The translations under genes were made by a program, and so were the position numbers. Positions 1 to 64,000 of a stretch of 64,000 nucleotides of DNA are shown here, in pieces. Under the pieces are notes generated by a model that was not told the DNA's origin, searched no databases, and saw only the letters and a list, made by a program, of their open reading frames with translations. Source of the DNA: Sphingosinithalassobacter tenebrarum (GTDB taxonomy: Bacteria; Pseudomonadota; Alphaproteobacteria; Sphingomonadales; Sphingomonadaceae). Every line of letters starts with the position of its first letter. Position 1 is the stretch's first letter. Location: positions 3,379,001 to 3,443,000 of the forward strand of contig NZ_CP049109.1 of the NCBI RefSeq assembly GCF_011057975.1, given 5' to 3'.

Positions 1-134
1 ACGCCCATGTTCAGCACGATCTTCTGGATACGCGGAACTTCGAGCGCGTTCTTGTAGCCGAACTTTTCCGTCATCGCCTTCGCGATCGTGGAATCGTACA
101 GCTCCTTCATGCGGGGCGTGTACTTATCAGCCAT
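1..134 (-). CDS. rplE: 50S ribosomal protein L5, N-terminal part, cut by the left window edge
   Basis: L5 binds 5S rRNA in the central protuberance of the large subunit. Only the first 44 codons are inside the window. They begin [15 protein letters not shown] and continue with the L5 motif around [11 protein letters not shown]. The ATG at 134 overlaps the last 8 bases of rplX, and the gene order rplX-rplE is the usual spc operon order, which supports both the identity and the start. Confidence 0.95.
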
Positions 135-444
135 TGATGACCTCCCCGGTCTTGACGGCGACGCGAACCTTCTTGCCGTCGCGCACTTCGAAACGCACGC
201 GGGTCGGCTTGCCGTCGCTGGTGACCAGCGCGACCTTCGACGCGTGCAGCGGAGCCGGCGAACGCTGGATGCCGCCCTGCGGGTCGGCCTGGCTCGGCTT
301 GACGTGACGGGCATGCACATTGATGCCGTCGACGATCAGCTTGCCTTCGCGCGGCATCGCCTGAACGACCTCGCCGGTGCGGCCCTTGTCCTTGCCCGAC
401 AGGACGATGACCTGATCGCCCTTCTTGATCTTCGCAGCAGACAT
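127..444 (-). CDS. rplX: 50S ribosomal protein L24
   Basis: This is a 105-residue assembly-initiating large-subunit protein. The N-terminal KOW motif is visible ([20 protein letters not shown], residues about 5-24), followed by the L24 core with [13 protein letters not shown]. The start ATG at 444 shares one base with the rplN stop (TGATG), so translation is probably coupled to L14. The length is normal for the family. Confidence 0.97.
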
Positions 445-812
445 CACAGCACCTCCGGCGCGAGCGAAATGATCTTCATGAAGCCCTTGCCGCGCAGTTC
501 GCGAACGACCGGGCCGAAGATACGCGTACCGATCGGCTCTTCGTTCTTGTTGACGAGCACCGCGGCGTTGCCATCGAAACGGATCACCGATCCGTCGTTG
601 CGGCGAATGTCCTTGGCGGTGCGCACGATCACCGCGCGGTGAACGTCGCCCTTCTTCACGCGGCCGCGCGGCGCTGCTTCCTTGACGGAGACGACGATCA
701 CGTCGCCAACGCCGGCGAAGCGACGCTTCGATCCGCCCAGCACCTTGATGCACTGCACACGCTTCGCGCCGCTATTGTCCGCGACGTCGAGATTCGACTG
801 CATCTGGATCAT
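444..812 (-). CDS. rplN: 50S ribosomal protein L14
   Basis: This 122-residue protein sits at the subunit interface next to L19 and 16S helix 14. It begins [18 protein letters not shown] and carries the L14 signature around [10 protein letters not shown]. It heads the rplN-rplX-rplE run, and its stop overlaps the rplX start by one base. A 115-base gap (813-927) separates it from rpsQ. That gap shows no gene and may hold an internal spc promoter, but I could not define one. Confidence 0.97.
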
Positions 813-927
813 AGATCCGGTTCCTTCTCAACAGGCCTGCCGGGACGCTGCCCGGTGGTTCCACTCTCAAATCCATTGCCCTTGCGGGCATGAAATCCAC
901 ACAAAGCCGTTCAACCGGCTCCGGGGG

Positions 928-1206
928 TCAGGCGCTGGCTTCCGCCGCGACCTCTTCGGGAGTCGCATGGGTGTTCACCCGCCCGACCACCTTCCAGGTC
1001 TTCAGCTTGGAAATCGGCGCAGTCTCTTCGATGCGCACGGTTTCGCCGGCCTTGTATTCATTGCCCTCGTCATGGGCATGATACTTCTTCGAGCGGCGGA
1101 TGATCTTGCCGTAGAGCGGGTGCTTAACCTTGCGCTCCACCAGCACGACCACCGTCTTGTCGCCCTTGTCCGAGACAATGTTCCCGGTCAGCACGCGCTT
1201 CGGCAT
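928..1206 (-). CDS. rpsQ: 30S ribosomal protein S17
   Basis: This is a 92-residue primary 16S rRNA binding protein of the small-subunit body. The OB-fold signature is present ([20 protein letters not shown], then [20 protein letters not shown]). The C-terminus ([13 protein letters not shown]) is a short alanine-rich tail beyond the usual core. It lies 14 bases behind rpmC, as in most S10/spc clusters. Confidence 0.97.
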
Positions 1207-1220
1207 GGTCTCGAAACTCC

Positions 1221-1424
1221 TTACTTCGCAGCCGAGCGCGAACGCTCGGCCTGCAGCGTCTTGATGCGCGCGATGTCGCGGCGGACTTCCTTGACGCGGC
1301 TCGCTTTTTCGAGCTGCTGCGTCGCGGCCTGGAACCGCAGGTTGAACGCCTCGCGCTTCAGATTGCCCAGCTCTTCGGTGAGCTGATCGTCAGTCTTCTG
1401 ACGAAGGTCGGTAGCCTTGGTCAT
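1221..1424 (-). CDS. rpmC: 50S ribosomal protein L29
   Basis: This 67-residue two-helix protein lies near the polypeptide exit tunnel. It starts [19 protein letters not shown] and contains the L29 helix motif with [11 protein letters not shown]. The ATG at 1424 is chosen because upstream in-frame codons lie inside rplP and have no L29 similarity. It is 5 bases downstream of rplP. Confidence 0.96.
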
Positions 1425-1429
1425 AATAA

Positions 1430-1861
1430 TCAACCCTCCAGGTGCGACGTGTCGCCCCAACGCGCCACGACCTTGACCTTGATCGGCAGCTTCATCGCCG
1501 CGCGTTCGAAAGCCTCTGCAGCGAGCGGACCCGGAACACCGTCCAGTTCGAACAGGATGCGACCCGGCTTGACGCGGGCGACCCAATATTCGGGCGAACC
1601 CTTGCCCGAGCCCATGCGGACTTCGGCGGGCTTGCTCGACACCGGAAGGTCCGGGAAGATGCGGATCCACAAACGCCCCTGGCGCTTGATGTGACGCGTG
1701 ATCGCGCGGCGGGCCGCTTCGATCTGGCGCGCGGTGATCCGCTCGGGTTCCATCGCCTTGAGGCCATAGGCCCCGAAGTTCAGCGTCGAACCGCCCTTGG
1801 CGTCGCCGTGGATGCGGCCCTTGAACGCCTTGCGGAACTTGGTGCGCTTTGGTTGCAGCAT
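1430..1861 (-). CDS. rplP: 50S ribosomal protein L16
   Basis: This 143-residue protein helps form the A-site region of the large subunit. It starts [19 protein letters not shown] and carries the family signatures around [22 protein letters not shown] and [19 protein letters not shown], at normal length. It follows rpsC after an 18-base gap. Confidence 0.97.
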
Positions 1862-1879
1862 TGCTCTAGTTCCTCAAAT

Positions 1880-2575
1880 TCAGCGCGCCGGGCGCACGCC
1901 GGAGGTCTGTGCCTCCTGCATCAGCCGGTCGGTTGCCATCGGATCGTGGCCGAGAATCTCGCCCTTGAAGATCCAGACCTTCACGCCGCAGACGCCATAG
2001 GCGGTGTGCGCCGTGGCTTCCGCGTAGTCGACATTCGCGCGCAGCGTGTGCAGTGGAACGCGGCCTTCGCGATACCATTCGGTCCGCGCGATTTCCGCGC
2101 CACCCAGACGGCCGCCGCAGTTGATACGGATGCCTTCGGCGCCCAGACGAAGCGCCGACTGAACCGCACGCTTCATCGCGCGACGGAAAGCGATACGGCG
2201 CTCGAGCTGATCGGCAACGCCCTGCGCGACGAGCTTGGCATCGACTTCCGGCTTGCGGATTTCGACGATGTTCAGGCTCACATCGCTGTCGGTCATCGCC
2301 TTCAGCTTCAGACGCAGCTTTTCAATGTCCGCGCCCTTCTTGCCGATGATGACACCGGGACGGGCGGCGTAGATCGAAATGCGGCACAGCTTCGCCGGAC
2401 GCTCGATCACCACCTTCGAAATCGCTGCCTGCGGCACCGTCTCGAGGATGTAGCGGCGGATCTTCAGATCTTCCATGAGCAGCCGGCCATAGTCATGGCC
2501 TTCGGCGAACCAGCGGCTGTCCCAGGTGCGGTTGATCTGGAGGCGCAGACCGATCGGATTGGATTTCTGACCCAT
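1880..2575 (-). CDS. rpsC: 30S ribosomal protein S3
   Basis: This 231-residue protein lines the mRNA entry channel. The N-terminal KH domain is visible with its GxxG loop ([13 protein letters not shown], about residues 74-86), followed by the C-terminal S3 domain ([26 protein letters not shown]). The start ATG shares one base with the rplV stop, so the genes are probably coupled. Confidence 0.97.
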
Positions 2576-2952
2576 TATGCTTCCTCCACCTCGCGCACGA
2601 CGATCCGAATACGGCTGAACGGCTTCAGGATGCGCGTCGACTTGCCGCGGCCGCGCGTAGCGAACCGCTTCATCGTGATCGACTTGCCGACCGAAGCCTC
2701 GGTGATGACCAGCGCGTCGACATCGAGGTTGTGGTTGTTCTCGGCGTTGGCGATCGCGCTATCGAGGACCTTCTTCACGTCCACGGCCATCGCCTTCCTC
2801 GAAAAGGTGAGGATGTTGCGGGCATCCTCGGCCTTCTTGCCGCGGATCAGGCCGGCAACGAGGTTCAGCTTCTGCGCCGAGCCACGAATCATCGTGCCGA
2901 CGGCCAGAGCCTCGTTATCCGCCACGCGGCGCGGTGCTGCCTGCTTCGACAT
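2575..2952 (-). CDS. rplV: 50S ribosomal protein L22
   Basis: This 125-residue protein has a beta-hairpin that lines the exit tunnel. The conserved C-terminal part is clear ([26 protein letters not shown]). It is slightly longer than the 110-residue E. coli protein because of an N-terminal extension ([13 protein letters not shown]). Both ends overlap neighbours by one base (rpsS upstream, rpsC downstream). Confidence 0.97.
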
Positions 2953-3230
2953 CAGCGCTTACCCTTCTTGTCGGCGGCGTGGCCGGGGAAGAAGCGCGTC
3001 GGCGCGAATTCACCCAGCTTCATGCCGACCATGTCTTCGTTGACCGACACCGGCACGAACTTGCGACCGTTATAGACGTTGAACGTCAGACCGACGAAGT
3101 CCGGCAGGATCGTCGAACGACGCGACCAGGTCTTGATCGGACCGGCGCGGGTGCCGGCTTCCTGCGCGGCCTGCGCCTTCTTGAGGAGATGCAGGTCCAC
3201 GAACGGACCTTTCCAAACAGAACGAGCCAT
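2952..3230 (-). CDS. rpsS: 30S ribosomal protein S19
   Basis: This 92-residue small-subunit head protein pairs with S13. It begins [20 protein letters not shown] and contains the S19 signature with [20 protein letters not shown]. It follows rplB after 6 bases and overlaps rplV by one base. Confidence 0.97.
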
Positions 3231-3236
3231 TGCGAC

Positions 3237-4073
3237 TTAGCCCTTCTTCTTCGCGTGACGCGACCGGATGATGAACTTGTCGGTCGACTTGTTCTTGCGG
3301 GTGCGGGCGCCCTTGGTCGGCTTGCCCCACGGCGTAACCGGATGACGGCCGCCCGAGGTGCGGCCTTCACCGCCGCCGTGCGGGTGGTCGACCGGGTTCT
3401 TGGCGACACCACGCGTCAGCGGGCGCTTGCCCTTCCAGCGGGTGCGGCCGGCCTTGGCGAAATTCTGGTTGCCGTTGTCCGGGTTCGAAACCGCACCGAC
3501 GGTGCCCATGCATTCCGCACGGATATAGCGCTGCTCGCCCGAGTTGAGGCGAACGATCACCATGCCCTTGTCGCGACCGACGACCTGCACATACGTGCCT
3601 GCCGAACGGGCGATCTGACCGCCCTTGCCCGGCTTCATCTCCACATTGTGGACGATGGTGCCGACCGGCATCTGGCCCAGCTGCATCGCGTTGCCCGGCT
3701 TCACGTCGGTCTTCTTGCCGGCAATTACCTTGTCCCCGGCGGCGAGCCGCTGCGGCGCGATGATATAGGCAAGCTCGCCGTCGTCATATTTGACGAGCGC
3801 GATGAACGCGGTGCGGTTGGGGTCGTATTCGAGACGCTCGACCGTGCCTTCGACGTCCCATTTGCGACGCTTGAAGTCGACGATGCGATAGCGCTGCTTG
3901 TGACCGCCGGCGATGCCGCGCGAAGTCACATGACCCTTGTTGTTGCGACCGCCGCTCTTGCGCTTGCCTTCGGTAAGCGACTTGACCGGGCCGCCCTTGT
4001 GCAGACCCGAACGGTCCACCAGGATCAGGCCGCGGCGAGCCGGGCTGGTCGGGTTGTAATGCTTGAGTGCCAT
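3237..4073 (-). CDS. rplB: 50S ribosomal protein L2
   Basis: This 278-residue protein is needed for subunit association and peptidyl transfer. The OB-fold and SH3-like RNA-binding domains are intact, and the signature [17 protein letters not shown] near the C-terminus includes the conserved histidines next to the peptidyl-transferase centre. It lies 4 bases behind rplW, at normal length. Confidence 0.98.
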
Positions 4074-4077
4074 TGCC

Positions 4078-4392
4078 TCAGACCCCCGTCGTCACGTCGA
4101 TCGAATCGCCGTCGGCGAGCGTGACGATCGCTTTCTTCATGTCCGAACGCCGATAGGGCTGACCGCGCCAGCGCTTGGTCTTGCCCTTCTGGACGATGGT
4201 GTTCACGCCGACGACCTTGACGTCGAACAGCGCTTCCACGGCCGCCTTGATCTGCGGCTTGGTGGCATCGTCGGCAACCTTGAACACAACTGCGTTGTGC
4301 TCGCTGGCCATCGTCGCCTTCTCGGTGATGTGCGGCGCGACGATCACGTCATAGTGACGATTGTCGATCGCTGCCTTGTCCTTCTTAGCCAT
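4078..4392 (-). CDS. rplW: 50S ribosomal protein L23
   Basis: This 104-residue exit-tunnel protein is the docking site for trigger factor and SRP. The L23 core is visible ([17 protein letters not shown], then [23 protein letters not shown]). It overlaps the end of rplD by 8 bases, indicating translational coupling. Confidence 0.97.
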
Positions 4393-5008
4393 TGAAGCGC
4401 GCCTCCAGCTTCTCGACCGCCGCCTTGGTCAGCACCAGCGTGTCGTGCTTCAGAATGTCGTAGACGTTGGCACCGCCGGCCGGCAGCACATCGAAGTGCG
4501 GCAGGTTGCGAGCAGCCAGCGCGAAATTGTTGTCGACAGTCTCGCCGTCGATGAACAGCGCCGACTTGCCCAGGCCCAGCTTTTCGAACTGGCCCTGGAG
4601 CGCCTTGGTCTTGGCATCGCCCGAAAGCGTGTCGACCACGATCAGCGAGCCGGCCTTGGCGTGGGTGGAAAGCGCCATCTTCAGGCCCATCGCGCGAACC
4701 TTCTTGTTCAGCGAATGGCCGAAGCTGCGGGCGCGGGCGCCGTGCGCCTTACCACCGCCGATGAAGATCGGCGCACGCTTGTCGCCGTGACGGGCAGTAC
4801 CGCCACCCTTCTGGCGGCCCCACTTCTTGCCGGTACGCGCAACGTCCGAACGTTCGCGCGTGGCACGAACCGGAGCGCGGCGCTTTTCCAGCTGCCACAG
4901 CACGACGCGATGGAGAATGTCCTCGCGCGGCTCGACGGCGAACACGTCGTCGTTGAGCTCGATGTCGCCGCCAGCCTTGGCGTCGAGGGTCTTGACCTTG
5001 ACCTTCAC
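4385..5008 (-). CDS. rplD: 50S ribosomal protein L4
   Basis: This 207-residue protein builds part of the exit tunnel. In gammaproteobacteria L4 also represses the S10 operon. The core [25 protein letters not shown] loop region and the C-terminal [14 protein letters not shown] helix are present. The gene follows rplC after 2 bases and overlaps rplW by 8. Whether L4 regulates this operon is not known. The structured gap upstream of rplC is one possible target. Confidence 0.97.
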
Positions 5009-5010
5009 GT

Positions 5011-5766
5011 TCAGCCCTCCTGGCCTTCGGTGACTTCCGGCGCCGCCGCTTCTTCAGCGGGCGTGTCGGCCGGAGCGTCGTTGTTGTTGAGAGCGGTCTT
5101 GATCGCGGCGGGGAACGGCAGGCCTTCCGGCGCCGGAACCTTCATCGCGTCCTTGACGATCAGCCAGGCGCCCTTGTGACCGGGCACCGAACCCTTGACG
5201 AAGATCAGACCGCGCTCGGCGTCGGTCGAAACGACTTCCAGGTTCTGCTGGGTACGATTGCGGTCGCCCATATGGCCGGCCATCTTCTTGTTCTTGAAGA
5301 CGCGGCCCGGATCCTGACGGTTACCGGTCGAACCGTGCGAACGGTGCGACACCGACACGCCGTGCGTGGCGCGCAGACCGCCGAAACCCCAGCGCTTCAT
5401 GGCGCCGGCGAAACCCTTACCCTGGGTACGGCCCGAAACGTCGACCATCTGGCCGGTGACGAAGTGGTCGGCCGAAATCTCGGCGCCCACGTCCACCAGG
5501 CCGTCTTCCTCAACTCGAAATTCGCAAAGGATAGCCTTGGGTTCGACCGAAGCCTTGCCGAAATGGCCGCGCTGCGGCTTTGCGACATTCTTCGTCTTGG
5601 CCGAGCCGGCGCCGATCTGGACCGCGACGTAACCGTCGACGTCCGCCTTGCGCTGCGCAACGACCTGGACCCCTTCCAGCGCCAGAACGGTAACCGGCAC
5701 GTGGCGGCCGTCGTCCTGGAACAGGCGGGTCATCCCCATCTTCTTCGCGATCACGCCAGTGCGCAT
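5011..5766 (-). CDS. rplC: 50S ribosomal protein L3 with an acidic C-terminal tail
   Basis: This 251-residue large-subunit protein reaches toward the peptidyl-transferase centre. The L3 signature includes [15 protein letters not shown] and [20 protein letters not shown], the latter containing the glutamine methylated in E. coli. It is about 40 residues longer than E. coli L3 because of an Ala/Glu-rich tail ([18 protein letters not shown]). The start ATG at 5766 is preceded by a TAGGAG ribosome-binding site. Confidence 0.97.
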
Positions 5767-6101
5767 GACCAGTTGCTCCTATACAGAGGCACCCTCGGGA
5801 CAATTCCCTCGGGTGCGTGCCTCAGCCCAAATATGCGATGCGAGCCCCCGTCCGGGCTGAACCCCGCCGAATGGCGGAGACGACGGGGGACGCAGACCCG
5901 GTAATTCCGAAGAACCCCGGCGGTATCCCTAAATTCGTTTGAGGGCTTGCCCTCGGCGGTTCCTTGCGTCGGCCCGAAGGGCGCTATCGAGGAACCAGCT
6001 TGCAGCTCTTCAAGAAGAGCGCGAATCTCGTGGAGGCGCGCATTTACGTGAGCAGCGCCTCGCTGTCCACCCCGAAAACCGGGGTTTTTCGGTAAACCGG
6101 C
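5767..6101 (-). promoter_or_regulatory. Structured 335-base gap between rpsJ and rplC, candidate RNA leader
   Basis: No gene is visible here. Read on the minus strand the gap can fold into several hairpins. A stem just behind rpsJ uses 6072-6092. A GCTCTTC/GAAGAGC palindrome lies near 6006-6021. A long stem pairs 5882-5889 with 5845-5852 and encloses a CCGCC/GGCGG hairpin (5864-5877). A hairpin close to the rplC ribosome-binding site (5789-5816) has a GCACCC/GGGTGC outer stem, GA/GA internal mismatches and a GGGA/TCCC inner stem. A compact S10 operon normally has a much shorter gap here. An autoregulatory ribosomal-protein leader, an RNA-processing site or a second promoter region are all possible. 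The role is inferred from structure only. Confidence 0.45.
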
Positions 6102-6413
6102 TCAGGCCAGCTTGATTTCGACGTCAACGCCGGCCGCGAGGTCCAGCTTCATCAGCGCGTCGACCGTCTGCGGGGTCGGTTGAACGATGTCGAGCATACG
6201 CTTGTAGGTACGGACTTCGAACTGCTCACGCGACTTCTTGTCGATGTGCGGACCGCGATTGACGGTGAACTTCTCGATTCGCGTCGGCAGGGGAATGGGA
6301 CCACGAATAAGCGCGCCGGTGCGACGGGCAGTGTCGGCGATGTCGCCGGTTGCCTGATCGAGCACACGGTGATCGAACGCCTTCAAGCGAATGCGGATAT
6401 TCTGCGTTTCCAT
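6102..6413 (-). CDS. rpsJ: 30S ribosomal protein S10
   Basis: This 103-residue protein (NusE in transcription antitermination) starts [19 protein letters not shown] and carries the S10 signature with [31 protein letters not shown]. The upstream 141 bases (6414-6554) contain an imperfect AAGAGC/GCTCTT hairpin at about 6430-6458, which could end transcripts of the lipoprotein gene upstream. S10 would normally follow tuf directly. Here three small genes intervene. Confidence 0.97.
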
Positions 6414-6554
6414 AACCCTACCAATGCGAAAGAGCGGGCGCCGTGACCGGCGCTCTTGCTGTTCAAATCAAAACCGAAGGCGCGCCTCTACAGAGCGATG
6501 CGATTCGGATCAAGGGGCTGTGGGAGAAATTTCCTGCGCGGCGATCACGCGCTT

Positions 6555-7052
6555 TCACAAGCAGGGGCCCGGCGGCGTGCCGTTTTCGAGCAGGATACGG
6601 ATCCTGCGCTTCCCCCAATAGCTCATATCGATCGAATATCGCACGGGTGCGCCGGGTCTGGTCCAGATATTCTGGTCCCCGGCACGCTCGGTCCCCGTGC
6701 GGCACAGCACCCAGCCGCGCGCCTCGAGTTCCGGCTGCACCGCAAACGGAGCGCCCTGGTCAGTGTCGTGCCATAGCGTGAGGCCGGAAAAGCCCTTTCG
6801 GCCACCACCGCCGCGCAAATCGACTGCCGCTTCGAAAGGCCCCTGCCCGGCAATCAGCACGCCCGCCTTGCGGCAGCGCAGGGAATTGGAGGTATCGACA
6901 CAATCGGCAAAGCCCATATGCTGCGCGAAAGCCAGATCGCCCGTAATCGGAAGATCGGAATAGGCCCGATTGGGCGGTGGCGGAACGTCAGGCCCGCAAG
7001 CCGTCTGCGATCCCAGCAACAGCACGCCTGCCGCCCACTTCACGCTGTTCAC
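6555..7052 (-). CDS. Putative secreted lipoprotein, unknown function
   Basis: From the GTG at 7052 (preceded by GGGAGGGCAGGC) this encodes 165 residues. It begins VNSVKWAAGVLLLGSQTAC, which looks like a lipoprotein signal with the lipidated Cys near residue 19, followed by a proline-rich linker (GPDVPPPPN). The rest has five more cysteines and several Trp/Tyr residues, as in a small disulfide-bonded periplasmic domain. I recognise no family. It lies between tuf and rpsJ on the same strand as the ribosomal genes, so it may be transcribed with rpsJ. Longer starts up to 7196 exist but lack a signal sequence at their N-terminus. Confidence 0.6.
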   Translation of the reverse strand: MNSVKWAAGVLLLGSQTACGPDVPPPPNRAYSDLPITGDLAFAQHMGFADCVDTSNSLRCRKAGVLIAGQGPFEAAVDLRGGGGRKGFSGLTLWHDTDQGAPFAVQPELEARGWVLCRTGTERAGDQNIWTRPGAPVRYSIDMSYWGKRRIRILLENGTPPGPCL

Positions 7053-7223
7053 GCCTGCCCTCCCGCCCCGTCGCCGTCCCCATGTCGCATCAATGAAGCG
7101 GGCGGGACAGAGAAATCCTTCGCGAGGCCGGCGTCCGCGGCAGCGGGAATCTGGACATCGGCCTGACCAGGATCTCAAACCAGATTGCTTGCGCATCCCG
7201 GTGCGTTCTGGAACGCTCCGCAG

Positions 7224-7481
7224 ATGGAACGACGGCGGGCCTATCTGAAGTCCTTGCTGCCCGTCACGCTGCGGGTTGCAAAACGAATGTATCTGGCAAT
7301 TGGCATAGCGATTGTCGGGGCCGGGATTACCGGTCGGTTCCCGCCGTTCGTATCCAACGCGGATGTCCTGATCCGTGCAGCGCTGTTCGTCACGCTACCG
7401 CTTGCTATCGGGCTGGTCTGCGGCGTGATCCATAACTGGAACAGTCCGCAACGCTATCGCTGGCGTCGCAAGCGCCGATAG
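7224..7481 (+). CDS. Small membrane protein with two predicted transmembrane segments
   Basis: From the ATG at 7224 this gives 85 residues: a basic N-terminus (MERRRAYLKSLLPVTLRVAK), two hydrophobic segments (about residues 22-40 and 48-66) and a very basic C-terminus (QRYRWRRKRR). A TTG at 7185 would add 13 residues. No family is recognised. It is divergent from the lipoprotein at 6555-7052 and 27 bases upstream of the next small gene, so the two plus-strand genes probably form a pair. Confidence 0.5.
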   Translation: MERRRAYLKSLLPVTLRVAKRMYLAIGIAIVGAGITGRFPPFVSNADVLIRAALFVTLPLAIGLVCGVIHNWNSPQRYRWRRKRR

Positions 7482-7508
7482 AGGGGCTTCACTGGAGGCA
7501 GTTACACC

Positions 7509-7892
7509 ATGACGGGTCGAGCGCTCGGTAGCTTGGTTATTGCCTCCCTGGTGGCGGCGGGCTGTATCTACATCGTCGCAACGCCCCAACCTCAACTGCC
7601 CGTCGAAACGGTGAATGGCACTTATCACAACGCATGCTGCGGCGACTGGACCTTCCATGACGGCAGGCTCACGATTGACGGGCAAGATATCAGCTACGTG
7701 ATCGAGAAGGACAAAAGCGGAGTTGCAATCCACCCTTCCGCCTATGTCGGAGCATCCGAGCGCGGTTCCGTGATCCAGCGGAATCGATCACCGTCACTCC
7801 TGAGGCCGATCGGTGACCCCCCGGACGCTATTTGGGTCCACGGCTTTGGAAAGGCCGCCGACTACCGCTTCGACCGGATCGAAAAGGAGTAG
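7509..7892 (+). CDS. Putative lipoprotein, unknown function
   Basis: This 127-residue protein starts MTGRALGSLVIASLVAAGC. The N-terminus ends in a good lipobox (VAAGC, Cys19), so the product should be a lipid-anchored envelope protein. The start is supported by GGAGG at about 7494-7498. The mature part has a CC pair (HNACCGDWTFHDGRL) and alternates short strand-like stretches, but no family is recognised. It is read toward tuf and ends just before the tuf terminator. Confidence 0.6.
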   Translation: MTGRALGSLVIASLVAAGCIYIVATPQPQLPVETVNGTYHNACCGDWTFHDGRLTIDGQDISYVIEKDKSGVAIHPSAYVGASERGSVIQRNRSPSLLRPIGDPPDAIWVHGFGKAADYRFDRIEKE

Positions 7893-7942
7893 CGCTGCAC
7901 TCTACGCAATAGGGGCGCTTCCGCTCCTTCAAGCTCGCAAAC

Positions 7943-7974
7943 AAAAAACCCGGCCTCCCCACGGGGAGACCGGG
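7943..7974 (-). terminator. Rho-independent terminator of tuf
   Basis: On the minus strand a 12-pair GC-rich stem (7963-7974 with 7949-7960, one G-U pair) is followed by TTTTTT at 7948-7943. It lies 35 bases behind the tuf stop and also faces the end of the plus-strand lipoprotein gene. It separates the str operon from the S10 operon. Confidence 0.9.
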
Positions 7975-8008
7975 CTCTTTGCGTTTTCTCAGCCCCGAAG
8001 GGCGAAGA

Positions 8009-9202
<1,194 letters not shown>

Positions 9203-9309
9203 TGTTTCCTACCTTTATGATCTACGCTTGTCCGAATCGCAGGGCACGCGTGGAAGGCGCGCCCATAGCGAGCTATTTCCGATTATGCCAGCCCCGAGCG
9301 CGGTTGCGC

Positions 9310-11382
9310 TCAGGCCAGCTTCGCCTTCACTTCGTCCGCCACGTTCTGCGGCACTTCGTCATAGTGGCTGAACTGCATCGTGTACTGCGCGCGGCCCTGG
9401 GTGAAGGAACGCAGCTCGTTCACGTAACCGAACATGTTCGCCAGCGGCACATTGGCAATCACTGCCTGTGCGTTACCACGGGCTTCGGTGCCCTGGATCT
9501 GGCCACGACGCGAGTTCATGTCGCCGATGACGTCCCCCAGATAATCTTCCGGGGTGATGACTTCGACCTTCATCACCGGCTCGAGCAGCGTGATGCCGGC
9601 CTTCTGAGCACCTTCGCGCATCGCGCCACGGGCACAGATTTCGAACGCCAGCGCCGACGAGTCGACGTCATGGTACTTGCCGTCGACCAGATGGACTTCG
9701 AAGTCGATGATCGGGAAGCCGATCAGCGAACCGCTTTCGGCGGTTTCCTTGAAGCCCTTTTCCACCGACGGGATATATTCGCGCGGGATGTTGCCGCCCT
9801 TGATCTCGTCGAAGAACTGGAAGCCCGAACCGCGTTCCCCCGGAACCAGCTGGACCTTCACTTCACCGAACTGGCCCGAACCACCCGACTGCTTCTTGTG
9901 GGTGTAGGTCAGCTCGACCGGCTTCTTCAGATATTCGCGATACGCCACCTGCGGCGCGCCGACATTGGCCTCGACCTTGAATTCGCGCTTCATGCGATCG
10001 ACCAGGATGTCGAGATGAAGCTCGCCCATGCCTTTGATGATCGTCTGGCCCGATTCATGGTCGGTCGACACGCGGAAGCTGGGATCCTCGGCTGCCAGAC
10101 GATTGAGCGCGATGCCCATCTTTTCCTGGTCGGCCTTGGTCTTCGGTTCCACCGACAGCTCGATCACGGGATCCGGGAACTCCATGCGCTCCAGGATGAT
10201 CGGCTTGTTGGGATCACACAGCGTGTCGCCGGTGGTCGTTTCCTTGAGGCCCGCGATCGCGACAATGTCGCCGGCAAACGCTTCCTCAATGTCCTCGCGG
10301 CTGTTCGCATGCATCAGCAGCATGCGGCCGACCTTTTCCTTCTTGCCCTTCACCGAATTGAGCACGGCGCCCTTGGAGAGCTTGCCCGAATAAATGCGGG
10401 TGAAGGTGAGCGAGCCGACGAACGGATCGTTCATGATCTTGAAGGCGAGTGCCGAGAAGGGCTCGTCGTCCGACGACGGACGCGAGGCTTCCTCTTCGCT
10501 GTCGGGCAGCACGCCCTTGATCGCTGGAACGTCGATCGGGCTCGGCATATAGTCGACGATCGCGTCGAGCAGCGGCTGAACGCCCTTGTTCTTGAACGCC
10601 GAACCGCAAAGCACCGGAACGAACGCCTGATTGAGCGTACCCTTGCGGATCAGCGCCTTCAGCGTCGCGACATCGGGCTCGTTGCCTTCGAGATAGGCCT
10701 CCATCGCGTCGTCGTCCTGTTCGACGGCGAGCTCGACGAGCTTCTCATGATATTCGGCGGCTTCGTCCTTCATGTCGTCGGGAATGTCGGTGTAGTTGAA
10801 CTTCGCGCCCAGACCTTCCGATTCCCAAACGATGCCGCGCATTTCGACCAGGTCGACCAGACCCTGGAGATCGCTCTCGGCGCCGATGGGGAGGTAGAGG
10901 ACGGCCGGCTTCGCACCCAGGCGATCGATGATCGACTGGACGCAATATTTGAAGTCGGCGCCGGTGCGGTCGAGCTTGTTGATGAAGCACATCCGCGGAA
11001 CCTTGTACTTGTCCGCCTGGCGCCACACGGTTTCGGACTGCGGCTCCACGCCGGCAACGCCGTCGAAACAGGCAACCGCGCCGTCGAGCACGCGCAGCGA
11101 ACGCTCGACTTCGATGGTGAAGTCGACGTGTCCGGGCGTGTCGATGATGTTGATCCGGTGATCGTTCCAGAAACAGGTCGTCGCGGCCGACGTGATGGTG
11201 ATGCCGCGTTCCTGCTCCTGCTCCATCCAGTCCATCGTCGCGGTGCCTTCATGCACTTCGCCGATCTTGTAGGACTTGCCGGTGTAAAAGAGGATGCGCT
11301 CGGTGGTCGTCGTCTTACCGGCATCGATGTGGGCCATAATGCCGATGTTGCGATACGTATTGAGCGGATCTTTGCGGGCCAT
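9310..11382 (-). CDS. fusA: Elongation factor G
   Basis: This 690-residue translocase GTPase has the P-loop AHIDAGKT (residues 17-24), DTPGHVDF and [10 protein letters not shown] in domain I, and domains III-V intact ([14 protein letters not shown], then the C-terminal [22 protein letters not shown]). It lies between rpsG and tuf as in a standard str operon. The 194-base gap to rpsG contains a small palindrome (11484-11502) but no gene. Confidence 0.98.
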
Positions 11383-11483
11383 GTTATCAAACTCCAGCGC
11401 CGGGGTGCGGCGATCTGCGGTTCCAGTACGGGGTGGGCGCGGTGGCCCTTAGCCATTTCCACCTGCCCTGAACAGCCTCGAAC

Positions 11484-11502
11484 CCCGGAATGGATCCGGG
11501 GC
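11484..11502. repeat. Small palindrome in the rpsG-fusA gap
   Basis: CCCCGGA and TCCGGGG flank a 5-base loop. There is no T-run on either side, so it is not an obvious terminator. It could be a short REP-like unit or an RNA processing stem in the rpsG-fusA transcript. Confidence 0.4.
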
Positions 11503-11576
11503 CGGAAACGCCATCGGCAGGCAGCAATGAATTGGTGCGGGGCCGGCCAACGCGGCCGACCCCGCCCATATAGTGG

Positions 11577-12047
11577 TTACCAGCGATAATGCGAGAAGGC
11601 TCGGTTCGCTTCCGCCATGCGGTGCGTATCCTCGCGCTTCTTCACGGCATTGCCGCGATTGTTGGCCGCATCCATCAGCTCACCCGAAAGGCGGGCCGAC
11701 ATGGTGTTCTCGCTGCGGTTGCGCGCCGCGCCGATCAGCCAGCGGATCGCCAGCGCCTGGGCGCGTTCGGGGCGAACCTCGACCGGCACCTGATAGGTGG
11801 CGCCACCGACGCGGCGACTGCGCACTTCGATGCCCGGCGCGACATTGTTCAGCGCTTCGTGAAAGACGCCCAGCGGCTCCTTCTTCGCACGCGCTTCGAT
11901 GGTGTCCAGCGCCGAATAGACGATGCCTTCGGCGACGGCCTTCTTGCCGTCCAGCATGACGCTGTTCATGAACTTCGAAAGGACCTGATCTCCGAACTTC
12001 GGATCAGGAAGAATTTCCCGCTTTTCGGGACGACGACGACGAGCCAT
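11577..12047 (-). CDS. rpsG: 30S ribosomal protein S7
   Basis: This 156-residue primary binder of the 16S 3' domain begins [20 protein letters not shown]. The S7 signature is present ([23 protein letters not shown]), and so is the C-terminal helix with [22 protein letters not shown]. It follows rpsL after a 59-base gap. Confidence 0.97.
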
Positions 12048-12106
12048 TTCTGTTTCCTTGACTGATTCAGCTTACCCGGAACGCGTCCGGCGCTTACTTT
12101 GGCTGC

Positions 12107-12478
12107 TTACTTGGGACGCTTGGCGCCGTACTTCGAACGGCTCTGACGGCGGTCCTTGACACCCTGGGTGTCGAGCACGCCGCGCAGGACGTGATAGCGC
12201 ACACCAGGAAGGTCGCGCACACGACCGCCGCGGATCAGCACGACGCTGTGCTCCTGCAGGTTGTGGCCTTCGCCCGGAATATAGCTGATGACTTCGCGCT
12301 GGTTGGTCAGGCGGACCTTGGCAACCTTGCGAAGCGCCGAGTTCGGCTTCTTCGGCGTCGTCGTATAGACGCGCGTGCAGACACCGCGCTTCTGCGGGTT
12401 CTGCTCCATCGCAGGGACCTTGCTCTTGGCCTTCTGCGGTTCACGACCCTTGCGGATCAACTGGTTAATCGTCGGCAT
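12107..12478 (-). CDS. rpsL: 30S ribosomal protein S12, with Arg at position 88
   Basis: This 123-residue decoding-centre protein starts [14 protein letters not shown]. An ATG 12 bases upstream is rejected because it would add MKGF before the conserved N-terminus. The [13 protein letters not shown] loop is normal (Lys43, Lys44). In the second decoding loop the sequence is [13 protein letters not shown], so position 88, counting Met as 1, is Arg where most bacteria have Lys. K88R is a known streptomycin-resistance substitution in other bacteria. Asp89, the methylthiolated residue, is kept. It is the first gene of the str operon. Confidence 0.97.
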
Positions 12479-12550
12479 GAAGCCCTTCACCTTTGTGTTA
12501 CCGGCAAATTCCGGCGGTTACTTTGCTGGAGCCCTGGAACGAAGAATGCC

Positions 12551-12586
12551 AAAAGGACCCTCGGGGCCTAACGACCCCCCGGGTCC
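12551..12586 (-). terminator. Terminator-like hairpin in the rpsL leader, candidate attenuator
   Basis: On the minus strand GGACCC...GGGTCC (12586-12581 with 12560-12555), extended by GGGG/CCCC inside, is followed by a run of T (12554-12551 and just before). It lies about 75 bases upstream of the rpsL start and about 80 bases downstream of the predicted start of transcription. No minus-strand gene ends upstream, so it is not an ordinary gene terminator. Conditional termination of the str transcript is the simplest reading. Confidence 0.65.
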
Positions 12587-12674
12587 AAGCGTCTCCAACA
12601 ACGTTCAGCTCTTGCGTACCGAAGGCGGGCGGAGTGCCGGACGAACCGGGACCAGCCTCCTTGCGGGACGCGGC

Positions 12675-12703
12675 CCTATAACGGCGCGGCGTCATCGGGT
12701 CAA
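12675..12703 (-). promoter_or_regulatory. Predicted sigma-70-type promoter of the str operon
   Basis: Reading the minus strand, TTGACC (12703-12698) and TATAGG (12680-12675) are separated by exactly 17 bases, close to the vegetative consensus. Transcription would start near 12668, giving a leader of about 190 bases before rpsL that contains the hairpin at 12551-12586. Confidence 0.7.
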
Positions 12704-12770
12704 TGGCCGCTTACGCCGGTTTCGCGCGATCCTAACGGAGTGGCAAGACCTGGTCGCTAGGCGGTGGCGG

Positions 12771-13421
12771 ATGTTGATCGTCACGCCCCTTGCCGGATCG
12801 CTGCGGCTGCGTGCTTCGCCGCGACGCCGGCTGCGCGCGCCCGGCGCCGCCGCGGCGACAATGATGCTCGCGCTCGCACTCGCCGCCCTGCCCGGCCAGC
12901 CGCATCTGGTCAACGCCGCCGATCTGGCCGCGGTCACGCACATGACCGGCCTCACCGGACTCTGCTTCGCCGCCGCGACGGGGCTGACCGCCTGGCTCTT
13001 CGCCGCGCTGTGCAGCAGGCCGCTCGCGACGATGGCCAACGGCGCGCTGGGCGGGATACTGATTATCCTGCTGCTGCTGCCGGATATCGGCGTCGCGGCA
13101 CTGCCGGTCGCGCAGATCGCGGCCTTGATCGCGGCGCGTCATCGCCGCGTCACGCAAAGCGTATCAAACATGGTGCAGGGCGGCGCGATGCTTGCCGCCG
13201 CCGGTGCCACCGGCGCGCCGGAGGCACTCGGCTGGCTGGGCGCGGCCATGCTCTGCTACGCAAGTTTTTTCGTGGTTAACCGTGGGTTTGCCGCAGCCAA
13301 TGACAATCCCTCAATGGAACGAATCGGGCACGATTCGCGGCTATCGAGGCGGCTGTGGTATGATTACAACGATTTGGGTTCCGAATCCGGGGAAGTGGGA
13401 GTCTTGAATGTTCAACGGTAA
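12771..13421 (+). CDS. Polytopic membrane protein, unknown function
   Basis: From the ATG at 12771 this gives 216 residues, with about five hydrophobic segments from MMLALALAALP to AMLCYASFFVV. A basic cytoplasmic N-terminus (RLRASPRRRLR) and a charged soluble tail (SRLSRRLWYDYND) flank them. No family is recognised. The start is uncertain because only a weak GGCGG precedes it. The 3' end overlaps the bactofilin gene by 14 bases, suggesting joint expression with it. Confidence 0.5.
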   Translation: MLIVTPLAGSLRLRASPRRRLRAPGAAAATMMLALALAALPGQPHLVNAADLAAVTHMTGLTGLCFAAATGLTAWLFAALCSRPLATMANGALGGILIILLLLPDIGVAALPVAQIAALIAARHRRVTQSVSNMVQGGAMLAAAGATGAPEALGWLGAAMLCYASFFVVNRGFAAANDNPSMERIGHDSRLSRRLWYDYNDLGSESGEVGVLNVQR

Positions 13422-13920
13422 TAAAGGTCGCAGCAGCAATCACGCCAGCCCCACGGTGCCGCCGGCGCCGCCGATGCCCCCCGCGGGCAACAACAAACGT
13501 GGCATGTTCTCGGTCATTGGCCCCGATGTGGTGGTGACGGGCAATATCAGCGCCACGGCGGATCTGCATATCGACGGCCGTGTCGACGGCGACGTCAATT
13601 GCGGCGCGCTGGCGCAGGGCGCCGACAGCCAGATCTTCGGCAATGTGAAAGCGGAAAGCGCGCGCCTTGCCGGATCGATCGAAGGCACGGTGAGCGTGAA
13701 GCAGCTTACCGTCGAACGTTCGGCCAAGATCACCGGCGATGTCGAATATGAAAACATCACCATCGAAAATGGCGGCCATATCGACGGCCGGCTAAAGCAT
13801 ATGAGCGCCGTCGACGTTGCAGCGCCGGAGCGTCCGCGCGCCGTGGAAACCGGCAGCGAGAACAAACCGTCGGTCTTTTCGACAGCCAGCGAAGGCAGCA
13901 CGGGCAGCGAAGCAGCCTGA
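13408..13920 (+). CDS. Bactofilin-type polymer-forming cytoskeletal protein
   Basis: This 170-residue protein has a proline-rich N-terminal tail, then the bactofilin (DUF583) beta-helix core from about residue 32 to 130, with regularly spaced ISATADLHIDGRVDGDVN, IFGNVKAESARLAGSIEGTV and ITGDVEYENITIENGGHIDGRL rungs. A disordered Ser/Glu-rich tail follows. Bactofilins assemble into filaments that scaffold cell-wall and shape functions. GGAAGTGGGAG upstream supports the start. It follows a membrane protein gene with a 14-base overlap. Confidence 0.9.
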   Translation: MFNGNKGRSSNHASPTVPPAPPMPPAGNNKRGMFSVIGPDVVVTGNISATADLHIDGRVDGDVNCGALAQGADSQIFGNVKAESARLAGSIEGTVSVKQLTVERSAKITGDVEYENITIENGGHIDGRLKHMSAVDVAAPERPRAVETGSENKPSVFSTASEGSTGSEAA

Positions 13921-14299
13921 ACGCAGTGCCACCGTCCGTGCGAACGGCCGGCGGCGTCAGATATGGGCGGCGTTCGCCGGGGGGGCGATCGTCGCCTCTT
14001 TGCTATCGCGGCTATCAGGCGGATGCGTTACGCCGCATCGGAGCGCAATGCATCCGATCTGGAAGAAGCTCCAGTCGGCAGCATCGCGGGCGAGCGGTAC
14101 CATGCCGTCCGCACCCCGATTCGGCGGCAATCGGGGCAAGCTTGTTCTTTTTCCGCCGCCTCCGGTTCGACCGGCAAGAAACCAATCGCCGAAACATGGC
14201 TTCGGGTCGCCCTGCGCGGGAAACGCGCCACGGATTTTCGCGGGCTGCCCAGCCCCCCGGAACCGGCCGGATGCCTCCCAGGTCCGGCCGGTTTTGCGT
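13921..14299. other. Gene-free interval between bactofilin and MAPEG genes
   Basis: This 379-base interval holds open frames on both strands, but none has a plausible ribosome-binding site or a recognisable product. The only clear structure is the hairpin at 14261-14294 near its right end. Confidence 0.5.
14261..14294 (+). terminator. Hairpin between convergent genes, probable terminator
   Basis: AACCGGCCGGA (14261-14271) pairs with TCCGGCCGGTT (14283-14293), with TTTT at 14291-14294 on the plus strand. It lies between the end of the bactofilin gene and the convergent MAPEG gene, so it could stop plus-strand transcripts. The short T-run makes it moderate in strength. Confidence 0.55.
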
Positions 14300-14725
14300 T
14301 CAGCCCGCCGCCGCCATATCGATTGCGAACCCGATCCACATCGCCAGCAGCACCGCGCAGGACAGGATATAGGCCAGCGCCCGCAGCGGCACGATCTTCA
14401 CACCGATGTGGATAAGGCTGTGGACAATTCTGAGGATAACGAAGATCCACGCCAGCGTTACCTGTGCATAACCGGCATGGTGCGTGATCAGCAGCAGCGG
14501 CACCAGCGCGAAATAGAGCAGCGGCATCTCGGTAAGGTTGCGCAGATTGTTCGCCGACATTTCGACCGGCTGGAAATAACGCAGCGCGCTCTCGCCGGTG
14601 TCGAACGCCCCTTCGGGCGGCGGATTGCGCTTCAGGTGGTTGGTCCGCTGCACGAACATCACGAACCAGACGATGAAGATCAGCGCGACCAGCACGAAGG
14701 TCGGCCAGAGGATCGGCAGCACCAT
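14300..14725 (-). CDS. MAPEG family membrane protein
   Basis: From the ATG at 14725 (GGGGGC about 5-10 bases upstream) this encodes 141 residues with four hydrophobic segments and a conserved NNLRNLTEMPLLYFALVPLLL stretch typical of bacterial MAPEG proteins. The family includes microsomal glutathione transferases and leukotriene enzymes, but the bacterial substrate is usually unknown. Upstream ATGs at 14737 and 14785 lack a ribosome-binding site. A GFA-type protein gene is divergent from it. Confidence 0.8.
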   Translation of the reverse strand: MVLPILWPTFVLVALIFIVWFVMFVQRTNHLKRNPPPEGAFDTGESALRYFQPVEMSANNLRNLTEMPLLYFALVPLLLITHHAGYAQVTLAWIFVILRIVHSLIHIGVKIVPLRALAYILSCAVLLAMWIGFAIDMAAAG

Positions 14726-14811
14726 GTCAGCCCCCATTATAGTTGGAGGTCGAGCCTGCCGCCTGTAGAAAAGGCCGTCCAGCACAAAGGCCAGCGCAAA
14801 AGGAGAGTGTG

Positions 14812-15276
14812 ATGCCCGACTCCGCCCTGCCGATCGAAGGCGGCTGCCGCTGCGGCGCCGTCCGCTTCCGCGTCACGCAAGCGCCGATGGTGACGATGGC
14901 GTGCCATTGCAGCAACTGTCAGAAAATGAGCGCGAGCGCCTTTTCGCTGTCGGTCGCGGTGCCGGTCGATTCCTTCGAAGTGACCACGGGCGAGCCAGTG
15001 ACCGGCGGCATGCACGGCGATCAGGTGCAGCATCGCCATTGCGACTGGTGCAAGAGCTGGGTGTTCACGCAAATCCCCGGCGCGCCCTTCGTCAATATCC
15101 GCGCGACCATGCTCGACGATCCCGCACCGTGGGAACCCTATCTGGAAATGCAGACGGCGGAGAAACTCCCCTGGGCAAGCACGCCGGCGAAGCACAGCTT
15201 CGGACGCTTCCCCCCGCCCGATGCCTTCGGCCCGCTGATCGCGGAATATCAGGCGGCGCGGAGCGGAACGGACTGA
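14812..15276 (+). CDS. GFA family zinc-binding protein
   Basis: This 154-residue protein of the glutathione-dependent formaldehyde-activating enzyme-like (CENP-V/GFA) fold has all metal-binding cysteine pairs: GGCRCGAVRF near the start, CHCSNCQKMSASAF in the middle and CDWCKSW later. AGGAGAG upstream supports the ATG at 14812. Characterised relatives are few and many do not act on formaldehyde, so the substrate cannot be named. Confidence 0.85.
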   Translation: MPDSALPIEGGCRCGAVRFRVTQAPMVTMACHCSNCQKMSASAFSLSVAVPVDSFEVTTGEPVTGGMHGDQVQHRHCDWCKSWVFTQIPGAPFVNIRATMLDDPAPWEPYLEMQTAEKLPWASTPAKHSFGRFPPPDAFGPLIAEYQAARSGTD

Positions 15277-15303
15277 ATTGATCCGTTCCTGACCACCGCT
15301 TGC

Positions 15304-15320
15304 GCTGAGCCTGTCGAAGC
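15304..15320. repeat. Copy of the GCTGAGCCTGTCGAAG intergenic repeat
   Basis: A single short copy of the repeat whose inverted pair is at 44940-45028. It lies between the GFA gene and the converging pseudogene, with TTCTTTCTTC shortly after it. Confidence 0.6.
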
Positions 15321-15373
15321 GCCGTTCTTTCTTCTCGAACCGTCAGCATGTGATCGCCCCCGAGGCTATCGGA

Positions 15374-15972
15374 TTACCAAGGAAGTTTGACCTTGATCGT
15401 CCGCGTCGGGAGCGTCTCGCCATCCCCTTCGACCACCTGCCGTCCTGCAAGGCGATCGAGTTGCGCCAGCCGCGCCTGCACCGCTTCGCCATGTTCGACC
15501 GCACCCACTCGGAACGTCTCCCCGCCACGCATACGGAAATGCAGCGCATAGGGCCCCTTGTTAAAACGGTGCGGCAGCCGCCCGAGCGCAATCGACTCGA
15601 TTTCGGCCCAAGGCAGCGACTTGCGAAAACTGGCGCCGTGAAATCCCACACCCGCCCGGTTCGCGGTCATCGCCACGCCGCGCTCGGCGAAACGCTGCCA
15701 GCAAGCACGCCAAGCGAAGGTTAGCGACACCAGAGCCAAACGACCAACGGAACATGCACGCCATTCGCGCGCCAGTCGTTGGTCTGGCGCAGAATCGTCG
15801 CACTCCCTCCATGCGCGTCGGAGAAATCGCCGTCGAGCGACATGAAGAGAAATGCGATTCCACACACGCCAAAAAAGGTCATCGACGCGGCCATTCGCCA
15901 CCGCTGCCAGCGAATGACGACGCGCTCGCCCTCACCCGCCGCGCGTCCCTCAGACGTGGATGACACGTCCAT
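15374..15972 (-). pseudogene. Frameshifted small membrane protein with a PH-like C-terminal domain
   Basis: The N-terminal part (15972 to about 15721) encodes a basic start and one hydrophobic segment (ASMTFFGVCGIAFLFM). It enters a second hydrophobic segment (VPLVVWLWC) and then meets a stop at 15721. The rest of that segment and a PH-like soluble domain (NRAGVGFHGASFRKSLPWAE, ALHFRMRGGETFRVG) continue in another frame to 15374. A single one-base indel near 15721-15745 would restore one protein of about 200 residues with two membrane segments. It overlaps the end of lpdA by up to 23 bases, depending on the start. It could be a true pseudogene or a sequencing error. Confidence 0.6.
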
Positions 15973-17365
15973 AGGCAGCCAGCACGCTTTCGTGCATCGA
16001 TTCGCTGATCGTCGGGTGCGGGAACACCGTCTGCATCAGCTCGCCCTCGGTAGTTTCCAGCGTCTTGCCGACGACGAAACCCTGGATCATCTCGGTCACT
16101 TCGGCGCCGACCATATGCGCGCCGAGCAGCTCGCCGGTCTTAGCGTCGAACACCGTCTTGGTGAAGCCTTCGGGCTCGCCCAGCGCGATCGCCTTGCCGT
16201 TGCCGATGAACGGGAACATACCGACCTTGACGTCGTATCCCGCGTCCTTCGCCGCCGCTTCGGTCATGCCGACGCTGGCGATCTGCGGGTGGCAATAGGT
16301 GCAGCCGGGGATCGCATTGCGGTCCATCGGATGCGGATGCACCTCGCTGTTGCCCAGTTCCTGCGCGATCGCCTCGGCGGCGGTGACGCCTTCATGGCTC
16401 GCCTTGTGCGCCAGCCAGGGCCCGGCGACGCAATCGCCGATCGCCCACACGCCCGCGACATTGGTGCGGCCAAACTCGTCCACCTTGATGTGGAATTTCT
16501 TGTCGGGCTCGATCTTGAGTTCGTCGAGGCCGATATTCTCGACATTGGGCACGATGCCGATCGCCACGATGACATGGCTGAACTCGGTCTCGTCGGTCTT
16601 GCCCGCCTTGTCCTTGATCGCCGCCTTCACGCCCTTGGCACCGACTTCGATCTTTTCCAGCTTGGCGCCGGTCTTGATCGTCATGCCCTGCTTGGTCAGC
16701 TGCTTTTCGAGAAAGGCCGAAACGTCCTTGTCCTCGACCGGGACGATGCGGTCCATCATCTCGACCACGGTCACGTCGGCGCCCATGTCGTTGTAGAAGC
16801 TCGCGAATTCGATCCCGATCGCGCCCGATCCGATCACCAGCAGCTTGCTCGGCATTTCCTTGGGCGTCATCGCGTGGCGATAGGTCCACACGCGCTCGCC
16901 GTCCGCCTTGGCCTGCGGCAGGTCGCGGGCACGCGCGCCGGTGGCGATGATGATGTGCTTGGCGGTGAGTTCCTTCTCGCCGTCCTCGCCCTTCACCGAA
17001 AGCTTGCCTTTCGCGACCAGCTTCCCCGTGCCCATATGCACGTCGATCTTGTTCTTCTTCATCAGGTGCGTGACGCCCTGATTGAGCTTGGCGGCAACGC
17101 CGCGCGAACGCTTCACCACCGCGTCGAGATCGGCGCTGATCTTCTCGGCGGCCAGCCCGTAATCCTTGGCATGGTTCATGTAATGCATGATCTCGGCCGA
17201 GCGCAGCAGCGCCTTGGTCGGAATGCAGCCCCAGTTGAGGCAGATGCCGCCGAGCAGCTCGCGCTCGACAATCGCCGTCTTCAGCCCCAGCTGCGCCCCG
17301 CGGATCGCCGCGACATAGCCGCCGGGCCCCGAACCCAGAACGATGAGATCATAGGTATCAGCCAA
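15950..17365 (-). CDS. lpdA: Dihydrolipoyl dehydrogenase (E3)
   Basis: This 471-residue FAD enzyme reoxidises dihydrolipoamide of the 2-oxoacid dehydrogenase complexes with NAD. Visible are the N-terminal FAD motif GSGPGGYVAA, the redox disulfide GGICLNWGCIPTKA (Cys42, Cys47), the NAD-binding motif IGSGAIGIEFASFY, the GDCVAGPWLAHKA FAD motif and the C-terminal HPHPTISE-type active-site His (FPHPTISESMHE). The E2 gene pdhC is 6 kb away on the other strand, so the complex genes are not in one operon here. Confidence 0.96.
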   Translation of the reverse strand: MADTYDLIVLGSGPGGYVAAIRGAQLGLKTAIVERELLGGICLNWGCIPTKALLRSAEIMHYMNHAKDYGLAAEKISADLDAVVKRSRGVAAKLNQGVTHLMKKNKIDVHMGTGKLVAKGKLSVKGEDGEKELTAKHIIIATGARARDLPQAKADGERVWTYRHAMTPKEMPSKLLVIGSGAIGIEFASFYNDMGADVTVVEMMDRIVPVEDKDVSAFLEKQLTKQGMTIKTGAKLEKIEVGAKGVKAAIKDKAGKTDETEFSHVIVAIGIVPNVENIGLDELKIEPDKKFHIKVDEFGRTNVAGVWAIGDCVAGPWLAHKASHEGVTAAEAIAQELGNSEVHPHPMDRNAIPGCTYCHPQIASVGMTEAAAKDAGYDVKVGMFPFIGNGKAIALGEPEGFTKTVFDAKTGELLGAHMVGAEVTEMIQGFVVGKTLETTEGELMQTVFPHPTISESMHESVLAAYGRVIHV

Positions 17366-17513
17366 GTCTCGCTCCTTGCCAATCAGGCCTTGCTGTCAGG
17401 CGGATACGGCACAGACCGCGCTGCATCCGGTGTTCGGTCAGCGCTAGGCCGGGTCGGCACAGGATTCAACCGGGCCCGACGCCGCGGACCCGGCCGATGT
17501 TTCGAAATCGGCG

Positions 17514-18266
17514 TTATTTGCGAACGCTGATCGTATAGGGGCCGGCGCCCGAGCCTTCATAGGTGCCCAGGCGAATGACGTAATCTCCCGATTCGGCGGC
17601 CGTGAACGTCAGCAGCGCGTTGGTGCCGCCTGCGCCGTCGTCGTCGGAGGCGACAGGATCGCCGAAGCGATCATCCGCATCGAGCAGCGAAAGCACGACA
17701 TCGAAAGCCTCCGATTCACCGCGAATCGACACGTCTTGGCCCGCTTCGAGGTGGATCAGGAATTCGGCGACCGAATCTTCGCCGGCATCATTGGCCAGCA
17801 CGCCTTCATGCACCGTCCAGGTGACGGTCTCGCTGCGGCCGGTAAAGGGTTCGGGCGGCGCGGGCGGCGCGACCGACGAAATGCTCAGTTCGTAGCTTCC
17901 CGTCTGTTCGGCATCATAGCTGGCAACGCGCAGCCGGTAGGGGCCCGTTTCCGACGCAGTGAAATAGACCAGCGAATCGGTCCCGTCGGGCCCGTCATCA
18001 TTCGCCGCCAATACCGTTTCGCTGTGGGGCGCGAAGATGGTGAGCATCGTGTCGATCTGGCCCGAACTGGCGGCAACGGCGTAGCGATTGCCTTCCTGCA
18101 GCACGAGCTGAATGTCGACGAAGCGATGGCCATCGGCATCGGTCCAGCTTTCCTCGGTCACTTCGCCGGTGTCGCTCCACAGCGGTGTATCCTGCGCCAG
18201 CGCCGGCGCTGCCTGCAGAAGCGCCGCGGCGGCAATGGAAATGGCGGAAATGTGAAGCGAGCGCAT
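17514..18266 (-). CDS. Secreted protein with two PPC-type repeats
   Basis: From the ATG at 18266 (GGGGAGG upstream) this encodes 250 residues. It has a clear Sec signal (MRSLHISAISIAAAALLQAAPALAQ) and two similar beta-rich domains of about 100 residues each. Each domain ends in a motif like FTASETGPYRLRVASYDAEQTGSYELSI or FTAAESGDYVIRLGTYEGSGAGPYTISV. This matches the bacterial pre-peptidase C-terminal (PPC) domain, normally attached to secreted proteases. Here no catalytic domain is present, so it may be an adhesive or carrier protein in the periplasm or outside the cell. Confidence 0.75.
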   Translation of the reverse strand: MRSLHISAISIAAAALLQAAPALAQDTPLWSDTGEVTEESWTDADGHRFVDIQLVLQEGNRYAVAASSGQIDTMLTIFAPHSETVLAANDDGPDGTDSLVYFTASETGPYRLRVASYDAEQTGSYELSISSVAPPAPPEPFTGRSETVTWTVHEGVLANDAGEDSVAEFLIHLEAGQDVSIRGESEAFDVVLSLLDADDRFGDPVASDDDGAGGTNALLTFTAAESGDYVIRLGTYEGSGAGPYTISVRK

Positions 18267-18447
18267 GCGAACCTCCCCTGAAAACAATTCTCTCACGCCG
18301 GTGTAGCGCGAGGCGCATCGTCACGCCACCGACATGAATCTCGCTTTAAGCGGCACCCGGCGACAAAACGCTTCTTTCAGGCAATTTCGCTCCGTCCGGG
18401 CCATGCAATGGTTTCACCCCCGGCGGCGAGCGCGCTATAGCGGCGCG

Positions 18448-19095
18448 ATGCTGGAAGATCGTCTGTTGTTCATCGATGCCGAGGCCATTGTCATCGACAA
18501 GCCCGCGGGGTTGCCGGTCGATACGCCGCGCGACGGATCGCCGAGCATCAATGCGCGCCTCGACGAACTCACTTTCGGCTTCCAGCGGCTGCCGGTCGCG
18601 GTGCACCGGCTAGATCGCGATACCAGCGGCTGCCTGCTACTTGCGCGCAATCCCAAGGCGCTCAAGCGCTTTGCCCAGGCATTCGAAACCGGCGCCGTCA
18701 CCAAACGCTATCTCGCGGTGCTCGACGGCGTTCCCGACGACGACAGCGGCACGATCGAACTGCCGCTCGCCAAGGTATCGAGCGCCGCCAGCGGCTGGCG
18801 CATGCGCGGCGATCCGGCGGGCAGGCCCGCGCGCACGCGCTGGCGTCGGATCGATTCGGGCAATGGCCGCGCGCTGATCGCCTTCTTCCCCGAAACCGGG
18901 CGGACGCACCAGATCCGCGTCCATGCCGCCGAGGGGCTGGGCATTCCGATCATGGGCGACCCGGTGTACGGCGCGGGCGGGCCGGCGATGATGCTGCATG
19001 CCGCCAACCTTACCGTGCCGCGACCCGGCAAGCCCGACGTCAATGCAGGCGCGCCCTTGCCGCCGCATTTCGCCGCATCGGGTTTCGCGCCATGA
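18448..19095 (+). CDS. RluA-family RNA pseudouridine synthase
   Basis: The 215-residue catalytic domain has the family signature HRLDRDTSGCLLLARN with the catalytic Asp, the motif I region IVIDKPAGLPVDT and the C-terminal GRTHQIRVH. There is no S4 domain. It probably modifies rRNA or tRNA, but the site cannot be assigned. The ATG at 18448 is chosen because the conserved domain starts within 10 residues. It overlaps arfB by 4 bases (ATGA). Confidence 0.88.
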   Translation: MLEDRLLFIDAEAIVIDKPAGLPVDTPRDGSPSINARLDELTFGFQRLPVAVHRLDRDTSGCLLLARNPKALKRFAQAFETGAVTKRYLAVLDGVPDDDSGTIELPLAKVSSAASGWRMRGDPAGRPARTRWRRIDSGNGRALIAFFPETGRTHQIRVHAAEGLGIPIMGDPVYGAGGPAMMLHAANLTVPRPGKPDVNAGAPLPPHFAASGFAP

Positions 19096-19499
19096 GCGAT
19101 TTTCGAATCCCGGACGATGCGATCGTCGAGGAGCGCTTCCTCGCCGCCACCGGCCCCGGCGGGCAGAATGTCAACAAGGTCGCGACTGCGGTGCAGCTTC
19201 GCATCGACGTCTTCCGGCTGGGGCTGCAGCCCTATGCCTATTCGCGGCTGAAGCAACTGGCGGGCAGTCGCATGACCTCGGGCGGGGAATTGCTGATTGC
19301 CGCGCGGCGCTTTCGAACGCGCGAGGCCAATCGCGCCGATGCGCGCGAACGGCTGGCCGAACTGATCGACAAGGCCCATCAGCGCGATGCGCGCCGGGTC
19401 AAGACTAAGCCGAGCCGATCGGCAAAGGCCAAGCGCGTCGATGCCAAGAAGAGCCGCAGCGCAGTGAAGGCCGGGCGCGGCAAGGTGCGGCTGGACTGA
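19092..19499 (+). CDS. arfB: Alternative ribosome-rescue factor ArfB (peptidyl-tRNA hydrolase)
   Basis: This 135-residue protein has the release-factor GGQ motif (ATGPGGQNVNKV, GGQ at residues 23-25) and a long, very basic C-terminal tail (KTKPSRSAKAKRVDAKKSRS). ArfB uses such a tail to enter the empty mRNA channel of stalled ribosomes. The start ATG overlaps the pseudouridine synthase stop, so the two RNA-acting proteins are probably co-translated. Confidence 0.92.
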   Translation: MSDFRIPDDAIVEERFLAATGPGGQNVNKVATAVQLRIDVFRLGLQPYAYSRLKQLAGSRMTSGGELLIAARRFRTREANRADARERLAELIDKAHQRDARRVKTKPSRSAKAKRVDAKKSRSAVKAGRGKVRLD

Positions 19500-19525
19500 C
19501 CGGGCGCGCCAGCGACGGCGTCGAT

Positions 19526-20089
19526 TCAGCCTGCGGTGGCGTTGCGCGCCTGCGGCTGCTGCGCGCGCGGCTTGCCTTCCCGCGTCTCTGCCTGCGTTTC
19601 GCGCCGCGCATTTTCGCGACGGGCGACCGCACGCTCGGCATATTGCTGCAGCACTTCGCGCGACGCGGCGACCGGCGTGCCTTCGGCGATCGCCAGTTCC
19701 AGATCGGTCGCGCTCGTTCCGCCCGAACAGACGAAATCGAGCACGCGCCCGATCGGACGATCATAGGGAACGTCCTTCCAGCCGCTGCTGCCGGGAACCT
19801 CGGTCACGGTACCATCGGGAAACTCCACCGAAATCCGGTCGATTTCCCAGCGGCGCGCCGCGCAGTCGAATTGCGCGCGGGCGTGGATCGCATCGGACAT
19901 GGTGACGAAATAGGTCCAGGCCGTGCGGATATTCGCGTCGGGCCGGGCAATTGATCCGCGGTCCACCCATTGCAGCATCATCTGCCGGTCGTTGACCGAA
20001 GCGGTCACGACTCGCCAGTCCGGGTCTGCATCTGCGGGCGCCACCGCGGCTGCCGAAAGCAGCGCGGCGGACGTCATAGCCAAAATCAT
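19526..20089 (-). CDS. Secreted protein resembling the surface-adhesin E domain
   Basis: From the ATG at 20089 (GGAGGG 4-9 bases upstream) this encodes 187 residues: a signal peptide (MILAMTSAALLSAAAVAPADA), then a domain of about 110 residues with DWRVVTASVNDRQMMLQWVD, RTAWTYFVTMS and RAQFDCAARRWEIDRISVEF. That pattern resembles the widespread surface-adhesin E / DUF-type periplasmic domain. The C-terminal third is a Glu/Arg/Gln-rich, probably helical tail ending QAETREGKPRAQQPQARNA. The function is unknown. Confidence 0.65.
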   Translation of the reverse strand: MILAMTSAALLSAAAVAPADADPDWRVVTASVNDRQMMLQWVDRGSIARPDANIRTAWTYFVTMSDAIHARAQFDCAARRWEIDRISVEFPDGTVTEVPGSSGWKDVPYDRPIGRVLDFVCSGGTSATDLELAIAEGTPVAASREVLQQYAERAVARRENARRETQAETREGKPRAQQPQARNATAG

Positions 20090-20245
20090 GAAGCCCTCCA
20101 CGGCCCAAAGGGGCGCGTTCAAATCTCGTCTGACTCGATCGGCTGCGATTCCCAAGCGCATTGCGCCCTATCGACGCAAAGCCGCGACGGGTGGTGGTTA
20201 TCGACACGGTAGCGTATCGGCCCGGCCGCCCCTACATCCGCCGTC

Positions 20246-20734
20246 ATGTACACATTCGACATCGCCGCCGGGAACCGGGCGGAGCTGTATCGCGACCTCG
20301 AATCGGCGCTCGACGGGCTGACCGCGAGCGAGCCTGACGCAATCGCCAACATGGCCAATGCCGCCGCGCTGCTGTGGCAATTCCTGCCCGACCTCAACTG
20401 GGCGGGATTCTACCGCAATGTCGGCGGCGAACTCGTGCTCGGCCCGTTTCAGGGCAAGGCGGCGTGCATCCGCATCCCCTTCGGCCAGGGCGTGTGCGGC
20501 GCGGCGGCGCAAAGCCGCGAGACGCAATTGGTGGCGGACGTGGATGCCTTTCCGGGCCATATCGCCTGCGATGCCGAAAGCGCATCCGAACTGGTCGTGC
20601 CGATCGTCCATCAGGGCGAACTGCTCGGCGTGCTCGATCTCGACAGCCCCTCGCCCGGCCGCTTCGAAGCGAGCGACGCCGCCGGGTGCGAGGCGCTGAT
20701 GCGCCTGCTCGCGCCGCGCCTCGTCAGCGCCTGA
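20246..20734 (+). CDS. msrC: Free methionine-(R)-sulfoxide reductase, GAF domain
   Basis: This 162-residue cytoplasmic enzyme reduces free Met-R-sulfoxide and protects against oxidative damage. The GAF domain carries NWAGFYRN, GPFQGKAACIRI, GQGVCGAAA and DVDAFPGHIACD. The three redox cysteines of the fRMsr family are present at residues 74, 84 and 108. The length matches the family. Confidence 0.92.
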   Translation: MYTFDIAAGNRAELYRDLESALDGLTASEPDAIANMANAAALLWQFLPDLNWAGFYRNVGGELVLGPFQGKAACIRIPFGQGVCGAAAQSRETQLVADVDAFPGHIACDAESASELVVPIVHQGELLGVLDLDSPSPGRFEASDAAGCEALMRLLAPRLVSA

Positions 20735-20840
20735 CCCGCATCGGGACTCCCCGCGCCGATTCCGCCGTGGGATGCCCCTGCGGCTTTTGGTAAGACATTG
20801 TTAGCCATGTCAGGGCGGGGGCCCGGACCGGGAGCAGTGT

Positions 20841-21623
20841 GTGAAACGAGTACTGATCATCGCAGCATCGGCGATCGCCGTAGCGACCGTGGCGACACCC
20901 GCCGCGGCGCAGAATATGGGCAATCGCCAGGCACTTACCGACGGCCGCTGGACCGCCGGCGCGGATCGCCCGGGGAGCGACCGCTGGAATGCGACGGTTG
21001 ACGGCCGCTGGTATGCCGGGTGGGACGCGCCAGGCGGCTGGAACGGCTATCGACCGCTGCGTCGCGGCGCGCATCTGCCGCCTTACTGGTTCGACACCCG
21101 GTTCCGCGTGCCCAATTATACGCGCTGGAATCTCGCGGCGCCCGCCTACGGCTTTTTCTGGTTCCGCTATTATGACGACGCCGTGCTTGTCGATCGCGAC
21201 GGGCAGGTGTGGGACAGCGTGAGCGGCGTGCCCTGGGGCGGGGCATCGGCGAGCGCGAGTTCGAGCGCCTATGCCTATTCGGGCGCGCAGGCACGCGCCG
21301 GCAGCGGCTATTATTACGAATCTCCCGGGGGGGGGAATGTACCGCCGGCGGCCGCGCCGCCGGCGGTGCAGTATCGTCAGGGCTGCGGCTGCAACAACGG
21401 CTATTACGGCCAGGGCGGCGGCTATGTGATGGTTCCGACGACGACAGTCGTCGTGGTTCAGGGCGCGCCGAGCGTGACGACAACGACCACCACGACCACC
21501 ACGACGGTCGAGGAAGTCTACGAAACGCACGAGACCTATTACACGACGGAAACGGTCCGCGCTCCGGCACCGGCCCCCGCGCCGCGCCGCATTCCCGAGC
21601 GCGGCAAACTGATGCGGCGATAG
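20841..21623 (+). CDS. RcnB-like periplasmic protein with a Thr-repeat
   Basis: This 260-residue protein starts at GTG 20841 (GGAG upstream) with a signal peptide (VKRVLIIAASAIAVATVATPAAAQ). An RcnB-type domain follows at about residues 70-135 (HLPPYWFDTRFRVPNYTRWNL, FFWFRYYDDAVLVDRDGQV). RcnB helps nickel/cobalt export in E. coli, but in alphaproteobacteria the domain occurs in many envelope proteins of unknown role. Low-complexity segments follow: Ser/Ala/Tyr, a Cys/Gly/Tyr patch and a run of ten Thr encoded by acn repeats at about 21478-21508, which could vary in length. Confidence 0.75.
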   Translation: MKRVLIIAASAIAVATVATPAAAQNMGNRQALTDGRWTAGADRPGSDRWNATVDGRWYAGWDAPGGWNGYRPLRRGAHLPPYWFDTRFRVPNYTRWNLAAPAYGFFWFRYYDDAVLVDRDGQVWDSVSGVPWGGASASASSSAYAYSGAQARAGSGYYYESPGGGNVPPAAAPPAVQYRQGCGCNNGYYGQGGGYVMVPTTTVVVVQGAPSVTTTTTTTTTTVEEVYETHETYYTTETVRAPAPAPAPRRIPERGKLMRR

Positions 21624-21633
21624 GGCCGGAACC

Positions 21634-22917
21634 CTACCGCCCCCGCATTCCGAAGCTGACAAGGCTTTCCGCGCCGTCCGCGCCGAGGGCCGACACGCCG
21701 ACGAAATGGTCGTCGACGACTACGCCTTCGAGCACCATCTCCGTCGCGGTCACATCGATGCTGTCGGTCCACGCGCGCGCATCGGCGCGGCGCCAGTGCA
21801 CGCGATAGCCCGCCGCGCCTTCCACCGGTTCCCAGCGCACGCGCGTATCGGTCGCCAGCGCGCCACCGATCGTCACGCCCTCCGGCGCTGCAGGCGCCCG
21901 CGCCAGCCGCCGCGCCATTGCGACGTTGATCGCCGTCACTTTCGCCAGATAGTCGAAGTCCATCCGGTCGACCGTGTCGCCATAGGCGCGGCCGCCCTCG
22001 CTCCGCACATCCTGATGCTGCGCGTCATACAGTTCGACGCCCGACGTGATCCGCACCGCGGGATAGCCGCGCGCGAGGAACGCCAGGTGATCGCCGCCGC
22101 GCCCGAACCGATCGGGCCGCCGCACCAGAAACACGTCGAGCCCTTGCGGAAGCGTATCGGCAATACCGTCGAGCGCCTTGGCCAGCGCGCGGCTGGGCCC
22201 GTCATCCTCGCCCCCTGCGGCGCGGCGCGCCATTTGCGCGTCGATATCCTCGCCGGCCCGAATCCCTTCGGAAAAGACGCGGACGCGGTCCGCAACCTGT
22301 CGGCCATCCTGCCCCACAATATTACCGACAATATCGTTGTTGAGCATCGCGCTCACTGTCCAGCCGTTCTGCTCGGCGGTTTCGGCCAGCAATTCGCCGC
22401 CCCACAGCCCCTGCTCCTCGCCCGAAAGCAGGGCATAGACGATGGTCGCGCGAAACTTCTCCCGCGACAGGATCCGCGCCGCCTCGATCACCAGCGCGAC
22501 GCCCGATCCGTCGTCATTGGCGCCGGGCGCGTCGCTGGTGAAATCCATCACGTCGCGCGCGCGGCTGTCGATATGCGCGGCGATGATGACAACGCGGTGG
22601 CTCTCCTCTCCCGGCTGAAAGCCGAGGATGTCGACCACCTGCACTCCGTTCGGGGCGCGCGGGCCTTCGAATCCGCGCGCGATATTGGCGACGTCGATGC
22701 AATCGCACGCATCGCCGATCCGCGAGAGTTCACCCATCGCCCAGCGGCGCGCGGCGCCGATGCCGCGCGTGTCGCTCTGCGTATCGGAAAGCGTGTGGCG
22801 GGTGCCGAATCCGACCAGCGTCTCGACATCCGCGCGAAGCCGCGCCGGATCGGGCGCTTCCTGCGCATGCGACGGCGCGGGAATCAGCAGGGCGGCGGCA
22901 AGCAGGATCTTTCGCAT
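21634..22917 (-). CDS. Secreted M28-family metallopeptidase with a C-terminal FnIII-like domain
   Basis: This 427-residue protein has a signal peptide (MRKILLAAALLIPAPSHAQ) and a di-zinc peptidase core. The core shows AAHIDSRARDVMDFTSDAPGANDDGSG (His and Asp ligands), SGEEQGLWGG (catalytic Glu) and GGDHLAF late in the domain. About 85 C-terminal residues (VRWEPVEGAAGYRVHWRRAD) form a fibronectin type III-like domain. It probably acts as a periplasmic or secreted aminopeptidase. The start at 22917 is favoured over 22953 because it begins the signal peptide. Confidence 0.88.
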   Translation of the reverse strand: MRKILLAAALLIPAPSHAQEAPDPARLRADVETLVGFGTRHTLSDTQSDTRGIGAARRWAMGELSRIGDACDCIDVANIARGFEGPRAPNGVQVVDILGFQPGEESHRVVIIAAHIDSRARDVMDFTSDAPGANDDGSGVALVIEAARILSREKFRATIVYALLSGEEQGLWGGELLAETAEQNGWTVSAMLNNDIVGNIVGQDGRQVADRVRVFSEGIRAGEDIDAQMARRAAGGEDDGPSRALAKALDGIADTLPQGLDVFLVRRPDRFGRGGDHLAFLARGYPAVRITSGVELYDAQHQDVRSEGGRAYGDTVDRMDFDYLAKVTAINVAMARRLARAPAAPEGVTIGGALATDTRVRWEPVEGAAGYRVHWRRADARAWTDSIDVTATEMVLEGVVVDDHFVGVSALGADGAESLVSFGMRGR

Positions 22918-22958
22918 GACGATCAGACTGGCGCGAAGCGGCGCGCCACGCAATCGCG

Positions 22959-23414
22959 TCAGCTCAGCCGGTCGATCGCTTCCTTGTCGAGCCCGCCGGG
23001 AATGATGAACACCGGCACCGGCAGGCTGCCGGCATCATGGCCCGAAAAATGCGACACCATCGGGCCGGGCGCGCCGCTGGGCGCGGCGCCGAGCACCAGC
23101 GCGGCGATATTGGGATCGTCGGCGATCATCTTGCGAATGATCTTCGCGCCGTCGCCCTGCTGCACGGTGATCGAGGGTTTGAGCCCCGATTCGGCAAGCA
23201 GCGTGCCCGCCGCGCGCGTCACCAGCGCCTCCGCGCGGTGCAGCGCCTCGTCCTCGATCGTCGCCATTACGCCGCCCCACTGGACGAACTCCGGCTGCGG
23301 CACCAGCGCCAGAATTTCAACGTTTCCGCCCGTCTTGACGGCGCGGCGCGCGGCAAAGCGCAGGGCGATTTCCGCCTCCGGGCTTTCGTCGATCGCCACC
23401 AGATAGGTTCGCAT
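22959..23414 (-). CDS. Universal stress protein (UspA family)
   Basis: This 151-residue single Usp domain starts MRTYLVAIDESPEAEIALRFA, with the Rossmann-like nucleotide-binding fold. The C-terminal motif ALVLGAAPSGAPGPMVSHFSG lacks a clean GxxGS-N-x-S/T pattern, so ATP binding is uncertain. It is divergent from pdhC. Confidence 0.85.
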   Translation of the reverse strand: MRTYLVAIDESPEAEIALRFAARRAVKTGGNVEILALVPQPEFVQWGGVMATIEDEALHRAEALVTRAAGTLLAESGLKPSITVQQGDGAKIIRKMIADDPNIAALVLGAAPSGAPGPMVSHFSGHDAGSLPVPVFIIPGGLDKEAIDRLS

Positions 23415-23568
23415 GGATCATTTTCCTCTCGTCCGCCATTAGCACAGTGGAAATACCCGCGCGCAAGTCCGCACCGTCATCGGCCTGCGACAAGCCGGTC
23501 TTGACCACGGCCATGACGACAGCGAGAGAGAGTGCCGAACCGCCCGAACCCCAATCACGGGAACGCTG

Positions 23569-24891
23569 ATGTCGATCGAAATCAAAATGCCTGCCCTTTC
23601 ACCCACGATGGAAGAAGGGACGCTCGCCAACTGGCTGATCAAGGAAGGCGACACCGTCTCCGCCGGCGACCTGATGGCCGAAATCGAAACCGACAAGGCG
23701 ACGATGGAATTCGAAGCCGTCGATGAAGGCACGCTCGCCAAGATCCTGGTCCCGGCCGGCACCGACAATGTGAAGGTCGGCACGGTGATCGCGCTGCTCG
23801 CCGAAGAGGACGAGGACGCTTCGGACGTGAAGGCTCCGGCCAAGAAGGAAGCCGCGCCCGCCAAGACCGAAGCAAAGAAGGAAGAAAAGCCGGCCGCGGA
23901 AGCGAAGGCGTCTCCCGCTCCGGCAGCCGCCCCGGCCCCCGCGCCCGCCAGGGCGAACGGCGCCGACGACGGCCGTGTGAAGGCAAGCCCGCTGGCGCGC
24001 CGCATCGCCGCCGAAAAGGGCGTCGATGTCGCCGCCATCTCCGGTTCCGGCCCCAATGGCCGCGTGGTGAAGGCGGATGTCGAATCGGCCGAACCGGGCA
24101 GCGCGCCTGCCCCCGCGCCGAGCAAGGCCGCACCTGCGCCCGCCGCTGCCGCGACGCCGGCGCCTTCGGGTCCGCCGTCCGACATTCCGTTCGACGAGAG
24201 CATCCCGCACGAGACCGAGAAGCTGTCGAACATGCGCAAGGTGATCGCCAAGCGCCTGACCGAAGCCAAGCAGACGATCCCGCACATCTATCTGACGGTC
24301 GACATCGTTCTCGATCCGCTGCTCAAGCTGCGCGGCGAACTCAACAAGACGCTGGAATCGCGCGGCGTGAAGCTGTCGGTCAACGACATGCTGATCAAGG
24401 CGCTGGGCATCGCGCTGGAAATGACGCCCAAGTGCAATGTCACCTATGGCGGCAGCGTGCTGGTCAAATATCAGCGCGCGGACGTTTCGGTCGCGGTGTC
24501 GACGCCCGCCGGACTGATCACGCCGATCATCAAGGACGCGGCGAACAAGAGCATGTCCACCATTTCGAAGGAAATGAAGGACCTCGCCACCCGCGCCAAG
24601 GAAGGCAAGCTCCAGCCGCACGAATATCAGGGCGGCACCGCCAGCATTTCCAACATGGGCATGTTCGGCATTTCGCAGTTCGACGCCGTCATCAATCCGC
24701 CGCAGGGCATGATCCTGGCGATCAGCGCCGGCGAAAAGCGCCCCTGGGTGGTCGACGATTCGCTGCAGATCCGCACGGTGATGAGCGCAACGGGCAGCTT
24801 CGATCATCGCGCGATCGACGGCGCCGACGGCGCGGTGCTGATGAAGGCGTTCAAGGAACTGGTCGAATCGCCGATGGGCATGCTCGCCTGA
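23569..24891 (+). CDS. pdhC: Pyruvate dehydrogenase complex dihydrolipoamide acetyltransferase (E2)
   Basis: This 440-residue protein starts with a lipoyl domain ([12 protein letters not shown], lipoyl Lys43). An Ala/Pro/Lys-rich linker follows, then an E1/E3-binding domain ([32 protein letters not shown]), a second linker and the catalytic acetyltransferase core with [11 protein letters not shown] (His413). The MPALSPTM start is characteristic of pyruvate rather than 2-oxoglutarate E2 in alphaproteobacteria. E1 genes are not in the window. The E3 gene lpdA is at 15950-17365. Confidence 0.95.
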
Positions 24892-24892
24892 C

Positions 24893-25129
24893 ATGACCGG
24901 CCTGCCGATCCGCACGATCATCGAGGCACTGCACATCATCGCGGGGCTGCTCGCGACCGTGGTGATCGCGTGGATCGCGGCCTGGTCCTATGTCCCCGGC
25001 GAGCGCGACATCTGGATCACTGCCGTCGCCGCGATGGCTGCGGTGATCGCGATGGGCGTCAATCCGATGCGCCGGGCATGGGCCGCCGACAAGGCGAACC
25101 CGGCGCAGCGCGTGGGGACGGCGGAGTAG
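24893..25129 (+). CDS. Small inner-membrane protein
   Basis: This 78-residue protein starts one base behind the pdhC stop (TGACATG), so translation is probably coupled. Two hydrophobic segments (ALHIIAGLLATVVIAWIAAW and DIWITAVAAMAAVIAMGV) are followed by a basic tail. No family is recognised. It may simply ride along with pdhC expression. Confidence 0.6.
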   Translation: MTGLPIRTIIEALHIIAGLLATVVIAWIAAWSYVPGERDIWITAVAAMAAVIAMGVNPMRRAWAADKANPAQRVGTAE

Positions 25130-25161
25130 GCGTAGGCGCTATCGCCTCCTTGCCATCGCGT

Positions 25162-25290
25162 CGCCCCTGCGCAGGCAGGGGCCCATGTCTGTGGCGTCAT
25201 GGCCTTCCCTCTGACACATGGAGCAACCCGACCGTGTCTGCCCCATCACGGAATTCGACAGAGATAGGCCCCTGCCTGCGCAGGGGCGAC
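25162..25290. repeat. Inverted pair of the CGCCCCTGCGCAGGCAGGGG repeat
   Basis: The left arm (25162-25190) and right arm (25262-25290) are near-perfect inverted copies: CGCCCCTGCGCAGGCAGGGG followed by CCCATGTCT, and AGATAGG before the complement. Each arm is itself palindromic (CCCCTGC/GCAGGGG). A related pair in the opposite orientation lies at 48013-48101. It sits between the end of the pdhC-linked membrane gene and the converging sigma factor gene. Confidence 0.8.
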
Positions 25291-25307
25291 AGCAGGAAGA
25301 AGGGTGC

Positions 25308-26561
25308 TCAGTCACACGCCGCCGCGCGCTCCTTCAGAAACGCCATCTCGCGCGCATTGCGGGTAAGCCCCGCAGCCGTTTCGAACGCCGCACGCGCCTC
25401 TTCCAGCCGCCCCGCCCGGAACAGCATGTCGCCGCGCGCCGCCGGCAAGGGCGCGTAGTTGCGCAGCGCCGCCGCATCAGCGAGCGCGTCGATCAGTGCC
25501 AATCCTACATCCGGCCCGAACGCCATGCCGTGCGCCACCGCGCGGTTGAGATCGACCACAGGCGAGGGCATCACGTCGCGCAACCGATCGTAGAGCCCGG
25601 CGATGCGGCGCCAGTCGGTATCCTCCATCCGCACCGCGCAGGCATGGCAGGCGGCAAGCGCGGCCTGCAGCACATAGGGCCCGTCACCGCCCAGCGCCTC
25701 GGCCCGCGCCAGCGCGTCGAGCCCGCGACCGATCAGCAGCCGGTCCCATTTGCCGCGATCCTGTTCGTTCAATGTCAGCAGCGCACCGTTCGGCCCCACC
25801 CGCGCCGCCAGTCGCGACGCCTGAATCTCCATCAGCGCCAAGAGCCCCAGCACTTCGGCATCCTCGGGTATCAACCCGGCCAGAATCCGCCCCAGCCGCT
25901 GCGCCTCGGCGCATAATGTCGGCCGCACCAGACTCTCCCCCGAGGTGGCTGAATAGCCTTCGTTGAAGATCAGATAGACAACCTCCAGCACCGACCCGAG
26001 CCGCGCCTCGCGCTCCGCCCCGCGCGGCACCGCGAAGGCAAGCCCCGCCTCCCCGATCGCCCGTTTGGCGCGGACGATCCGCTGGCCGATCGTCGCTTCG
26101 TTCGCCAGGAACGCGCGCGCGATCTCCCCCGTCGTCAGCCCGCCGACGACGCGCAGCGTCAGCGCCGCCCGCGCCTCGGCCGAGAGCAGCGGATGGCAGG
26201 CAGTGAAGATCAGTCCCAACAATTCGTCGCCGAGATCATCGTCCATCGCCGCCTCGATCGCCTGCGCCGGGTCGTCCGCTTCGTCCGCCTCGCGCGCGAT
26301 CGCCTCATGCTTGCGCGCGCGCATCCGCTCGCGCCGCATCGCATCGATCGCGCGGCGCTTCGCGGCGGTCATCAGCCATGCGCCCGGATTGTCGGGAATG
26401 CCGCTTTCCGGCCAGCGGTCGAGCGCGGTCACCAGCGCGTCCTGCGCCAGCTCCTCGGCGCGATCGAGATCGCCCGTCATGCGGGCCAGACCGGCAATCA
26501 GCCTGGCCCGCTCGATGCGGAACACCGCTTCGATGGCGCGATGGAGTTCGCCCTCGCTCAC
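25308..26561 (-). CDS. ECF42-type RNA polymerase sigma factor with a C-terminal TPR-like extension
   Basis: The 417-residue protein has sigma region 2 at the N-terminus (ARMTGDLDRAEELAQDALVTALDRWPESGIPDNPGAWLMTAAKRRAID) and region 4 at about 130-185 (LLSAEARAALTLRVVGGLTTGEIARAFL). A long C-terminal extension carries FNEGYSATSGE and helix pairs like those in TPR proteins. This layout, with a DGPF/YCII partner gene directly upstream, defines the ECF42 group, in which the extension replaces an anti-sigma factor. The gap to the partner gene is 7 bases. Confidence 0.9.
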   Translation of the reverse strand: MSEGELHRAIEAVFRIERARLIAGLARMTGDLDRAEELAQDALVTALDRWPESGIPDNPGAWLMTAAKRRAIDAMRRERMRARKHEAIAREADEADDPAQAIEAAMDDDLGDELLGLIFTACHPLLSAEARAALTLRVVGGLTTGEIARAFLANEATIGQRIVRAKRAIGEAGLAFAVPRGAEREARLGSVLEVVYLIFNEGYSATSGESLVRPTLCAEAQRLGRILAGLIPEDAEVLGLLALMEIQASRLAARVGPNGALLTLNEQDRGKWDRLLIGRGLDALARAEALGGDGPYVLQAALAACHACAVRMEDTDWRRIAGLYDRLRDVMPSPVVDLNRAVAHGMAFGPDVGLALIDALADAAALRNYAPLPAARGDMLFRAGRLEEARAAFETAAGLTRNAREMAFLKERAAACD

Positions 26562-26568
26562 CCTGTTG

Positions 26569-26997
26569 TCAGGCGACGCCCAGCTTGCCGCGATCGCCGT
26601 CGCGCGGCGCCGCCATTTCCTCTTCGCTGACGAAATCGCCCAGGTCCGCAGCTTCGTAGAAGGGGCGGATTTCCATCGCGCCCTTGCCGATCGCTGGCGC
26701 GCGCATCGCCCAGGCCATCGCCTCGTCCATGTCCCTGACTTCCCAGATCGAAAAGCCCGCGACCATCTCGCGCGCTTCGGCGAACGGGCCGTCGATCACG
26801 GTGCGCTTGCCGTTGTCGACTTCGACTCGCTTGCTCTCCGAAGCCGGCTTGAGCCCGGCGGCGGCGACGAAGACGCCCGCCTGCACCAGTTCCTCGGTAA
26901 ATGCGTCCATCGCCGCGAACGCTTCCATCATCTCGGGTGTCGGCTCCATGCCTTCCTTGAATTCCTCGCCCGGGATCGAAAACACCATCACGCGCAT
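26569..26997 (-). CDS. DGPF/YCII-domain protein, partner of the ECF42 sigma factor
   Basis: From the ATG at 26997 (AAGGAG upstream) this encodes 142 residues. The YCII-related domain carries the diagnostic TVIDGPFAEAREMVAGFSIWEV motif (DGPF). Such proteins are coded next to ECF42 sigma factors and are their typical targets, but their biochemical role is unknown. The promoter at 27044-27070 fits ECF42 control. An ATG further upstream (27081) would add a Cys/Arg-rich segment without family similarity. Confidence 0.88.
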   Translation of the reverse strand: MRVMVFSIPGEEFKEGMEPTPEMMEAFAAMDAFTEELVQAGVFVAAAGLKPASESKRVEVDNGKRTVIDGPFAEAREMVAGFSIWEVRDMDEAMAWAMRAPAIGKGAMEIRPFYEAADLGDFVSEEEMAAPRDGDRGKLGVA

Positions 26998-27043
26998 TGT
27001 CAGTCTCCTTGATCGGCCGGGCGGATTGGCCCAACATCGACAC

Positions 27044-27070
27044 GACGAACGGAGCTTCCCCAAATCGACA
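27044..27070 (-). promoter_or_regulatory. Predicted ECF42-dependent promoter of the DGPF-sigma operon
   Basis: On the minus strand TGTCGA (27070-27065) and CGTC (27047-27044) are separated by 17 bases, and lie 46 bases upstream of the DGPF start. From memory, the published ECF42 promoter pattern is TGTCGA at -35 with CGA/TC at -10. The match suggests that the sigma factor activates its own operon. Confidence 0.65.
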
Positions 27071-27143
27071 GGGCCCTGCAAATTTATTCTGAATCCCGAC
27101 GCACCGGCCCGAACGGGACCGGGCCGCGCGCGTTGATTTCGTC

Positions 27144-28208
27144 GTGAGTCGCCTCAAGCCCGACAAAGCTGATGCCCGTTTCCTGCGCCGCGTGATCGCG
27201 CTTGCCGTGATCGTCGCGGTCGGCGTTGCCTTCTACCGCGCGCTCGAGCTGCTGATCCTCGCCTTCGGGTCGGTGCTCGGCGCGATCGTGATCCGTGCGG
27301 TATCCGATTTCTATCAGCAGCGCCTGCGCCTGTCGGAGCGGCTGGCGGTGGGCGGCGCGATGGTGACGGTGCTGCTCGGCATCGCCTTTCTGATCTGGCT
27401 GTTCGCGGTCCAGTTCGGGCAGCAGATCAACAATTTCGTTTCCGACCTGCCGATGATCGTCGAGGAACTCCGCGCGGCGATGTCGACATCGCCGGTCGGC
27501 CGCGAAATCTACAAGGCGGTCGAGGCGGCCTATGCCGGATCGCGCATCGCCCAGGATCTGAGCGGCATCGCGCAGGGATCGATCGTCATCATCCTCAACA
27601 CCATATTGCTGCTGATCGGCGCGCTGTTCCTGGCCGCCAATCCGGGCGTCTATCGCCGCGGGCTGCTGCTGCTCGTCCCTCCGGGAAACCGCGCGCCCTT
27701 CGCCGACGCGCTCGACGACACCGGAGCGACGCTGTCGCTGTGGCTGCGCGCGCAGGTGATTCAGATGACCACAATGGGCGTGTTGGTGGGGTTCGGCCTG
27801 TGGATCGCGGGCGTGCCCTCCTCGGCGGCGCTCGGCCTGCTCGCCGGGCTCAGCGAGTTCGTCCCCTATGTCGGCCCGACCGCCGCGATGATCCCCGCCC
27901 TGGCGCTCGCCGCGACGCAGGGGGTGGGAACGCTGATCGCGGCGCTGATCGCATTTGCGGTGGTCCGGCTGATCCAGACCAATTTCATCACGCCCTTCGT
28001 CCAGCAGCGCGTGATCGACATTCCTCCGGCGATCACGCTCTTCGCGATCATCGGCATCGGCTATGTCTTCGGAATGGTCGGCCTGTTCTTCTCCGCCGCG
28101 CTGCTGGTGGTGATCTTCACACTCGTTCGCGCGCTCTATCTGCGCGAGGTGCTGGGCGAGGACATATCGCCGCCGGGAAGCGGCTCGCTCCCTTCGGAAA
28201 CCCCTTAG
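27144..28208 (+). CDS. AI-2E family (PerM/TqsA-like) membrane permease
   Basis: This 354-residue inner-membrane protein starts at GTG 27144. It has about seven or eight membrane segments with the family layout: two N-terminal pairs, a soluble loop (DLPMIVEELRAAMSTSPVG), then GLLAGLSEFVPYVGPTAAMIPALALA and NFITPFVQQRVIDIPPAI, the most conserved part. Members export autoinducer-2 or act as Na+/H+ antiporters, and substrate cannot be told from sequence. It is divergent from the DGPF operon and upstream of ctrA. Confidence 0.85.
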   Translation: MSRLKPDKADARFLRRVIALAVIVAVGVAFYRALELLILAFGSVLGAIVIRAVSDFYQQRLRLSERLAVGGAMVTVLLGIAFLIWLFAVQFGQQINNFVSDLPMIVEELRAAMSTSPVGREIYKAVEAAYAGSRIAQDLSGIAQGSIVIILNTILLLIGALFLAANPGVYRRGLLLLVPPGNRAPFADALDDTGATLSLWLRAQVIQMTTMGVLVGFGLWIAGVPSSAALGLLAGLSEFVPYVGPTAAMIPALALAATQGVGTLIAALIAFAVVRLIQTNFITPFVQQRVIDIPPAITLFAIIGIGYVFGMVGLFFSAALLVVIFTLVRALYLREVLGEDISPPGSGSLPSETP

Positions 28209-28436
28209 GGCGCATTACCGAACCGTAAATGTCCCGGATTAATAAATGTGAATCACCGGCGTAAAAGCCCTTGGTGAACAGGCGGAAAGGGCTTCCCAAA
28301 GGCCGCGACTCGCGGAGTCAGGCCGGTTAGGGAGAAATTAACCTTTTGCCTTCAGACCTGCTTAGGTTAATGAATCACTCAGGACGCGTTGGTCATGAAG
28401 GGGCTGGCGTAAACAAACGGGCAAAGGATTCTGGCG
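28209..28436 (+). promoter_or_regulatory. ctrA promoter region with five GANTC sites and a CtrA-type box
   Basis: GANTC methylation sites occur at 28250-28254, 28307-28311, 28315-28319, 28372-28376 and 28427-28431, far more than chance predicts in 228 bases. A TTAG-N7-TTAA element at 28327-28341 is one base from the CtrA consensus TTAA-N7-TTAA, and further TTAG/TTAA half-sites lie at 28362-28370. In Caulobacter ctrA is controlled by CcrM methylation of GANTC and by CtrA itself. The same logic is inferred here. Confidence 0.7.
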
Positions 28437-29144
28437 ATGCGCGTATTGCTGATCGAAGACGAGCCGAGCACGGCAAAGGCGATCGAGCTTATGCTCACCA
28501 CCGAAGGTTTCAACGTCTATGCGACGGACCTGGGTGAAGAGGGCTTGGATCTCGGCAAGCTCTACGACTACGACATCATCCTGCTCGACCTCAATCTGCC
28601 GGACATGCACGGCTATGACGTGCTCAAGAAGCTGCGCGTGGCGCGCGTGCAGACTCCGGTGCTGATCCTTTCGGGCATCAGCGAAATGGATTCGAAGGTC
28701 CGCAGCTTCGGCTTCGGCGCCGACGACTATGTCACCAAGCCGTTCCATCGCGACGAGCTGGTGGCCCGCATTCATGCGGTCGTGCGCCGTTCGAAGGGAC
28801 ACAGCCAGTCCGTCATCCGCACCGGCAAGCTTGCCGTCAATCTCGACGCCAAGACGGTCGAAGTCGACGGTGCCCGCGTGCATCTGACCGGCAAGGAATA
28901 TGCGATGCTCGAGCTGCTTTCGCTGCGCAAGGGCACCACGCTGACCAAGGAAATGTTCCTCAACCATCTCTATGGCGGGATGGACGAGCCCGAACTCAAG
29001 ATCATCGACGTCTTCATCTGCAAGCTGCGCAAGAAGCTTTCGATGGCGACTGAAGGCGAGAATTACATCGAGACGGTGTGGGGCCGCGGCTATGTGCTGC
29101 GCGATCCCGAAGAAGGCGAAGTTGCCGAAACCAAGGTCGCCTGA
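28437..29144 (+). CDS. ctrA: Cell-cycle response regulator CtrA
   Basis: This 235-residue OmpR/PhoB-type regulator is the master cell-cycle and development regulator of alphaproteobacteria. The receiver domain has Glu7-Asp8 and the phospho-acceptor Asp51 ([20 protein letters not shown]), Ser79 and the conserved Lys ([17 protein letters not shown]). The winged-helix DNA-binding domain shows [52 protein letters not shown] split over recognised CtrA signatures. The C-terminus ends VA, similar to the hydrophobic end that marks Caulobacter CtrA for ClpXP. Confidence 0.95.
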
Positions 29145-29173
29145 CCGAAGAGACAACATGGCGGGGGTCATGC

Positions 29174-29212
29174 AAGGCCGCGGTTCCGGTACGGACCCGC
29201 GGCCTTTTCTTT
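29174..29212 (+). terminator. Rho-independent terminator of ctrA
   Basis: AAGGCCGCGG (29174-29183) pairs with CCGCGGCCTT (29197-29206), followed by TTTTCTTT (29205-29212). It lies 30 bases behind the ctrA stop. Confidence 0.9.
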
Positions 29213-29289
29213 GGGCGCCTGCCGAAATTTTAACGCTTGCCCGATAGCGTATCTTCAGACGCAAGCAGGGATCGGCGCAACAAAGCGGC

Positions 29290-30504
29290 ATGTTTATCGC
29301 CACGAACATCAGCAGGGATCACGAAGCGCAGGCGGATGCTCCGCCCCTGGCGGCGTCGTGCGACGGCGTCGTGGCCACGCCGCACCGGCTCGATGCCCTG
29401 CCCGCCCGCCTTTCGCTCGCCTGGGACGAACTGGCGCAGGCGGCGGCCGAGCCCAATGCCTTTGCCGAGCGCTGGTTCGTGGAAGCGGGCGTCGCGCATC
29501 TGCCCGGCATTTCCGACATGCGCCTGCTGGAAGTGCGCGAACAGGAGCGGCTGATCGGCCTGTTCCCGCTGCGCGTCGAACCGCTGGAAAGCCGCCTGCC
29601 GCTGCGCATCGTCGCCAATCTGGGGCATCACAACAGTTTTCTTGGAACGCCGCTGATCCGCGCCGGCGTCGAAACGGCGGCCTGGGGGGCGCTGCTCGAC
29701 ACGCTCGACGCCGCGCGCTGGGCGCCGGGCTTCCTCCATCTCAAGGGAGTCGTCGCCGACGGACCGGTGCATCGCGGACTGCAGGCCGCGGCTTCGCTGC
29801 GCGGCCGCCCCTGCGACATCGTCCAGACGACCGAGCGCGCGCTGCTCGCCTCCCCGCTCGGCGCGCAGGCCTATTACGAAACCACGGTGCGCAAGAAGAA
29901 GCGCAAGGAGCTCAAGCGATTGCGTGCGCGGCTCGACGAGCTCGGCGCAGTCACCTGCCGCCGCCTGACCGACCCGGCCGATCTGGAAGGCTGGATCGCC
30001 GCTTTCCTGGCGCTGGAGGCCAAGGGGTGGAAGGGCGAGGCCGGTTCGGCGCTCGCCTGCGACGATGCGACGCGCGGTTTCTTCCACGATGCGCTGACCG
30101 GCGCCTGGGCGGCCGATCGCCTCGAGATACTGCGGCTCGATCTCGACGACGCGCCGATCGCGATGCTCGTCAATTTCCTCACTCCGCCCGGCGCCTTTTC
30201 GTTCAAGATCGCATTCGACGAGGACTATGCCCGCTATTCGCCCGGGGTGCTGATTCAGCTTGAAAATTACGAGATACTGGATCGGCCCGACATCGCCTGG
30301 ATGGACAGCTGCGCCTCGGCCGACCATCCGATGATCAACAGTCTCTGGGCGGAGCGGCGCACGATCGTGCGCCTCTCGGTGCCGCTCGCCGGACTGGTCC
30401 GCCGCACGCAATTCGCAGTCGTACGCGCCGCCGAGCGCGCCGCAGCCGCGCTCCGCGCCCGCCGTTCCCACACGCCCCTTCTCCAGCAGGAAGACGACCA
30501 ATGA
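29290..30504 (+). CDS. GNAT-fold acyltransferase (CelD/FemAB-like)
   Basis: This 404-residue soluble protein shows the CelD/BcsL-type double GNAT layout. The C-terminal half has the acetyltransferase-like core, with KKRKELKRLRARLDELG, FLALEAKGWKGEAGSALACDD and FSFKIAFDEDYARYSPGVLIQLENYEIL. Members transfer acyl or amino-acyl groups in envelope polysaccharide or lipid formation. The exact substrate is unknown. Its stop overlaps the next gene by 4 bases, so it acts with a cupin/JmjC protein. Confidence 0.8.
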   Translation: MFIATNISRDHEAQADAPPLAASCDGVVATPHRLDALPARLSLAWDELAQAAAEPNAFAERWFVEAGVAHLPGISDMRLLEVREQERLIGLFPLRVEPLESRLPLRIVANLGHHNSFLGTPLIRAGVETAAWGALLDTLDAARWAPGFLHLKGVVADGPVHRGLQAAASLRGRPCDIVQTTERALLASPLGAQAYYETTVRKKKRKELKRLRARLDELGAVTCRRLTDPADLEGWIAAFLALEAKGWKGEAGSALACDDATRGFFHDALTGAWAADRLEILRLDLDDAPIAMLVNFLTPPGAFSFKIAFDEDYARYSPGVLIQLENYEILDRPDIAWMDSCASADHPMINSLWAERRTIVRLSVPLAGLVRRTQFAVVRAAERAAAALRARRSHTPLLQQEDDQ

Positions 30505-31361
30505 CCGACCCGGTTTTCGATACCGCCGCGCGCGACCGGTTCCGCGACCTCTATCCCGAACAGGCCGGGCAGCTGACCCATCACCTCGCCGGGCACAGGC
30601 TGTTCGAGCTCGAATCGCTGATCGCGCTGGCGGGCCGCATCCGCCCGGTCGATGTCGAGGCCAATCTGGCCGACCTGCCGATCGGCGTCGATCCCGAAAG
30701 CGTCCGCGAAACCGGCCTGTCGGTCGAACAAACGATCCGGTCGATCGAGGAGAATGGCAGCTGGATGGTGCTGAAATTCATCCAGCAGGACCCCGAATAT
30801 GCCGCGCTGCTCGATCAGCTTCTCGATGAACTGGTGCCGCTGGTACGGCCCAGCACCGGGGCGATGATCCAGCGCGAGGCATTCGTCTTCATCTCCTCGC
30901 CCGGCGCCGTCACGCCCTTCCACATCGATCCCGAGCACAATATCCTGCTCCAGCTGCGCGGATCGAAGACGATGACTGTCTTCCGCCCCGACGACTGGGA
31001 CGTGATCAGCCCCGATTGCGTCGAGGCATTCCATGCCGGCGGCCACCGCAACCTGCCCTATCGCGAGGAAATCGCCACGCACGGCACGCCGATCACCATC
31101 CATCCGGGCGAAGCGATCTATGTGCCGGTAAAGGCGCCGCACTGGGTGCAGAACGGGCCCGACGTGTCGATCAGCTTTTCGATCACCTGGCGTTCGGAAT
31201 GGAGCTATCGCGAGGCGCATGCCCACGGCCTCAACCAGATGCTGCGCGACGCCGGACTGAAGCCGAGCGCGCCGAAGCGCTATCCGCATCAGAACATGGC
31301 GAAGTCGGTCGCCTATCGCGCGATCCAGAAGGTCCGCCGCGCCACCGGCAAGGTAGCCTAA
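30501..31361 (+). CDS. Cupin/JmjC-like Fe(II) oxygenase-type protein
   Basis: This 286-residue protein has the Cupin_8/JmjC core. The HxD metal motif is seen in VTPFHIDPEHNILLQLRGSKTMTVF (His and Asp), and the distal part TIHPGEAIYVPVKAPHWVQNG supplies the third histidine. An Fe(II)/2-oxoglutarate hydroxylase is the natural expectation, but the target is unknown. It is translationally coupled (ATGA) to the GNAT gene. A dispersed element begins 14 bases behind its stop. Confidence 0.82.
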   Translation: MTDPVFDTAARDRFRDLYPEQAGQLTHHLAGHRLFELESLIALAGRIRPVDVEANLADLPIGVDPESVRETGLSVEQTIRSIEENGSWMVLKFIQQDPEYAALLDQLLDELVPLVRPSTGAMIQREAFVFISSPGAVTPFHIDPEHNILLQLRGSKTMTVFRPDDWDVISPDCVEAFHAGGHRNLPYREEIATHGTPITIHPGEAIYVPVKAPHWVQNGPDVSISFSITWRSEWSYREAHAHGLNQMLRDAGLKPSAPKRYPHQNMAKSVAYRAIQKVRRATGKVA

Positions 31362-31590
31362 CCCGCAAAAAATTCTGTCCTACAGGAGCCTTCCCGACAT
31401 ATCTGACCAGTCCGCTGCCGTTTTCGCAAAGGACAGGCCATGCCGCGCTTCGCACCCAAAGCCTCTCACGCGCGCGTATGCGTACGCGTATGCACGCGGG
31501 CACGCGCCCTCGCGCGCGGGAGCGCGCGCACGCGTGTTACGTCGCGACCCGGTGCGAACTTTGCACGGTTTTCCGCCGTTTCCGGCGGCA
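31362..31590 (+). repeat. Dispersed 3'-flanking element, copy A
   Basis: Directly behind the cupin gene lies CTGTCCTACA (31375-31384). A variable stretch follows, then an alternating purine-pyrimidine GC tract (about 31470-31534) and a 32-base core at 31535-31566 containing TTACGTCGCGACCCGGTG. A CCGCCG/CGGCGG hairpin at about 31574-31589 ends it. Copy B at 48121-48264 (minus strand) has the same order of parts and 31 of 32 identical core bases. The function is unknown. It could be a 3' UTR element, a small RNA or a remnant mobile repeat. Confidence 0.75.
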
Positions 31591-31643
31591 GGACAGCTTT
31601 CGGCCGAGCGCGCCCGGCTTCCCGCGCCTGCCGCCCAACGCGC

Positions 31644-32585
31644 TCAGCGCTTGGCGGCACCCATCGCGACCAGCGTCATGTACCGCGCCGGGGTTTCGTT
31701 CGATCCCGCCGACAGGCTGAGGATCGCACCGGCCTCCTGCGCCTGCGATCCGAATACCACGCCGCCGATCGCCAAAGGCAGATTCGAATTACGGAACGTT
31801 CCCGACAGCGCGGCGCGGGCGTTGCTGCCGTCGAAATTCGCAGACACGTCCGCCGTGACGAGGTCGATGTCTGCGCCGCCCGATTCCGGTGTTCCGACGA
31901 ACACGATATGCGCCGATACTGTTTCCGCGCCGAAATTCACTGTCATCCGTATCGTGCTGTTCGACAGCGAATAGGTCTCGAAATCGCCGGTCCCCGTCGC
32001 GACGACGGCATAGCCGAAAACGCCGGCCGCGCCCTGATAACTATAGCTTCCCGATGTGGGCAGATCGGCCGTCCGCGTGGGAATGCCGGTCAAGGCAAGG
32101 ATGTGAGAGCCGCTGTCGGACGCGACGACATAGTCGATGAACCGCAGATAGTGGAACGGATCGCTGCCGTTGGGCTGCCGAACATTGAAAAAGCTGCCGT
32201 CGGTCTTGCGATAAAAGGCCGAATCCTGCGGACTGGCGGGGTCGATCTCGTCCGCGGTGAAGGTTCCCGAATAGGCGCCGTTGTCGATGACATAGGTTTT
32301 CGCATCGGCGTCATATTCGAATTCGATTCCCTCGCCGAAACCGTTGACGCCGTAAATCTGCGGCACGCTCGGGCCGTGGATATTCCAGAAACCCGACTGG
32401 GCGCTTTGCAGGCGCACTTGCCCCGAAAGGTCCGCATAGAGCGGGTAGGAACTGGTCGGCGATGGCGAAGGCGTCACCGGAGGCGTCACGACGGACCCGC
32501 CCCCCGAAGAAGACCCGCTGTTGCCGCCGCTGCATGCCGAAAGCAGGGCGGCGGCACTTGCCGCCACCAGAAAACCGCGCTTCAT
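31644..32585 (-). CDS. Lipoprotein with a TbpB-like beta-barrel domain
   Basis: This 313-residue protein has a lipoprotein signal (MKRGFLVAASAAALLSAC) and a Gly/Ser/Pro linker. The C-terminal half resembles the transferrin-binding-protein B beta-barrel (SYSYQGAAGVFGY, MTVNFGAETVSAHIVF, ALSGTFRNSNLPLAIGGVVFG). In free-living bacteria such lipoproteins are surface-exposed or bind heme or other ligands, often with slam exporters. None is nearby. It converges on the cupin gene across copy A of the dispersed element. Confidence 0.75.
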   Translation of the reverse strand: MKRGFLVAASAAALLSACSGGNSGSSSGGGSVVTPPVTPSPSPTSSYPLYADLSGQVRLQSAQSGFWNIHGPSVPQIYGVNGFGEGIEFEYDADAKTYVIDNGAYSGTFTADEIDPASPQDSAFYRKTDGSFFNVRQPNGSDPFHYLRFIDYVVASDSGSHILALTGIPTRTADLPTSGSYSYQGAAGVFGYAVVATGTGDFETYSLSNSTIRMTVNFGAETVSAHIVFVGTPESGGADIDLVTADVSANFDGSNARAALSGTFRNSNLPLAIGGVVFGSQAQEAGAILSLSAGSNETPARYMTLVAMGAAKR

Positions 32586-32702
32586 CTATTCCCCTCCCCC
32601 AAGATGCCTGAAAAGGCAAATTCACGGCAATTGCATAGAACGACTTGCGAAACTGCGCGAGATATTTTGGCGTACTGGATCAGGAAAGCTGTCGACCGGT
32701 TT

Positions 32703-34376
32703 TCAATTGGGTTCTTCTTCACCCAGCTTCCACACACGTTCGCCGCCGATCCAGGTTTCGAGCACCTGCGTCTCGCGAAGCTGGCGCGCCGAAACGTTGA
32801 GCGGATCGCGATCGACGATGATGAAATCGGCCTGCATTCCCGGCGCCAGCCGCCCGACCTTGTCCTCGGCAAAGCCTGCATAGGCGGCATTGATCGTATA
32901 GGCGGCCCAGGCCTGTTCGCGCGTGACGATTTCCTGCGGCTGCCATCCGCCGAACGGGCGCAGGTCGGCGTCCTGACGCGACACCGCCACTGCCCAGCCG
33001 ATGAACGGCTTGGGATCCTCGACCGGGAAGTCGGAGCCGAAGACGAGCAGCGACCCATTGTCGATCATCGATTTCCACGCATAGGCCCCCGCCAGCCGGT
33101 CCGGCCCCAGCCGCGCCTCTGCCATCGCCATGTCGCTGGTCTGGTGCACCGGCTGCATCGACGCGATGATGCCGTGCTTGCCGAAGCGCGGCAGGTCCGC
33201 CGGGTCGACGATCTGGGCATGTTCGATGCGCCAGCGCCGGTCGCCGTCGAACGTGTCGACCAGTTCGTCGATCACGTCGAGCACCTGGCTGTTGGCGCGA
33301 TCGCCGATCGCGTGCACGGCGATCTGGAAATTGTCCATCGCGCCGCGCACCATCAGATTGCCGAGCTGATCGTCGCTGAGGAAACCCAGCCCGGTCTGGC
33401 CCGGCGCATCGGCATAATCGGCCTTGAGCCACGCCCCGCGCGATCCCAGCGCGCCATCGGCATACAGCTTGATCCCGCCCATGCGCAGCCGGTCGCCATA
33501 GAGCCAGGGCGTCGGCCCCTGTCCGCCCACTTCCAGCGCCGTATCGACGCCGTGGCCATAGGACATGATGCGAATTTCGAGCAGGCCGATATCGCCCATC
33601 CGGCGATAGAGCAGCCAGTCCTCCACCGTCGTACCCATATCGGCCGTCGCCGTGACCCCCTGCGCGAGCAGATAGCGCTGCGCCGCGAGGAAAGCCGCAT
33701 TGCTTTCCCGTGGCGTGGGCTGGGGCACATGATCGCGGATCAGGTTCATCGCCGCGTCGACCAGAATGCCGATCGGATTGCCCTGCGCGTCGCGCTCGAT
33801 CCGGCCGCCGGCGGGATCGGGGGTGTCCTTGGTGATGCCCGCCGCCTGCAACGCGGCGCTGTTCACCCACAACGCGTGGCCGTCGACCCGATCCAGCACG
33901 GTCGGGCGATCGCCGGTCACGCTATCCAGCTCCTGCGCGGTCGGGAAACGGCCGAGACCCCAGATTTCCTGGTTCCAGCCGCGCCCCACGATCCATCTGG
34001 CGCTGTTGTCCCCGGCCCATTGGCCGACCTGCGCCAGTGCCGCATCGAGGCTCTGCGTACCGGTGAGGTTGAGCTGCGAAAGCTGGAAGCCCAGCCCCAT
34101 GACATGGCCGTGTCCATCGATCATGCCGGGCAGCAGCGTGCGCCCTTCCATGTCGGCGCGCCACTCCATCCCCTCGGGAAAATCGTCGCGGCGGTCGAGA
34201 TCGAACAGCTTCACCACGCGGCCGTCGGACCCGACGATCATCGCGTTGAAGCGGACGACATTGCCGTCCTCGTCGAGCGTCAGCCCGTTGACGTTGTAAA
34301 TGATGCCGTCGGCAAAGGCCGCCGCCGGCATGATCAGCATGGCCAGCGCCAGCAACAACCGCATCATCCGTTTCAA
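32703..34376 (-). CDS. Secreted amidohydrolase, YtcJ-like
   Basis: This 557-residue metal-dependent hydrolase of the amidohydrolase superfamily has a signal peptide (MKRMMRLLLALAMLIMPAAAFA). The TIM-barrel metal motif GMIDGHGHVMGLG is present, as are later ligands (VHAIGDRAN, RIEHAQIVDP) and VFGSDFPVEDPKPF near the end. Relatives are annotated as exoenzyme regulators or N-acyl hydrolases, and the substrate is not known. The start overlaps the end of the upstream dehydrogenase gene by 4 bases. Confidence 0.88.
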   Translation of the reverse strand: MKRMMRLLLALAMLIMPAAAFADGIIYNVNGLTLDEDGNVVRFNAMIVGSDGRVVKLFDLDRRDDFPEGMEWRADMEGRTLLPGMIDGHGHVMGLGFQLSQLNLTGTQSLDAALAQVGQWAGDNSARWIVGRGWNQEIWGLGRFPTAQELDSVTGDRPTVLDRVDGHALWVNSAALQAAGITKDTPDPAGGRIERDAQGNPIGILVDAAMNLIRDHVPQPTPRESNAAFLAAQRYLLAQGVTATADMGTTVEDWLLYRRMGDIGLLEIRIMSYGHGVDTALEVGGQGPTPWLYGDRLRMGGIKLYADGALGSRGAWLKADYADAPGQTGLGFLSDDQLGNLMVRGAMDNFQIAVHAIGDRANSQVLDVIDELVDTFDGDRRWRIEHAQIVDPADLPRFGKHGIIASMQPVHQTSDMAMAEARLGPDRLAGAYAWKSMIDNGSLLVFGSDFPVEDPKPFIGWAVAVSRQDADLRPFGGWQPQEIVTREQAWAAYTINAAYAGFAEDKVGRLAPGMQADFIIVDRDPLNVSARQLRETQVLETWIGGERVWKLGEEEPN

Positions 34377-35239
34377 CGCTTGATCCTCCGCACCAGCGCG
34401 CTGGTATCCTGGCGCCCGCCGCCCATCCCCTGCACCTCGGCATAAAATTGGTCGACCAGCGCAGTCACCGGCAGCGATGCCCCGTTCCGTTTCGCCTCAT
34501 CGAGCGCGAGGCCCAGATCCTTGCGCATCCAGTCAATCGCGAAGCCGAAATCGAATTCGTCCTTCGCCATCGTGCCCCAGCGATTGTTCATCTGCCAGCT
34601 TTGCGCGGCACCGCCCGAAATCGCTTCGAACACTTTGTCGAGATCGAGGTCGGAGGCCTGGGCGAAACGCAGCGATTCGGACAGGCCCTGCAGCACGCCG
34701 GCGATCGCGATCTGGTTGCACATCTTGGTCGTCTGACCGGCGCCCGCCTGCCCGCAATGGACGATGCGCGCGGCATAGGCGGCCATGATCGGTTCGGCCT
34801 TGGCCATCGCCGCGTCGCTGCCGCCACACATGATCGAAAGCTTGCCGTTCTCCGCGCCCGCCTGGCCGCCCGAAACCGGCGCATCGACGACCAGCAGGTC
34901 GCGCGCCGCGCCCTCCTCGGCGAGCCGCCGCGCGATGGCCGCCGACACCGTCGTGTGATCGACGAACAGCGCGCCCTTCGCCATCGCGGCGAACGCGCCT
35001 TCGCTGCCCAGTGTCACCGCTTCCAGATCGTCGTCGGTGCCGACACAGGCAAGCACCGCGTCGCATCCCGCCGCCGCCGCAGCGGGCGTATCCGCGACGC
35101 TGCCGCCATAGCGCGCCGCCCATGCGTCGGATTTGCCGCGCGACCGATTATAGACCGTAACGTCATGCCCCGCCGCGACGAGATGCCCCGCCATCGGCGC
35201 GCCCATGACTCCCATTCCGATAAATGCCAGCTTTGCCAT
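34373..35239 (-). CDS. Beta-hydroxyacid dehydrogenase (3-hydroxyisobutyrate dehydrogenase family)
   Basis: This 288-residue NAD(P)-dependent enzyme shows the Rossmann motif FIGMGVMGAPMAGHL, substrate loop DAPVSGGQAGAENGKLSIM and the catalytic Lys in GQTTKMCNQIAIAG. It is a paralogue of mmsB at 46212-47096 but not in the valine cluster, so tartronate semialdehyde or another beta-hydroxyacid may be the substrate. It is coupled (ATGA) to the amidohydrolase and divergent from ilvA. Confidence 0.85.
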   Translation of the reverse strand: MAKLAFIGMGVMGAPMAGHLVAAGHDVTVYNRSRGKSDAWAARYGGSVADTPAAAAAGCDAVLACVGTDDDLEAVTLGSEGAFAAMAKGALFVDHTTVSAAIARRLAEEGAARDLLVVDAPVSGGQAGAENGKLSIMCGGSDAAMAKAEPIMAAYAARIVHCGQAGAGQTTKMCNQIAIAGVLQGLSESLRFAQASDLDLDKVFEAISGGAAQSWQMNNRWGTMAKDEFDFGFAIDWMRKDLGLALDEAKRNGASLPVTALVDQFYAEVQGMGGGRQDTSALVRRIKR

Positions 35240-35356
35240 GCCGCCACCCTTAGGGGCGCACGCGGCCGGACACTAGGGTCGAGACAGAGAAAGCTGGCCC
35301 ACACCTGCCCAACTTCGCGTGTTCCCCCGCCGCGCCAGATCGGCTACGGCCCGCCG

Positions 35357-36604
35357 ATGGCCACGAAATCAGTTCCGCAGGGGAGCGGCGCGCTCCCCGT
35401 CACGATCGACGACGTCAACGCCGCGCGCGAGCGCATCGGCGATGCGATCGTGGAGACTCCGACCCTGCGCAGTCTTACGCTGTCGAACCTGACCGGCGCG
35501 GATGTGTGGCTCAAGTTCGAAAATCTGCAATTCACCGCCGCCTACAAGGAGCGCGGCGCACTCAACACGCTGTTGCAGCTCGACCAGGAAGCGCGCGCCA
35601 AGGGCGTGATCGCGGCGTCGGCAGGCAATCATGCCCAGGGCCTTGCCTATCACGCCACGCGGCTGGGCATTCCCTCGACGATCGTGATGCCGAAAAACAC
35701 GCCGATCGTGAAAGTGACGCAGACCGAGGGGCATGGCGCGACCGTGATCCTGGAAGGCGAAACCTATGACGCCGCCTATGCCCATTCGCGCGAGCTGGAG
35801 GCCGAAAAGGGCTATACCTTCGTCCACCCGTTCGACGATCCGCGCGTCATTGCCGGCCAGGGCACGGTGGCGCTCGAAATGCTGGCGGCGGTGCCCAATC
35901 TCGATACGCTCATCGTCCCGCTCGGCGGCGGGGGGCTGATTTCGGGCATGTCGGTGGCAGCCAAGGCGATCAAGCCGGGGATCGAAGTGATCGGCGTCGA
36001 GGCCGAGCTCTTCCCGTCGATGTACAATCGCGTCCACCACACCGAAATGCCGTGCGGCGGCGACACGCTGGCCGAAGGCATCGCGGTGAAGGAGCCGGGC
36101 AAGATCACGTCGAAATTCGTCGAGGCGCTGGTCGACGACATCGTGCTGGTCGGCGAACGCAAGCTGGAGGAAGCAGTCAGCCTGCTGCTCCAGATTGAAA
36201 AGACCGTGGTCGAGGGTGCGGGCGCGGCGGGACTCGCCGCAATGCTTTCCGAGCCCGAGCGGTTCCGCGGCAAGAAGATCGGCACGGTGCTGTGCGGCGG
36301 CAATATCGATACGCGGCTGCTCGCCAATGTGCTGCTGCGCGATCTGGCGCGCTCGGGGCGGCTCGCCCGCCTGCGCATCCGGCTGCAGGACCGGCCGGGC
36401 GCGCTCTATCACGTCGCGCGCATCTTCCACGAACAGGGCGTCAACATCATCGAGGTCTATCACCAGCGGGTCTTCACCTCGCTGCCCGCCAAGGGGCTGA
36501 TCACCGATATCGAATGCGAGACGCGCGACCGCAATCACCTCGACCGGCTGATGACCGCGCTGCGCCGGGCGCAATATGAAGTGCGCCAGGTCGAACTGGC
36601 GTGA
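35357..36604 (+). CDS. ilvA: Threonine ammonia-lyase with a C-terminal ACT domain
   Basis: This 415-residue PLP enzyme makes 2-oxobutyrate from threonine. PLP Lys64 lies in FTAAYKERGALN, the PLP phosphate loop is PLGGGGLISGMSV, and SAGNHAQGLAYHA is present. The C-terminal 75 residues (RLRIRLQDRPGALYHVARIFHEQG) form a single ACT domain, as in the shorter, biodegradative-like type. An isoleucine-biosynthetic role is likely but a catabolic role cannot be excluded. A much longer open frame continues upstream across the divergent promoter, but only this segment has homology. Confidence 0.92.
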   Translation: MATKSVPQGSGALPVTIDDVNAARERIGDAIVETPTLRSLTLSNLTGADVWLKFENLQFTAAYKERGALNTLLQLDQEARAKGVIAASAGNHAQGLAYHATRLGIPSTIVMPKNTPIVKVTQTEGHGATVILEGETYDAAYAHSRELEAEKGYTFVHPFDDPRVIAGQGTVALEMLAAVPNLDTLIVPLGGGGLISGMSVAAKAIKPGIEVIGVEAELFPSMYNRVHHTEMPCGGDTLAEGIAVKEPGKITSKFVEALVDDIVLVGERKLEEAVSLLLQIEKTVVEGAGAAGLAAMLSEPERFRGKKIGTVLCGGNIDTRLLANVLLRDLARSGRLARLRIRLQDRPGALYHVARIFHEQGVNIIEVYHQRVFTSLPAKGLITDIECETRDRNHLDRLMTALRRAQYEVRQVELA

Positions 36605-36956
36605 ATCGCCCGTAAACGACATCGGTTCGATCCCGCCGATGTGACGAAGCGAATCGGGCATGCGACGAAACGAGTCGTCGCCCGGTTCGCACGAGTCGTC
36701 CGCTGCGTTACAATCGCGGTCGATCAGGGGATTGATCAGGCACTTTCGACCAGACGACTGGAATCGCTTTGATTCCTCGTTCTGCGACTCGCACCGGCTT
36801 TGTTGGAAAGCCGGTGGCGAAGCCTTGCCAAGTGCTTTTCGCCGTCAAACCGGCGTTAACTTTCTTTCATGGTAAATCGGCTTTTCATCACTGGCCGAGG
36901 TCTGCATAGTCCCCTTCAGCAACGACAATTCAGTTCGAGGCAGGGGGCGTAAAAGG
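36605..36956 (+). promoter_or_regulatory. Intergenic region upstream of bpt, rich in GANTC sites, with a perfect hairpin
   Basis: This 352-base stretch has no convincing gene. Seven GANTC sites lie at 36603-36607, 36651-36655, 36672-36676, 36693-36697, 36761-36765, 36771-36775 and 36786-36790. A perfect hairpin follows: CACCGGCTTT (36792-36801), a 5-base loop and AAAGCCGGTG (36807-36816). No T-run follows, so it is not a terminator. Methylation-dependent control of the next gene, or a small RNA, are possible readings. Confidence 0.5.
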
Positions 36957-37742
36957 GTGACAGCACTTTCCCGATTCCCGCGTTTCTTCGTGACCAGTCC
37001 TTCGCCTTGCCCCTATTTGCCGGGCAAGCAGGAACGGAAGATCTTCACCGAGCTTTCGGGACCGCATGCGTCGGAACTGAACGATGCGCTGGGCCGGATC
37101 GGCTTTCGCCGCAGCCAGTCGGTCGCCTATCGGCCGAGCTGCGCGGGCTGCACCGCCTGTGTGTCGGTGCGCGTCGTTGCCGATCAGTTCAAGCCCAACA
37201 GCAGCCAGCGCAAGCTGCTGCGCCGGCACTCTGATCTCGAAGTCACGGCGTGCAAGCCCTGGGCGACCGAAGAGCAATATGCGCTGCTGCACCGCTATCT
37301 GGCGGCGCGCCATCCCGGCGGCGGCATGGCCGCGATGGATGAGAATGACTATGCCGACATGGTCGAGCAGTCGCCGGTCAGCAGCTATGTGATCGAATAT
37401 CGCGAGCCGTCCGAAAATGGCGAGCGCGGCCGGCTGGTGGGCGCCTGCATCACCGATCAGCAGGCCGATGGCCTGTCGATGATCTATAGCTTCTTCCTCG
37501 CCGATGAAGACAGCCGGCCGGGGCTGGGCAACTACATCATCATGGATCACATCCTCCGCGCCCGCGCAGCGGATCTGCCCTATGTCTATCTGGGCTATTG
37601 GGTGAAAGGGTCCGACCGGATGGCCTACAAGACCCGCTACCGCCCCATCGAGGTTCTCGGCCCCAATGGCTGGGCGCTGCTAGAGGACGAGGAAGCGGTG
37701 CAGGGCATGCCCGGCGCGATCCGCACTCGCGAAATGGCCTGA
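36957..37742 (+). CDS. bpt: Aspartate/glutamate leucyltransferase (L/F-type N-end rule transferase)
   Basis: This 261-residue Bpt/ATE1-like enzyme transfers leucine from Leu-tRNA to N-terminal Asp or Glu, marking proteins for ClpAP. The N-terminal cysteine motif ([14 protein letters not shown], then [13 protein letters not shown]) and the GNAT-like C-terminal half ([39 protein letters not shown]) are intact. The GTG at 36957 is preceded by GAGGCAGGGGG. The upstream region has a dense set of GANTC sites. Confidence 0.92.
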
Positions 37743-37791
37743 TCCGGCCACCCCGGTCCAACCGGGCGCTTGTCGTCGAGAATCGCCCGGC

Positions 37792-38601
37792 TCAGCCCTC
37801 TACACCCAGTTGCTCGACCTGCACGTCGACATCCAGTGCTTCCTCGCCCGCGCCGACGCGTTGACCTGAAATCGGTGCCGCGCCGGTGGCGTCGAGCGCG
37901 ACGGCGACGCGGATATAGCTTTCGTCCGCGCAGGCACCCGATTCAGGGTCGAACGCCACCCAGCCGAGATCCGGGACATGCGCCTCCGCCCAAGCGTCCG
38001 GCGCAAGCGACGCTTCCTCGGTCTGCCGATAGCCGGAGACATAGCGCGCAGGTGCGCCGCAGCAGCGCGCTGCTGCCACGAATATCTGCGCGCGATCGCG
38101 TGCGGTAAGCTGTTTTTTCAGGAAACTGTCCGCCACGGTTTCGCCGTGATCCGGCGCCACGGGCGCGACCTTGAAACGCGCATGTAGCGCCGTGTTCAAC
38201 CGATGCAACCGCTCGAGCGGATCCTCTATGCCGCTCACCGCTTCGGTCGCGAATTTGGTCAGCATTTCGCCCGGCGCGGTACGCGGCGTTTCGCGCAGGA
38301 ACAGCATCGGCGGCAGCGGTTCCGGCGCATCGGCGACCACGCCGTTGCTTTCCAGCGTCAACACTTCGCCGGTGACGCGCAACTCGATCGAATCGAGCGG
38401 CCCTTCGGCATAGAGCATCGTCACTTCGTTGCCGAACCCGTCTTCGGAGCGGCGCAGTCGTGCGTCGCAATCGACATCGATGCGCCAGTCGACCACGGTT
38501 TGCGTGCGCGTGTCGCACGGCCGCATCCGCAGCATCTGGATGATCCGCGCCTGCGGTTCGGTGAAGCGATAGAGCGTCCGGTGATCGACAGCGATGCGCA
38601 T
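37792..38601 (-). CDS. Transglutaminase-like protein lacking the catalytic Cys and His
   Basis: This 269-residue protein has the N-terminal bacterial transglutaminase domain (MRIAVDHRTLYRF) and the core PARYVSGYRQ...LGWVAFDPESG. In active members the core reads about GVCxDFAH and later SHAWVE. Here the aligned segments are TARDRAQ (Ala167 where Cys is expected) and PDAWAE (Asp202 where His is expected). Only the Asp218 position (FDP) is kept. It is third in the conserved ATP-grasp/alpha-E/transglutaminase cluster and follows alpha-E with a 1-base overlap. It may be a non-catalytic adaptor. Confidence 0.8.
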   Translation of the reverse strand: MRIAVDHRTLYRFTEPQARIIQMLRMRPCDTRTQTVVDWRIDVDCDARLRRSEDGFGNEVTMLYAEGPLDSIELRVTGEVLTLESNGVVADAPEPLPPMLFLRETPRTAPGEMLTKFATEAVSGIEDPLERLHRLNTALHARFKVAPVAPDHGETVADSFLKKQLTARDRAQIFVAAARCCGAPARYVSGYRQTEEASLAPDAWAEAHVPDLGWVAFDPESGACADESYIRVAVALDATGAAPISGQRVGAGEEALDVDVQVEQLGVEG

Positions 38602-39542
38602 CAGATGAACCGGAACTGCCGTGCAATGGCACCGTCGAGCAATGCGTTCTCCTTTATGAACGCCTCCAGATATTCGTGCAGGCCGCTCATGATGATATCA
38701 TTCGACCTGGTCTTCTGCATCCGCATCAGCCGTGCCCGCGCCATGCGATCGGCCTCGCCCTGCAATCCGGTGCGTCGGGCAAGATGGCTGAGCAGCTGAA
38801 CCACTTCGTCCACACAAGCGGCGAGCGATCGCGGCAATTCAAATCGCGAAACCAGCAGGTCGATCACATTCGCCGAGGACAGCCCCTCGCTGTAGAGCCA
38901 GCGATAGGCAGTGACTGCCGAAACCGTCTGCAGGATGGTGGTCCACTGGTCGCGGTCCATCGTTCCGCCGACCAGCTCGCCCTCGGGAAGCAGGATATGG
39001 TATTTCACGTCGAGCAGCCGCGCGGTGTTGTCCGCGCGCTCGATCGCGGCGCCGAGCTGGATCAGCCAGGTCGCTTCATTGTGCATCATCCGATGCACTG
39101 CGCCTTCGAAGCCGCGGGTTTCCGCCTTCACCGATTCGACCATCGTCAGCACCGCGGCCGGTCCGCCCGGATTGGAGCGGTTGCGAAACAGCAGCCAGGC
39201 GCGGTTGATCGCGGTCCAGGATTCGCGGGTCAGCGCGGTGCGCACGGCCTTTGCATTGATCCGCGCCGCGTCGAGACAGCGTACGATCGAGCCGGGATTG
39301 TCTTCGGCCAGCGTCAGATAGCGCACGACATTGGCTTGGGTCAGATCCTTGCCGGTCTCCTCAAATGCATCCTCGGTATAGCTGACGCTGAGCGCGCTGC
39401 GCCACGCCGCCTCGCCCGCCGGGCGCGCGGAAAGCGCATCGAGCCGCACCGTCGCTTCGATCAGCCGCGCCAGAAAGTCGGCGCGTTCGACATAGCGGCC
39501 GAGCCAGTAGAGCGCCGCCGCAGTGCGCGATAGCATCAGCAT
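38601..39542 (-). CDS. Alpha-E domain protein of the ATP-grasp/transglutaminase cluster
   Basis: This all-helical protein of 313 residues starts MLMLSRTAAALYWLGRYVERAD, the alpha-E signature, and has a second copy-like segment (AIERADNTARLLDVKYH). The domain is always found with a circularly permuted ATP-grasp enzyme and often a transglutaminase. Its function is thought to be peptide synthesis or modification, but no product is known. The start overlaps or abuts the stop of the ATP-grasp gene (39544). ATG 39536 is an alternative. Confidence 0.87.
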   Translation of the reverse strand: MLMLSRTAAALYWLGRYVERADFLARLIEATVRLDALSARPAGEAAWRSALSVSYTEDAFEETGKDLTQANVVRYLTLAEDNPGSIVRCLDAARINAKAVRTALTRESWTAINRAWLLFRNRSNPGGPAAVLTMVESVKAETRGFEGAVHRMMHNEATWLIQLGAAIERADNTARLLDVKYHILLPEGELVGGTMDRDQWTTILQTVSAVTAYRWLYSEGLSSANVIDLLVSRFELPRSLAACVDEVVQLLSHLARRTGLQGEADRMARARLMRMQKTRSNDIIMSGLHEYLEAFIKENALLDGAIARQFRFI

Positions 39543-39543
39543 G

Positions 39544-41058
39544 TCAGGACCCCGCCGCCGTCTGGGTCTGCTGCATGGCGCCGCCATTCTGAGACTGGCT
39601 CTGCGCCGGAACGTCCTCCATCAAAACGAAGCTGTCCTTGGTGCCGCCGCCCTGGCTCGAATTGACGACCAGCGACCCTTCGCGCAGCGCCACGCGGGTA
39701 AGCCCCCCCGGCACGACCTGTACGCCGTTGCTACCGGTAAGCACGAACGGCCGGAAATCGACATGGCGCGGTGCCACGCCTTTCTCGCTCATCGTCGGCA
39801 CGGTCGAGAGCGCCAGCGTGGGTTGCGCAATATAGCGATGCGGCTCTGCCTTGAGCGCGGCACGGAACTTTTCGATCATGTCCTTGCTCGCGGTAGGGCC
39901 CACGAGCATGCCGTACCCGCCCGATCCGTCGACCAGCTTCACCACCAGCTTGTCGAGATTTTCGAGCGTGTATTTGAGCGCGTCCGGCTCACGGCAGCGA
40001 TAGGTTTCCACATTGGGCAGCTTGGCCTCTCCGCCCGAATAGAAATGCACGATCTCCGGCATGTAGCTGTAGATCGCCTTGTCGTCGGCGATGCCGTTGC
40101 CCGGTGCGTTTATGATCGCGACATTGCCTGCGCGATACGCCGCGACCAGCCCCGGAACACCGAGCAGCGAATCCGGGCGGAACGTAAGCGGATCGAGGAA
40201 GTCATCGTCGATCCGGCGATAGATGACGTCCACCTGCACGCGCCCCGCGATCGTCTGCATCCAGACGATATCGTCGTCGACCACCAGGTCGGCCGCCTCG
40301 ACCAGTTCGATCCCCATCGAGTCCGCGAGGAAGCTGTGCTCGTAATAGGCCGAATTGAAATGCCCCGGCGTCAGCACGACGCATACCGGACGCGACTTGC
40401 CCGGCCCCGGCGTTACCGAGCGCATCGTTTCAAGCAGAAGGTCCGAATAGCTGTCGACCGCCGCGACGCGGAATTCCTTGAACAATTCGGGGCAGAGCCG
40501 GATCATCGCCTCGCGATTTTCCAGCATGTAGCTGACGCCCGACGGCGTGCGCGCATTGTCTTCCAGGACAAAGAAATCGTCGGGTCCGGTGCGGACCAGA
40601 TCGATGCCGCAGATATGCGCCCAGATGCCATGCGGCGGACGGATGCCGTTCACTTCGGGGCGAAACTGTTCGTTCTGATAGATGAGCTCGGGAGGGATGA
40701 CCCCCTCCTTCACGATCCGCTGATTGCCGTAATAAATGTCTTCCAGAAACGCGTTGATCGCCTCGACGCGCTGGACCAGCCCTTCGGAAAGCCGTTTCCA
40801 TTCGCCGGGGAGGAAGACGCGCGGAACGATATCGAAGGGGATGATGCGTTCGGCGGCTTCGCTTTCGCCGTAAACGGCGAAGGTGATGCCGAGCTGACGA
40901 AAGGTCGCTTCAGCAGACTCCTGTCGTCGCGTCAGTTCTTCAGGCGGCGTGGAAGCAATCCACTCGGCGAGCGCAGCGAACTCGGCACGCGGTGCGTCAG
41001 CGCCCCCATGCCCCCAGATTTCGTCGAACGCTTTTGCTGCCGCCATCCAATCTCCCAA
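39544..41058 (-). CDS. Circularly permuted type 2 ATP-grasp protein
   Basis: This 504-residue protein has the CP_ATPgrasp_2 pattern: GEWKRLSEGLVQRVEAINAFLEDIY, GIDLVRTGPDDFFVLEDNARTPSGVSYMLENR, VVKLVDGSGGYGMLVGP and the metal-binding region near DFRPFVL. Members are proposed to make peptide or peptide-like ligations with ATP. It is the first gene of the cluster with alpha-E and the transglutaminase-like protein. The substrate is unknown. Confidence 0.9.
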   Translation of the reverse strand: MGDWMAAAKAFDEIWGHGGADAPRAEFAALAEWIASTPPEELTRRQESAEATFRQLGITFAVYGESEAAERIIPFDIVPRVFLPGEWKRLSEGLVQRVEAINAFLEDIYYGNQRIVKEGVIPPELIYQNEQFRPEVNGIRPPHGIWAHICGIDLVRTGPDDFFVLEDNARTPSGVSYMLENREAMIRLCPELFKEFRVAAVDSYSDLLLETMRSVTPGPGKSRPVCVVLTPGHFNSAYYEHSFLADSMGIELVEAADLVVDDDIVWMQTIAGRVQVDVIYRRIDDDFLDPLTFRPDSLLGVPGLVAAYRAGNVAIINAPGNGIADDKAIYSYMPEIVHFYSGGEAKLPNVETYRCREPDALKYTLENLDKLVVKLVDGSGGYGMLVGPTASKDMIEKFRAALKAEPHRYIAQPTLALSTVPTMSEKGVAPRHVDFRPFVLTGSNGVQVVPGGLTRVALREGSLVVNSSQGGGTKDSFVLMEDVPAQSQSQNGGAMQQTQTAAGS

Positions 41059-41169
41059 GCATCGAAACGCATTATGGTTCCCATGCTAACCACTTTGCTG
41101 CGCCGCACAAGGGCCGTGAATTTCTCCAGCATGCGGCCGGCCCGATGCCGCGCCAATAAGCAATTCGCC

Positions 41170-43239
41170 CTAGCCTTCGCCGCCCTGCCCTGCCGCGCGT
41201 TCGCGCACCATCGCCTGAGTTAGGATCTGCGGCAGCACATCCGGCGCCTCCGCCCCCGGCGCATACCATAGGTACAGCGGCACACCGGCGCGATTGTGGC
41301 TTTCGATGAAGCGCCCGAGCACCGGGTCGCCGTCGGTCCAGTCGCCCACCAGCACCGCGACGTTGTTGTCGGCAAGCGCCTGACGCACCGGGGCCGTCTC
41401 GATAACGGTCTTTTCGTTAACCTTGCAGGTCAGGCACCAGTCGGCAGTGAAATAGGCGAAGACCGGCCGCCCCTCGCCGCGCAGTTCGGCAAGCCGCGCC
41501 TCGCTGAAAGGCTCCGCATTCATCCCGGCGGTCGGGCGCGCATCGACCGCTGGCAGGCGCATCACCAGCCCGGTACCGACGACTGCCACAAGGGCGAGTG
41601 CCACGATCGCGAGCGCGCCGAAACTGTATCCGCGCGCCTGACGCCCTCCGCCGATCCAGAACAGCATCGCCGCCGCAAGCACCGCAAGCAGCCCCAGTGC
41701 CATCCCGTCCGCGCCCGTCTGACGTCCCAGAACCCAGGCGAGCGCGACTGCGGTCAGGAACATCGGAACCGACAGGATCCGCCGCAGCACCTCCATCCAC
41801 GGCCCCGGCCTGGGCAAGGCGCGGCGCAGTGGCGGGACGAACCCCAGCAGCAGGAACGGCAATGCGATCCCGAGACCCAACCCGGCGAACACCGCCAGCG
41901 CGGCCGTCCAGGGTAGCACCAGCGCCGCACCGAGCGCAGCGCCCATGAACGGCCCGGTACACGGCGTCGCAACAAAGGCCGCCAGCGCCCCGGTGGCGAA
42001 GGCACCGCCGATTCCCCGTCCACCGGCGCGGTTGGCGAATCCGGGCGTTGCGAGCTCGAACAAGCCGGCGAGATTGAAGGCGATGCCGCTTACCAGCAGC
42101 AGCAGGATCAGGATCACCGCCGGGCTCTGCAACTGAAATGCCCAGCCCGCGCTCGTTCCTGCGGCGCGCAGGCCCAGCAGGATGCCGCCCAGTGCGACGC
42201 ACACCAGGATAACGCCGGCGGCATAGGCCAGCGCCTCCGATCGCGGGTGCGCTTCCTCGCCGCCTGCCCTGGCAAGGCTCAATGCCTTGAGGCTGAGGAT
42301 CGGGAAAACGCACGGCATGACGTTCAGGATCAGCCCCCCGAGCACCGCGCCGGCAAAGGCCATCAGCGCCGCCTGCCAGCCGTTCGTCGCAGCGCCGGCC
42401 GTTTCCGCATCCGCCGATGCGGGGGCGACGGTGCCAGGCGTGGCGCTCACTTCCAGCCCCTGCCCGCCGGTATCCAGAACACCTTCGATCCGCCCCTCGG
42501 GTTCGACTGCTTCCACGTCGATCACCAGCCGATCGCCGTCGCGGACGATCGCCTGCTCGGCGCCATAGGCGACGGCGCGGTGCGTCACCGGGTAGAAATA
42601 GGCATCGCCAAGCCGAGCCCCGGCCGGAAACGGTATCGCGATCCGCATCCGGTCGCCTTCGCGCTGCCATTGCGCTTCGCTGCCCAGCGGCTTGGGCAGG
42701 CGCTTGCGCCACCTGTCGAACCGCTCACGACGGTCGGGGGGAATGGCGCTGTCGCCCACTACCAATTCGGTCGAAAGCTCCGCACTTTCTGGAACGCAGA
42801 TCGATGTGGTGCAGACCAGATACTGCATCCGAACCGAGACCGGCAGCTTCGTGCCCCGCGCCACCCCCTCCGGGATGCGCAGCGTGACGAGCTGGGCGAA
42901 CGGCGCCTCGTAGACATAGTTCATCAGGCCCGAGATCAGCAGCCGCTGCGGCACCGGATAGCGCAGATCGCCTGCCTGCACGCCTTCGGGAAGCTCCCAT
43001 TCCAGCCGCGCGGGCAACCCCGCGTCACCGGGATTGCGCCAATAGCCGTGCCATCCGGGATCGGGACGCGAATCGAATGCCAGCGTCACCTCGCTTCCCG
43101 GAGCAGGGCGCAGCGTTTCGGCGACCAGATCGATCGCGATATGCGGCCCCGGCGCGGGCTGCTGCGCAAGCGCGCCCGGCATCAGCACCAGCAGCGCCGC
43201 CAGCATCATTGTCATAACCGCGCAATATCGTGCACGCAT
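41170..43239 (-). CDS. DsbD/ScsB-type thiol:disulfide interchange protein
   Basis: This 689-residue inner-membrane protein passes electrons from cytoplasmic thioredoxin to the periplasm. It has a signal peptide and a periplasmic N-terminal domain with a reactive pair (YLVCTTSICVPESAE). About eight membrane segments carry the two redox cysteines (NVMPCVFPIL and VATPCTGPFMG), and a C-terminal thioredoxin-like domain has DWCLTCKVNE. The N-terminal domain fits the longer ScsB type better than E. coli DsbD. Targets are unknown. It is divergent from the PhoK-like phosphatase. Confidence 0.9.
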   Translation of the reverse strand: MRARYCAVMTMMLAALLVLMPGALAQQPAPGPHIAIDLVAETLRPAPGSEVTLAFDSRPDPGWHGYWRNPGDAGLPARLEWELPEGVQAGDLRYPVPQRLLISGLMNYVYEAPFAQLVTLRIPEGVARGTKLPVSVRMQYLVCTTSICVPESAELSTELVVGDSAIPPDRRERFDRWRKRLPKPLGSEAQWQREGDRMRIAIPFPAGARLGDAYFYPVTHRAVAYGAEQAIVRDGDRLVIDVEAVEPEGRIEGVLDTGGQGLEVSATPGTVAPASADAETAGAATNGWQAALMAFAGAVLGGLILNVMPCVFPILSLKALSLARAGGEEAHPRSEALAYAAGVILVCVALGGILLGLRAAGTSAGWAFQLQSPAVILILLLLVSGIAFNLAGLFELATPGFANRAGGRGIGGAFATGALAAFVATPCTGPFMGAALGAALVLPWTAALAVFAGLGLGIALPFLLLGFVPPLRRALPRPGPWMEVLRRILSVPMFLTAVALAWVLGRQTGADGMALGLLAVLAAAMLFWIGGGRQARGYSFGALAIVALALVAVVGTGLVMRLPAVDARPTAGMNAEPFSEARLAELRGEGRPVFAYFTADWCLTCKVNEKTVIETAPVRQALADNNVAVLVGDWTDGDPVLGRFIESHNRAGVPLYLWYAPGAEAPDVLPQILTQAMVRERAAGQGGEG

Positions 43240-43314
43240 CGGCTGTCCTTGCTCTCGTCGACCCGCTCGCCCATTAGCAGCGGAGTTCGTTCCATGTCAT
43301 GCCGGAGACTGTCG

Positions 43315-44931
43315 ATGCGTCTGTTCCGCTCCCTGACCGCAGCGATCGCACTGCTGTCCGTCACCCCGCTCGCGGCTCAGGAAGCGCCGTCGCCGGAAAC
43401 CCCGCCGCGGCTGATCGTGGTAATTTCGGTCGACCAGTTCTCTGCCAATCTCTTCGCGGAATATCGCCCGCAATTTCGGTTCGGCTTTGCCCGGATGGCA
43501 AGCGGCGCGGTCTTCCCCTCGGGCTATCAGAGCCACAGCGCGACCGAGACCTGCCCCGGCCATTCGACGATCCTGACCGGCGCCCGCCCGGCGCGAACCG
43601 GGATCATCGCCAATGACTGGATCGACCTGAACGCGCAGCGCGAGGACAAGACCGTCTATTGCGCCGAGGACGAGACCATCCCCGGTTCCAATTCCGACGA
43701 CTATACCGTCTCGCCGGTGCATCTGCGCGTGCCGACGCTTGGCGAGTGGATGAAGGCGGCAGACCCGCGATCGCGCGTGATTGCCGTCGCCGGCAAGGAT
43801 CGCGCCGCAGTGATGATGGCGGGCCATGATCCAGACCAGATCTGGTGGTGGGGCGGCGACGCTTTCGTCAGCTATGCCGGCCGCGAGGCACCCGCCACCA
43901 TCACCCGCATCAACGCCTCGGTTGCCAGCCGCATCGCCACTGCCCAGCCGGCGCTGCCGCTGCCCGATTTCTGCCGCCCCCGCGCCGTGCCGGTGCCGGT
44001 CGGCAACGGCACCATCGGCGACGGCCGCTTCGCCCGCCAGGCCGGCGACAGCCGTGCCTTCCGCGCCTCGCCCGAATTCGACGAAGCCGTCACCGCCGCC
44101 GCCGCCGGCCTCGCCACCGAGCTCGAACTCGGGCAGGGCGATGCGCCCGACCTGCTGATCATCGGCGCGTCGGCGACCGACTATGTCGGTCATGCCTATG
44201 GCACGCAGGGCAGCGAGATGTGCCTCCAGCTGCTTTCGCTCGACGAACAGCTTGGCAAGCTCTTCGCGGTGCTCGACACGACCGGCGTCGACTATGCCGT
44301 GGTGCTGACCGCCGATCATGGCGGCACCGACGCTACCGAGCGGCAGCAGATCCAGGGCGTGCCCGGCGCCCATCGCATCACTGCCGATCCGGTGGCGGGC
44401 GTCGCTGCCTCGCTTGGCCTGCCGGGCGACAGCATCCGCGGCGACAGCGGCAATTACTGGATCGACCCGTCGCTTTCCGCCGCCGATCACGATCGCCTCG
44501 CCGCCGCCGCGATCGCGCATTTCGAGGCGAACCCCGATATCGCCGGCGTCTTCACGCGCGACCAGATCCTCGCCACGCCAATGCCGACCAGCCCGCCCGA
44601 GGACTGGAGCATGATCGAACGGGCCCGTGCCTCCTACGATACCGAGCGGTCGGGCGAGATCGTGATCGCGCTCAAGCCGCGGGTTTCGCCGATCGCCCGC
44701 CCCGGCCCCGGCTATGCCTCCACGCACGGCAGCTTCTGGGACTATGACCGCCGCGTGCCGATCCTGTTCTGGCGCAAGGGCATGACCGGGTTCGAACAGC
44801 CGCTCTCGGTCGAAACGGTCGATATCGCACCATCGCTGGCGGGGCTGCTGCACCTGCCCGTGCCGGTGGAGATCGACGGCCGCTGCCTCGATCTCGATGC
44901 GAGCGGAGCTTCGACCTGTCCCGCGCGATGA
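43315..44931 (+). CDS. phoK: Alkaline phosphatase of the PhoK/PafA type
   Basis: This 538-residue secreted enzyme has a signal peptide (MRLFRSLTAAIALLSVTPLAAQ). The nucleophile motif is HSATETCPGHSTILTG with Thr79, zinc ligands appear in VISVDQFSANLF and LTADHGGTDATE, and YASTHGSFWDYDRRVPILFW is conserved near the C-terminus. This matches the Sphingomonas PhoK and Elizabethkingia PafA group rather than classical PhoA. ATG 43315 is chosen for its GGAG spacing. ATG 43294 is possible. Confidence 0.88.
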   Translation: MRLFRSLTAAIALLSVTPLAAQEAPSPETPPRLIVVISVDQFSANLFAEYRPQFRFGFARMASGAVFPSGYQSHSATETCPGHSTILTGARPARTGIIANDWIDLNAQREDKTVYCAEDETIPGSNSDDYTVSPVHLRVPTLGEWMKAADPRSRVIAVAGKDRAAVMMAGHDPDQIWWWGGDAFVSYAGREAPATITRINASVASRIATAQPALPLPDFCRPRAVPVPVGNGTIGDGRFARQAGDSRAFRASPEFDEAVTAAAAGLATELELGQGDAPDLLIIGASATDYVGHAYGTQGSEMCLQLLSLDEQLGKLFAVLDTTGVDYAVVLTADHGGTDATERQQIQGVPGAHRITADPVAGVAASLGLPGDSIRGDSGNYWIDPSLSAADHDRLAAAAIAHFEANPDIAGVFTRDQILATPMPTSPPEDWSMIERARASYDTERSGEIVIALKPRVSPIARPGPGYASTHGSFWDYDRRVPILFWRKGMTGFEQPLSVETVDIAPSLAGLLHLPVPVEIDGRCLDLDASGASTCPAR

Positions 44932-44939
44932 ACAATCTC

Positions 44940-45028
44940 CGTTCGGGCTGAGCCTGTCGAAGCCCGCCTCTCGTTTCGCGCGTCGCTCCTGAGGCAAGGC
45001 GCCCTTCGACAGGCTCAGGGCGAACGGA
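44940..45028. repeat. Inverted pair of the GCTGAGCCTGTCGAAG repeat
   Basis: The left arm at about 44940-44964 and right arm at about 45001-45027 are inverted copies (GGGCTGAGCCTGTCGAAGCC against CTTCGACAGGCTCAG). They lie between convergent genes and could fold as a hairpin that ends transcription from both sides. A single copy is at 15304-15320. Confidence 0.75.
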
Positions 45029-45045
45029 ACTAACCGCTGTTTGCC

Positions 45046-45987
45046 TCAGCGCTGCTCGAAGGGGCGGATGCCCTGCCCCAGCCGGTTGTTTTCCATCCGC
45101 ACCGCATCACGCGCGGTCGTTGCGACGAAGGCGGGGCCGCGCTCGACACCCGGCGCCAGCGTCGCGACATTGTCAGACACCACAAGCCCGGCCGACCCAT
45201 AGGTGCGCGCTTCGGCGCCGACCACGATCAGTGCGGTCCAGTTTTCCTTGTTCGGCCCCTGGACGAAAGTGTTGCCGGTGATCCGGCCGGTGCCTCCTTC
45301 GGACATGTCGATCATATAGTTGGTGTTGCGGCCCTGACTGTCGTCGAAGCTCGAATCGGCGATCACCACCTGCGGCGCGCGGATTTTCACATAGTGGCCG
45401 CCAGTGCCGCGTTCGAAGCGCGAATTGGTGATGCGGATCACGCCTTGCGACAGCCCGAGATAAATGGAGTGGCTGCAATCCACTGTCTCGTCACACTGGC
45501 CGAGCCCGGCAAAGGTCGAATGGTCGATCGCGATGGTTCGGATCGTTTCGTGCCCGCCGCCCAATATGCCTTCCTGGCTGTCGAGGAACATCGAATTGCT
45601 GACGAACAGGTCGCCTGTCTCGATCCGCACGCCCGCGCCGTTGCCGTCGGGCACGCGCATGTTGCGAAAGATGATTCCGTCGACCACCGAGCGGCGCCCG
45701 CGCAGCACGAACGCCGCCTTGCCCTCACACGTCCCGCCATCGAAGATCACGCTGCCCGGCTGGATCGCGCGATAGGTGATGTCGCCGCCGGTCTGCACCG
45801 TGCAGTCGCGATAAGTGCCCGGCGCGATCAGGATCGTCGCATCGCCGTCGCGCACTGCGCTGACCGCGGCGTCGAGCGTGGCGAAGCCCTGCCCCGTCTG
45901 TTCGATGACGAACGGCGCGCCGCTGCCCTGCTGCGCGGCGGCAGGGGCTGTCAGGGCGATGGCAATGACCGGCAGCAAGCGGCGCAT
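45046..45987 (-). CDS. Secreted right-handed beta-helix repeat protein
   Basis: From ATG 45987 (GGAG upstream) this encodes 313 residues: a signal peptide (MRRLLPVIAIALTAPAAAQ), then beta-helix repeats with NosD/pectate-lyase-like turns (SVVDGIIFRNMRVPDGNGAGVRI, IRTIAIDHSTFAG, GVIRITNSRFERGTGGHYVKI, GRITGNTFVQG). Three cysteine pairs may stabilise it. No catalytic residue of a polysaccharide lyase could be assigned. Longer frames upstream run through a repeat pair and are rejected. Confidence 0.78.
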   Translation of the reverse strand: MRRLLPVIAIALTAPAAAQQGSGAPFVIEQTGQGFATLDAAVSAVRDGDATILIAPGTYRDCTVQTGGDITYRAIQPGSVIFDGGTCEGKAAFVLRGRRSVVDGIIFRNMRVPDGNGAGVRIETGDLFVSNSMFLDSQEGILGGGHETIRTIAIDHSTFAGLGQCDETVDCSHSIYLGLSQGVIRITNSRFERGTGGHYVKIRAPQVVIADSSFDDSQGRNTNYMIDMSEGGTGRITGNTFVQGPNKENWTALIVVGAEARTYGSAGLVVSDNVATLAPGVERGPAFVATTARDAVRMENNRLGQGIRPFEQR

Positions 45988-46078
45988 GGGCGGCTCCTTC
46001 GCGAGCGTTATGCGGAGCGATTGTCGGGCTGGGAAGGCAAATAGAGAGTTAACGCTGCTGGGGACTTTTCGGGCCAAG

Positions 46079-46208
46079 TTCCTCCCCTGGAAGGGGAGGG
46101 GGCCGCCAGCGCAGCTGGTGGTGGAGGGGTAAGCCACGGGCGCCGTGCTTGCAGCCAATACCCCTCCACCGCCTTCGGCGGTCCCCCTCCCCCTCCGGGG
46201 GAGGAACT
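46079..46208. repeat. Inverted pair of the TCCTCCCCTGGAAGGGGAGG repeat
   Basis: The left arm (46079-46130) reads TTCCTCCCCTGGAAGGGGAG and goes on through a GCCGCCAGCGCAGCTGGTGG segment. The right arm (46158-46207) is its inverted copy with a GCCTTCGGCGG loop. It lies upstream of the beta-helix gene and behind mmsB. Confidence 0.75.
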
Positions 46209-46211
46209 CAG

Positions 46212-47096
46212 TCATTCCTTCCCGTCGAGCATCTTGATGATGCCCGAGAAATCCTTGCCGCCATTGCCCGCTTCGGCGAACTGCTCGTACAGTTCCTGCG
46301 CGCGGGCGCCCATCGGCACCTGCGCGCCGGCATTTTCCGCCGCCGCCATCGCCAGCCCCAGATCCTTGAGCATCAGCGCGGTTGCAAAGCCGGGGGCATA
46401 GTCACGGTCGGCGGGGGTTTCGGGGCCGACGCCGGGGACCGGGCAATAGCTGGTCATCGACCAGCTCTGGCCAGAGGAGACCGACGCGATGTCAAAGAAT
46501 TTCTGCGGATCGAGCCCGAGCTTCTTTGCAAGCAGGAACGCCTCGCACGTCGCGACCATCGTCGCGCCGAGCAGCATGTTGTTGCACGCCTTGGCCGCCT
46601 GGCCCGCGCCCGCGCCGCCGGCATGGATCACTGCCTTGCCCATCTTCGAAAGGAAGGGCTCGGCACGCTCGAACCCGGCCTTGCTGCCGCCGACCATGAA
46701 AGTGAGCGAGCCCGCGTTCGCCGCCGCGATCCCGCCCGATACCGGGGCGTCAACGGCGGTAAGCCCCTTGGCCGATGCCGCATCGCTCACCCGGCGCGCG
46801 GTTTCGACGTCGATCGTCGAACAGTCGATCAGGATCGCGCCGCCATCGACATTGTCGAACACGCTGTCGGTATAGACGGCTTCGACATGCTTGCCCGCCG
46901 GCAGCATGGTGATGACCGCCTCAGCGCCCTTCACCGCTTCGGCGGCGCTGTCGCAAGGCAGGCAGCCGGCCTTCTTCGCCGCCGCCAGCGCATCCTGCGA
47001 AAGATCGAAAGCGTGTACGTCATGCCCCGCCTTTGCGAGGTTCGCGGCCATGCCGCCGCCCATATTGCCGAGACCGATAAATGCTACGCGTGCCAT
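46212..47096 (-). CDS. mmsB: 3-hydroxyisobutyrate dehydrogenase
   Basis: This 294-residue NAD-dependent enzyme oxidises 3-hydroxyisobutyrate to methylmalonate semialdehyde in valine degradation. The Rossmann motif FIGLGNMGGGMAANL, the DAPVSGGIAAANAGSL loop and catalytic Lys in GQAAKACNNMLLGA are present. The C-terminal half matches typical HIBADH. The reading in the frame before 47096 lies within repeat DNA and is not part of the gene. It is the last gene of the acd-hibch-echA-mmsB run. Confidence 0.93.
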   Translation of the reverse strand: MARVAFIGLGNMGGGMAANLAKAGHDVHAFDLSQDALAAAKKAGCLPCDSAAEAVKGAEAVITMLPAGKHVEAVYTDSVFDNVDGGAILIDCSTIDVETARRVSDAASAKGLTAVDAPVSGGIAAANAGSLTFMVGGSKAGFERAEPFLSKMGKAVIHAGGAGAGQAAKACNNMLLGATMVATCEAFLLAKKLGLDPQKFFDIASVSSGQSWSMTSYCPVPGVGPETPADRDYAPGFATALMLKDLGLAMAAAENAGAQVPMGARAQELYEQFAEAGNGGKDFSGIIKMLDGKE

Positions 47097-47102
47097 TGTT
47101 TT

Positions 47103-47220
47103 ACTCCCCTCCCGCATGCGGGAGGGGCCGGGGGTGGGCACCCGATCTCCGCTGGCGGTGTGTTCTGTTGTGAGCGCGAGCCCACCCCCTGACCCCCTCC
47201 CGCATGCGGGAGGGGGGAAG
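47103..47220. repeat. Inverted pair of the CCCTCCCGCATGCGGGAGGG repeat
   Basis: The left arm (47105-47138) and right arm (47188-47219) both contain the 20-base palindrome CCCTCCCGCATGCGGGAGGG and are inverted with respect to each other in the flanking GGGGGTGGGC/GCCCACCCCC. It lies between echA and mmsB in the valine cluster. Confidence 0.8.
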
Positions 47221-47223
47221 ACG

Positions 47224-48000
47224 TCACTTCCCCTTCCAGTTTCCGGGGCGTTTTTCGATGAAGGCGGCCATGCCCTCCGTCTGGTCCTGCGTTCCGAAAA
47301 TCCCGTGGAACAGGCGGCGTTCGAACATCACGCCCTGTTGCAGCGTCGTTTCGAACGCGGCGTTGACCATTTCCTTGTTCGCCTTGACCGCGATCGGCGC
47401 CATGCCGGCGATCAGTTCGGCGGTCTTGATCGCTTCGGCGACCAGTTCGTCGCCGGGAAGGATGCGGCTGACCAGCCCGGCGCGCTCGGCTTCGTGGACG
47501 TCCATCATCCGGCCGGTAAGGCACATTTCCATTGCCTTGGCCTTGCCGACCGCGCGGGTGAGCCGCTGCGATCCGCCCATGCCGGGGGTGACAGCAAGCT
47601 TGATTTCGGGCTGGCCGAACTTTGCGGTGTCGGCGGCGAGGATGAAATCGCACATCATCGCCAGCTCGCATCCCCCGCCGAGCGCATAGCCCGCGACCGC
47701 CGCGATCACCGGCTTGCGCGTCGCAGTGAAGCGATCATAGCCGGCGAAGAAATCGCGGTTGTAGACATCGGCGAAGTCGAGCTCGCACATCTCCTTGATG
47801 TCGGCGCCCGCCGCGAATGCCTTTTCGCTGCCGGTGAGCACCGCGCAGCCCTGGCTGTCATCGGCATCATACGCGGCAAGCGCGTTGGTGAGTTCGTCCA
47901 TCACCTGGCTGTTGAGCGCATTCAGCGCCTTGGGGCGATTGAGCGTGATCAGCGTCACCGGCCCACGCTGTTCGACAAGGATGGTTTCGTAATCTGCCAC
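47224..48000 (-). CDS. Enoyl-CoA hydratase (valine pathway methacrylyl-CoA hydratase candidate)
   Basis: This 258-residue crotonase has the oxyanion-hole motifs [11 protein letters not shown] and [16 protein letters not shown] and both catalytic Glu positions (GGCELAM and GQPEIKLAV). In this context, downstream of an acyl-CoA dehydrogenase and hydrolase and upstream of mmsB, it should hydrate methacrylyl-CoA to 3-hydroxyisobutyryl-CoA. Broad short-chain enoyl-CoA activity is likely as well. Confidence 0.9.
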
Positions 48001-48012
48001 TCTATCCTCCGT

Positions 48013-48101
48013 CGCCCCTGTAACGGCAGGGGCCTATCTCTCTAACCATGAACGCTGTCTCTCGTTGAGAGAGACATGGGCCCCTGCCTGCGCAGGGGCG
48101 A
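48013..48101. repeat. Inverted pair of the CGCCCCTG-CAGGGGC repeat, second location
   Basis: The left arm (48013-48041, CGCCCCTGTAACGGCAGGGG) and the right arm (48072-48101, CCCCTGCCTGCGCAGGGGCG) are inverted. They match the pair at 25162-25290 in reverse orientation: the AGATAGG-type flank is on the left here and on the right there. It lies between the two crotonase genes. Confidence 0.75.
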
Positions 48102-48120
48102 TGAAATCATCCGACCGGCG

Positions 48121-48264
48121 GTTTTCAGAAAACCGCGGTTTTGCGTGCGAAGTTCGCACCGGGTCGCGACGTAACATGCGCGCGTACCCGCGCACACGCG
48201 CGCGCGAAGTTTAAAATTCACGCACCCGCCTGACACAAAATCATCGTGTAGGACAGCATTGCGT
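48121..48264 (-). repeat. Dispersed 3'-flanking element, copy B
   Basis: Read on the minus strand, CTGTCCTACA (48256-48247) lies 8 bases behind the stop of the 3-hydroxyisobutyryl-CoA hydrolase gene. It is followed by a CG-rich alternating tract and the 32-base core at 48176-48145 (TTACGTCGCGACCCGGTG inside), which differs from copy A by one base. The palindrome AAAACCGCGGTTTT at about 48130-48143 ends it. Inside the core GTGCGAA and TTCGCAC form a perfect 7-base inverted repeat. Confidence 0.75.
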
Positions 48265-49308
48265 TCACGCCGGGCTCCACGCCTCGTCCTCGGGCAGCGG
48301 CGCGAAGATCGTGTCGATGCGATGATCGGTGACGTCCTCGGGCCTGGCCGGGTTCCATTGCGGCGCATTGTCCTTGTCGATGATGACCGCGCGGACGCCT
48401 TCGATCAGATCGTGGCGCTGGCAGACGCGCGTCGCGACGGCATATTCCTGGCGCATCTCGTCCTCGAAGGTCGGCATCGACGCGCCGTCGAGCAGCAGCT
48501 TGAGGCTGACCTTCATCGCCTGCGGCGATTTGGTGCGCAAAGTTTCGAGCTGTTTGGTCGCCCATTCGCCGCCGTCCGATTCGAGCGCGGCAAGGACGTC
48601 CTCGAGCGTGTCCGACGCGAAAAGCCGGTCGATTTCCTGGCGATGCGCGAGGATGCGCGCTTCGGGGGCGTCGGTGGCAAGCTCGGCGAGGATCGCGTCG
48701 ATATCGCCGGGATGTTCGGCGATGCGCGTCTTGGCCTGTTCGAGCTTGTCCGACGGCAAATAATGCGTCGCAAGCCCGAGCGCGAGGCATTCGGCGCCGT
48801 CGATCCGGTGGCCGGTGAGCGCGATATACTGACCCATTCGCCCGGGCAGCCGCGAGAGATACCAGCCGCCGCCGACATCGGGAAACAGGCCGATGCCGGT
48901 TTCGGGCATGGCGAATTTGGTATTCTCGGTCGCGACGCGATATTTGCCGGGCAGCGAAATGCCGACGCCGCCGCCCATCGTGATCCCGTCCATGAAGGCG
49001 ACCACGGGCTTCACATAGGTGAACAGCGCGTGGTTCATGCGATATTCCTCGAAGAAGAACTCGCGCGCCTTGGCACCGTCCGCCGCGCCGCTTTCGGCGA
49101 TCAGGCGAATGTCGCCGCCCGCGCAGAAGCCGCGTCCTTCGGCATGGTCGATCAGCACCGCTTCGATCGCGGTTTCATCGTGCCACTGCGCCAGCGCCTT
49201 CGCCATCGCGACGCACATATCGGTGTTGAGCGCGTGGATCGCCTTGGGGCGATTGAGGCGGATACGGCCGGCCTTGCCGGTGGTTTCGATGAGAACGTCC
49301 TGGGTCAT
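48265..49308 (-). CDS. 3-hydroxyisobutyryl-CoA hydrolase
   Basis: This 347-residue crotonase-fold enzyme cleaves 3-hydroxyisobutyryl-CoA in valine degradation, releasing the free acid used by mmsB. HIBCH features are GRGFCAGGDIRLIAE, GGGVGISLPGKYRVATENTKFAMPETGIGLFPDVGGGWYLSRLPG and the long C-terminal part typical of the hydrolase. Its order between the acyl-CoA dehydrogenase and the hydratase fits. Copy B of the dispersed element starts right behind it. Confidence 0.9.
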   Translation of the reverse strand: MTQDVLIETTGKAGRIRLNRPKAIHALNTDMCVAMAKALAQWHDETAIEAVLIDHAEGRGFCAGGDIRLIAESGAADGAKAREFFFEEYRMNHALFTYVKPVVAFMDGITMGGGVGISLPGKYRVATENTKFAMPETGIGLFPDVGGGWYLSRLPGRMGQYIALTGHRIDGAECLALGLATHYLPSDKLEQAKTRIAEHPGDIDAILAELATDAPEARILAHRQEIDRLFASDTLEDVLAALESDGGEWATKQLETLRTKSPQAMKVSLKLLLDGASMPTFEDEMRQEYAVATRVCQRHDLIEGVRAVIIDKDNAPQWNPARPEDVTDHRIDTIFAPLPEDEAWSPA

Positions 49309-49319
49309 CAGAATCCTTC

Positions 49320-49432
49320 AGCCGTTGGGTTCGAGCAGCTTCGAGCGAAGCCGAGAAGCGTTCGTCGAGAACCGCTTCTCGACACGGGTTCTCGACAAGC
49401 TCGAACCCGCTCGAAGCAAACGGATCGGTCGT
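49320..49432. repeat. TTCGAGC/GCTCGAA repeat array between the dehydrogenase and hydrolase genes
   Basis: The stretch contains several short direct and inverted copies of TTCGAGC and CTCGAC units, including a TCGAGAACCGCTTCTCGA palindrome near 49355-49372. A related array lies at 58470-58590. It separates acd from the hydrolase gene. Confidence 0.6.
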
Positions 49433-50575
49433 TTACCGCGTCAATTCGCGGCCGACGATCATGCGCATCACCTGATTGGTGCCTTCGAGGATCGAATGCA
49501 CGCGCAGGTCGCGCCAGAAGCGTTCGATCGGGTAATCCATCAGATAGCCGTAGCCGCCGTGAAGCTGCAGCGCGCGATCGACGACCGAGGAGCCGGTGTC
49601 GGTGGCGAGCCGCTTGGCCATCGCGGCGAAGCGCGTCTTGTCGGGCGCGTTTTCGGTGACCTTTGCGGCGGCGAGATAGAGGAGCGCGCGTGCCGCCTGC
49701 AGCTCTGTTTCCATGTCGGCTAGGGTGAATTGCGTGTTCTGGAACTCGGCGATCGCCTTGCCGAATTGCTGGCGGTCCTTGGTATAGGCAATCGCTTCGT
49801 CGAGGCAGCGCTGCGCGCCGCCGAGCGAGCAGGCGCCGATATTGAGGCGGCCGCCGTCGAGGCCCATCATCGCGATGCGGAAGCCTTCGCCTTCACCGCC
49901 GACGAGGTTTTCGACGGGGACGCGCACTTCCTCCAGATTCACCTGCGCGGTGGGCTGCGAGTGCCAGCCGAGCTTCTTTTCCTGCGCGCCGAAGCTGACG
50001 CCTTCCATGTCCTTTTCGATGACGAGGCAGCTAATGCCCTTCGGCCCGTCCTCGCCGGTGCGGACCATCATCACATAGACTTCATTCTCGCCGCCGCCCG
50101 AGATGAACTGTTTGGAGCCGGTGACGACATAATGGTCGCCGTCCTTCACTGCCCTGGTCTTGAGCGCCGCCGCGTCCGATCCCGAGCTGGGTTCGGTGAG
50201 GCAATAGCTGGCGATCCGGTCCATCCCGATCAGCGAGGGGAGGTATTTGTCCTTCACCGCCTGATCGCCGAACCGGTCGATCATCCAGGTCGCCATATTG
50301 TGGATCGAAATGAACGCGCTGGTCGAGGGGCAGCCATAGGACATGGCCTCCATGATCAGCGCGGCTTCGAGCCGCCCCAGGCCGATGCCGCCCGATTCCT
50401 CCGAGACGTAGATCGATCCGAAGCCGAGTTCGGCGGCGGCTTTCAGCGTGTCGCGCGGGAAGATGTGCTTTTCGTCCCACTCGCCGGCATGCGGGGTGAT
50501 CGCATCGGCAGTGAAGCGCTGCGCCATTTCCTGGATCGCGCGCTGATCGTCGGTCAGGTCAAATTGTCCGGTCAT
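49433..50575 (-). CDS. Acyl-CoA dehydrogenase, probable isobutyryl-CoA dehydrogenase
   Basis: This 380-residue FAD enzyme has the family signatures YCLTEPSSGSDAAALKT and QLHGGYGYLMDYPIERFWRDLRVHSILEGTNQV, with the catalytic Glu in ILEGTNQ. Its place before the hydrolase, hydratase and mmsB points to isobutyryl-CoA oxidation in valine degradation, but other short-chain acyl-CoAs are possible. Confidence 0.88.
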   Translation of the reverse strand: MTGQFDLTDDQRAIQEMAQRFTADAITPHAGEWDEKHIFPRDTLKAAAELGFGSIYVSEESGGIGLGRLEAALIMEAMSYGCPSTSAFISIHNMATWMIDRFGDQAVKDKYLPSLIGMDRIASYCLTEPSSGSDAAALKTRAVKDGDHYVVTGSKQFISGGGENEVYVMMVRTGEDGPKGISCLVIEKDMEGVSFGAQEKKLGWHSQPTAQVNLEEVRVPVENLVGGEGEGFRIAMMGLDGGRLNIGACSLGGAQRCLDEAIAYTKDRQQFGKAIAEFQNTQFTLADMETELQAARALLYLAAAKVTENAPDKTRFAAMAKRLATDTGSSVVDRALQLHGGYGYLMDYPIERFWRDLRVHSILEGTNQVMRMIVGRELTR

Positions 50576-50594
50576 CCTCGGGTCTCTTCGGTTT

Positions 50595-51068
50595 TCATTC
50601 TTCGTAGGGGCAGCGGGACAGAAGCGGTCCCTCAGTCATAACGCGATCGGCAACCGACTGTTCGCCGTGGACGGCGACGACTGCGGGCCAACCGCGTTGC
50701 GCGTGCTTCACGATCGCTCCCGACATGGGGGCATTACCTTCGTAAATCACGGTCGTCTTGCCGGCCTGCTCCAGCCGATAGACCAGAAAGTCGAGGCCGG
50801 AATCGCGCCGCAGCAGGCGTTCGCCGTCCGCCAGTTCGATCGCAAAGGCGTCGCCGCAGCCAATGCCGGGACCGACGGCGACAAGTTCGAATTCAGACGG
50901 TGCCGGAGGTTCTTCCCCGGACGACGCAGGAGGCGGAACACCCTCAGACGTTGGTATCGCAGCGAACATGTTTTCCGCGGGTTCAAGTTCGGCGTCCCGG
51001 CCTTGGTCCGCACAGGCCGCGATCAACGGCACCAGCACTAATCCGAGAAGCGCCTTCCGCAGCTTCAT
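50595..51068 (-). CDS. Small lipoprotein, last gene of the six-gene coupled block
   Basis: This 157-residue protein has a lipoprotein signal (MKLRKALLGLVLVPLIAAC) and a Pro/Ser/Glu linker (GVPPPASSGEEPPAPSEFEL). The small domain has CGDAFAIELADGERLLRRDSGLDFLVYRLE and a C-terminal Cys (SRCPYEE). The two non-lipid cysteines may form a disulfide. No family is recognised. Its ATG overlaps the upstream stop by 4 bases. It is 19 bases from acd. Confidence 0.65.
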   Translation of the reverse strand: MKLRKALLGLVLVPLIAACADQGRDAELEPAENMFAAIPTSEGVPPPASSGEEPPAPSEFELVAVGPGIGCGDAFAIELADGERLLRRDSGLDFLVYRLEQAGKTTVIYEGNAPMSGAIVKHAQRGWPAVVAVHGEQSVADRVMTEGPLLSRCPYEE

Positions 51069-51550
51069 TCGGCGCACCGGACATAGGTCATCGGTTCCAT
51101 CTCCTCCTGATCGCGGCGCAGCGTGCCGTCTTCGTTGAGCGTCAGCGTCATCGCGGCCGTCCAGCTGTCGCCTTCGCCGGTGAAATCGAGCGTGATGCGG
51201 ACCGCATTCGGTCCGGCGGGCTCGATCCCCCGCAACTCGCCGACCGATTCGTAGAAGACGAGCTTCGCCGCGTCGATCCGCAAGCGGCTTACCGAAGCCG
51301 GGCCGCAATCGGCACCCTTGAAGGTCCACAGGCCGCGATATCGCTCGGACAGTGTTCCCGAAACGGCGTCGGGCGTGGGATCGGGGCCGGGCGAGGGATC
51401 GGGTTCGGGAGTGGGCTCGGCCGGCGGCGGCGCGTCGGCGCTGTCATTCGCCGCCTGCGTCGGCATCGGCGCGGGATTGGGCAGGCTGTCATCATCGCAT
51501 GCCGCAAGCGCGAGGATCGCCAGCGACGGTAGCCAGATAGGAAGTTTCAC
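51065..51550 (-). CDS. Small lipoprotein, fifth gene of the coupled block
   Basis: This 161-residue protein has a lipoprotein signal (MKLPIWLPSLAILALAAC), a long Pro/Glu/Asp linker (APPPAEPTPEPDPSPGPDPTPD) and a small beta-rich domain (GLWTFKGADCGPASVSRLRI, AVRITLDFTGEGDSWTAAMTLTL) with two cysteines. No family is recognised. Both ends share ATGA overlaps with neighbours. Confidence 0.65.
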   Translation of the reverse strand: MKLPIWLPSLAILALAACDDDSLPNPAPMPTQAANDSADAPPPAEPTPEPDPSPGPDPTPDAVSGTLSERYRGLWTFKGADCGPASVSRLRIDAAKLVFYESVGELRGIEPAGPNAVRITLDFTGEGDSWTAAMTLTLNEDGTLRRDQEEMEPMTYVRCAE

Positions 51551-52539
51551 TCTTGCGCCTCACCCTGATGCAATACGCGCGTGCGGAACAGTCGCGCGCC
51601 GACTGCCTGTTCGTTGCGGTCGAACCAGCGCATACCGGTGACCTTATGTTCCCAGGCGAGCATTTCGACCAGCGATCCCGCCGCGATCGGCGTGTCGGGC
51701 CGTTCGTCATAGATCGGATCGGCATAGGCGGCGTCGATGGTGACGATTTCCCAGCCCTTGTCGCGCAAAGCCCGCACCAGATCACCGATGAAGAGCGCGG
51801 CGAGATCGGTTTCGTGGAGCAGCAGCACCTGCGGGATCGGGCGGCCGATCGCGCGGTCGGTGAGATTGTAGGAGAATTCGGCCGAAAGGACGTGGGTTTC
51901 GACATAGAGGTCGCGCAGCGCGTCCATGTCGATTGCGCGGCCCGCGCGGCGGGCGTCGATGGCGAGCTGCTCGATATGCCAGTCCGAACCGTCGGCAGTG
52001 ACATAGCCGTTGGCGAGGCCGCGTTCGGCGAGGCCGGTGCGGACGGCGTCGCGCTTCGCCTTGTTGCGCCCGCCTTCGTCGAGATAGGGATAGCGGAACC
52101 ACGGGCGATAGCCGGGGCGGTCCTTCAGCCAGGCTTCGGCGCGGTCGATATTGGCGAGATAGGCGTCGGCGGACGTGCCCGAGAGGCGCGGGTGGCTATA
52201 GGTGTGATCGGCGATGACATGGCCCGCGGCGACATAGGCCTCGACCGAGGCTTCGTGTGCGTCGCCCGATGCGATGCGGCCGGGATTGACGAAGAACACC
52301 GCCTGTTCGACGTCGGCGTCCCTCAGTGCGGCGATCAGCATTGCCGGGCGATTGTCGGGATCGAGGAAAGCGCCGGCACCGCGCGGGATATCGTCGAAGC
52401 TGAGCGCGATGCGCTTTTTCGGCATTTCGGTGGCTGCGGCGGGCGGCATCACCTGATCGATCGTCAGCCGCCGCGTGACCTGTTCGGGCAGCAGCAGCGC
52501 AACCAGCGCCAGCGCGAGGAAGAGCGCGCGGACCGTCAT
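51547..52539 (-). CDS. NodB-type polysaccharide deacetylase, second tandem copy
   Basis: This 330-residue protein has a hydrophobic N-terminal anchor (ALFLALALVALLLP). The NodB domain has metal/base residues ALSFDDIPRGAGAFL (Asp49, Asp50), HTYSHP (His112, His116) and the later motifs WFRYPYLDEGG, plus VLLLHETDLAALF, the His of which is a typical general acid. It probably deacetylates an N-acetyl sugar in the envelope, perhaps at the outer face of the inner membrane. It is a close paralogue of the next gene and overlaps both neighbours by 4 bases. Confidence 0.85.
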   Translation of the reverse strand: MTVRALFLALALVALLLPEQVTRRLTIDQVMPPAAATEMPKKRIALSFDDIPRGAGAFLDPDNRPAMLIAALRDADVEQAVFFVNPGRIASGDAHEASVEAYVAAGHVIADHTYSHPRLSGTSADAYLANIDRAEAWLKDRPGYRPWFRYPYLDEGGRNKAKRDAVRTGLAERGLANGYVTADGSDWHIEQLAIDARRAGRAIDMDALRDLYVETHVLSAEFSYNLTDRAIGRPIPQVLLLHETDLAALFIGDLVRALRDKGWEIVTIDAAYADPIYDERPDTPIAAGSLVEMLAWEHKVTGMRWFDRNEQAVGARLFRTRVLHQGEAQE

Positions 52540-53477
52540 TCGTCCGGCGTCTCGTGCAGCACGCGCTCGACGAACAGGCGGGTCGCGAGCCTCGTGTCGT
52601 TGCGCGCATACCAGCGCGGGGCGGGAAGCCCCGCCTGCCAGGCGAGCATTTCGGTGAGCGTGCCCTGCGCATGCGGCGTGTCATAGCGCGCGGCCTGCAC
52701 GGCGATCGGATCGGCATAGGCTTCGTCGGCGGTGATGATCGTCCAGCCCTTCGCGCGCAGCGCGGCGACCAGATCGTCGATGAACAAGGCCGCGATGTCG
52801 GTTTCGTGGAGCAGCATCACATGCGCAGGCGATCGGCCGATCGTCCGGCGGGCAAGCGCGTCATAATATTCGGCGGCCTCGACATGGCTTTCGACATAGA
52901 AGTCGCGCAGCGCATCCATGTCGATGGCCTTGCCATCGCGCACCGCCTGCACCGTCAGCGCCTCGATATGCCAGTCGGAGCTTTCGGCGGTGACATAGCC
53001 GTTCGAAAGCCCGCGCTGCGCGAGCCCTTCGCGGATGGCTTCGCGCTTGGCCTTGTCCGCCTGCCCTTCATCGAGGAAGGGATAGCGGAACCAGGGGCGA
53101 TAGCCTTCGCGGCCCTTCAGCCATGCCTCGGCGCGATCGATATCGGCGAGATAGTCGGCAGCGGCGGTGGCATTGAGGTGCGGATGCGACCAGCTGTGAT
53201 TGGCGATGACATGGCCGGCGGCGACATAGGCGTCGATCCGCGCTTCGCCGCCGTCGGATTCGGCGATCTGGCCGGGATTGAGAAAGAAGACGGCCTGCGG
53301 CACATCCGCGCGATGGAGCGCGGCGATCAGCCGCACGGTACGCTGGTCGGGCGTCAGGAACGCGCCCGCGCCGCGCGGGACATCGTCGAAGCTGAGCGCG
53401 ATGCGCTTGTCCTGCGCCGCCGCCGGAAGCGCCGCGAAGACCATTGCGAGGAACAGGAACAGCGCGCGCAGTTTCAT
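52536..53477 (-). CDS. NodB-type polysaccharide deacetylase, first tandem copy
   Basis: This 313-residue protein has a cleavable signal (MKLRALFLFLAMVFAALPAAAQ). The deacetylase motifs are ALSFDDVPRGAGAFL (Asp31, Asp32), HSWSHP (His94, His98), WFRYPFLDEGQ and VMLLHETDIAALF. It and the second copy arose by tandem duplication, as most motifs match in order and wording. They differ in N-terminal anchoring, so one may be periplasmic and one membrane-bound. Confidence 0.86.
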   Translation of the reverse strand: MKLRALFLFLAMVFAALPAAAQDKRIALSFDDVPRGAGAFLTPDQRTVRLIAALHRADVPQAVFFLNPGQIAESDGGEARIDAYVAAGHVIANHSWSHPHLNATAAADYLADIDRAEAWLKGREGYRPWFRYPFLDEGQADKAKREAIREGLAQRGLSNGYVTAESSDWHIEALTVQAVRDGKAIDMDALRDFYVESHVEAAEYYDALARRTIGRSPAHVMLLHETDIAALFIDDLVAALRAKGWTIITADEAYADPIAVQAARYDTPHAQGTLTEMLAWQAGLPAPRWYARNDTRLATRLFVERVLHETPDE

Positions 53478-53866
53478 CCGCGCGAACCCACAACGGCGTC
53501 GGCTTCGATCTCGACCTTCCAGTCGGGGTCGATCAGCGCGGACACGACCACCATCGTCGCCGCGGGCTGCGCCACCGTCATCCAGCGGCCATGCGCGGCG
53601 CCGACCAGCTCCGCGTCGGCGGGATCGGTGATGTACATCCGCGTGCGCACGATATCTTCCCCCAGTCCGCCGAGCTGTTCGACGGCACGCAGGATGATAG
53701 CAAAGCAGCGATCGGCCTGCACCCCGGCGTCGCCGGGCGTGTTGCTGCCATCGTCCTCGATCGGGGCAGTTCCGGCGACGGTGATCGTGTCGCCGGTGCG
53801 CACCGCGCGGCAATAGGCGAAGGGGGTTTCGAAGGGCGAGCCGGAAAAGACCCGTTTGCGCATCAT
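53474..53866 (-). CDS. Rid (YjgF/YER057c/UK114) family protein
   Basis: This 130-residue protein starts MMRKRVFSGSPFETPFAYCRAV, with the Rid fold (TITVAGTAPIEDDGSNTPGDAGVQADRCF, VRTRMYITDPADAELVGAAHGR). The Arg that marks RidA enamine/imine deaminases is absent: the aligned segment reads SALIDPDWKVEIEA, with Leu111 at the expected place. It belongs to another Rid subfamily, whose activity is not established. It overlaps both neighbours by 4 bases. Confidence 0.85.
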   Translation of the reverse strand: MMRKRVFSGSPFETPFAYCRAVRTGDTITVAGTAPIEDDGSNTPGDAGVQADRCFAIILRAVEQLGGLGEDIVRTRMYITDPADAELVGAAHGRWMTVAQPAATMVVVSALIDPDWKVEIEADAVVGSRG

Positions 53867-54306
53867 GCTTCGCTCCCGTCCGTGCGCGGACGGCGCGCAT
53901 CGAGGGCGTGGCGCAGTGCCTGCGTCGCGCCCAGCAGCACGGCCCCACTCAGCGCGATGATCCAGAGATAATAGCCCGTCAGCCGCTGCGTGATCTCGCT
54001 CGACAGGCCGCCTTCGTTCGTCAGGATCGACGTGCGAAGCGCCTCGCCGAGCAGCACCAGCGCCAGCACGCCGAGCGCCGCGATGCCGAGGGGCCGGGCC
54101 ATTCGCCCGAACCACAACAGCAACAGCGCGAGGAAGAAGGCCGGGTTCGCCAGCCAGGCCCAGTCCCCCACGATCAGGCCCATCCAGCCGAAGGCGAGAA
54201 ACCAGCCCCCCGGCCCCAATATTCCGTCGGCATCGAAAACCGGGAAGGCGAGCGACGCCATCCAGACCGCGGCCAGAACCAACACCAGGGCGCGTTCCGG
54301 CCGCAT
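53863..54306 (-). CDS. Small polytopic membrane protein, first gene of the coupled block
   Basis: This 147-residue protein has four predicted membrane segments (ALVLVLAAVWMASLAFPV, WFLAFGWMGLIVGDWAW, FFLALLLLWFG, PLGIAALGVLALVLLGEAL) and a fifth (YYLWIIALSGAVLLGAT), with a basic tail. No family is recognised. It starts 6 bases behind mmsA and overlaps the Rid gene by 4, so it leads the six-gene block. Confidence 0.7.
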   Translation of the reverse strand: MRPERALVLVLAAVWMASLAFPVFDADGILGPGGWFLAFGWMGLIVGDWAWLANPAFFLALLLLWFGRMARPLGIAALGVLALVLLGEALRTSILTNEGGLSSEITQRLTGYYLWIIALSGAVLLGATQALRHALDARRPRTDGSEA

Positions 54307-54312
54307 GCCCGT

Positions 54313-55809
<1,497 letters not shown>

Positions 55810-55912
55810 GCCAATCTCCTCAATGTTTCTCGCCACCGATATGGGCGCCCGGCGGACGGGTTTCATCCCCGGAATAGCTTGCGCTGCCCCTTGGCACAGG
55901 CGGAAGCGGCTG

Positions 55913-56692
55913 TCAGCGGGGAGAGCGGCCCGTGAGTATCGGGAGAGCGATACCTTGCCTGTCCTCAACTGCCATCACTTCGACGCCGAACGCCGCACGC
56001 AGCGGATCGGGCGCCAGTATCTCGGCCGCCGGGCCGAAGGCAACGGCGCGGCCTTCGTGGAGCAGCAATACCGCGTCGGCGGCGCGCGCGGCGTGGATCA
56101 GATCGTGGAGGACCATCACCACGCCTATGCCCTCATCCGCCAGCCGCCGGAACTGGGCGAGCAAGTCGAGCTGATGCGCCGGATCGAGACTGGCGAGCGG
56201 TTCGTCGGCGAGCAGCCATTGCGGCTGCCCCGCCAGCACGCGCGCGAGGAGGACGCGGGCGCGCTCGCCGCCCGAAAGCTCGGTAGCGGTGCGGTCGGCG
56301 AATTCGAGCGTGGCGGTGGCGGACATCGCCGTCACCACTGCCTCCCAGTCGGCGGGCGAAGGCCCCGCGAAGGGCGAGCGATGCGGGGTGCGGCCGAGCA
56401 TCACCAGATCGCCGGCGGTGATGTTCCAGTGCACCGCGCCATCCTGCGGCAGATAGCCGATCGTGCGGGCGCGTTCGCGCGGATCGAGATCGGTGACGAC
56501 CCGGTCGCCGAACAGGGCGCTGCCGTGCTCGGACTTCTGCAGGCCGGCAAGCGTGCGCAACAGCGTCGTCTTGCCCGAACCGTTGGCGCCGAGGACTGCG
56601 GTCACCTGGCCCGGACGGAACACCGCGTCGATCCCGTGGAGCACGCGGCGACCGCCGAGCGTGACGTCGAGCTTCTTGGCGCTCAGATCCAT
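55913..56692 (-). CDS. btuD: ABC transporter ATP-binding protein, cobalamin-type
   Basis: This 259-residue ATPase of the BtuD/FhuC class has Walker A GANGSGKTT, signature LSGGERARVLLARVLA, Walker B LLADEPLASLD and the H-loop VLHDLIHAARAAD. Gene order and the upstream riboswitch suggest vitamin B12. It overlaps the permease gene by 10 bases. A heme or iron-siderophore substrate is a weaker alternative. Confidence 0.88.
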   Translation of the reverse strand: MDLSAKKLDVTLGGRRVLHGIDAVFRPGQVTAVLGANGSGKTTLLRTLAGLQKSEHGSALFGDRVVTDLDPRERARTIGYLPQDGAVHWNITAGDLVMLGRTPHRSPFAGPSPADWEAVVTAMSATATLEFADRTATELSGGERARVLLARVLAGQPQWLLADEPLASLDPAHQLDLLAQFRRLADEGIGVVMVLHDLIHAARAADAVLLLHEGRAVAFGPAAEILAPDPLRAAFGVEVMAVEDRQGIALPILTGRSPR

Positions 56693-57657
56693 GCCGACCT
56701 CCGCATCCGCAGCAGCAGCGCGAAGAAGAAGGGCGTGCCGATCAGCGCCATCGCGACGCCGAGCCGGATTTCGCTCGCGCCGGGGGCAAGGCGGACGAGG
56801 CTGTCCGCCGCGAGCACCAGCACCGCGCCGCCCAATGCGCTGGGCACGAGCAGCGCCGAGGGACGCGCGCCGACCAGCGGACGGAGCAGATGCGGCACGA
56901 TCAGCCCGACAAAGCCCACGACGCCAGTGACCGCCACGCTCGCGCCGACCGACAGGCCGGTGCCGAGGACGACGAGCATCTGGGTTTGCCGGAGATTGAG
57001 CCCCATCGTCCGCGCCGCGTCTTCGCCGAGCGTCAGCGCGTCGAGCGCGCGGCCCGTGCAAAGCAGCAGGCCGCAGCCGATGGCGATGAAGGGCAGCGCG
57101 AGCGTCGCTTCGTCGAAGCTGCGATCGGTGAGCGAGCCCATGATCCAGTCGATGATCTCGGCGGTCGCCCAGGGATTGGGCGCGATCGAGATGAGGAACG
57201 AAGTGAGCGCGCCGGCGATGCTGGCGAGCACGGTGCCCGCGAGGATGAAGGCGACTGCGCTGTGCGTATGCCAGGCGAGCGCGGCGAGCAGCAGCATCGC
57301 CCCGCACGCCGCCGCCATCGCGCAGGCGAAGACGAGCAGCGGCGACGTCGCCGAAAGGAGGAGGATCGCCGCGACCGCGCCCAGCGCGCCGCTGGAGGAA
57401 ATGCCGACGACGGCGGGGTCGGCGAGCGGGTTGCGCAGATACCCCTGCAGCACCGCACCCGACAGGCCGAGCGCGGCGCCGATGCCGACTCCGAGCAGCG
57501 CGCGCGGGAGGCGCAGCTCGCTGACGATCAGCCAGCGCGGGTCGCCTTCCAGCCACCAGCTGCCGAGCGGCACCCACACCTTGCCCGCCATCAGCGAGGC
57601 GAGAAACAACAGCGCCACCAGCGCGGAAAGACCGATGAGGAGCGGGGCGCGCTTCAC
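56683..57657 (-). CDS. btuC: ABC transporter permease, BtuC/FecCD type
   Basis: This 324-residue permease starts at GTG 57657 and has about ten membrane segments. FecCD signatures are present: RLPRALLGVGIGAALGLSGAVLQGYLRNPLADPAVVGISSSGA and VTGVVGFVGLIVPHLLRPLVG. Its start overlaps the end of the binding-protein gene by 4 bases (GTGA). Confidence 0.9.
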   Translation of the reverse strand: MKRAPLLIGLSALVALLFLASLMAGKVWVPLGSWWLEGDPRWLIVSELRLPRALLGVGIGAALGLSGAVLQGYLRNPLADPAVVGISSSGALGAVAAILLLSATSPLLVFACAMAAACGAMLLLAALAWHTHSAVAFILAGTVLASIAGALTSFLISIAPNPWATAEIIDWIMGSLTDRSFDEATLALPFIAIGCGLLLCTGRALDALTLGEDAARTMGLNLRQTQMLVVLGTGLSVGASVAVTGVVGFVGLIVPHLLRPLVGARPSALLVPSALGGAVLVLAADSLVRLAPGASEIRLGVAMALIGTPFFFALLLRMRRSAWI

Positions 57658-58466
57658 ATCAGGTTCCTGCGGACCTGCGCGAGCCGGGTCATGGCATCGG
57701 CGATCACCGGCCCGCCGCAATTGACCAGGCGGCGCGGGAACTGCGCCTGCACGACGCGGCCGCCCATTCGCGACAGGACTCGCGCGCGGATCTGCGCAGC
57801 GCGCGAGGTGGCGGCGCGGCCGGGTTCGTCGGGGACGAGCATGACACGCGGCGGATCGGCGATGACATGCTCGGCGGGAAGATAGCCGGTGAATTGGAGG
57901 CCATAATCGGCGGCGGCGTCGCGAAAGCCAGCGCGGCCGAGCATTTCGTGGAGCAACGTCCCGTCACCCGAGACGAGATTGCCGCCGATCCAGGCGAGCG
58001 CCGGGACGGGTTGCGTGTCGGGTGTCGCGGCGGAGGCGATCGCGGTCTCGATACGCTGGACCATCGCCTCGCCCGCGGCGGGGGCATCCACGGCCTTTGC
58101 CAGCTCGCGCACCTGCGCTTCGCTCGCGGCGATGGTGGCGGGGGAATCGAGATAGAGGACGTCGAGCCCGGCACGGGCATAGGCGGCACGCGTCGAAGGC
58201 GCGGTGAAGCTGCTCGCGATCACCAGTTCGGGCCGCATCGCGATGATTTCCTCGGCGGTGCCGCGCGTGGTGCGGAATTGCGCGGCGGTCTCTGCCGGGA
58301 TCGAGCTGGCCATCGGATCGGCCGAATAATGGCTGATCGCGGCGATCCGCCGCGGGGGGACGAGCTCGACCAGTATCGCGTCGGCGCAGGGGTTGGTCGA
58401 GACGATGCCGCCGGTCGGGGCGGGCTGGCTGGTGCAGGCGGAAAGCAGGAGGGCGGCGGCGACCAC
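57654..58466 (-). CDS. btuF: Periplasmic B12-binding lipoprotein (BtuF type), start probably disrupted by a repeat
   Basis: The mature domain runs GIVSTNPCADAILVELVPPRRIAAISHYSADPM to the end and matches BtuF/FecB binding proteins. The signal reads RRLVVAAALLLSAC (lipobox Cys). A normal start would be ATG just before it, but the codon at that place is CAC, and the DNA upstream (58470-58622) is dispersed repeat. Possible starts are TTG 58469 or GTG 58466, both too close to GGAGG, or the ATG at 58652 coupled to btuB (TGATG), which adds about 60 residues before the signal. The start given here is the least certain of the window. Confidence 0.7.
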   Translation of the reverse strand: MVAAALLLSACTSQPAPTGGIVSTNPCADAILVELVPPRRIAAISHYSADPMASSIPAETAAQFRTTRGTAEEIIAMRPELVIASSFTAPSTRAAYARAGLDVLYLDSPATIAASEAQVRELAKAVDAPAAGEAMVQRIETAIASAATPDTQPVPALAWIGGNLVSGDGTLLHEMLGRAGFRDAAADYGLQFTGYLPAEHVIADPPRVMLVPDEPGRAATSRAAQIRARVLSRMGGRVVQAQFPRRLVNCGGPVIADAMTRLAQVRRNLM

Positions 58467-58469
58467 CAA

Positions 58470-58622
58470 CCTCCGTTTGTGTCGAGCAGGCTTCGAGCGC
58501 AGTCGAGAAACCGTGTCGAGACACGCCGGACGGGGTTCTCGACGGGCGCCATCTCGACAGGCTCGATGGCTGCTCGAACCGAACGGGTAATGTGCCGTGC
58601 CTCCCCTCCCTGAAAGGGAGGG
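58470..58622. repeat. Repeat insertion at the 5' end of btuF
   Basis: The interval carries TTCGAGC/CTCGAC units like those at 49320-49432 (for example CTCGACAGGCTCGATGG at 58554-58570) and a CTCCCCTCCCTGAAAGGGAG unit at 58604-58623 like the family at 46079-46208. Both families lie in the place where the btuF start and ribosome-binding site are expected. Confidence 0.65.
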
Positions 58623-58651
58623 AAGGAAGGAAAGGCTGACCCTCTCTGGCA

Positions 58652-60493
58652 TCAATCCAGCCGCAACCGGACGCCGGCATATGCCGCGCGGCCATAGGTG
58701 CTGTAGCCGCTCACCACTTCATAGTCTTCGTCGGTGAGGTTTTCGACGCGGCCGTAGATCGCGATGCGATCGGTCAGCGGCATTTCGGCGCGGATGCTCG
58801 CCAGCGCATAGCCGTCGAGCCGTGTGGTGTTGGCGGCATTGTCATAGCTGTCGCCGACGATCGACACCGTCCCGCCGAGCTTGAGGCCGAAGGGGCTTTC
58901 CCAGTCGGCCGAGACGCTTGCGATATCCTTCGGCCGCCGCGCGAGATCGTTGCCGACATAGCCCGCCGAGCGGTTTTCGGCGTCGGTATAGGTATAGTTG
59001 CCGGTGAAGGTCAGCCGGTCGTTCGGGCGGATTTCGACTTCGAGTTCGACGCCTTCGGCACGGGTCCGCGCGATATTGGCATAAGTGTAGGTGACGCTGT
59101 CGAAATCGATCTGGTTGGTGGTGTCGCGCTGGAACCAGGTCGCGCCTAGCGAAAGCTTGCCGTCGACCAGATCCTGCCGTGCGCCGACTTCCCAGCTGTC
59201 GGCGGTTTCCGGCTCGAGCGTGGCCGTGCCGTAATAGGGCGCATAGAGCTGATAGAGCGTCGGCGCCTTGAAGCCTTCGCCATAGCTGGCGTGAAGCCGG
59301 GTGCCCGGCATCGGGCTGTAGGCCACGTTCGCGCCCCAGGTGACATGGCCGCCGAAACCGCTGTGATCGTCATTGCGCACGCCCGCGGTGATCGCGAGGC
59401 CCATCATCGGCGTGACGATCGCTTCGCCATAGACGCTGGTGATGTTGGCGCTGAACGTCGCGGCGCCATCGTAGAAGCGCTGATTGTCCTGATCGGCGCC
59501 GATCACCAGCCGCGCCATCGGCGCGCCGATCTGGCCCTGATAGGAATAATGCTCGCTGCGTCCGCGATAGAGATAGAGCGGCGCCGCGCTGACGGTGGGA
59601 TCGTAATTGTCGCGATTGATGTCCGCGATCGAAAAGCCGATGCGGTGCGTCGTCGGCCCGAAATCGCCGGTCAGCCCGGCATAGCCGTAAAGCTCCTGCG
59701 CGGTCGAATATTCCTCGGTATCGGCGAAGGCGTAGGTCGGCGCCGGAAACCCGTCGAGTTCGAGCTTGCTGTCGGCCCAGTAGCCGCGCAGCTCCGCACG
59801 CAGATTGGGGGTGATCCGCGCCTTCAGGCGACCGCTGGCGCCATATTGGCGATAGCCGTCCGCTTCGGTCCCGCTCGCCGCCTGCGAAATTCCGTCGGTG
59901 CGGAAATAGCCGCCGGTGAGCGCGCCCTGGATATCGCTGCTGCCGCCCATGATCGTCGCGTTGGTCGAAACCTGATCGGCGTAGCCGTACTCGGCATTGG
60001 CGCGGGCATGGAAGCCGTCAGTAGGGGTTTCGGTGACGACATTGACGACACCGCCGATCGCCTGGCTGCCCCAGGCGACGCTGTTGGGGCCGCGCAGCAC
60101 TTCGACGCGTTCGACCGGGCCGGTGAGCAGATTGCCGAAATCATAGGCGCCGCCGGGCGAGGAAGGATCGTTGACGCGCACGCCGTCGATCAGGACGAGC
60201 GTCTGCGCATCCTCCGCGCCACGGATACGGACGGCGGTGACAGCCCCAGGGCCGCCATTGCGCGTCACGCCGACGCCGGTGGTGGTGGCGAGCAGATCGG
60301 AGAGCGACACTTTCTGCCGCGTCTCGATCGTTTCGCGGTCGAGCACGGTCACCGAACGGCCGGCTTCGCTCGCCAGCTGCGCGACGCCGGTGGCGACGAC
60401 GATCACGTCATCATCGTCGGCGCTCTGCGCATGCGCCTGCATCGCGGGCAGCAACGCCAGCGGGGTCGACAGAAACAGGAGAAATTTCTTCAT
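58652..60493 (-). CDS. btuB: TonB-dependent cobalamin receptor (BtuB type)
   Basis: This 613-residue outer-membrane receptor has a signal peptide (MKKFLLFLSTPLALLPAMQAHAQ). The plug domain shows VTVLDRETIETRQKVSLSDLLATTTGV and GVRVNDPSSPGGAYDFGNLL, a TonB-box-like DDDVIVVATG lies near the N-terminus, and the 22-strand barrel ends in a C-terminal aromatic-poor motif RLRLD. A cobalamin riboswitch lies in its leader. It is the first gene of the B12 uptake operon. Confidence 0.93.
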   Translation of the reverse strand: MKKFLLFLSTPLALLPAMQAHAQSADDDDVIVVATGVAQLASEAGRSVTVLDRETIETRQKVSLSDLLATTTGVGVTRNGGPGAVTAVRIRGAEDAQTLVLIDGVRVNDPSSPGGAYDFGNLLTGPVERVEVLRGPNSVAWGSQAIGGVVNVVTETPTDGFHARANAEYGYADQVSTNATIMGGSSDIQGALTGGYFRTDGISQAASGTEADGYRQYGASGRLKARITPNLRAELRGYWADSKLELDGFPAPTYAFADTEEYSTAQELYGYAGLTGDFGPTTHRIGFSIADINRDNYDPTVSAAPLYLYRGRSEHYSYQGQIGAPMARLVIGADQDNQRFYDGAATFSANITSVYGEAIVTPMMGLAITAGVRNDDHSGFGGHVTWGANVAYSPMPGTRLHASYGEGFKAPTLYQLYAPYYGTATLEPETADSWEVGARQDLVDGKLSLGATWFQRDTTNQIDFDSVTYTYANIARTRAEGVELEVEIRPNDRLTFTGNYTYTDAENRSAGYVGNDLARRPKDIASVSADWESPFGLKLGGTVSIVGDSYDNAANTTRLDGYALASIRAEMPLTDRIAIYGRVENLTDEDYEVVSGYSTYGRAAYAGVRLRLD

Positions 60494-60513
60494 TACAAGA
60501 CACCTCGAATAAC

Positions 60514-60545
60514 GAGTCGCCTTGCATCCTCGGCATCGGCGACTC
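60514..60545 (-). promoter_or_regulatory. Hairpin between the riboswitch and the btuB start
   Basis: On the minus strand GAGTCGCC (60545-60538) and GGCGACTC (60521-60514) form an 8-pair stem with a 16-base loop, 21 bases before the btuB ATG. No T-run follows. It could be part of a translational expression platform that hides or presents the ribosome-binding site (GAGGTG). Confidence 0.5.
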
Positions 60546-60614
60546 CCTTTTGGCGTCGCTCGCTCGAGGGTTTTCGCCTCGTTCGCCCGGTGCACCCCGC
60601 CCGCGCAAAGGAAT

Positions 60615-60812
60615 CGACCGTGAAGGGCAGGTCTCCTGGCTCCCGGGTCATCGCTGGCGGCGCCGCCTTCCCGAAGTGTCCTTCAGTGGCGAATGGCGCC
60701 GGGCTGGCCGGTTACAGTTGCGGGGGCAGCGCCGGGATTGCGGAGGCATCGCCGCCGCGCACCGGACTTCCCTTTTGATCCCTTTCGGGAACCCGTCACG
60801 CCGGGTCCTTTA
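60615..60812 (-). ncRNA. Cobalamin riboswitch
   Basis: On the minus strand the hallmark sequences are in order: a GGTTCCCGAAAGGGA stem at 60793-60777, AAAAGGGAAGTCCGGTGC at 60777-60760, the core GCCCCCGCAACTGTAACC at about 60729-60712 and the B12 box GCCAGGAGACCTGCC at 60640-60626. It lies about 130 bases upstream of btuB and should shut off the uptake genes when cobalamin is abundant. Ends are approximate. Confidence 0.93.
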
Positions 60813-60921
60813 GTCTCACGTTCCTGTCGGGGCAAGCGAAGCGAAAGAATCGATCGCTGTCGCCGAACTGTAACCTCACGCTAAGGCCGCATTTACCAGC
60901 CAAGCCTATCAAATCCGCCAT

Positions 60922-62241
60922 ATGTTTCGTGATCAGACGCATTCCGACGCACAAGAGACGCCGCCCGGAAGCTGGTTGTCCGACGCCGAGCGATCGGCGC
61001 CGCGGATCGCGCATGACCAGCCGCTGCTCGCCGCAGTCGCGCTGTTCCGGCACAACAGCGATCTTCGGCTGATGCCCGTGGTGGACGACGATCTGCGGCC
61101 CATCGGCGCGTTGTTCGAAAAGGACGTTCGCCGCCTGCTGCTCAATCCCTTCGGTCATGCGCTGCTGCGCAACCCCGCCTATGGCGAGGATCTGACGCCG
61201 CATCTCAAACCCTGTCCGACGGCGGAGATATCGCTGGGCATCGCCGATCTGATCGAGCGCTATCGCGGTTCGGGCGGTACCGACGGCATGGTGCTGACGC
61301 GGAACGGGCGGATTTTCGGCGTGATCGGCAATCGGCGGCTGGTACATCTCGCCGCCGAACGCGAAGTCCAGCTCGCGCGCGCACGAACTTCGCGCGCGCA
61401 TCGCATCGAGCGGGCGAGCGAGGGGTTCGAACGGCAAATCGGCGCGCTTGCCGAAGGGCTGGCGAAACTGTCCGGCGAAATCGAACGCAGTGCCACCGCA
61501 ACGGCATCGCGCGCTTCCACCGCCGGCGACAAGGCCGTGACGCTGGCCAGCGCCGCGTCGCAATCGAGCGACAGCCTTGCCGAAATCGCCGGCCAGGGGC
61601 GCGAGATCGCCACTGCGCTCGAGGAGATCGCACGCAACGGCGATGCCGTGGGCGCGGCGGCCGAAGCCGCCCAGCGCAGCGTCGCGGCCAGCGATCAAAG
61701 GGCGCAGGCACTGCTCCGATCGGCGGAATCGATTGACTCGGTAATCGGCCTGATCAGCGACATTTCGCGCCAGGTGAACCTGCTCGCGCTCAACGCGGCG
61801 ATCGAAGCGGCGCGCGCGGGCGATGCCGGGCGCGGCTTCACCGTCGTCGCCAATGAAGTCAAACAGCTATCGGCGCAGACCGGCAATGCCGCCCAGCGGA
61901 TTACGCGCCATATCGGCGACATGCAGACTGGCATCGGCGACGTCGCCGAAGGCCAGGCCGAAATCGCCCGCACCATCGCCACGATGGCGAACCTGGCCCA
62001 GTCGGTACGCGGCGAAGTCGCGCGGCAGGAAACCGCGACCCGCACCATCGCCCGCAATGTCGAGGAAGCGACCGAGGGGTGCAACATCATCCACAGCGAT
62101 GTCGAAGCGATCGGCGCGACATCACAGCATGCCTCGCGCGATGCCGCCGGTCTGCGCGATCTGGCGTCGCAGCTCCGGCAGGATGCGCACAGCCTGTCGG
62201 GCGAAGTGCGCGGCTTTCTCGACACGATCCGCGCCGCCTGA
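60922..62241 (+). CDS. Soluble methyl-accepting chemotaxis-like protein with an N-terminal CBS-like domain
   Basis: This 439-residue protein has no membrane segment. Residues about 30-150 resemble a CBS-pair input domain ([46 protein letters not shown]). The rest is the coiled-coil signalling domain with the MCP hairpin tip [38 protein letters not shown] split over its signature. No che genes are close. It may sense an intracellular ligand such as an adenosyl compound, which is inference only. It is divergent from the btuB riboswitch. Confidence 0.82.
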
Positions 62242-62265
62242 ACGACGGCGCGGATCGCGCGTGGA

Positions 62266-64000
62266 TCAGCTTTCGTCCATATTGAGCAGGCTGGCATTGC
62301 CGCCCGCGCTGGTCGTATCGACCGAAATCGCCCGCTCGGCGCAGAAACGCGGCAGATAGTTCGGACCACCGGCCTTTGGCCCGGTGCCCGACATGCCTTC
62401 GCCGCCGAACGGCTGCGACCCGACGATCGCGCCAACCATGTTGCGGTTGACGTAGAGATTGCCGATCCGTGCCAGATCCTCGGCGATTTCCGCCGACCGC
62501 GCGATGCGGCTGTGCAGCCCCATCGTCAGACCGTATTTCTTGGCGTTCACGCGTTCGATCGTTTCGGCGAGCTTGCCGCCCTTCCAGGTCGCGACGTGCA
62601 GGATCGGGCCGAACCATTCCTTGTCGAGATCGTCCATCGAATCGAGCCCGATCATCGTCGGCGGCACGAACAGCCCTTCCTCGGGCACATGCGTCGTCGC
62701 CAGCCAGCGCGGGCGCATGGTTTCGCGATAGGCCATCAGCTTGTCATAGGAGGAACGATCGATCACCGGCCCGACATCGGTCGCCGGATCGCCCGGATCG
62801 CCGATGATCAGCGTCGCCATTGCGCCCGCGATCATCTCTTCCATTTCCTCTGCGATGTCCTCCTGCAGCAGCAGCAGGCGCATCGCCGAACAACGCTGTC
62901 CGGCAGACTTGAACGCCGAGGTGATGACATCGGCCACCACCTGCTCGGGCAGCGCGGTGGAATCGACGATCATCGCGTTGATCCCGCCGGTTTCGGCGAT
63001 GAACGGAATGATCGGGCGCTCCTCGTCGACCAGGATGGTGTGCGCGATGCGCTTTGCCGTCGCCGTCGATCCGGTGAAGGCGACGCCCGCGATGCGATTG
63101 TCCGACACCAGTTCGGCGCCGACATCCGCGCCACCCGTCACCAGGTTCAACGCATCTTCGGGAATGCCGGCCGCATGCGCGATCTCGACCACCTTGCGTG
63201 CGATCGATGGGGTTTGCGGCGCGGGTTTTGCGACGACGGTGTTGCCCGTCACCAGCGCGGCGGCGTTCTGGCCCACGAAAATGGCGAGCGGGAAATTCCA
63301 CGGCGCCACCGTCGCCCAGGTGCCGCGCCCTTCCATCTTCAGCTCGTTGCGCTCGCCGGTCGGTCCGGGCAGCGTGCGCGGGGCCAGATCGGTGCGCGCC
63401 TGATAGGCGTAATAGCGGCAGAAATCGGCGGCCTCGCGCACTTCGGCCAGCGCGTCGGGAATCGATTTGAACGCTTCCTTGACGCACAGTGCCATCAGCT
63501 CGATCCGGTTTTCCTCGAGCAGGTCGGCGAAGCGTTCGAGCGTGGTCGCGCGATCATGGATCGGCGTACGCTCCCAGTCGCGATAGGCGGCCTGCGCGCG
63601 CGTGATCGCGGCATGGACATCGTCGTCGGGGGTGCGCGCCGCCTCGATCGCCTTGCGGGCGCGGCCGCTGGGGTGCAGCGGATCGGCATGCACGGCGTCG
63701 GTGCCTTCGGGTTCGAACGGCACTGCCTCGATATCGCTGGCAGTCTTGAGCAGGATCGGCCGATCCTTGAGGTCGATCCCCTGGCTGTTGCGCCAGTGAA
63801 CCATCATGTCCACCGGCAGCGGAATGCCGGGATGGCGTGTGCGCGCGACCGATTCGATATGCTCGACGGGATCGGCAAGCAGTTCTTCCTCGGACAGGCT
63901 GTCGTCGCCCATCTGGTGGACGAAGCTGGTGTTCGCGCCGTTTTCGAGCAGGCGGCGAACGAGATAGGCGAGCAGATCCTTGTGCCCGCCGACCGGCGCA
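62266..64000 (-). CDS. putA: Bifunctional proline dehydrogenase / P5C dehydrogenase, C-terminal part, cut by the right edge
   Basis: The last 577 residues are inside the window. They begin in the proline-dehydrogenase part (APVGGHKDLLAYLVRRLLENGANTSF) and contain the P5C dehydrogenase domain with WNFPLAIFVGQNAAAL, the catalytic Glu in FIAETGGINAM and Cys in SAGQRCSAMRLLLLQ. The enzyme makes glutamate from proline. A short frame starting at 63912 is an internal Met and not the real start. The C-terminus ends about 25 bases from the chemotaxis-like gene stop. Confidence 0.93.
   Translation of the reverse strand, partial: APVGGHKDLLAYLVRRLLENGANTSFVHQMGDDSLSEEELLADPVEHIESVARTRHPGIPLPVDMMVHWRNSQGIDLKDRPILLKTASDIEAVPFEPEGTDAVHADPLHPSGRARKAIEAARTPDDDVHAAITRAQAAYRDWERTPIHDRATTLERFADLLEENRIELMALCVKEAFKSIPDALAEVREAADFCRYYAYQARTDLAPRTLPGPTGERNELKMEGRGTWATVAPWNFPLAIFVGQNAAALVTGNTVVAKPAPQTPSIARKVVEIAHAAGIPEDALNLVTGGADVGAELVSDNRIAGVAFTGSTATAKRIAHTILVDEERPIIPFIAETGGINAMIVDSTALPEQVVADVITSAFKSAGQRCSAMRLLLLQEDIAEEMEEMIAGAMATLIIGDPGDPATDVGPVIDRSSYDKLMAYRETMRPRWLATTHVPEEGLFVPPTMIGLDSMDDLDKEWFGPILHVATWKGGKLAETIERVNAKKYGLTMGLHSRIARSAEIAEDLARIGNLYVNRNMVGAIVGSQPFGGEGMSGTGPKAGGPNYLPRFCAERAISVDTTSAGGNASLLNMDES

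Follow-up and report, generated by a model that had tools for sequence, protein, structure and literature searches.

Attenuators of the trpL type consist of a promoter and a short leader reading frame whose stop codon overlaps the start codon of the next gene. REP, BIME, and MITE repeats represent a different class of short, intergenic sequences that are present in many copies. A third kind of sequence is found in the leaders of rRNA and suhB, which carry a boxA motif (PMC5725501).

Two copies (A and B) of an element that partly resembles each of these systems are located in the window, the 64,000-nucleotide stretch of the Sphingosinithalassobacter tenebrarum genome analyzed here. Like trpL-type leaders, members of this family have a promoter-like start and a short leader frame with a stop that overlaps the next start codon. 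Unlike those leaders, neither the peptide nor the frame is conserved, a near-identical nucleotide core lies inside the frame at dozens of loci, and no conserved hairpin is present at the core. The elements are short, intergenic, and multi-copy, as are REP, BIME, and MITE repeats, but they lack a conserved palindrome, occupy many orthologous positions, share a promoter-like box, and carry a core that differs by species at the same sites. With boxA-bearing leaders (PMC5725501), they share a GYTCTTT-type motif near the inferred transcript start, but this motif is carried by only some elements and never together with an ATG at that place. No account of the element was found in the literature searched, which comprised titles and the beginnings of abstracts among the papers listed, mostly outside subscription journals.

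Copies of the element and their layout

The 26-base core GTTACGTCGCGACCCGGTGCGAACTT has two matches in the window, compared with none in 100 shuffles. An initial annotation had described these two matches as parts of an element in which a left box, CTGTCCTACA, is followed by a C/G-alternating tract, a 32-base core, and a hairpin. Indeed, both copies are situated where that annotation placed them, 31 of their 32 core bases are identical, and the gap between the box and the 32-base core is 150 nucleotides in one copy and 70 in the other (Table 1). The common order and orientation of the parts were upheld as well, whereas conservation of the 3′ hairpin was not, since its helix is paired in 60.8% of the cells of the alignment.

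Table 1. Positions of the parts of copies A and B in the window
Feature	Position	Strand	Basis or remark
Copy A left box CTGTCCTACA, promoter-like	31375-31384	+	Sequence; 13 nt past the cupin stop (31359-31361)
Copy A −10-like CATATC (inferred)	31398-31403	+	Sequence; spaced from the left box roughly as usual
Copy A purine-rich AAAGGA and ATG	31428-31442	+	Sequence and S. portus ortholog; frame from the ATG open through the core
Copy A alternating C/G tract	31470-31535	+	Sequence; alternation; phase measured against the core in 22 copies
Copy A core (right module), GTTACGTCGCGACCCGGTGCGAACTT plus TGCACG, 32 bases	31535-31566 or 31536-31567	+	Sequence and copy comparison
Copy B left box CTGTCCTACA	48247-48256	-	8 nt past the stop of the ECH_2 gene in front
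Copy B alternating C/G tract	48176-48208	-	Sequence
Copy B 32-base core (right module)	48144-48175	-	Its 26-base core is 48175-48150
Copy B AAAACCGCGGTTTT palindrome	48129-48142	-	Hairpin not conserved among copies

Copy A is flanked by the cupin gene and by an oppositely oriented gene, and copy B lies between two enoyl-CoA hydratase-type genes, the second of which is approximately 150 nucleotides away. In the S. portus ortholog of copy A, the sequence GGAGGG and an ATG occupy the same position as the AAAGGA and ATG of copy A. The frame that opens at this ATG of copy A extends for 1001 codons (31440-34445) antisense to a gene called at 31644-32585, and is probably a by-product of high G+C content. 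A scan of leader frames revealed that neither window copy has a coupled leader or an ATG at the preferred distance behind the box. Two other features of the window were observed. A palindromic repeat of the GCCCCTGCCTGCGCAGGGGC type, REP-like by eye, is present at 48014-48102 between copy B and the downstream gene, with a diverged form at the same place in S. portus (locus L080), and a cobalamin riboswitch (Rfam RF00174, 113 bits) is located at 60609-60811 on the minus strand.

The cassettes constitute a real and conserved multi-copy family. When up to three mismatches are permitted, the 26-base core has 22 copies in the genome and none in the reversed control, and the left box with at most one mismatch precedes 19 of the 22. 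A sequence profile built from an alignment of 25 copies, and run with strict filters on 121 genomes of the genus, detected 34 core copies in S. tenebrarum and 20 in S. portus, gave one weak match in each of three others, and found no match in the remaining 116. The many copies are in keeping with the dispersed element that had been proposed. One exact core pattern occurs in 23 named stretches, including 7 from S. portus, 12 from the MAG Sphingomonas sp. SAT22, and 4 from unrelated bacteria that look like chance matches. This particular core is restricted to a lineage represented by S. tenebrarum, S. portus, and SAT22.

The left box is nearly invariant and by itself has 45 exact copies in the genome, compared with 8 for the reversed control. 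With at most one mismatch, it is present upstream of the core on the same strand in 29 of the 34 copies in S. tenebrarum and in 17 of the 20 copies in S. portus, and a search of both strands at all of these copies found no box upstream of a core on the opposite strand. Placement just behind stop codons, a further part of the initial description, does not extend to the family as a whole. Among the 46 copies with a left box in the two species, 31 follow a co-directional gene, with 10 of these 31 lying within 30 nucleotides of its stop codon, and 15 have an upstream gene in the opposite direction.

A second core, GTGTCTCTTTTGTCTCCTTTC, is present in the S. tenebrarum genome in 14 copies (none in the reversed control). 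The spacer in this family (F2) is as a rule a G-rich tract, and the spacer in the family of copies A and B (F1) is the alternating C/G tract. In two elements (L060/L206 and L067/L205), both core families occur in a row; the first core is degenerate in L067, and L060 lies upstream of trpS.

The promoter-like head and the leader frames

The region that follows the box was examined in 110 elements from the fetched loci in which a left box and a right module occur within 230 nucleotides; orthologs were counted separately, and because the elements were picked by pattern, chance picks may be included. An ATG is present at an offset of 34 to 46 nucleotides from the box in 48 of these elements, compared with 7 to 26 of the 110 in six other 13-nucleotide windows. 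The same place is occupied by a boxA-like motif in 21 of the 110 when a loose pattern is used. The strict sequence GYTCTTT is found there in 18 of the 110, in the next 19-nucleotide window in 6, and upstream in none. The preferred distance from the box to the ATG or boxA-like motif is approximately 38 nucleotides, and that from an inverse form of the box is approximately 30. No element among the 110 carries both an ATG and a boxA-like motif, an exclusion that is partly forced given that both sit at the same place.

A second head, TGTAGGATTT, is partly an inverse box and contains the reverse complement of TCCTACA; it is present in four copies in this genome, with the ATG at an offset of 30 to 32. 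An exact GTTC-N7-GTTC sequence, which we take to be the LexA/SOS box of Alphaproteobacteria, is located 17 to 18 nucleotides from the box in 10 of the 46 boxed copies and also precedes dinB in S. tenebrarum. The fact that the other 36 of 46 copies lack an exact match indicates that this sequence is not a defining part of the cassette. Over the 110 elements, the −10 region exhibits only a weak consensus at the expected offset. For Novosphingobium aromaticivorans, more than 80% of sigma-70 promoters have been described as lacking a conserved T at −7 (PMC8407463). The rRNA leader of S. tenebrarum carries GCTCTTTGACATTG, which is close to GYTCTTTAANA, the gamma-proteobacterial boxA consensus given in PMC5725501.

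Leader frames that start at the ATG and run past the core end preferentially at the next gene. We considered a frame to be coupled if its stop codon is at, or within 12 nucleotides of, an ATG followed by 100 or more open codons (60 or more if the open frame runs off the locus). By this definition, and with orthologs from several genomes taken separately, 23 of 43 leader frames stop at or near the next start; for the two shifted frames the counts are 3 of 28 and 2 of 34 (p = 2.9e-7). Four of the 23 (L038, L097, L085, and L092) are unlikely to represent real coupling, since these frames are long and continue for hundreds of bases past the core before they stop. For S. tenebrarum alone, 48 entries were reduced to 29 by dropping 5 without a left box, 12 without an ATG, and 2 whose frame stops before the core. 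Coupling was observed for 17 of these 29 read-through leaders, compared with 6 of 38 in shifted frames (p = 5.6e-4), leaving 12 uncoupled. The 17 include one element twice and hence represent 16 leaders, of which 15 are 37 to 60 codons in length and one is 103 codons, and stop and start codons overlap in 12. A putative translationally coupled leader frame, with a stop at the next start more often than in shifted frames, is present in about half of the copies that have an ATG; the two window copies are not among them.

The coupled next genes include ruvA, dnaX, dapB, thiD, and trpS, as assigned above the NCBIfam cut-off. For others, the best match falls below this cut-off: gspF, hrpB, moeA, scpA, tryptophan dioxygenase, phoH (which exceeds the cut-off in Pfam), rsmB, biotin carboxylase, and a dinG-like helicase, several of which were queried as fragments of no more than 400 residues. 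The next genes at L065 and L214 have little or no match. When orientation is called by codon-position G+C rather than by a gene finder, as it also was for the neighbors of copies A and B and for the 46 boxed copies, the downstream gene is co-directional in 25 of 34 F1 copies (9 are not) and in 13 of 14 F2 copies.

Any of the three reading frames can carry a leader through the core. For example, the core of L018 and that of its S. portus ortholog L086 are read in different frames, both of which end at the same ATGA, and the orthologs L062, L052, and L100 likewise differ in core frame and share the ATGA end. The leader frame of dapB is kept in S. portus, where it spans 42 codons and its end overlaps the gene in the same way. 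Since even orthologs differ in how the core is read, the core is kept as nucleotides rather than as peptide.

This finding bears on the idea that the elements encode a family of conserved micro-proteins. One core frame reads VTSRPGANFAR and is open in many copies, as such a family would require. Nevertheless, the core frame varies among copies and orthologs, the core of L010 contains an in-frame stop codon, and a search with one leader peptide found no protein homologue. A conserved peptide in the core was rejected on these grounds of frame, and frame switching largely refutes the micro-protein reading, to which we assign only a very slight chance of being correct.

Concerted change of the core between species

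The core is built on a tandem half-repeat with half-sites of 9 to 11 nucleotides. Cores of one species are nearly identical to each other, whereas those of different species differ. Its second half, TGCGAACTT, is preserved as sequence in the 25 aligned copies and exhibits an identity of 0.98 between S. tenebrarum and S. portus at 16 orthologous sites. For the first half, identity is 0.59 between orthologs and 0.56 between non-orthologs, and reaches 0.77 and 0.69 among paralogs within the two species, in a comparison wherein 2 of the 32 sequences (L066 and L083) are shifted by an indel. The motif GTGCGA is present in the first half of 12 of the 16 S. portus copies and in none of the 16 S. tenebrarum copies, and TCGCGAC is present in 9 of the 16 S. 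tenebrarum copies and in none of those of S. portus. All 12 SAT22 stretches carry GTGCGAA; having been selected by their second half, they are informative only about the first. Thus, the first half of the core has changed in step between species, which could result either from conversion between copies or from selection by a shared trans factor. Such concerted evolution fits a site that acts at the level of DNA as well as one that acts at the level of RNA.

The layout is wider than this core. Twenty hand-picked regions from further species of the genus have CTGTCCTACA and the same kind of spacer in front of a different tandem-repeat core with species-specific letters, such as TGTGACCTTTGTGACCTTTC. 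When up to three mismatches are permitted, 25 of the 121 genomes contain TGTGACCTTTGTGACCTTTC, and one of them (G156) has 44 copies, compared with 2 hits overall for the reversed control. A further 20 regions that we examined come from the 44 matches in G156. In another genome (G059), all six core matches read GTGTGAACTTTGTGAACTTCC.

Possible roles of the cassettes

We consider there to be an even chance that the elements are a dispersed family of promoter-plus-leader regulatory cassettes whose core is read by a putative trans factor, a reading that is drawn from sequence comparison. The box would represent the upstream part of a promoter, with transcription predicted to start at or near the ATG or boxA-like motif, and the leader might be either translated or equipped with an antitermination-type signal. 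Within the leader, the core would then be a site that the putative factor recognizes by its sequence and its direction. This factor may be an RNA-binding protein, an RNA, or a roadblock protein, and would tune expression of the next gene. Both window copies, like the others that lack a coupled gene, would be stand-alone or decayed units. Gene regulation does not account for everything, given that 9 of the 34 F1 copies are opposite in direction to the downstream gene and that 12 of the 29 leaders, as well as the two window copies, are uncoupled.

If this reading is correct, many basic sphingomonad genes, with roles in replication, repair, and amino acid and cofactor synthesis, would share one leader signal, and the concerted change of the core would document how a regulator and its targets have evolved jointly in nature. 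One trans factor would be predicted for each core family. A more elaborate form of the model, which we advance only tentatively, holds that these are genus-wide leaders of housekeeping genes whose transcript is kept open over the tandem-repeat core by a frame-agnostic leader frame or by a boxA. A trans factor with species-switching specificity would then force simultaneous rewriting of the core at dozens of loci.

The core could instead be a binding site at the DNA level, located in intergenic promoter regions and recognized by a regulator, a roadblock terminator, or a chromosome-organizing protein, with the leader frames arising as incidental read-through of stop-poor, GC-rich sequence. We regard this possibility as rather unlikely, although the concerted letters within species, the tandem half-sites, and the existence of right modules without a left box (L058, L064, and L258) are what it would predict. 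It leaves the frame-specific coupling unexplained, and it must contend with the finding that every copy with an upstream box (46 of 54) has this box on the strand of the core. Functional RNA structure, which had been anticipated in the initial annotation, was not evident. Base pairs of the core and of the 3′ palindrome hairpins exhibit no covariation beyond that of shuffles (75.5% paired cells compared with 75.1%), the predicted consensus structure is weak (−3.06 kcal/mol), and the copies match no Rfam family. These results make a family of structured small RNAs improbable, even though a promoter-like start combined with a conserved 3′ part would yield RNAs of roughly 90 to 170 nucleotides, as estimated from the spacings, and some copies lack a co-directional downstream gene.

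Similarly improbable is a non-autonomous mobile or REP-like repeat that has spread in this lineage. The cores are near-identical and lineage-restricted, as expected for such a repeat, and 18 of the 34 S. tenebrarum copies could not be matched to an ortholog among the 20 copies in S. portus. In addition, S. portus lacks the cassette in its counterpart of the TetR-obg spacer, but the segment missing there, of approximately 400 nucleotides, is not element-sized, and the close upstream sequence of obg is kept. Sixteen of the 20 S. portus copies are at orthologous sites, which suggests that the copies are mostly old rather than mobile. Moreover, 174 bp of one copy (L002) have no match in plasmids or phages, one exact core pattern is absent from viral contigs, and neither terminal repeats nor target duplications were seen by eye. 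Thus, of the two possibilities named in the initial annotation, the small mobile element is weakened and the structured RNA is unsupported, whereas the broader proposal of a functional dispersed element is strengthened by the many copies, the conserved order and orientation, the orthologous retention, and the concerted core.

For the cassette reading that we prefer, two concrete mechanisms for the core were evaluated, and both failed, as Rho-type composition and 16S pairing gave negative results. A Rho-dependent attenuator was rejected by composition, with a median C/G ratio over 78-nucleotide windows of 0.90 for F1 and 0.80 for F2. At the core of F1 the median is 1.00, and the core of F2, taken by itself, is slightly enriched in C (1.46). 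A tether to rRNA was rejected after four cores were paired with locus L191 (4486 bases, holding the 16S gene), for which 25, 59, 60, and 56 of 60 shuffles were as good or better.

Some individual loci exhibit other arrangements, all noted by eye. In G156, core modules are duplicated in tandem, 53 to 110 nucleotides apart, at L255, L265, L266, and L258, and the TGA within the core of L258 appears to be the stop codon of the preceding gene. The box CTGTCCTACA also occurs at genes without a core (L169, L174, and L197), in some cases with an AACC...GGTT-like palindrome near the box. L163 and L169 encode similar-looking proteins.
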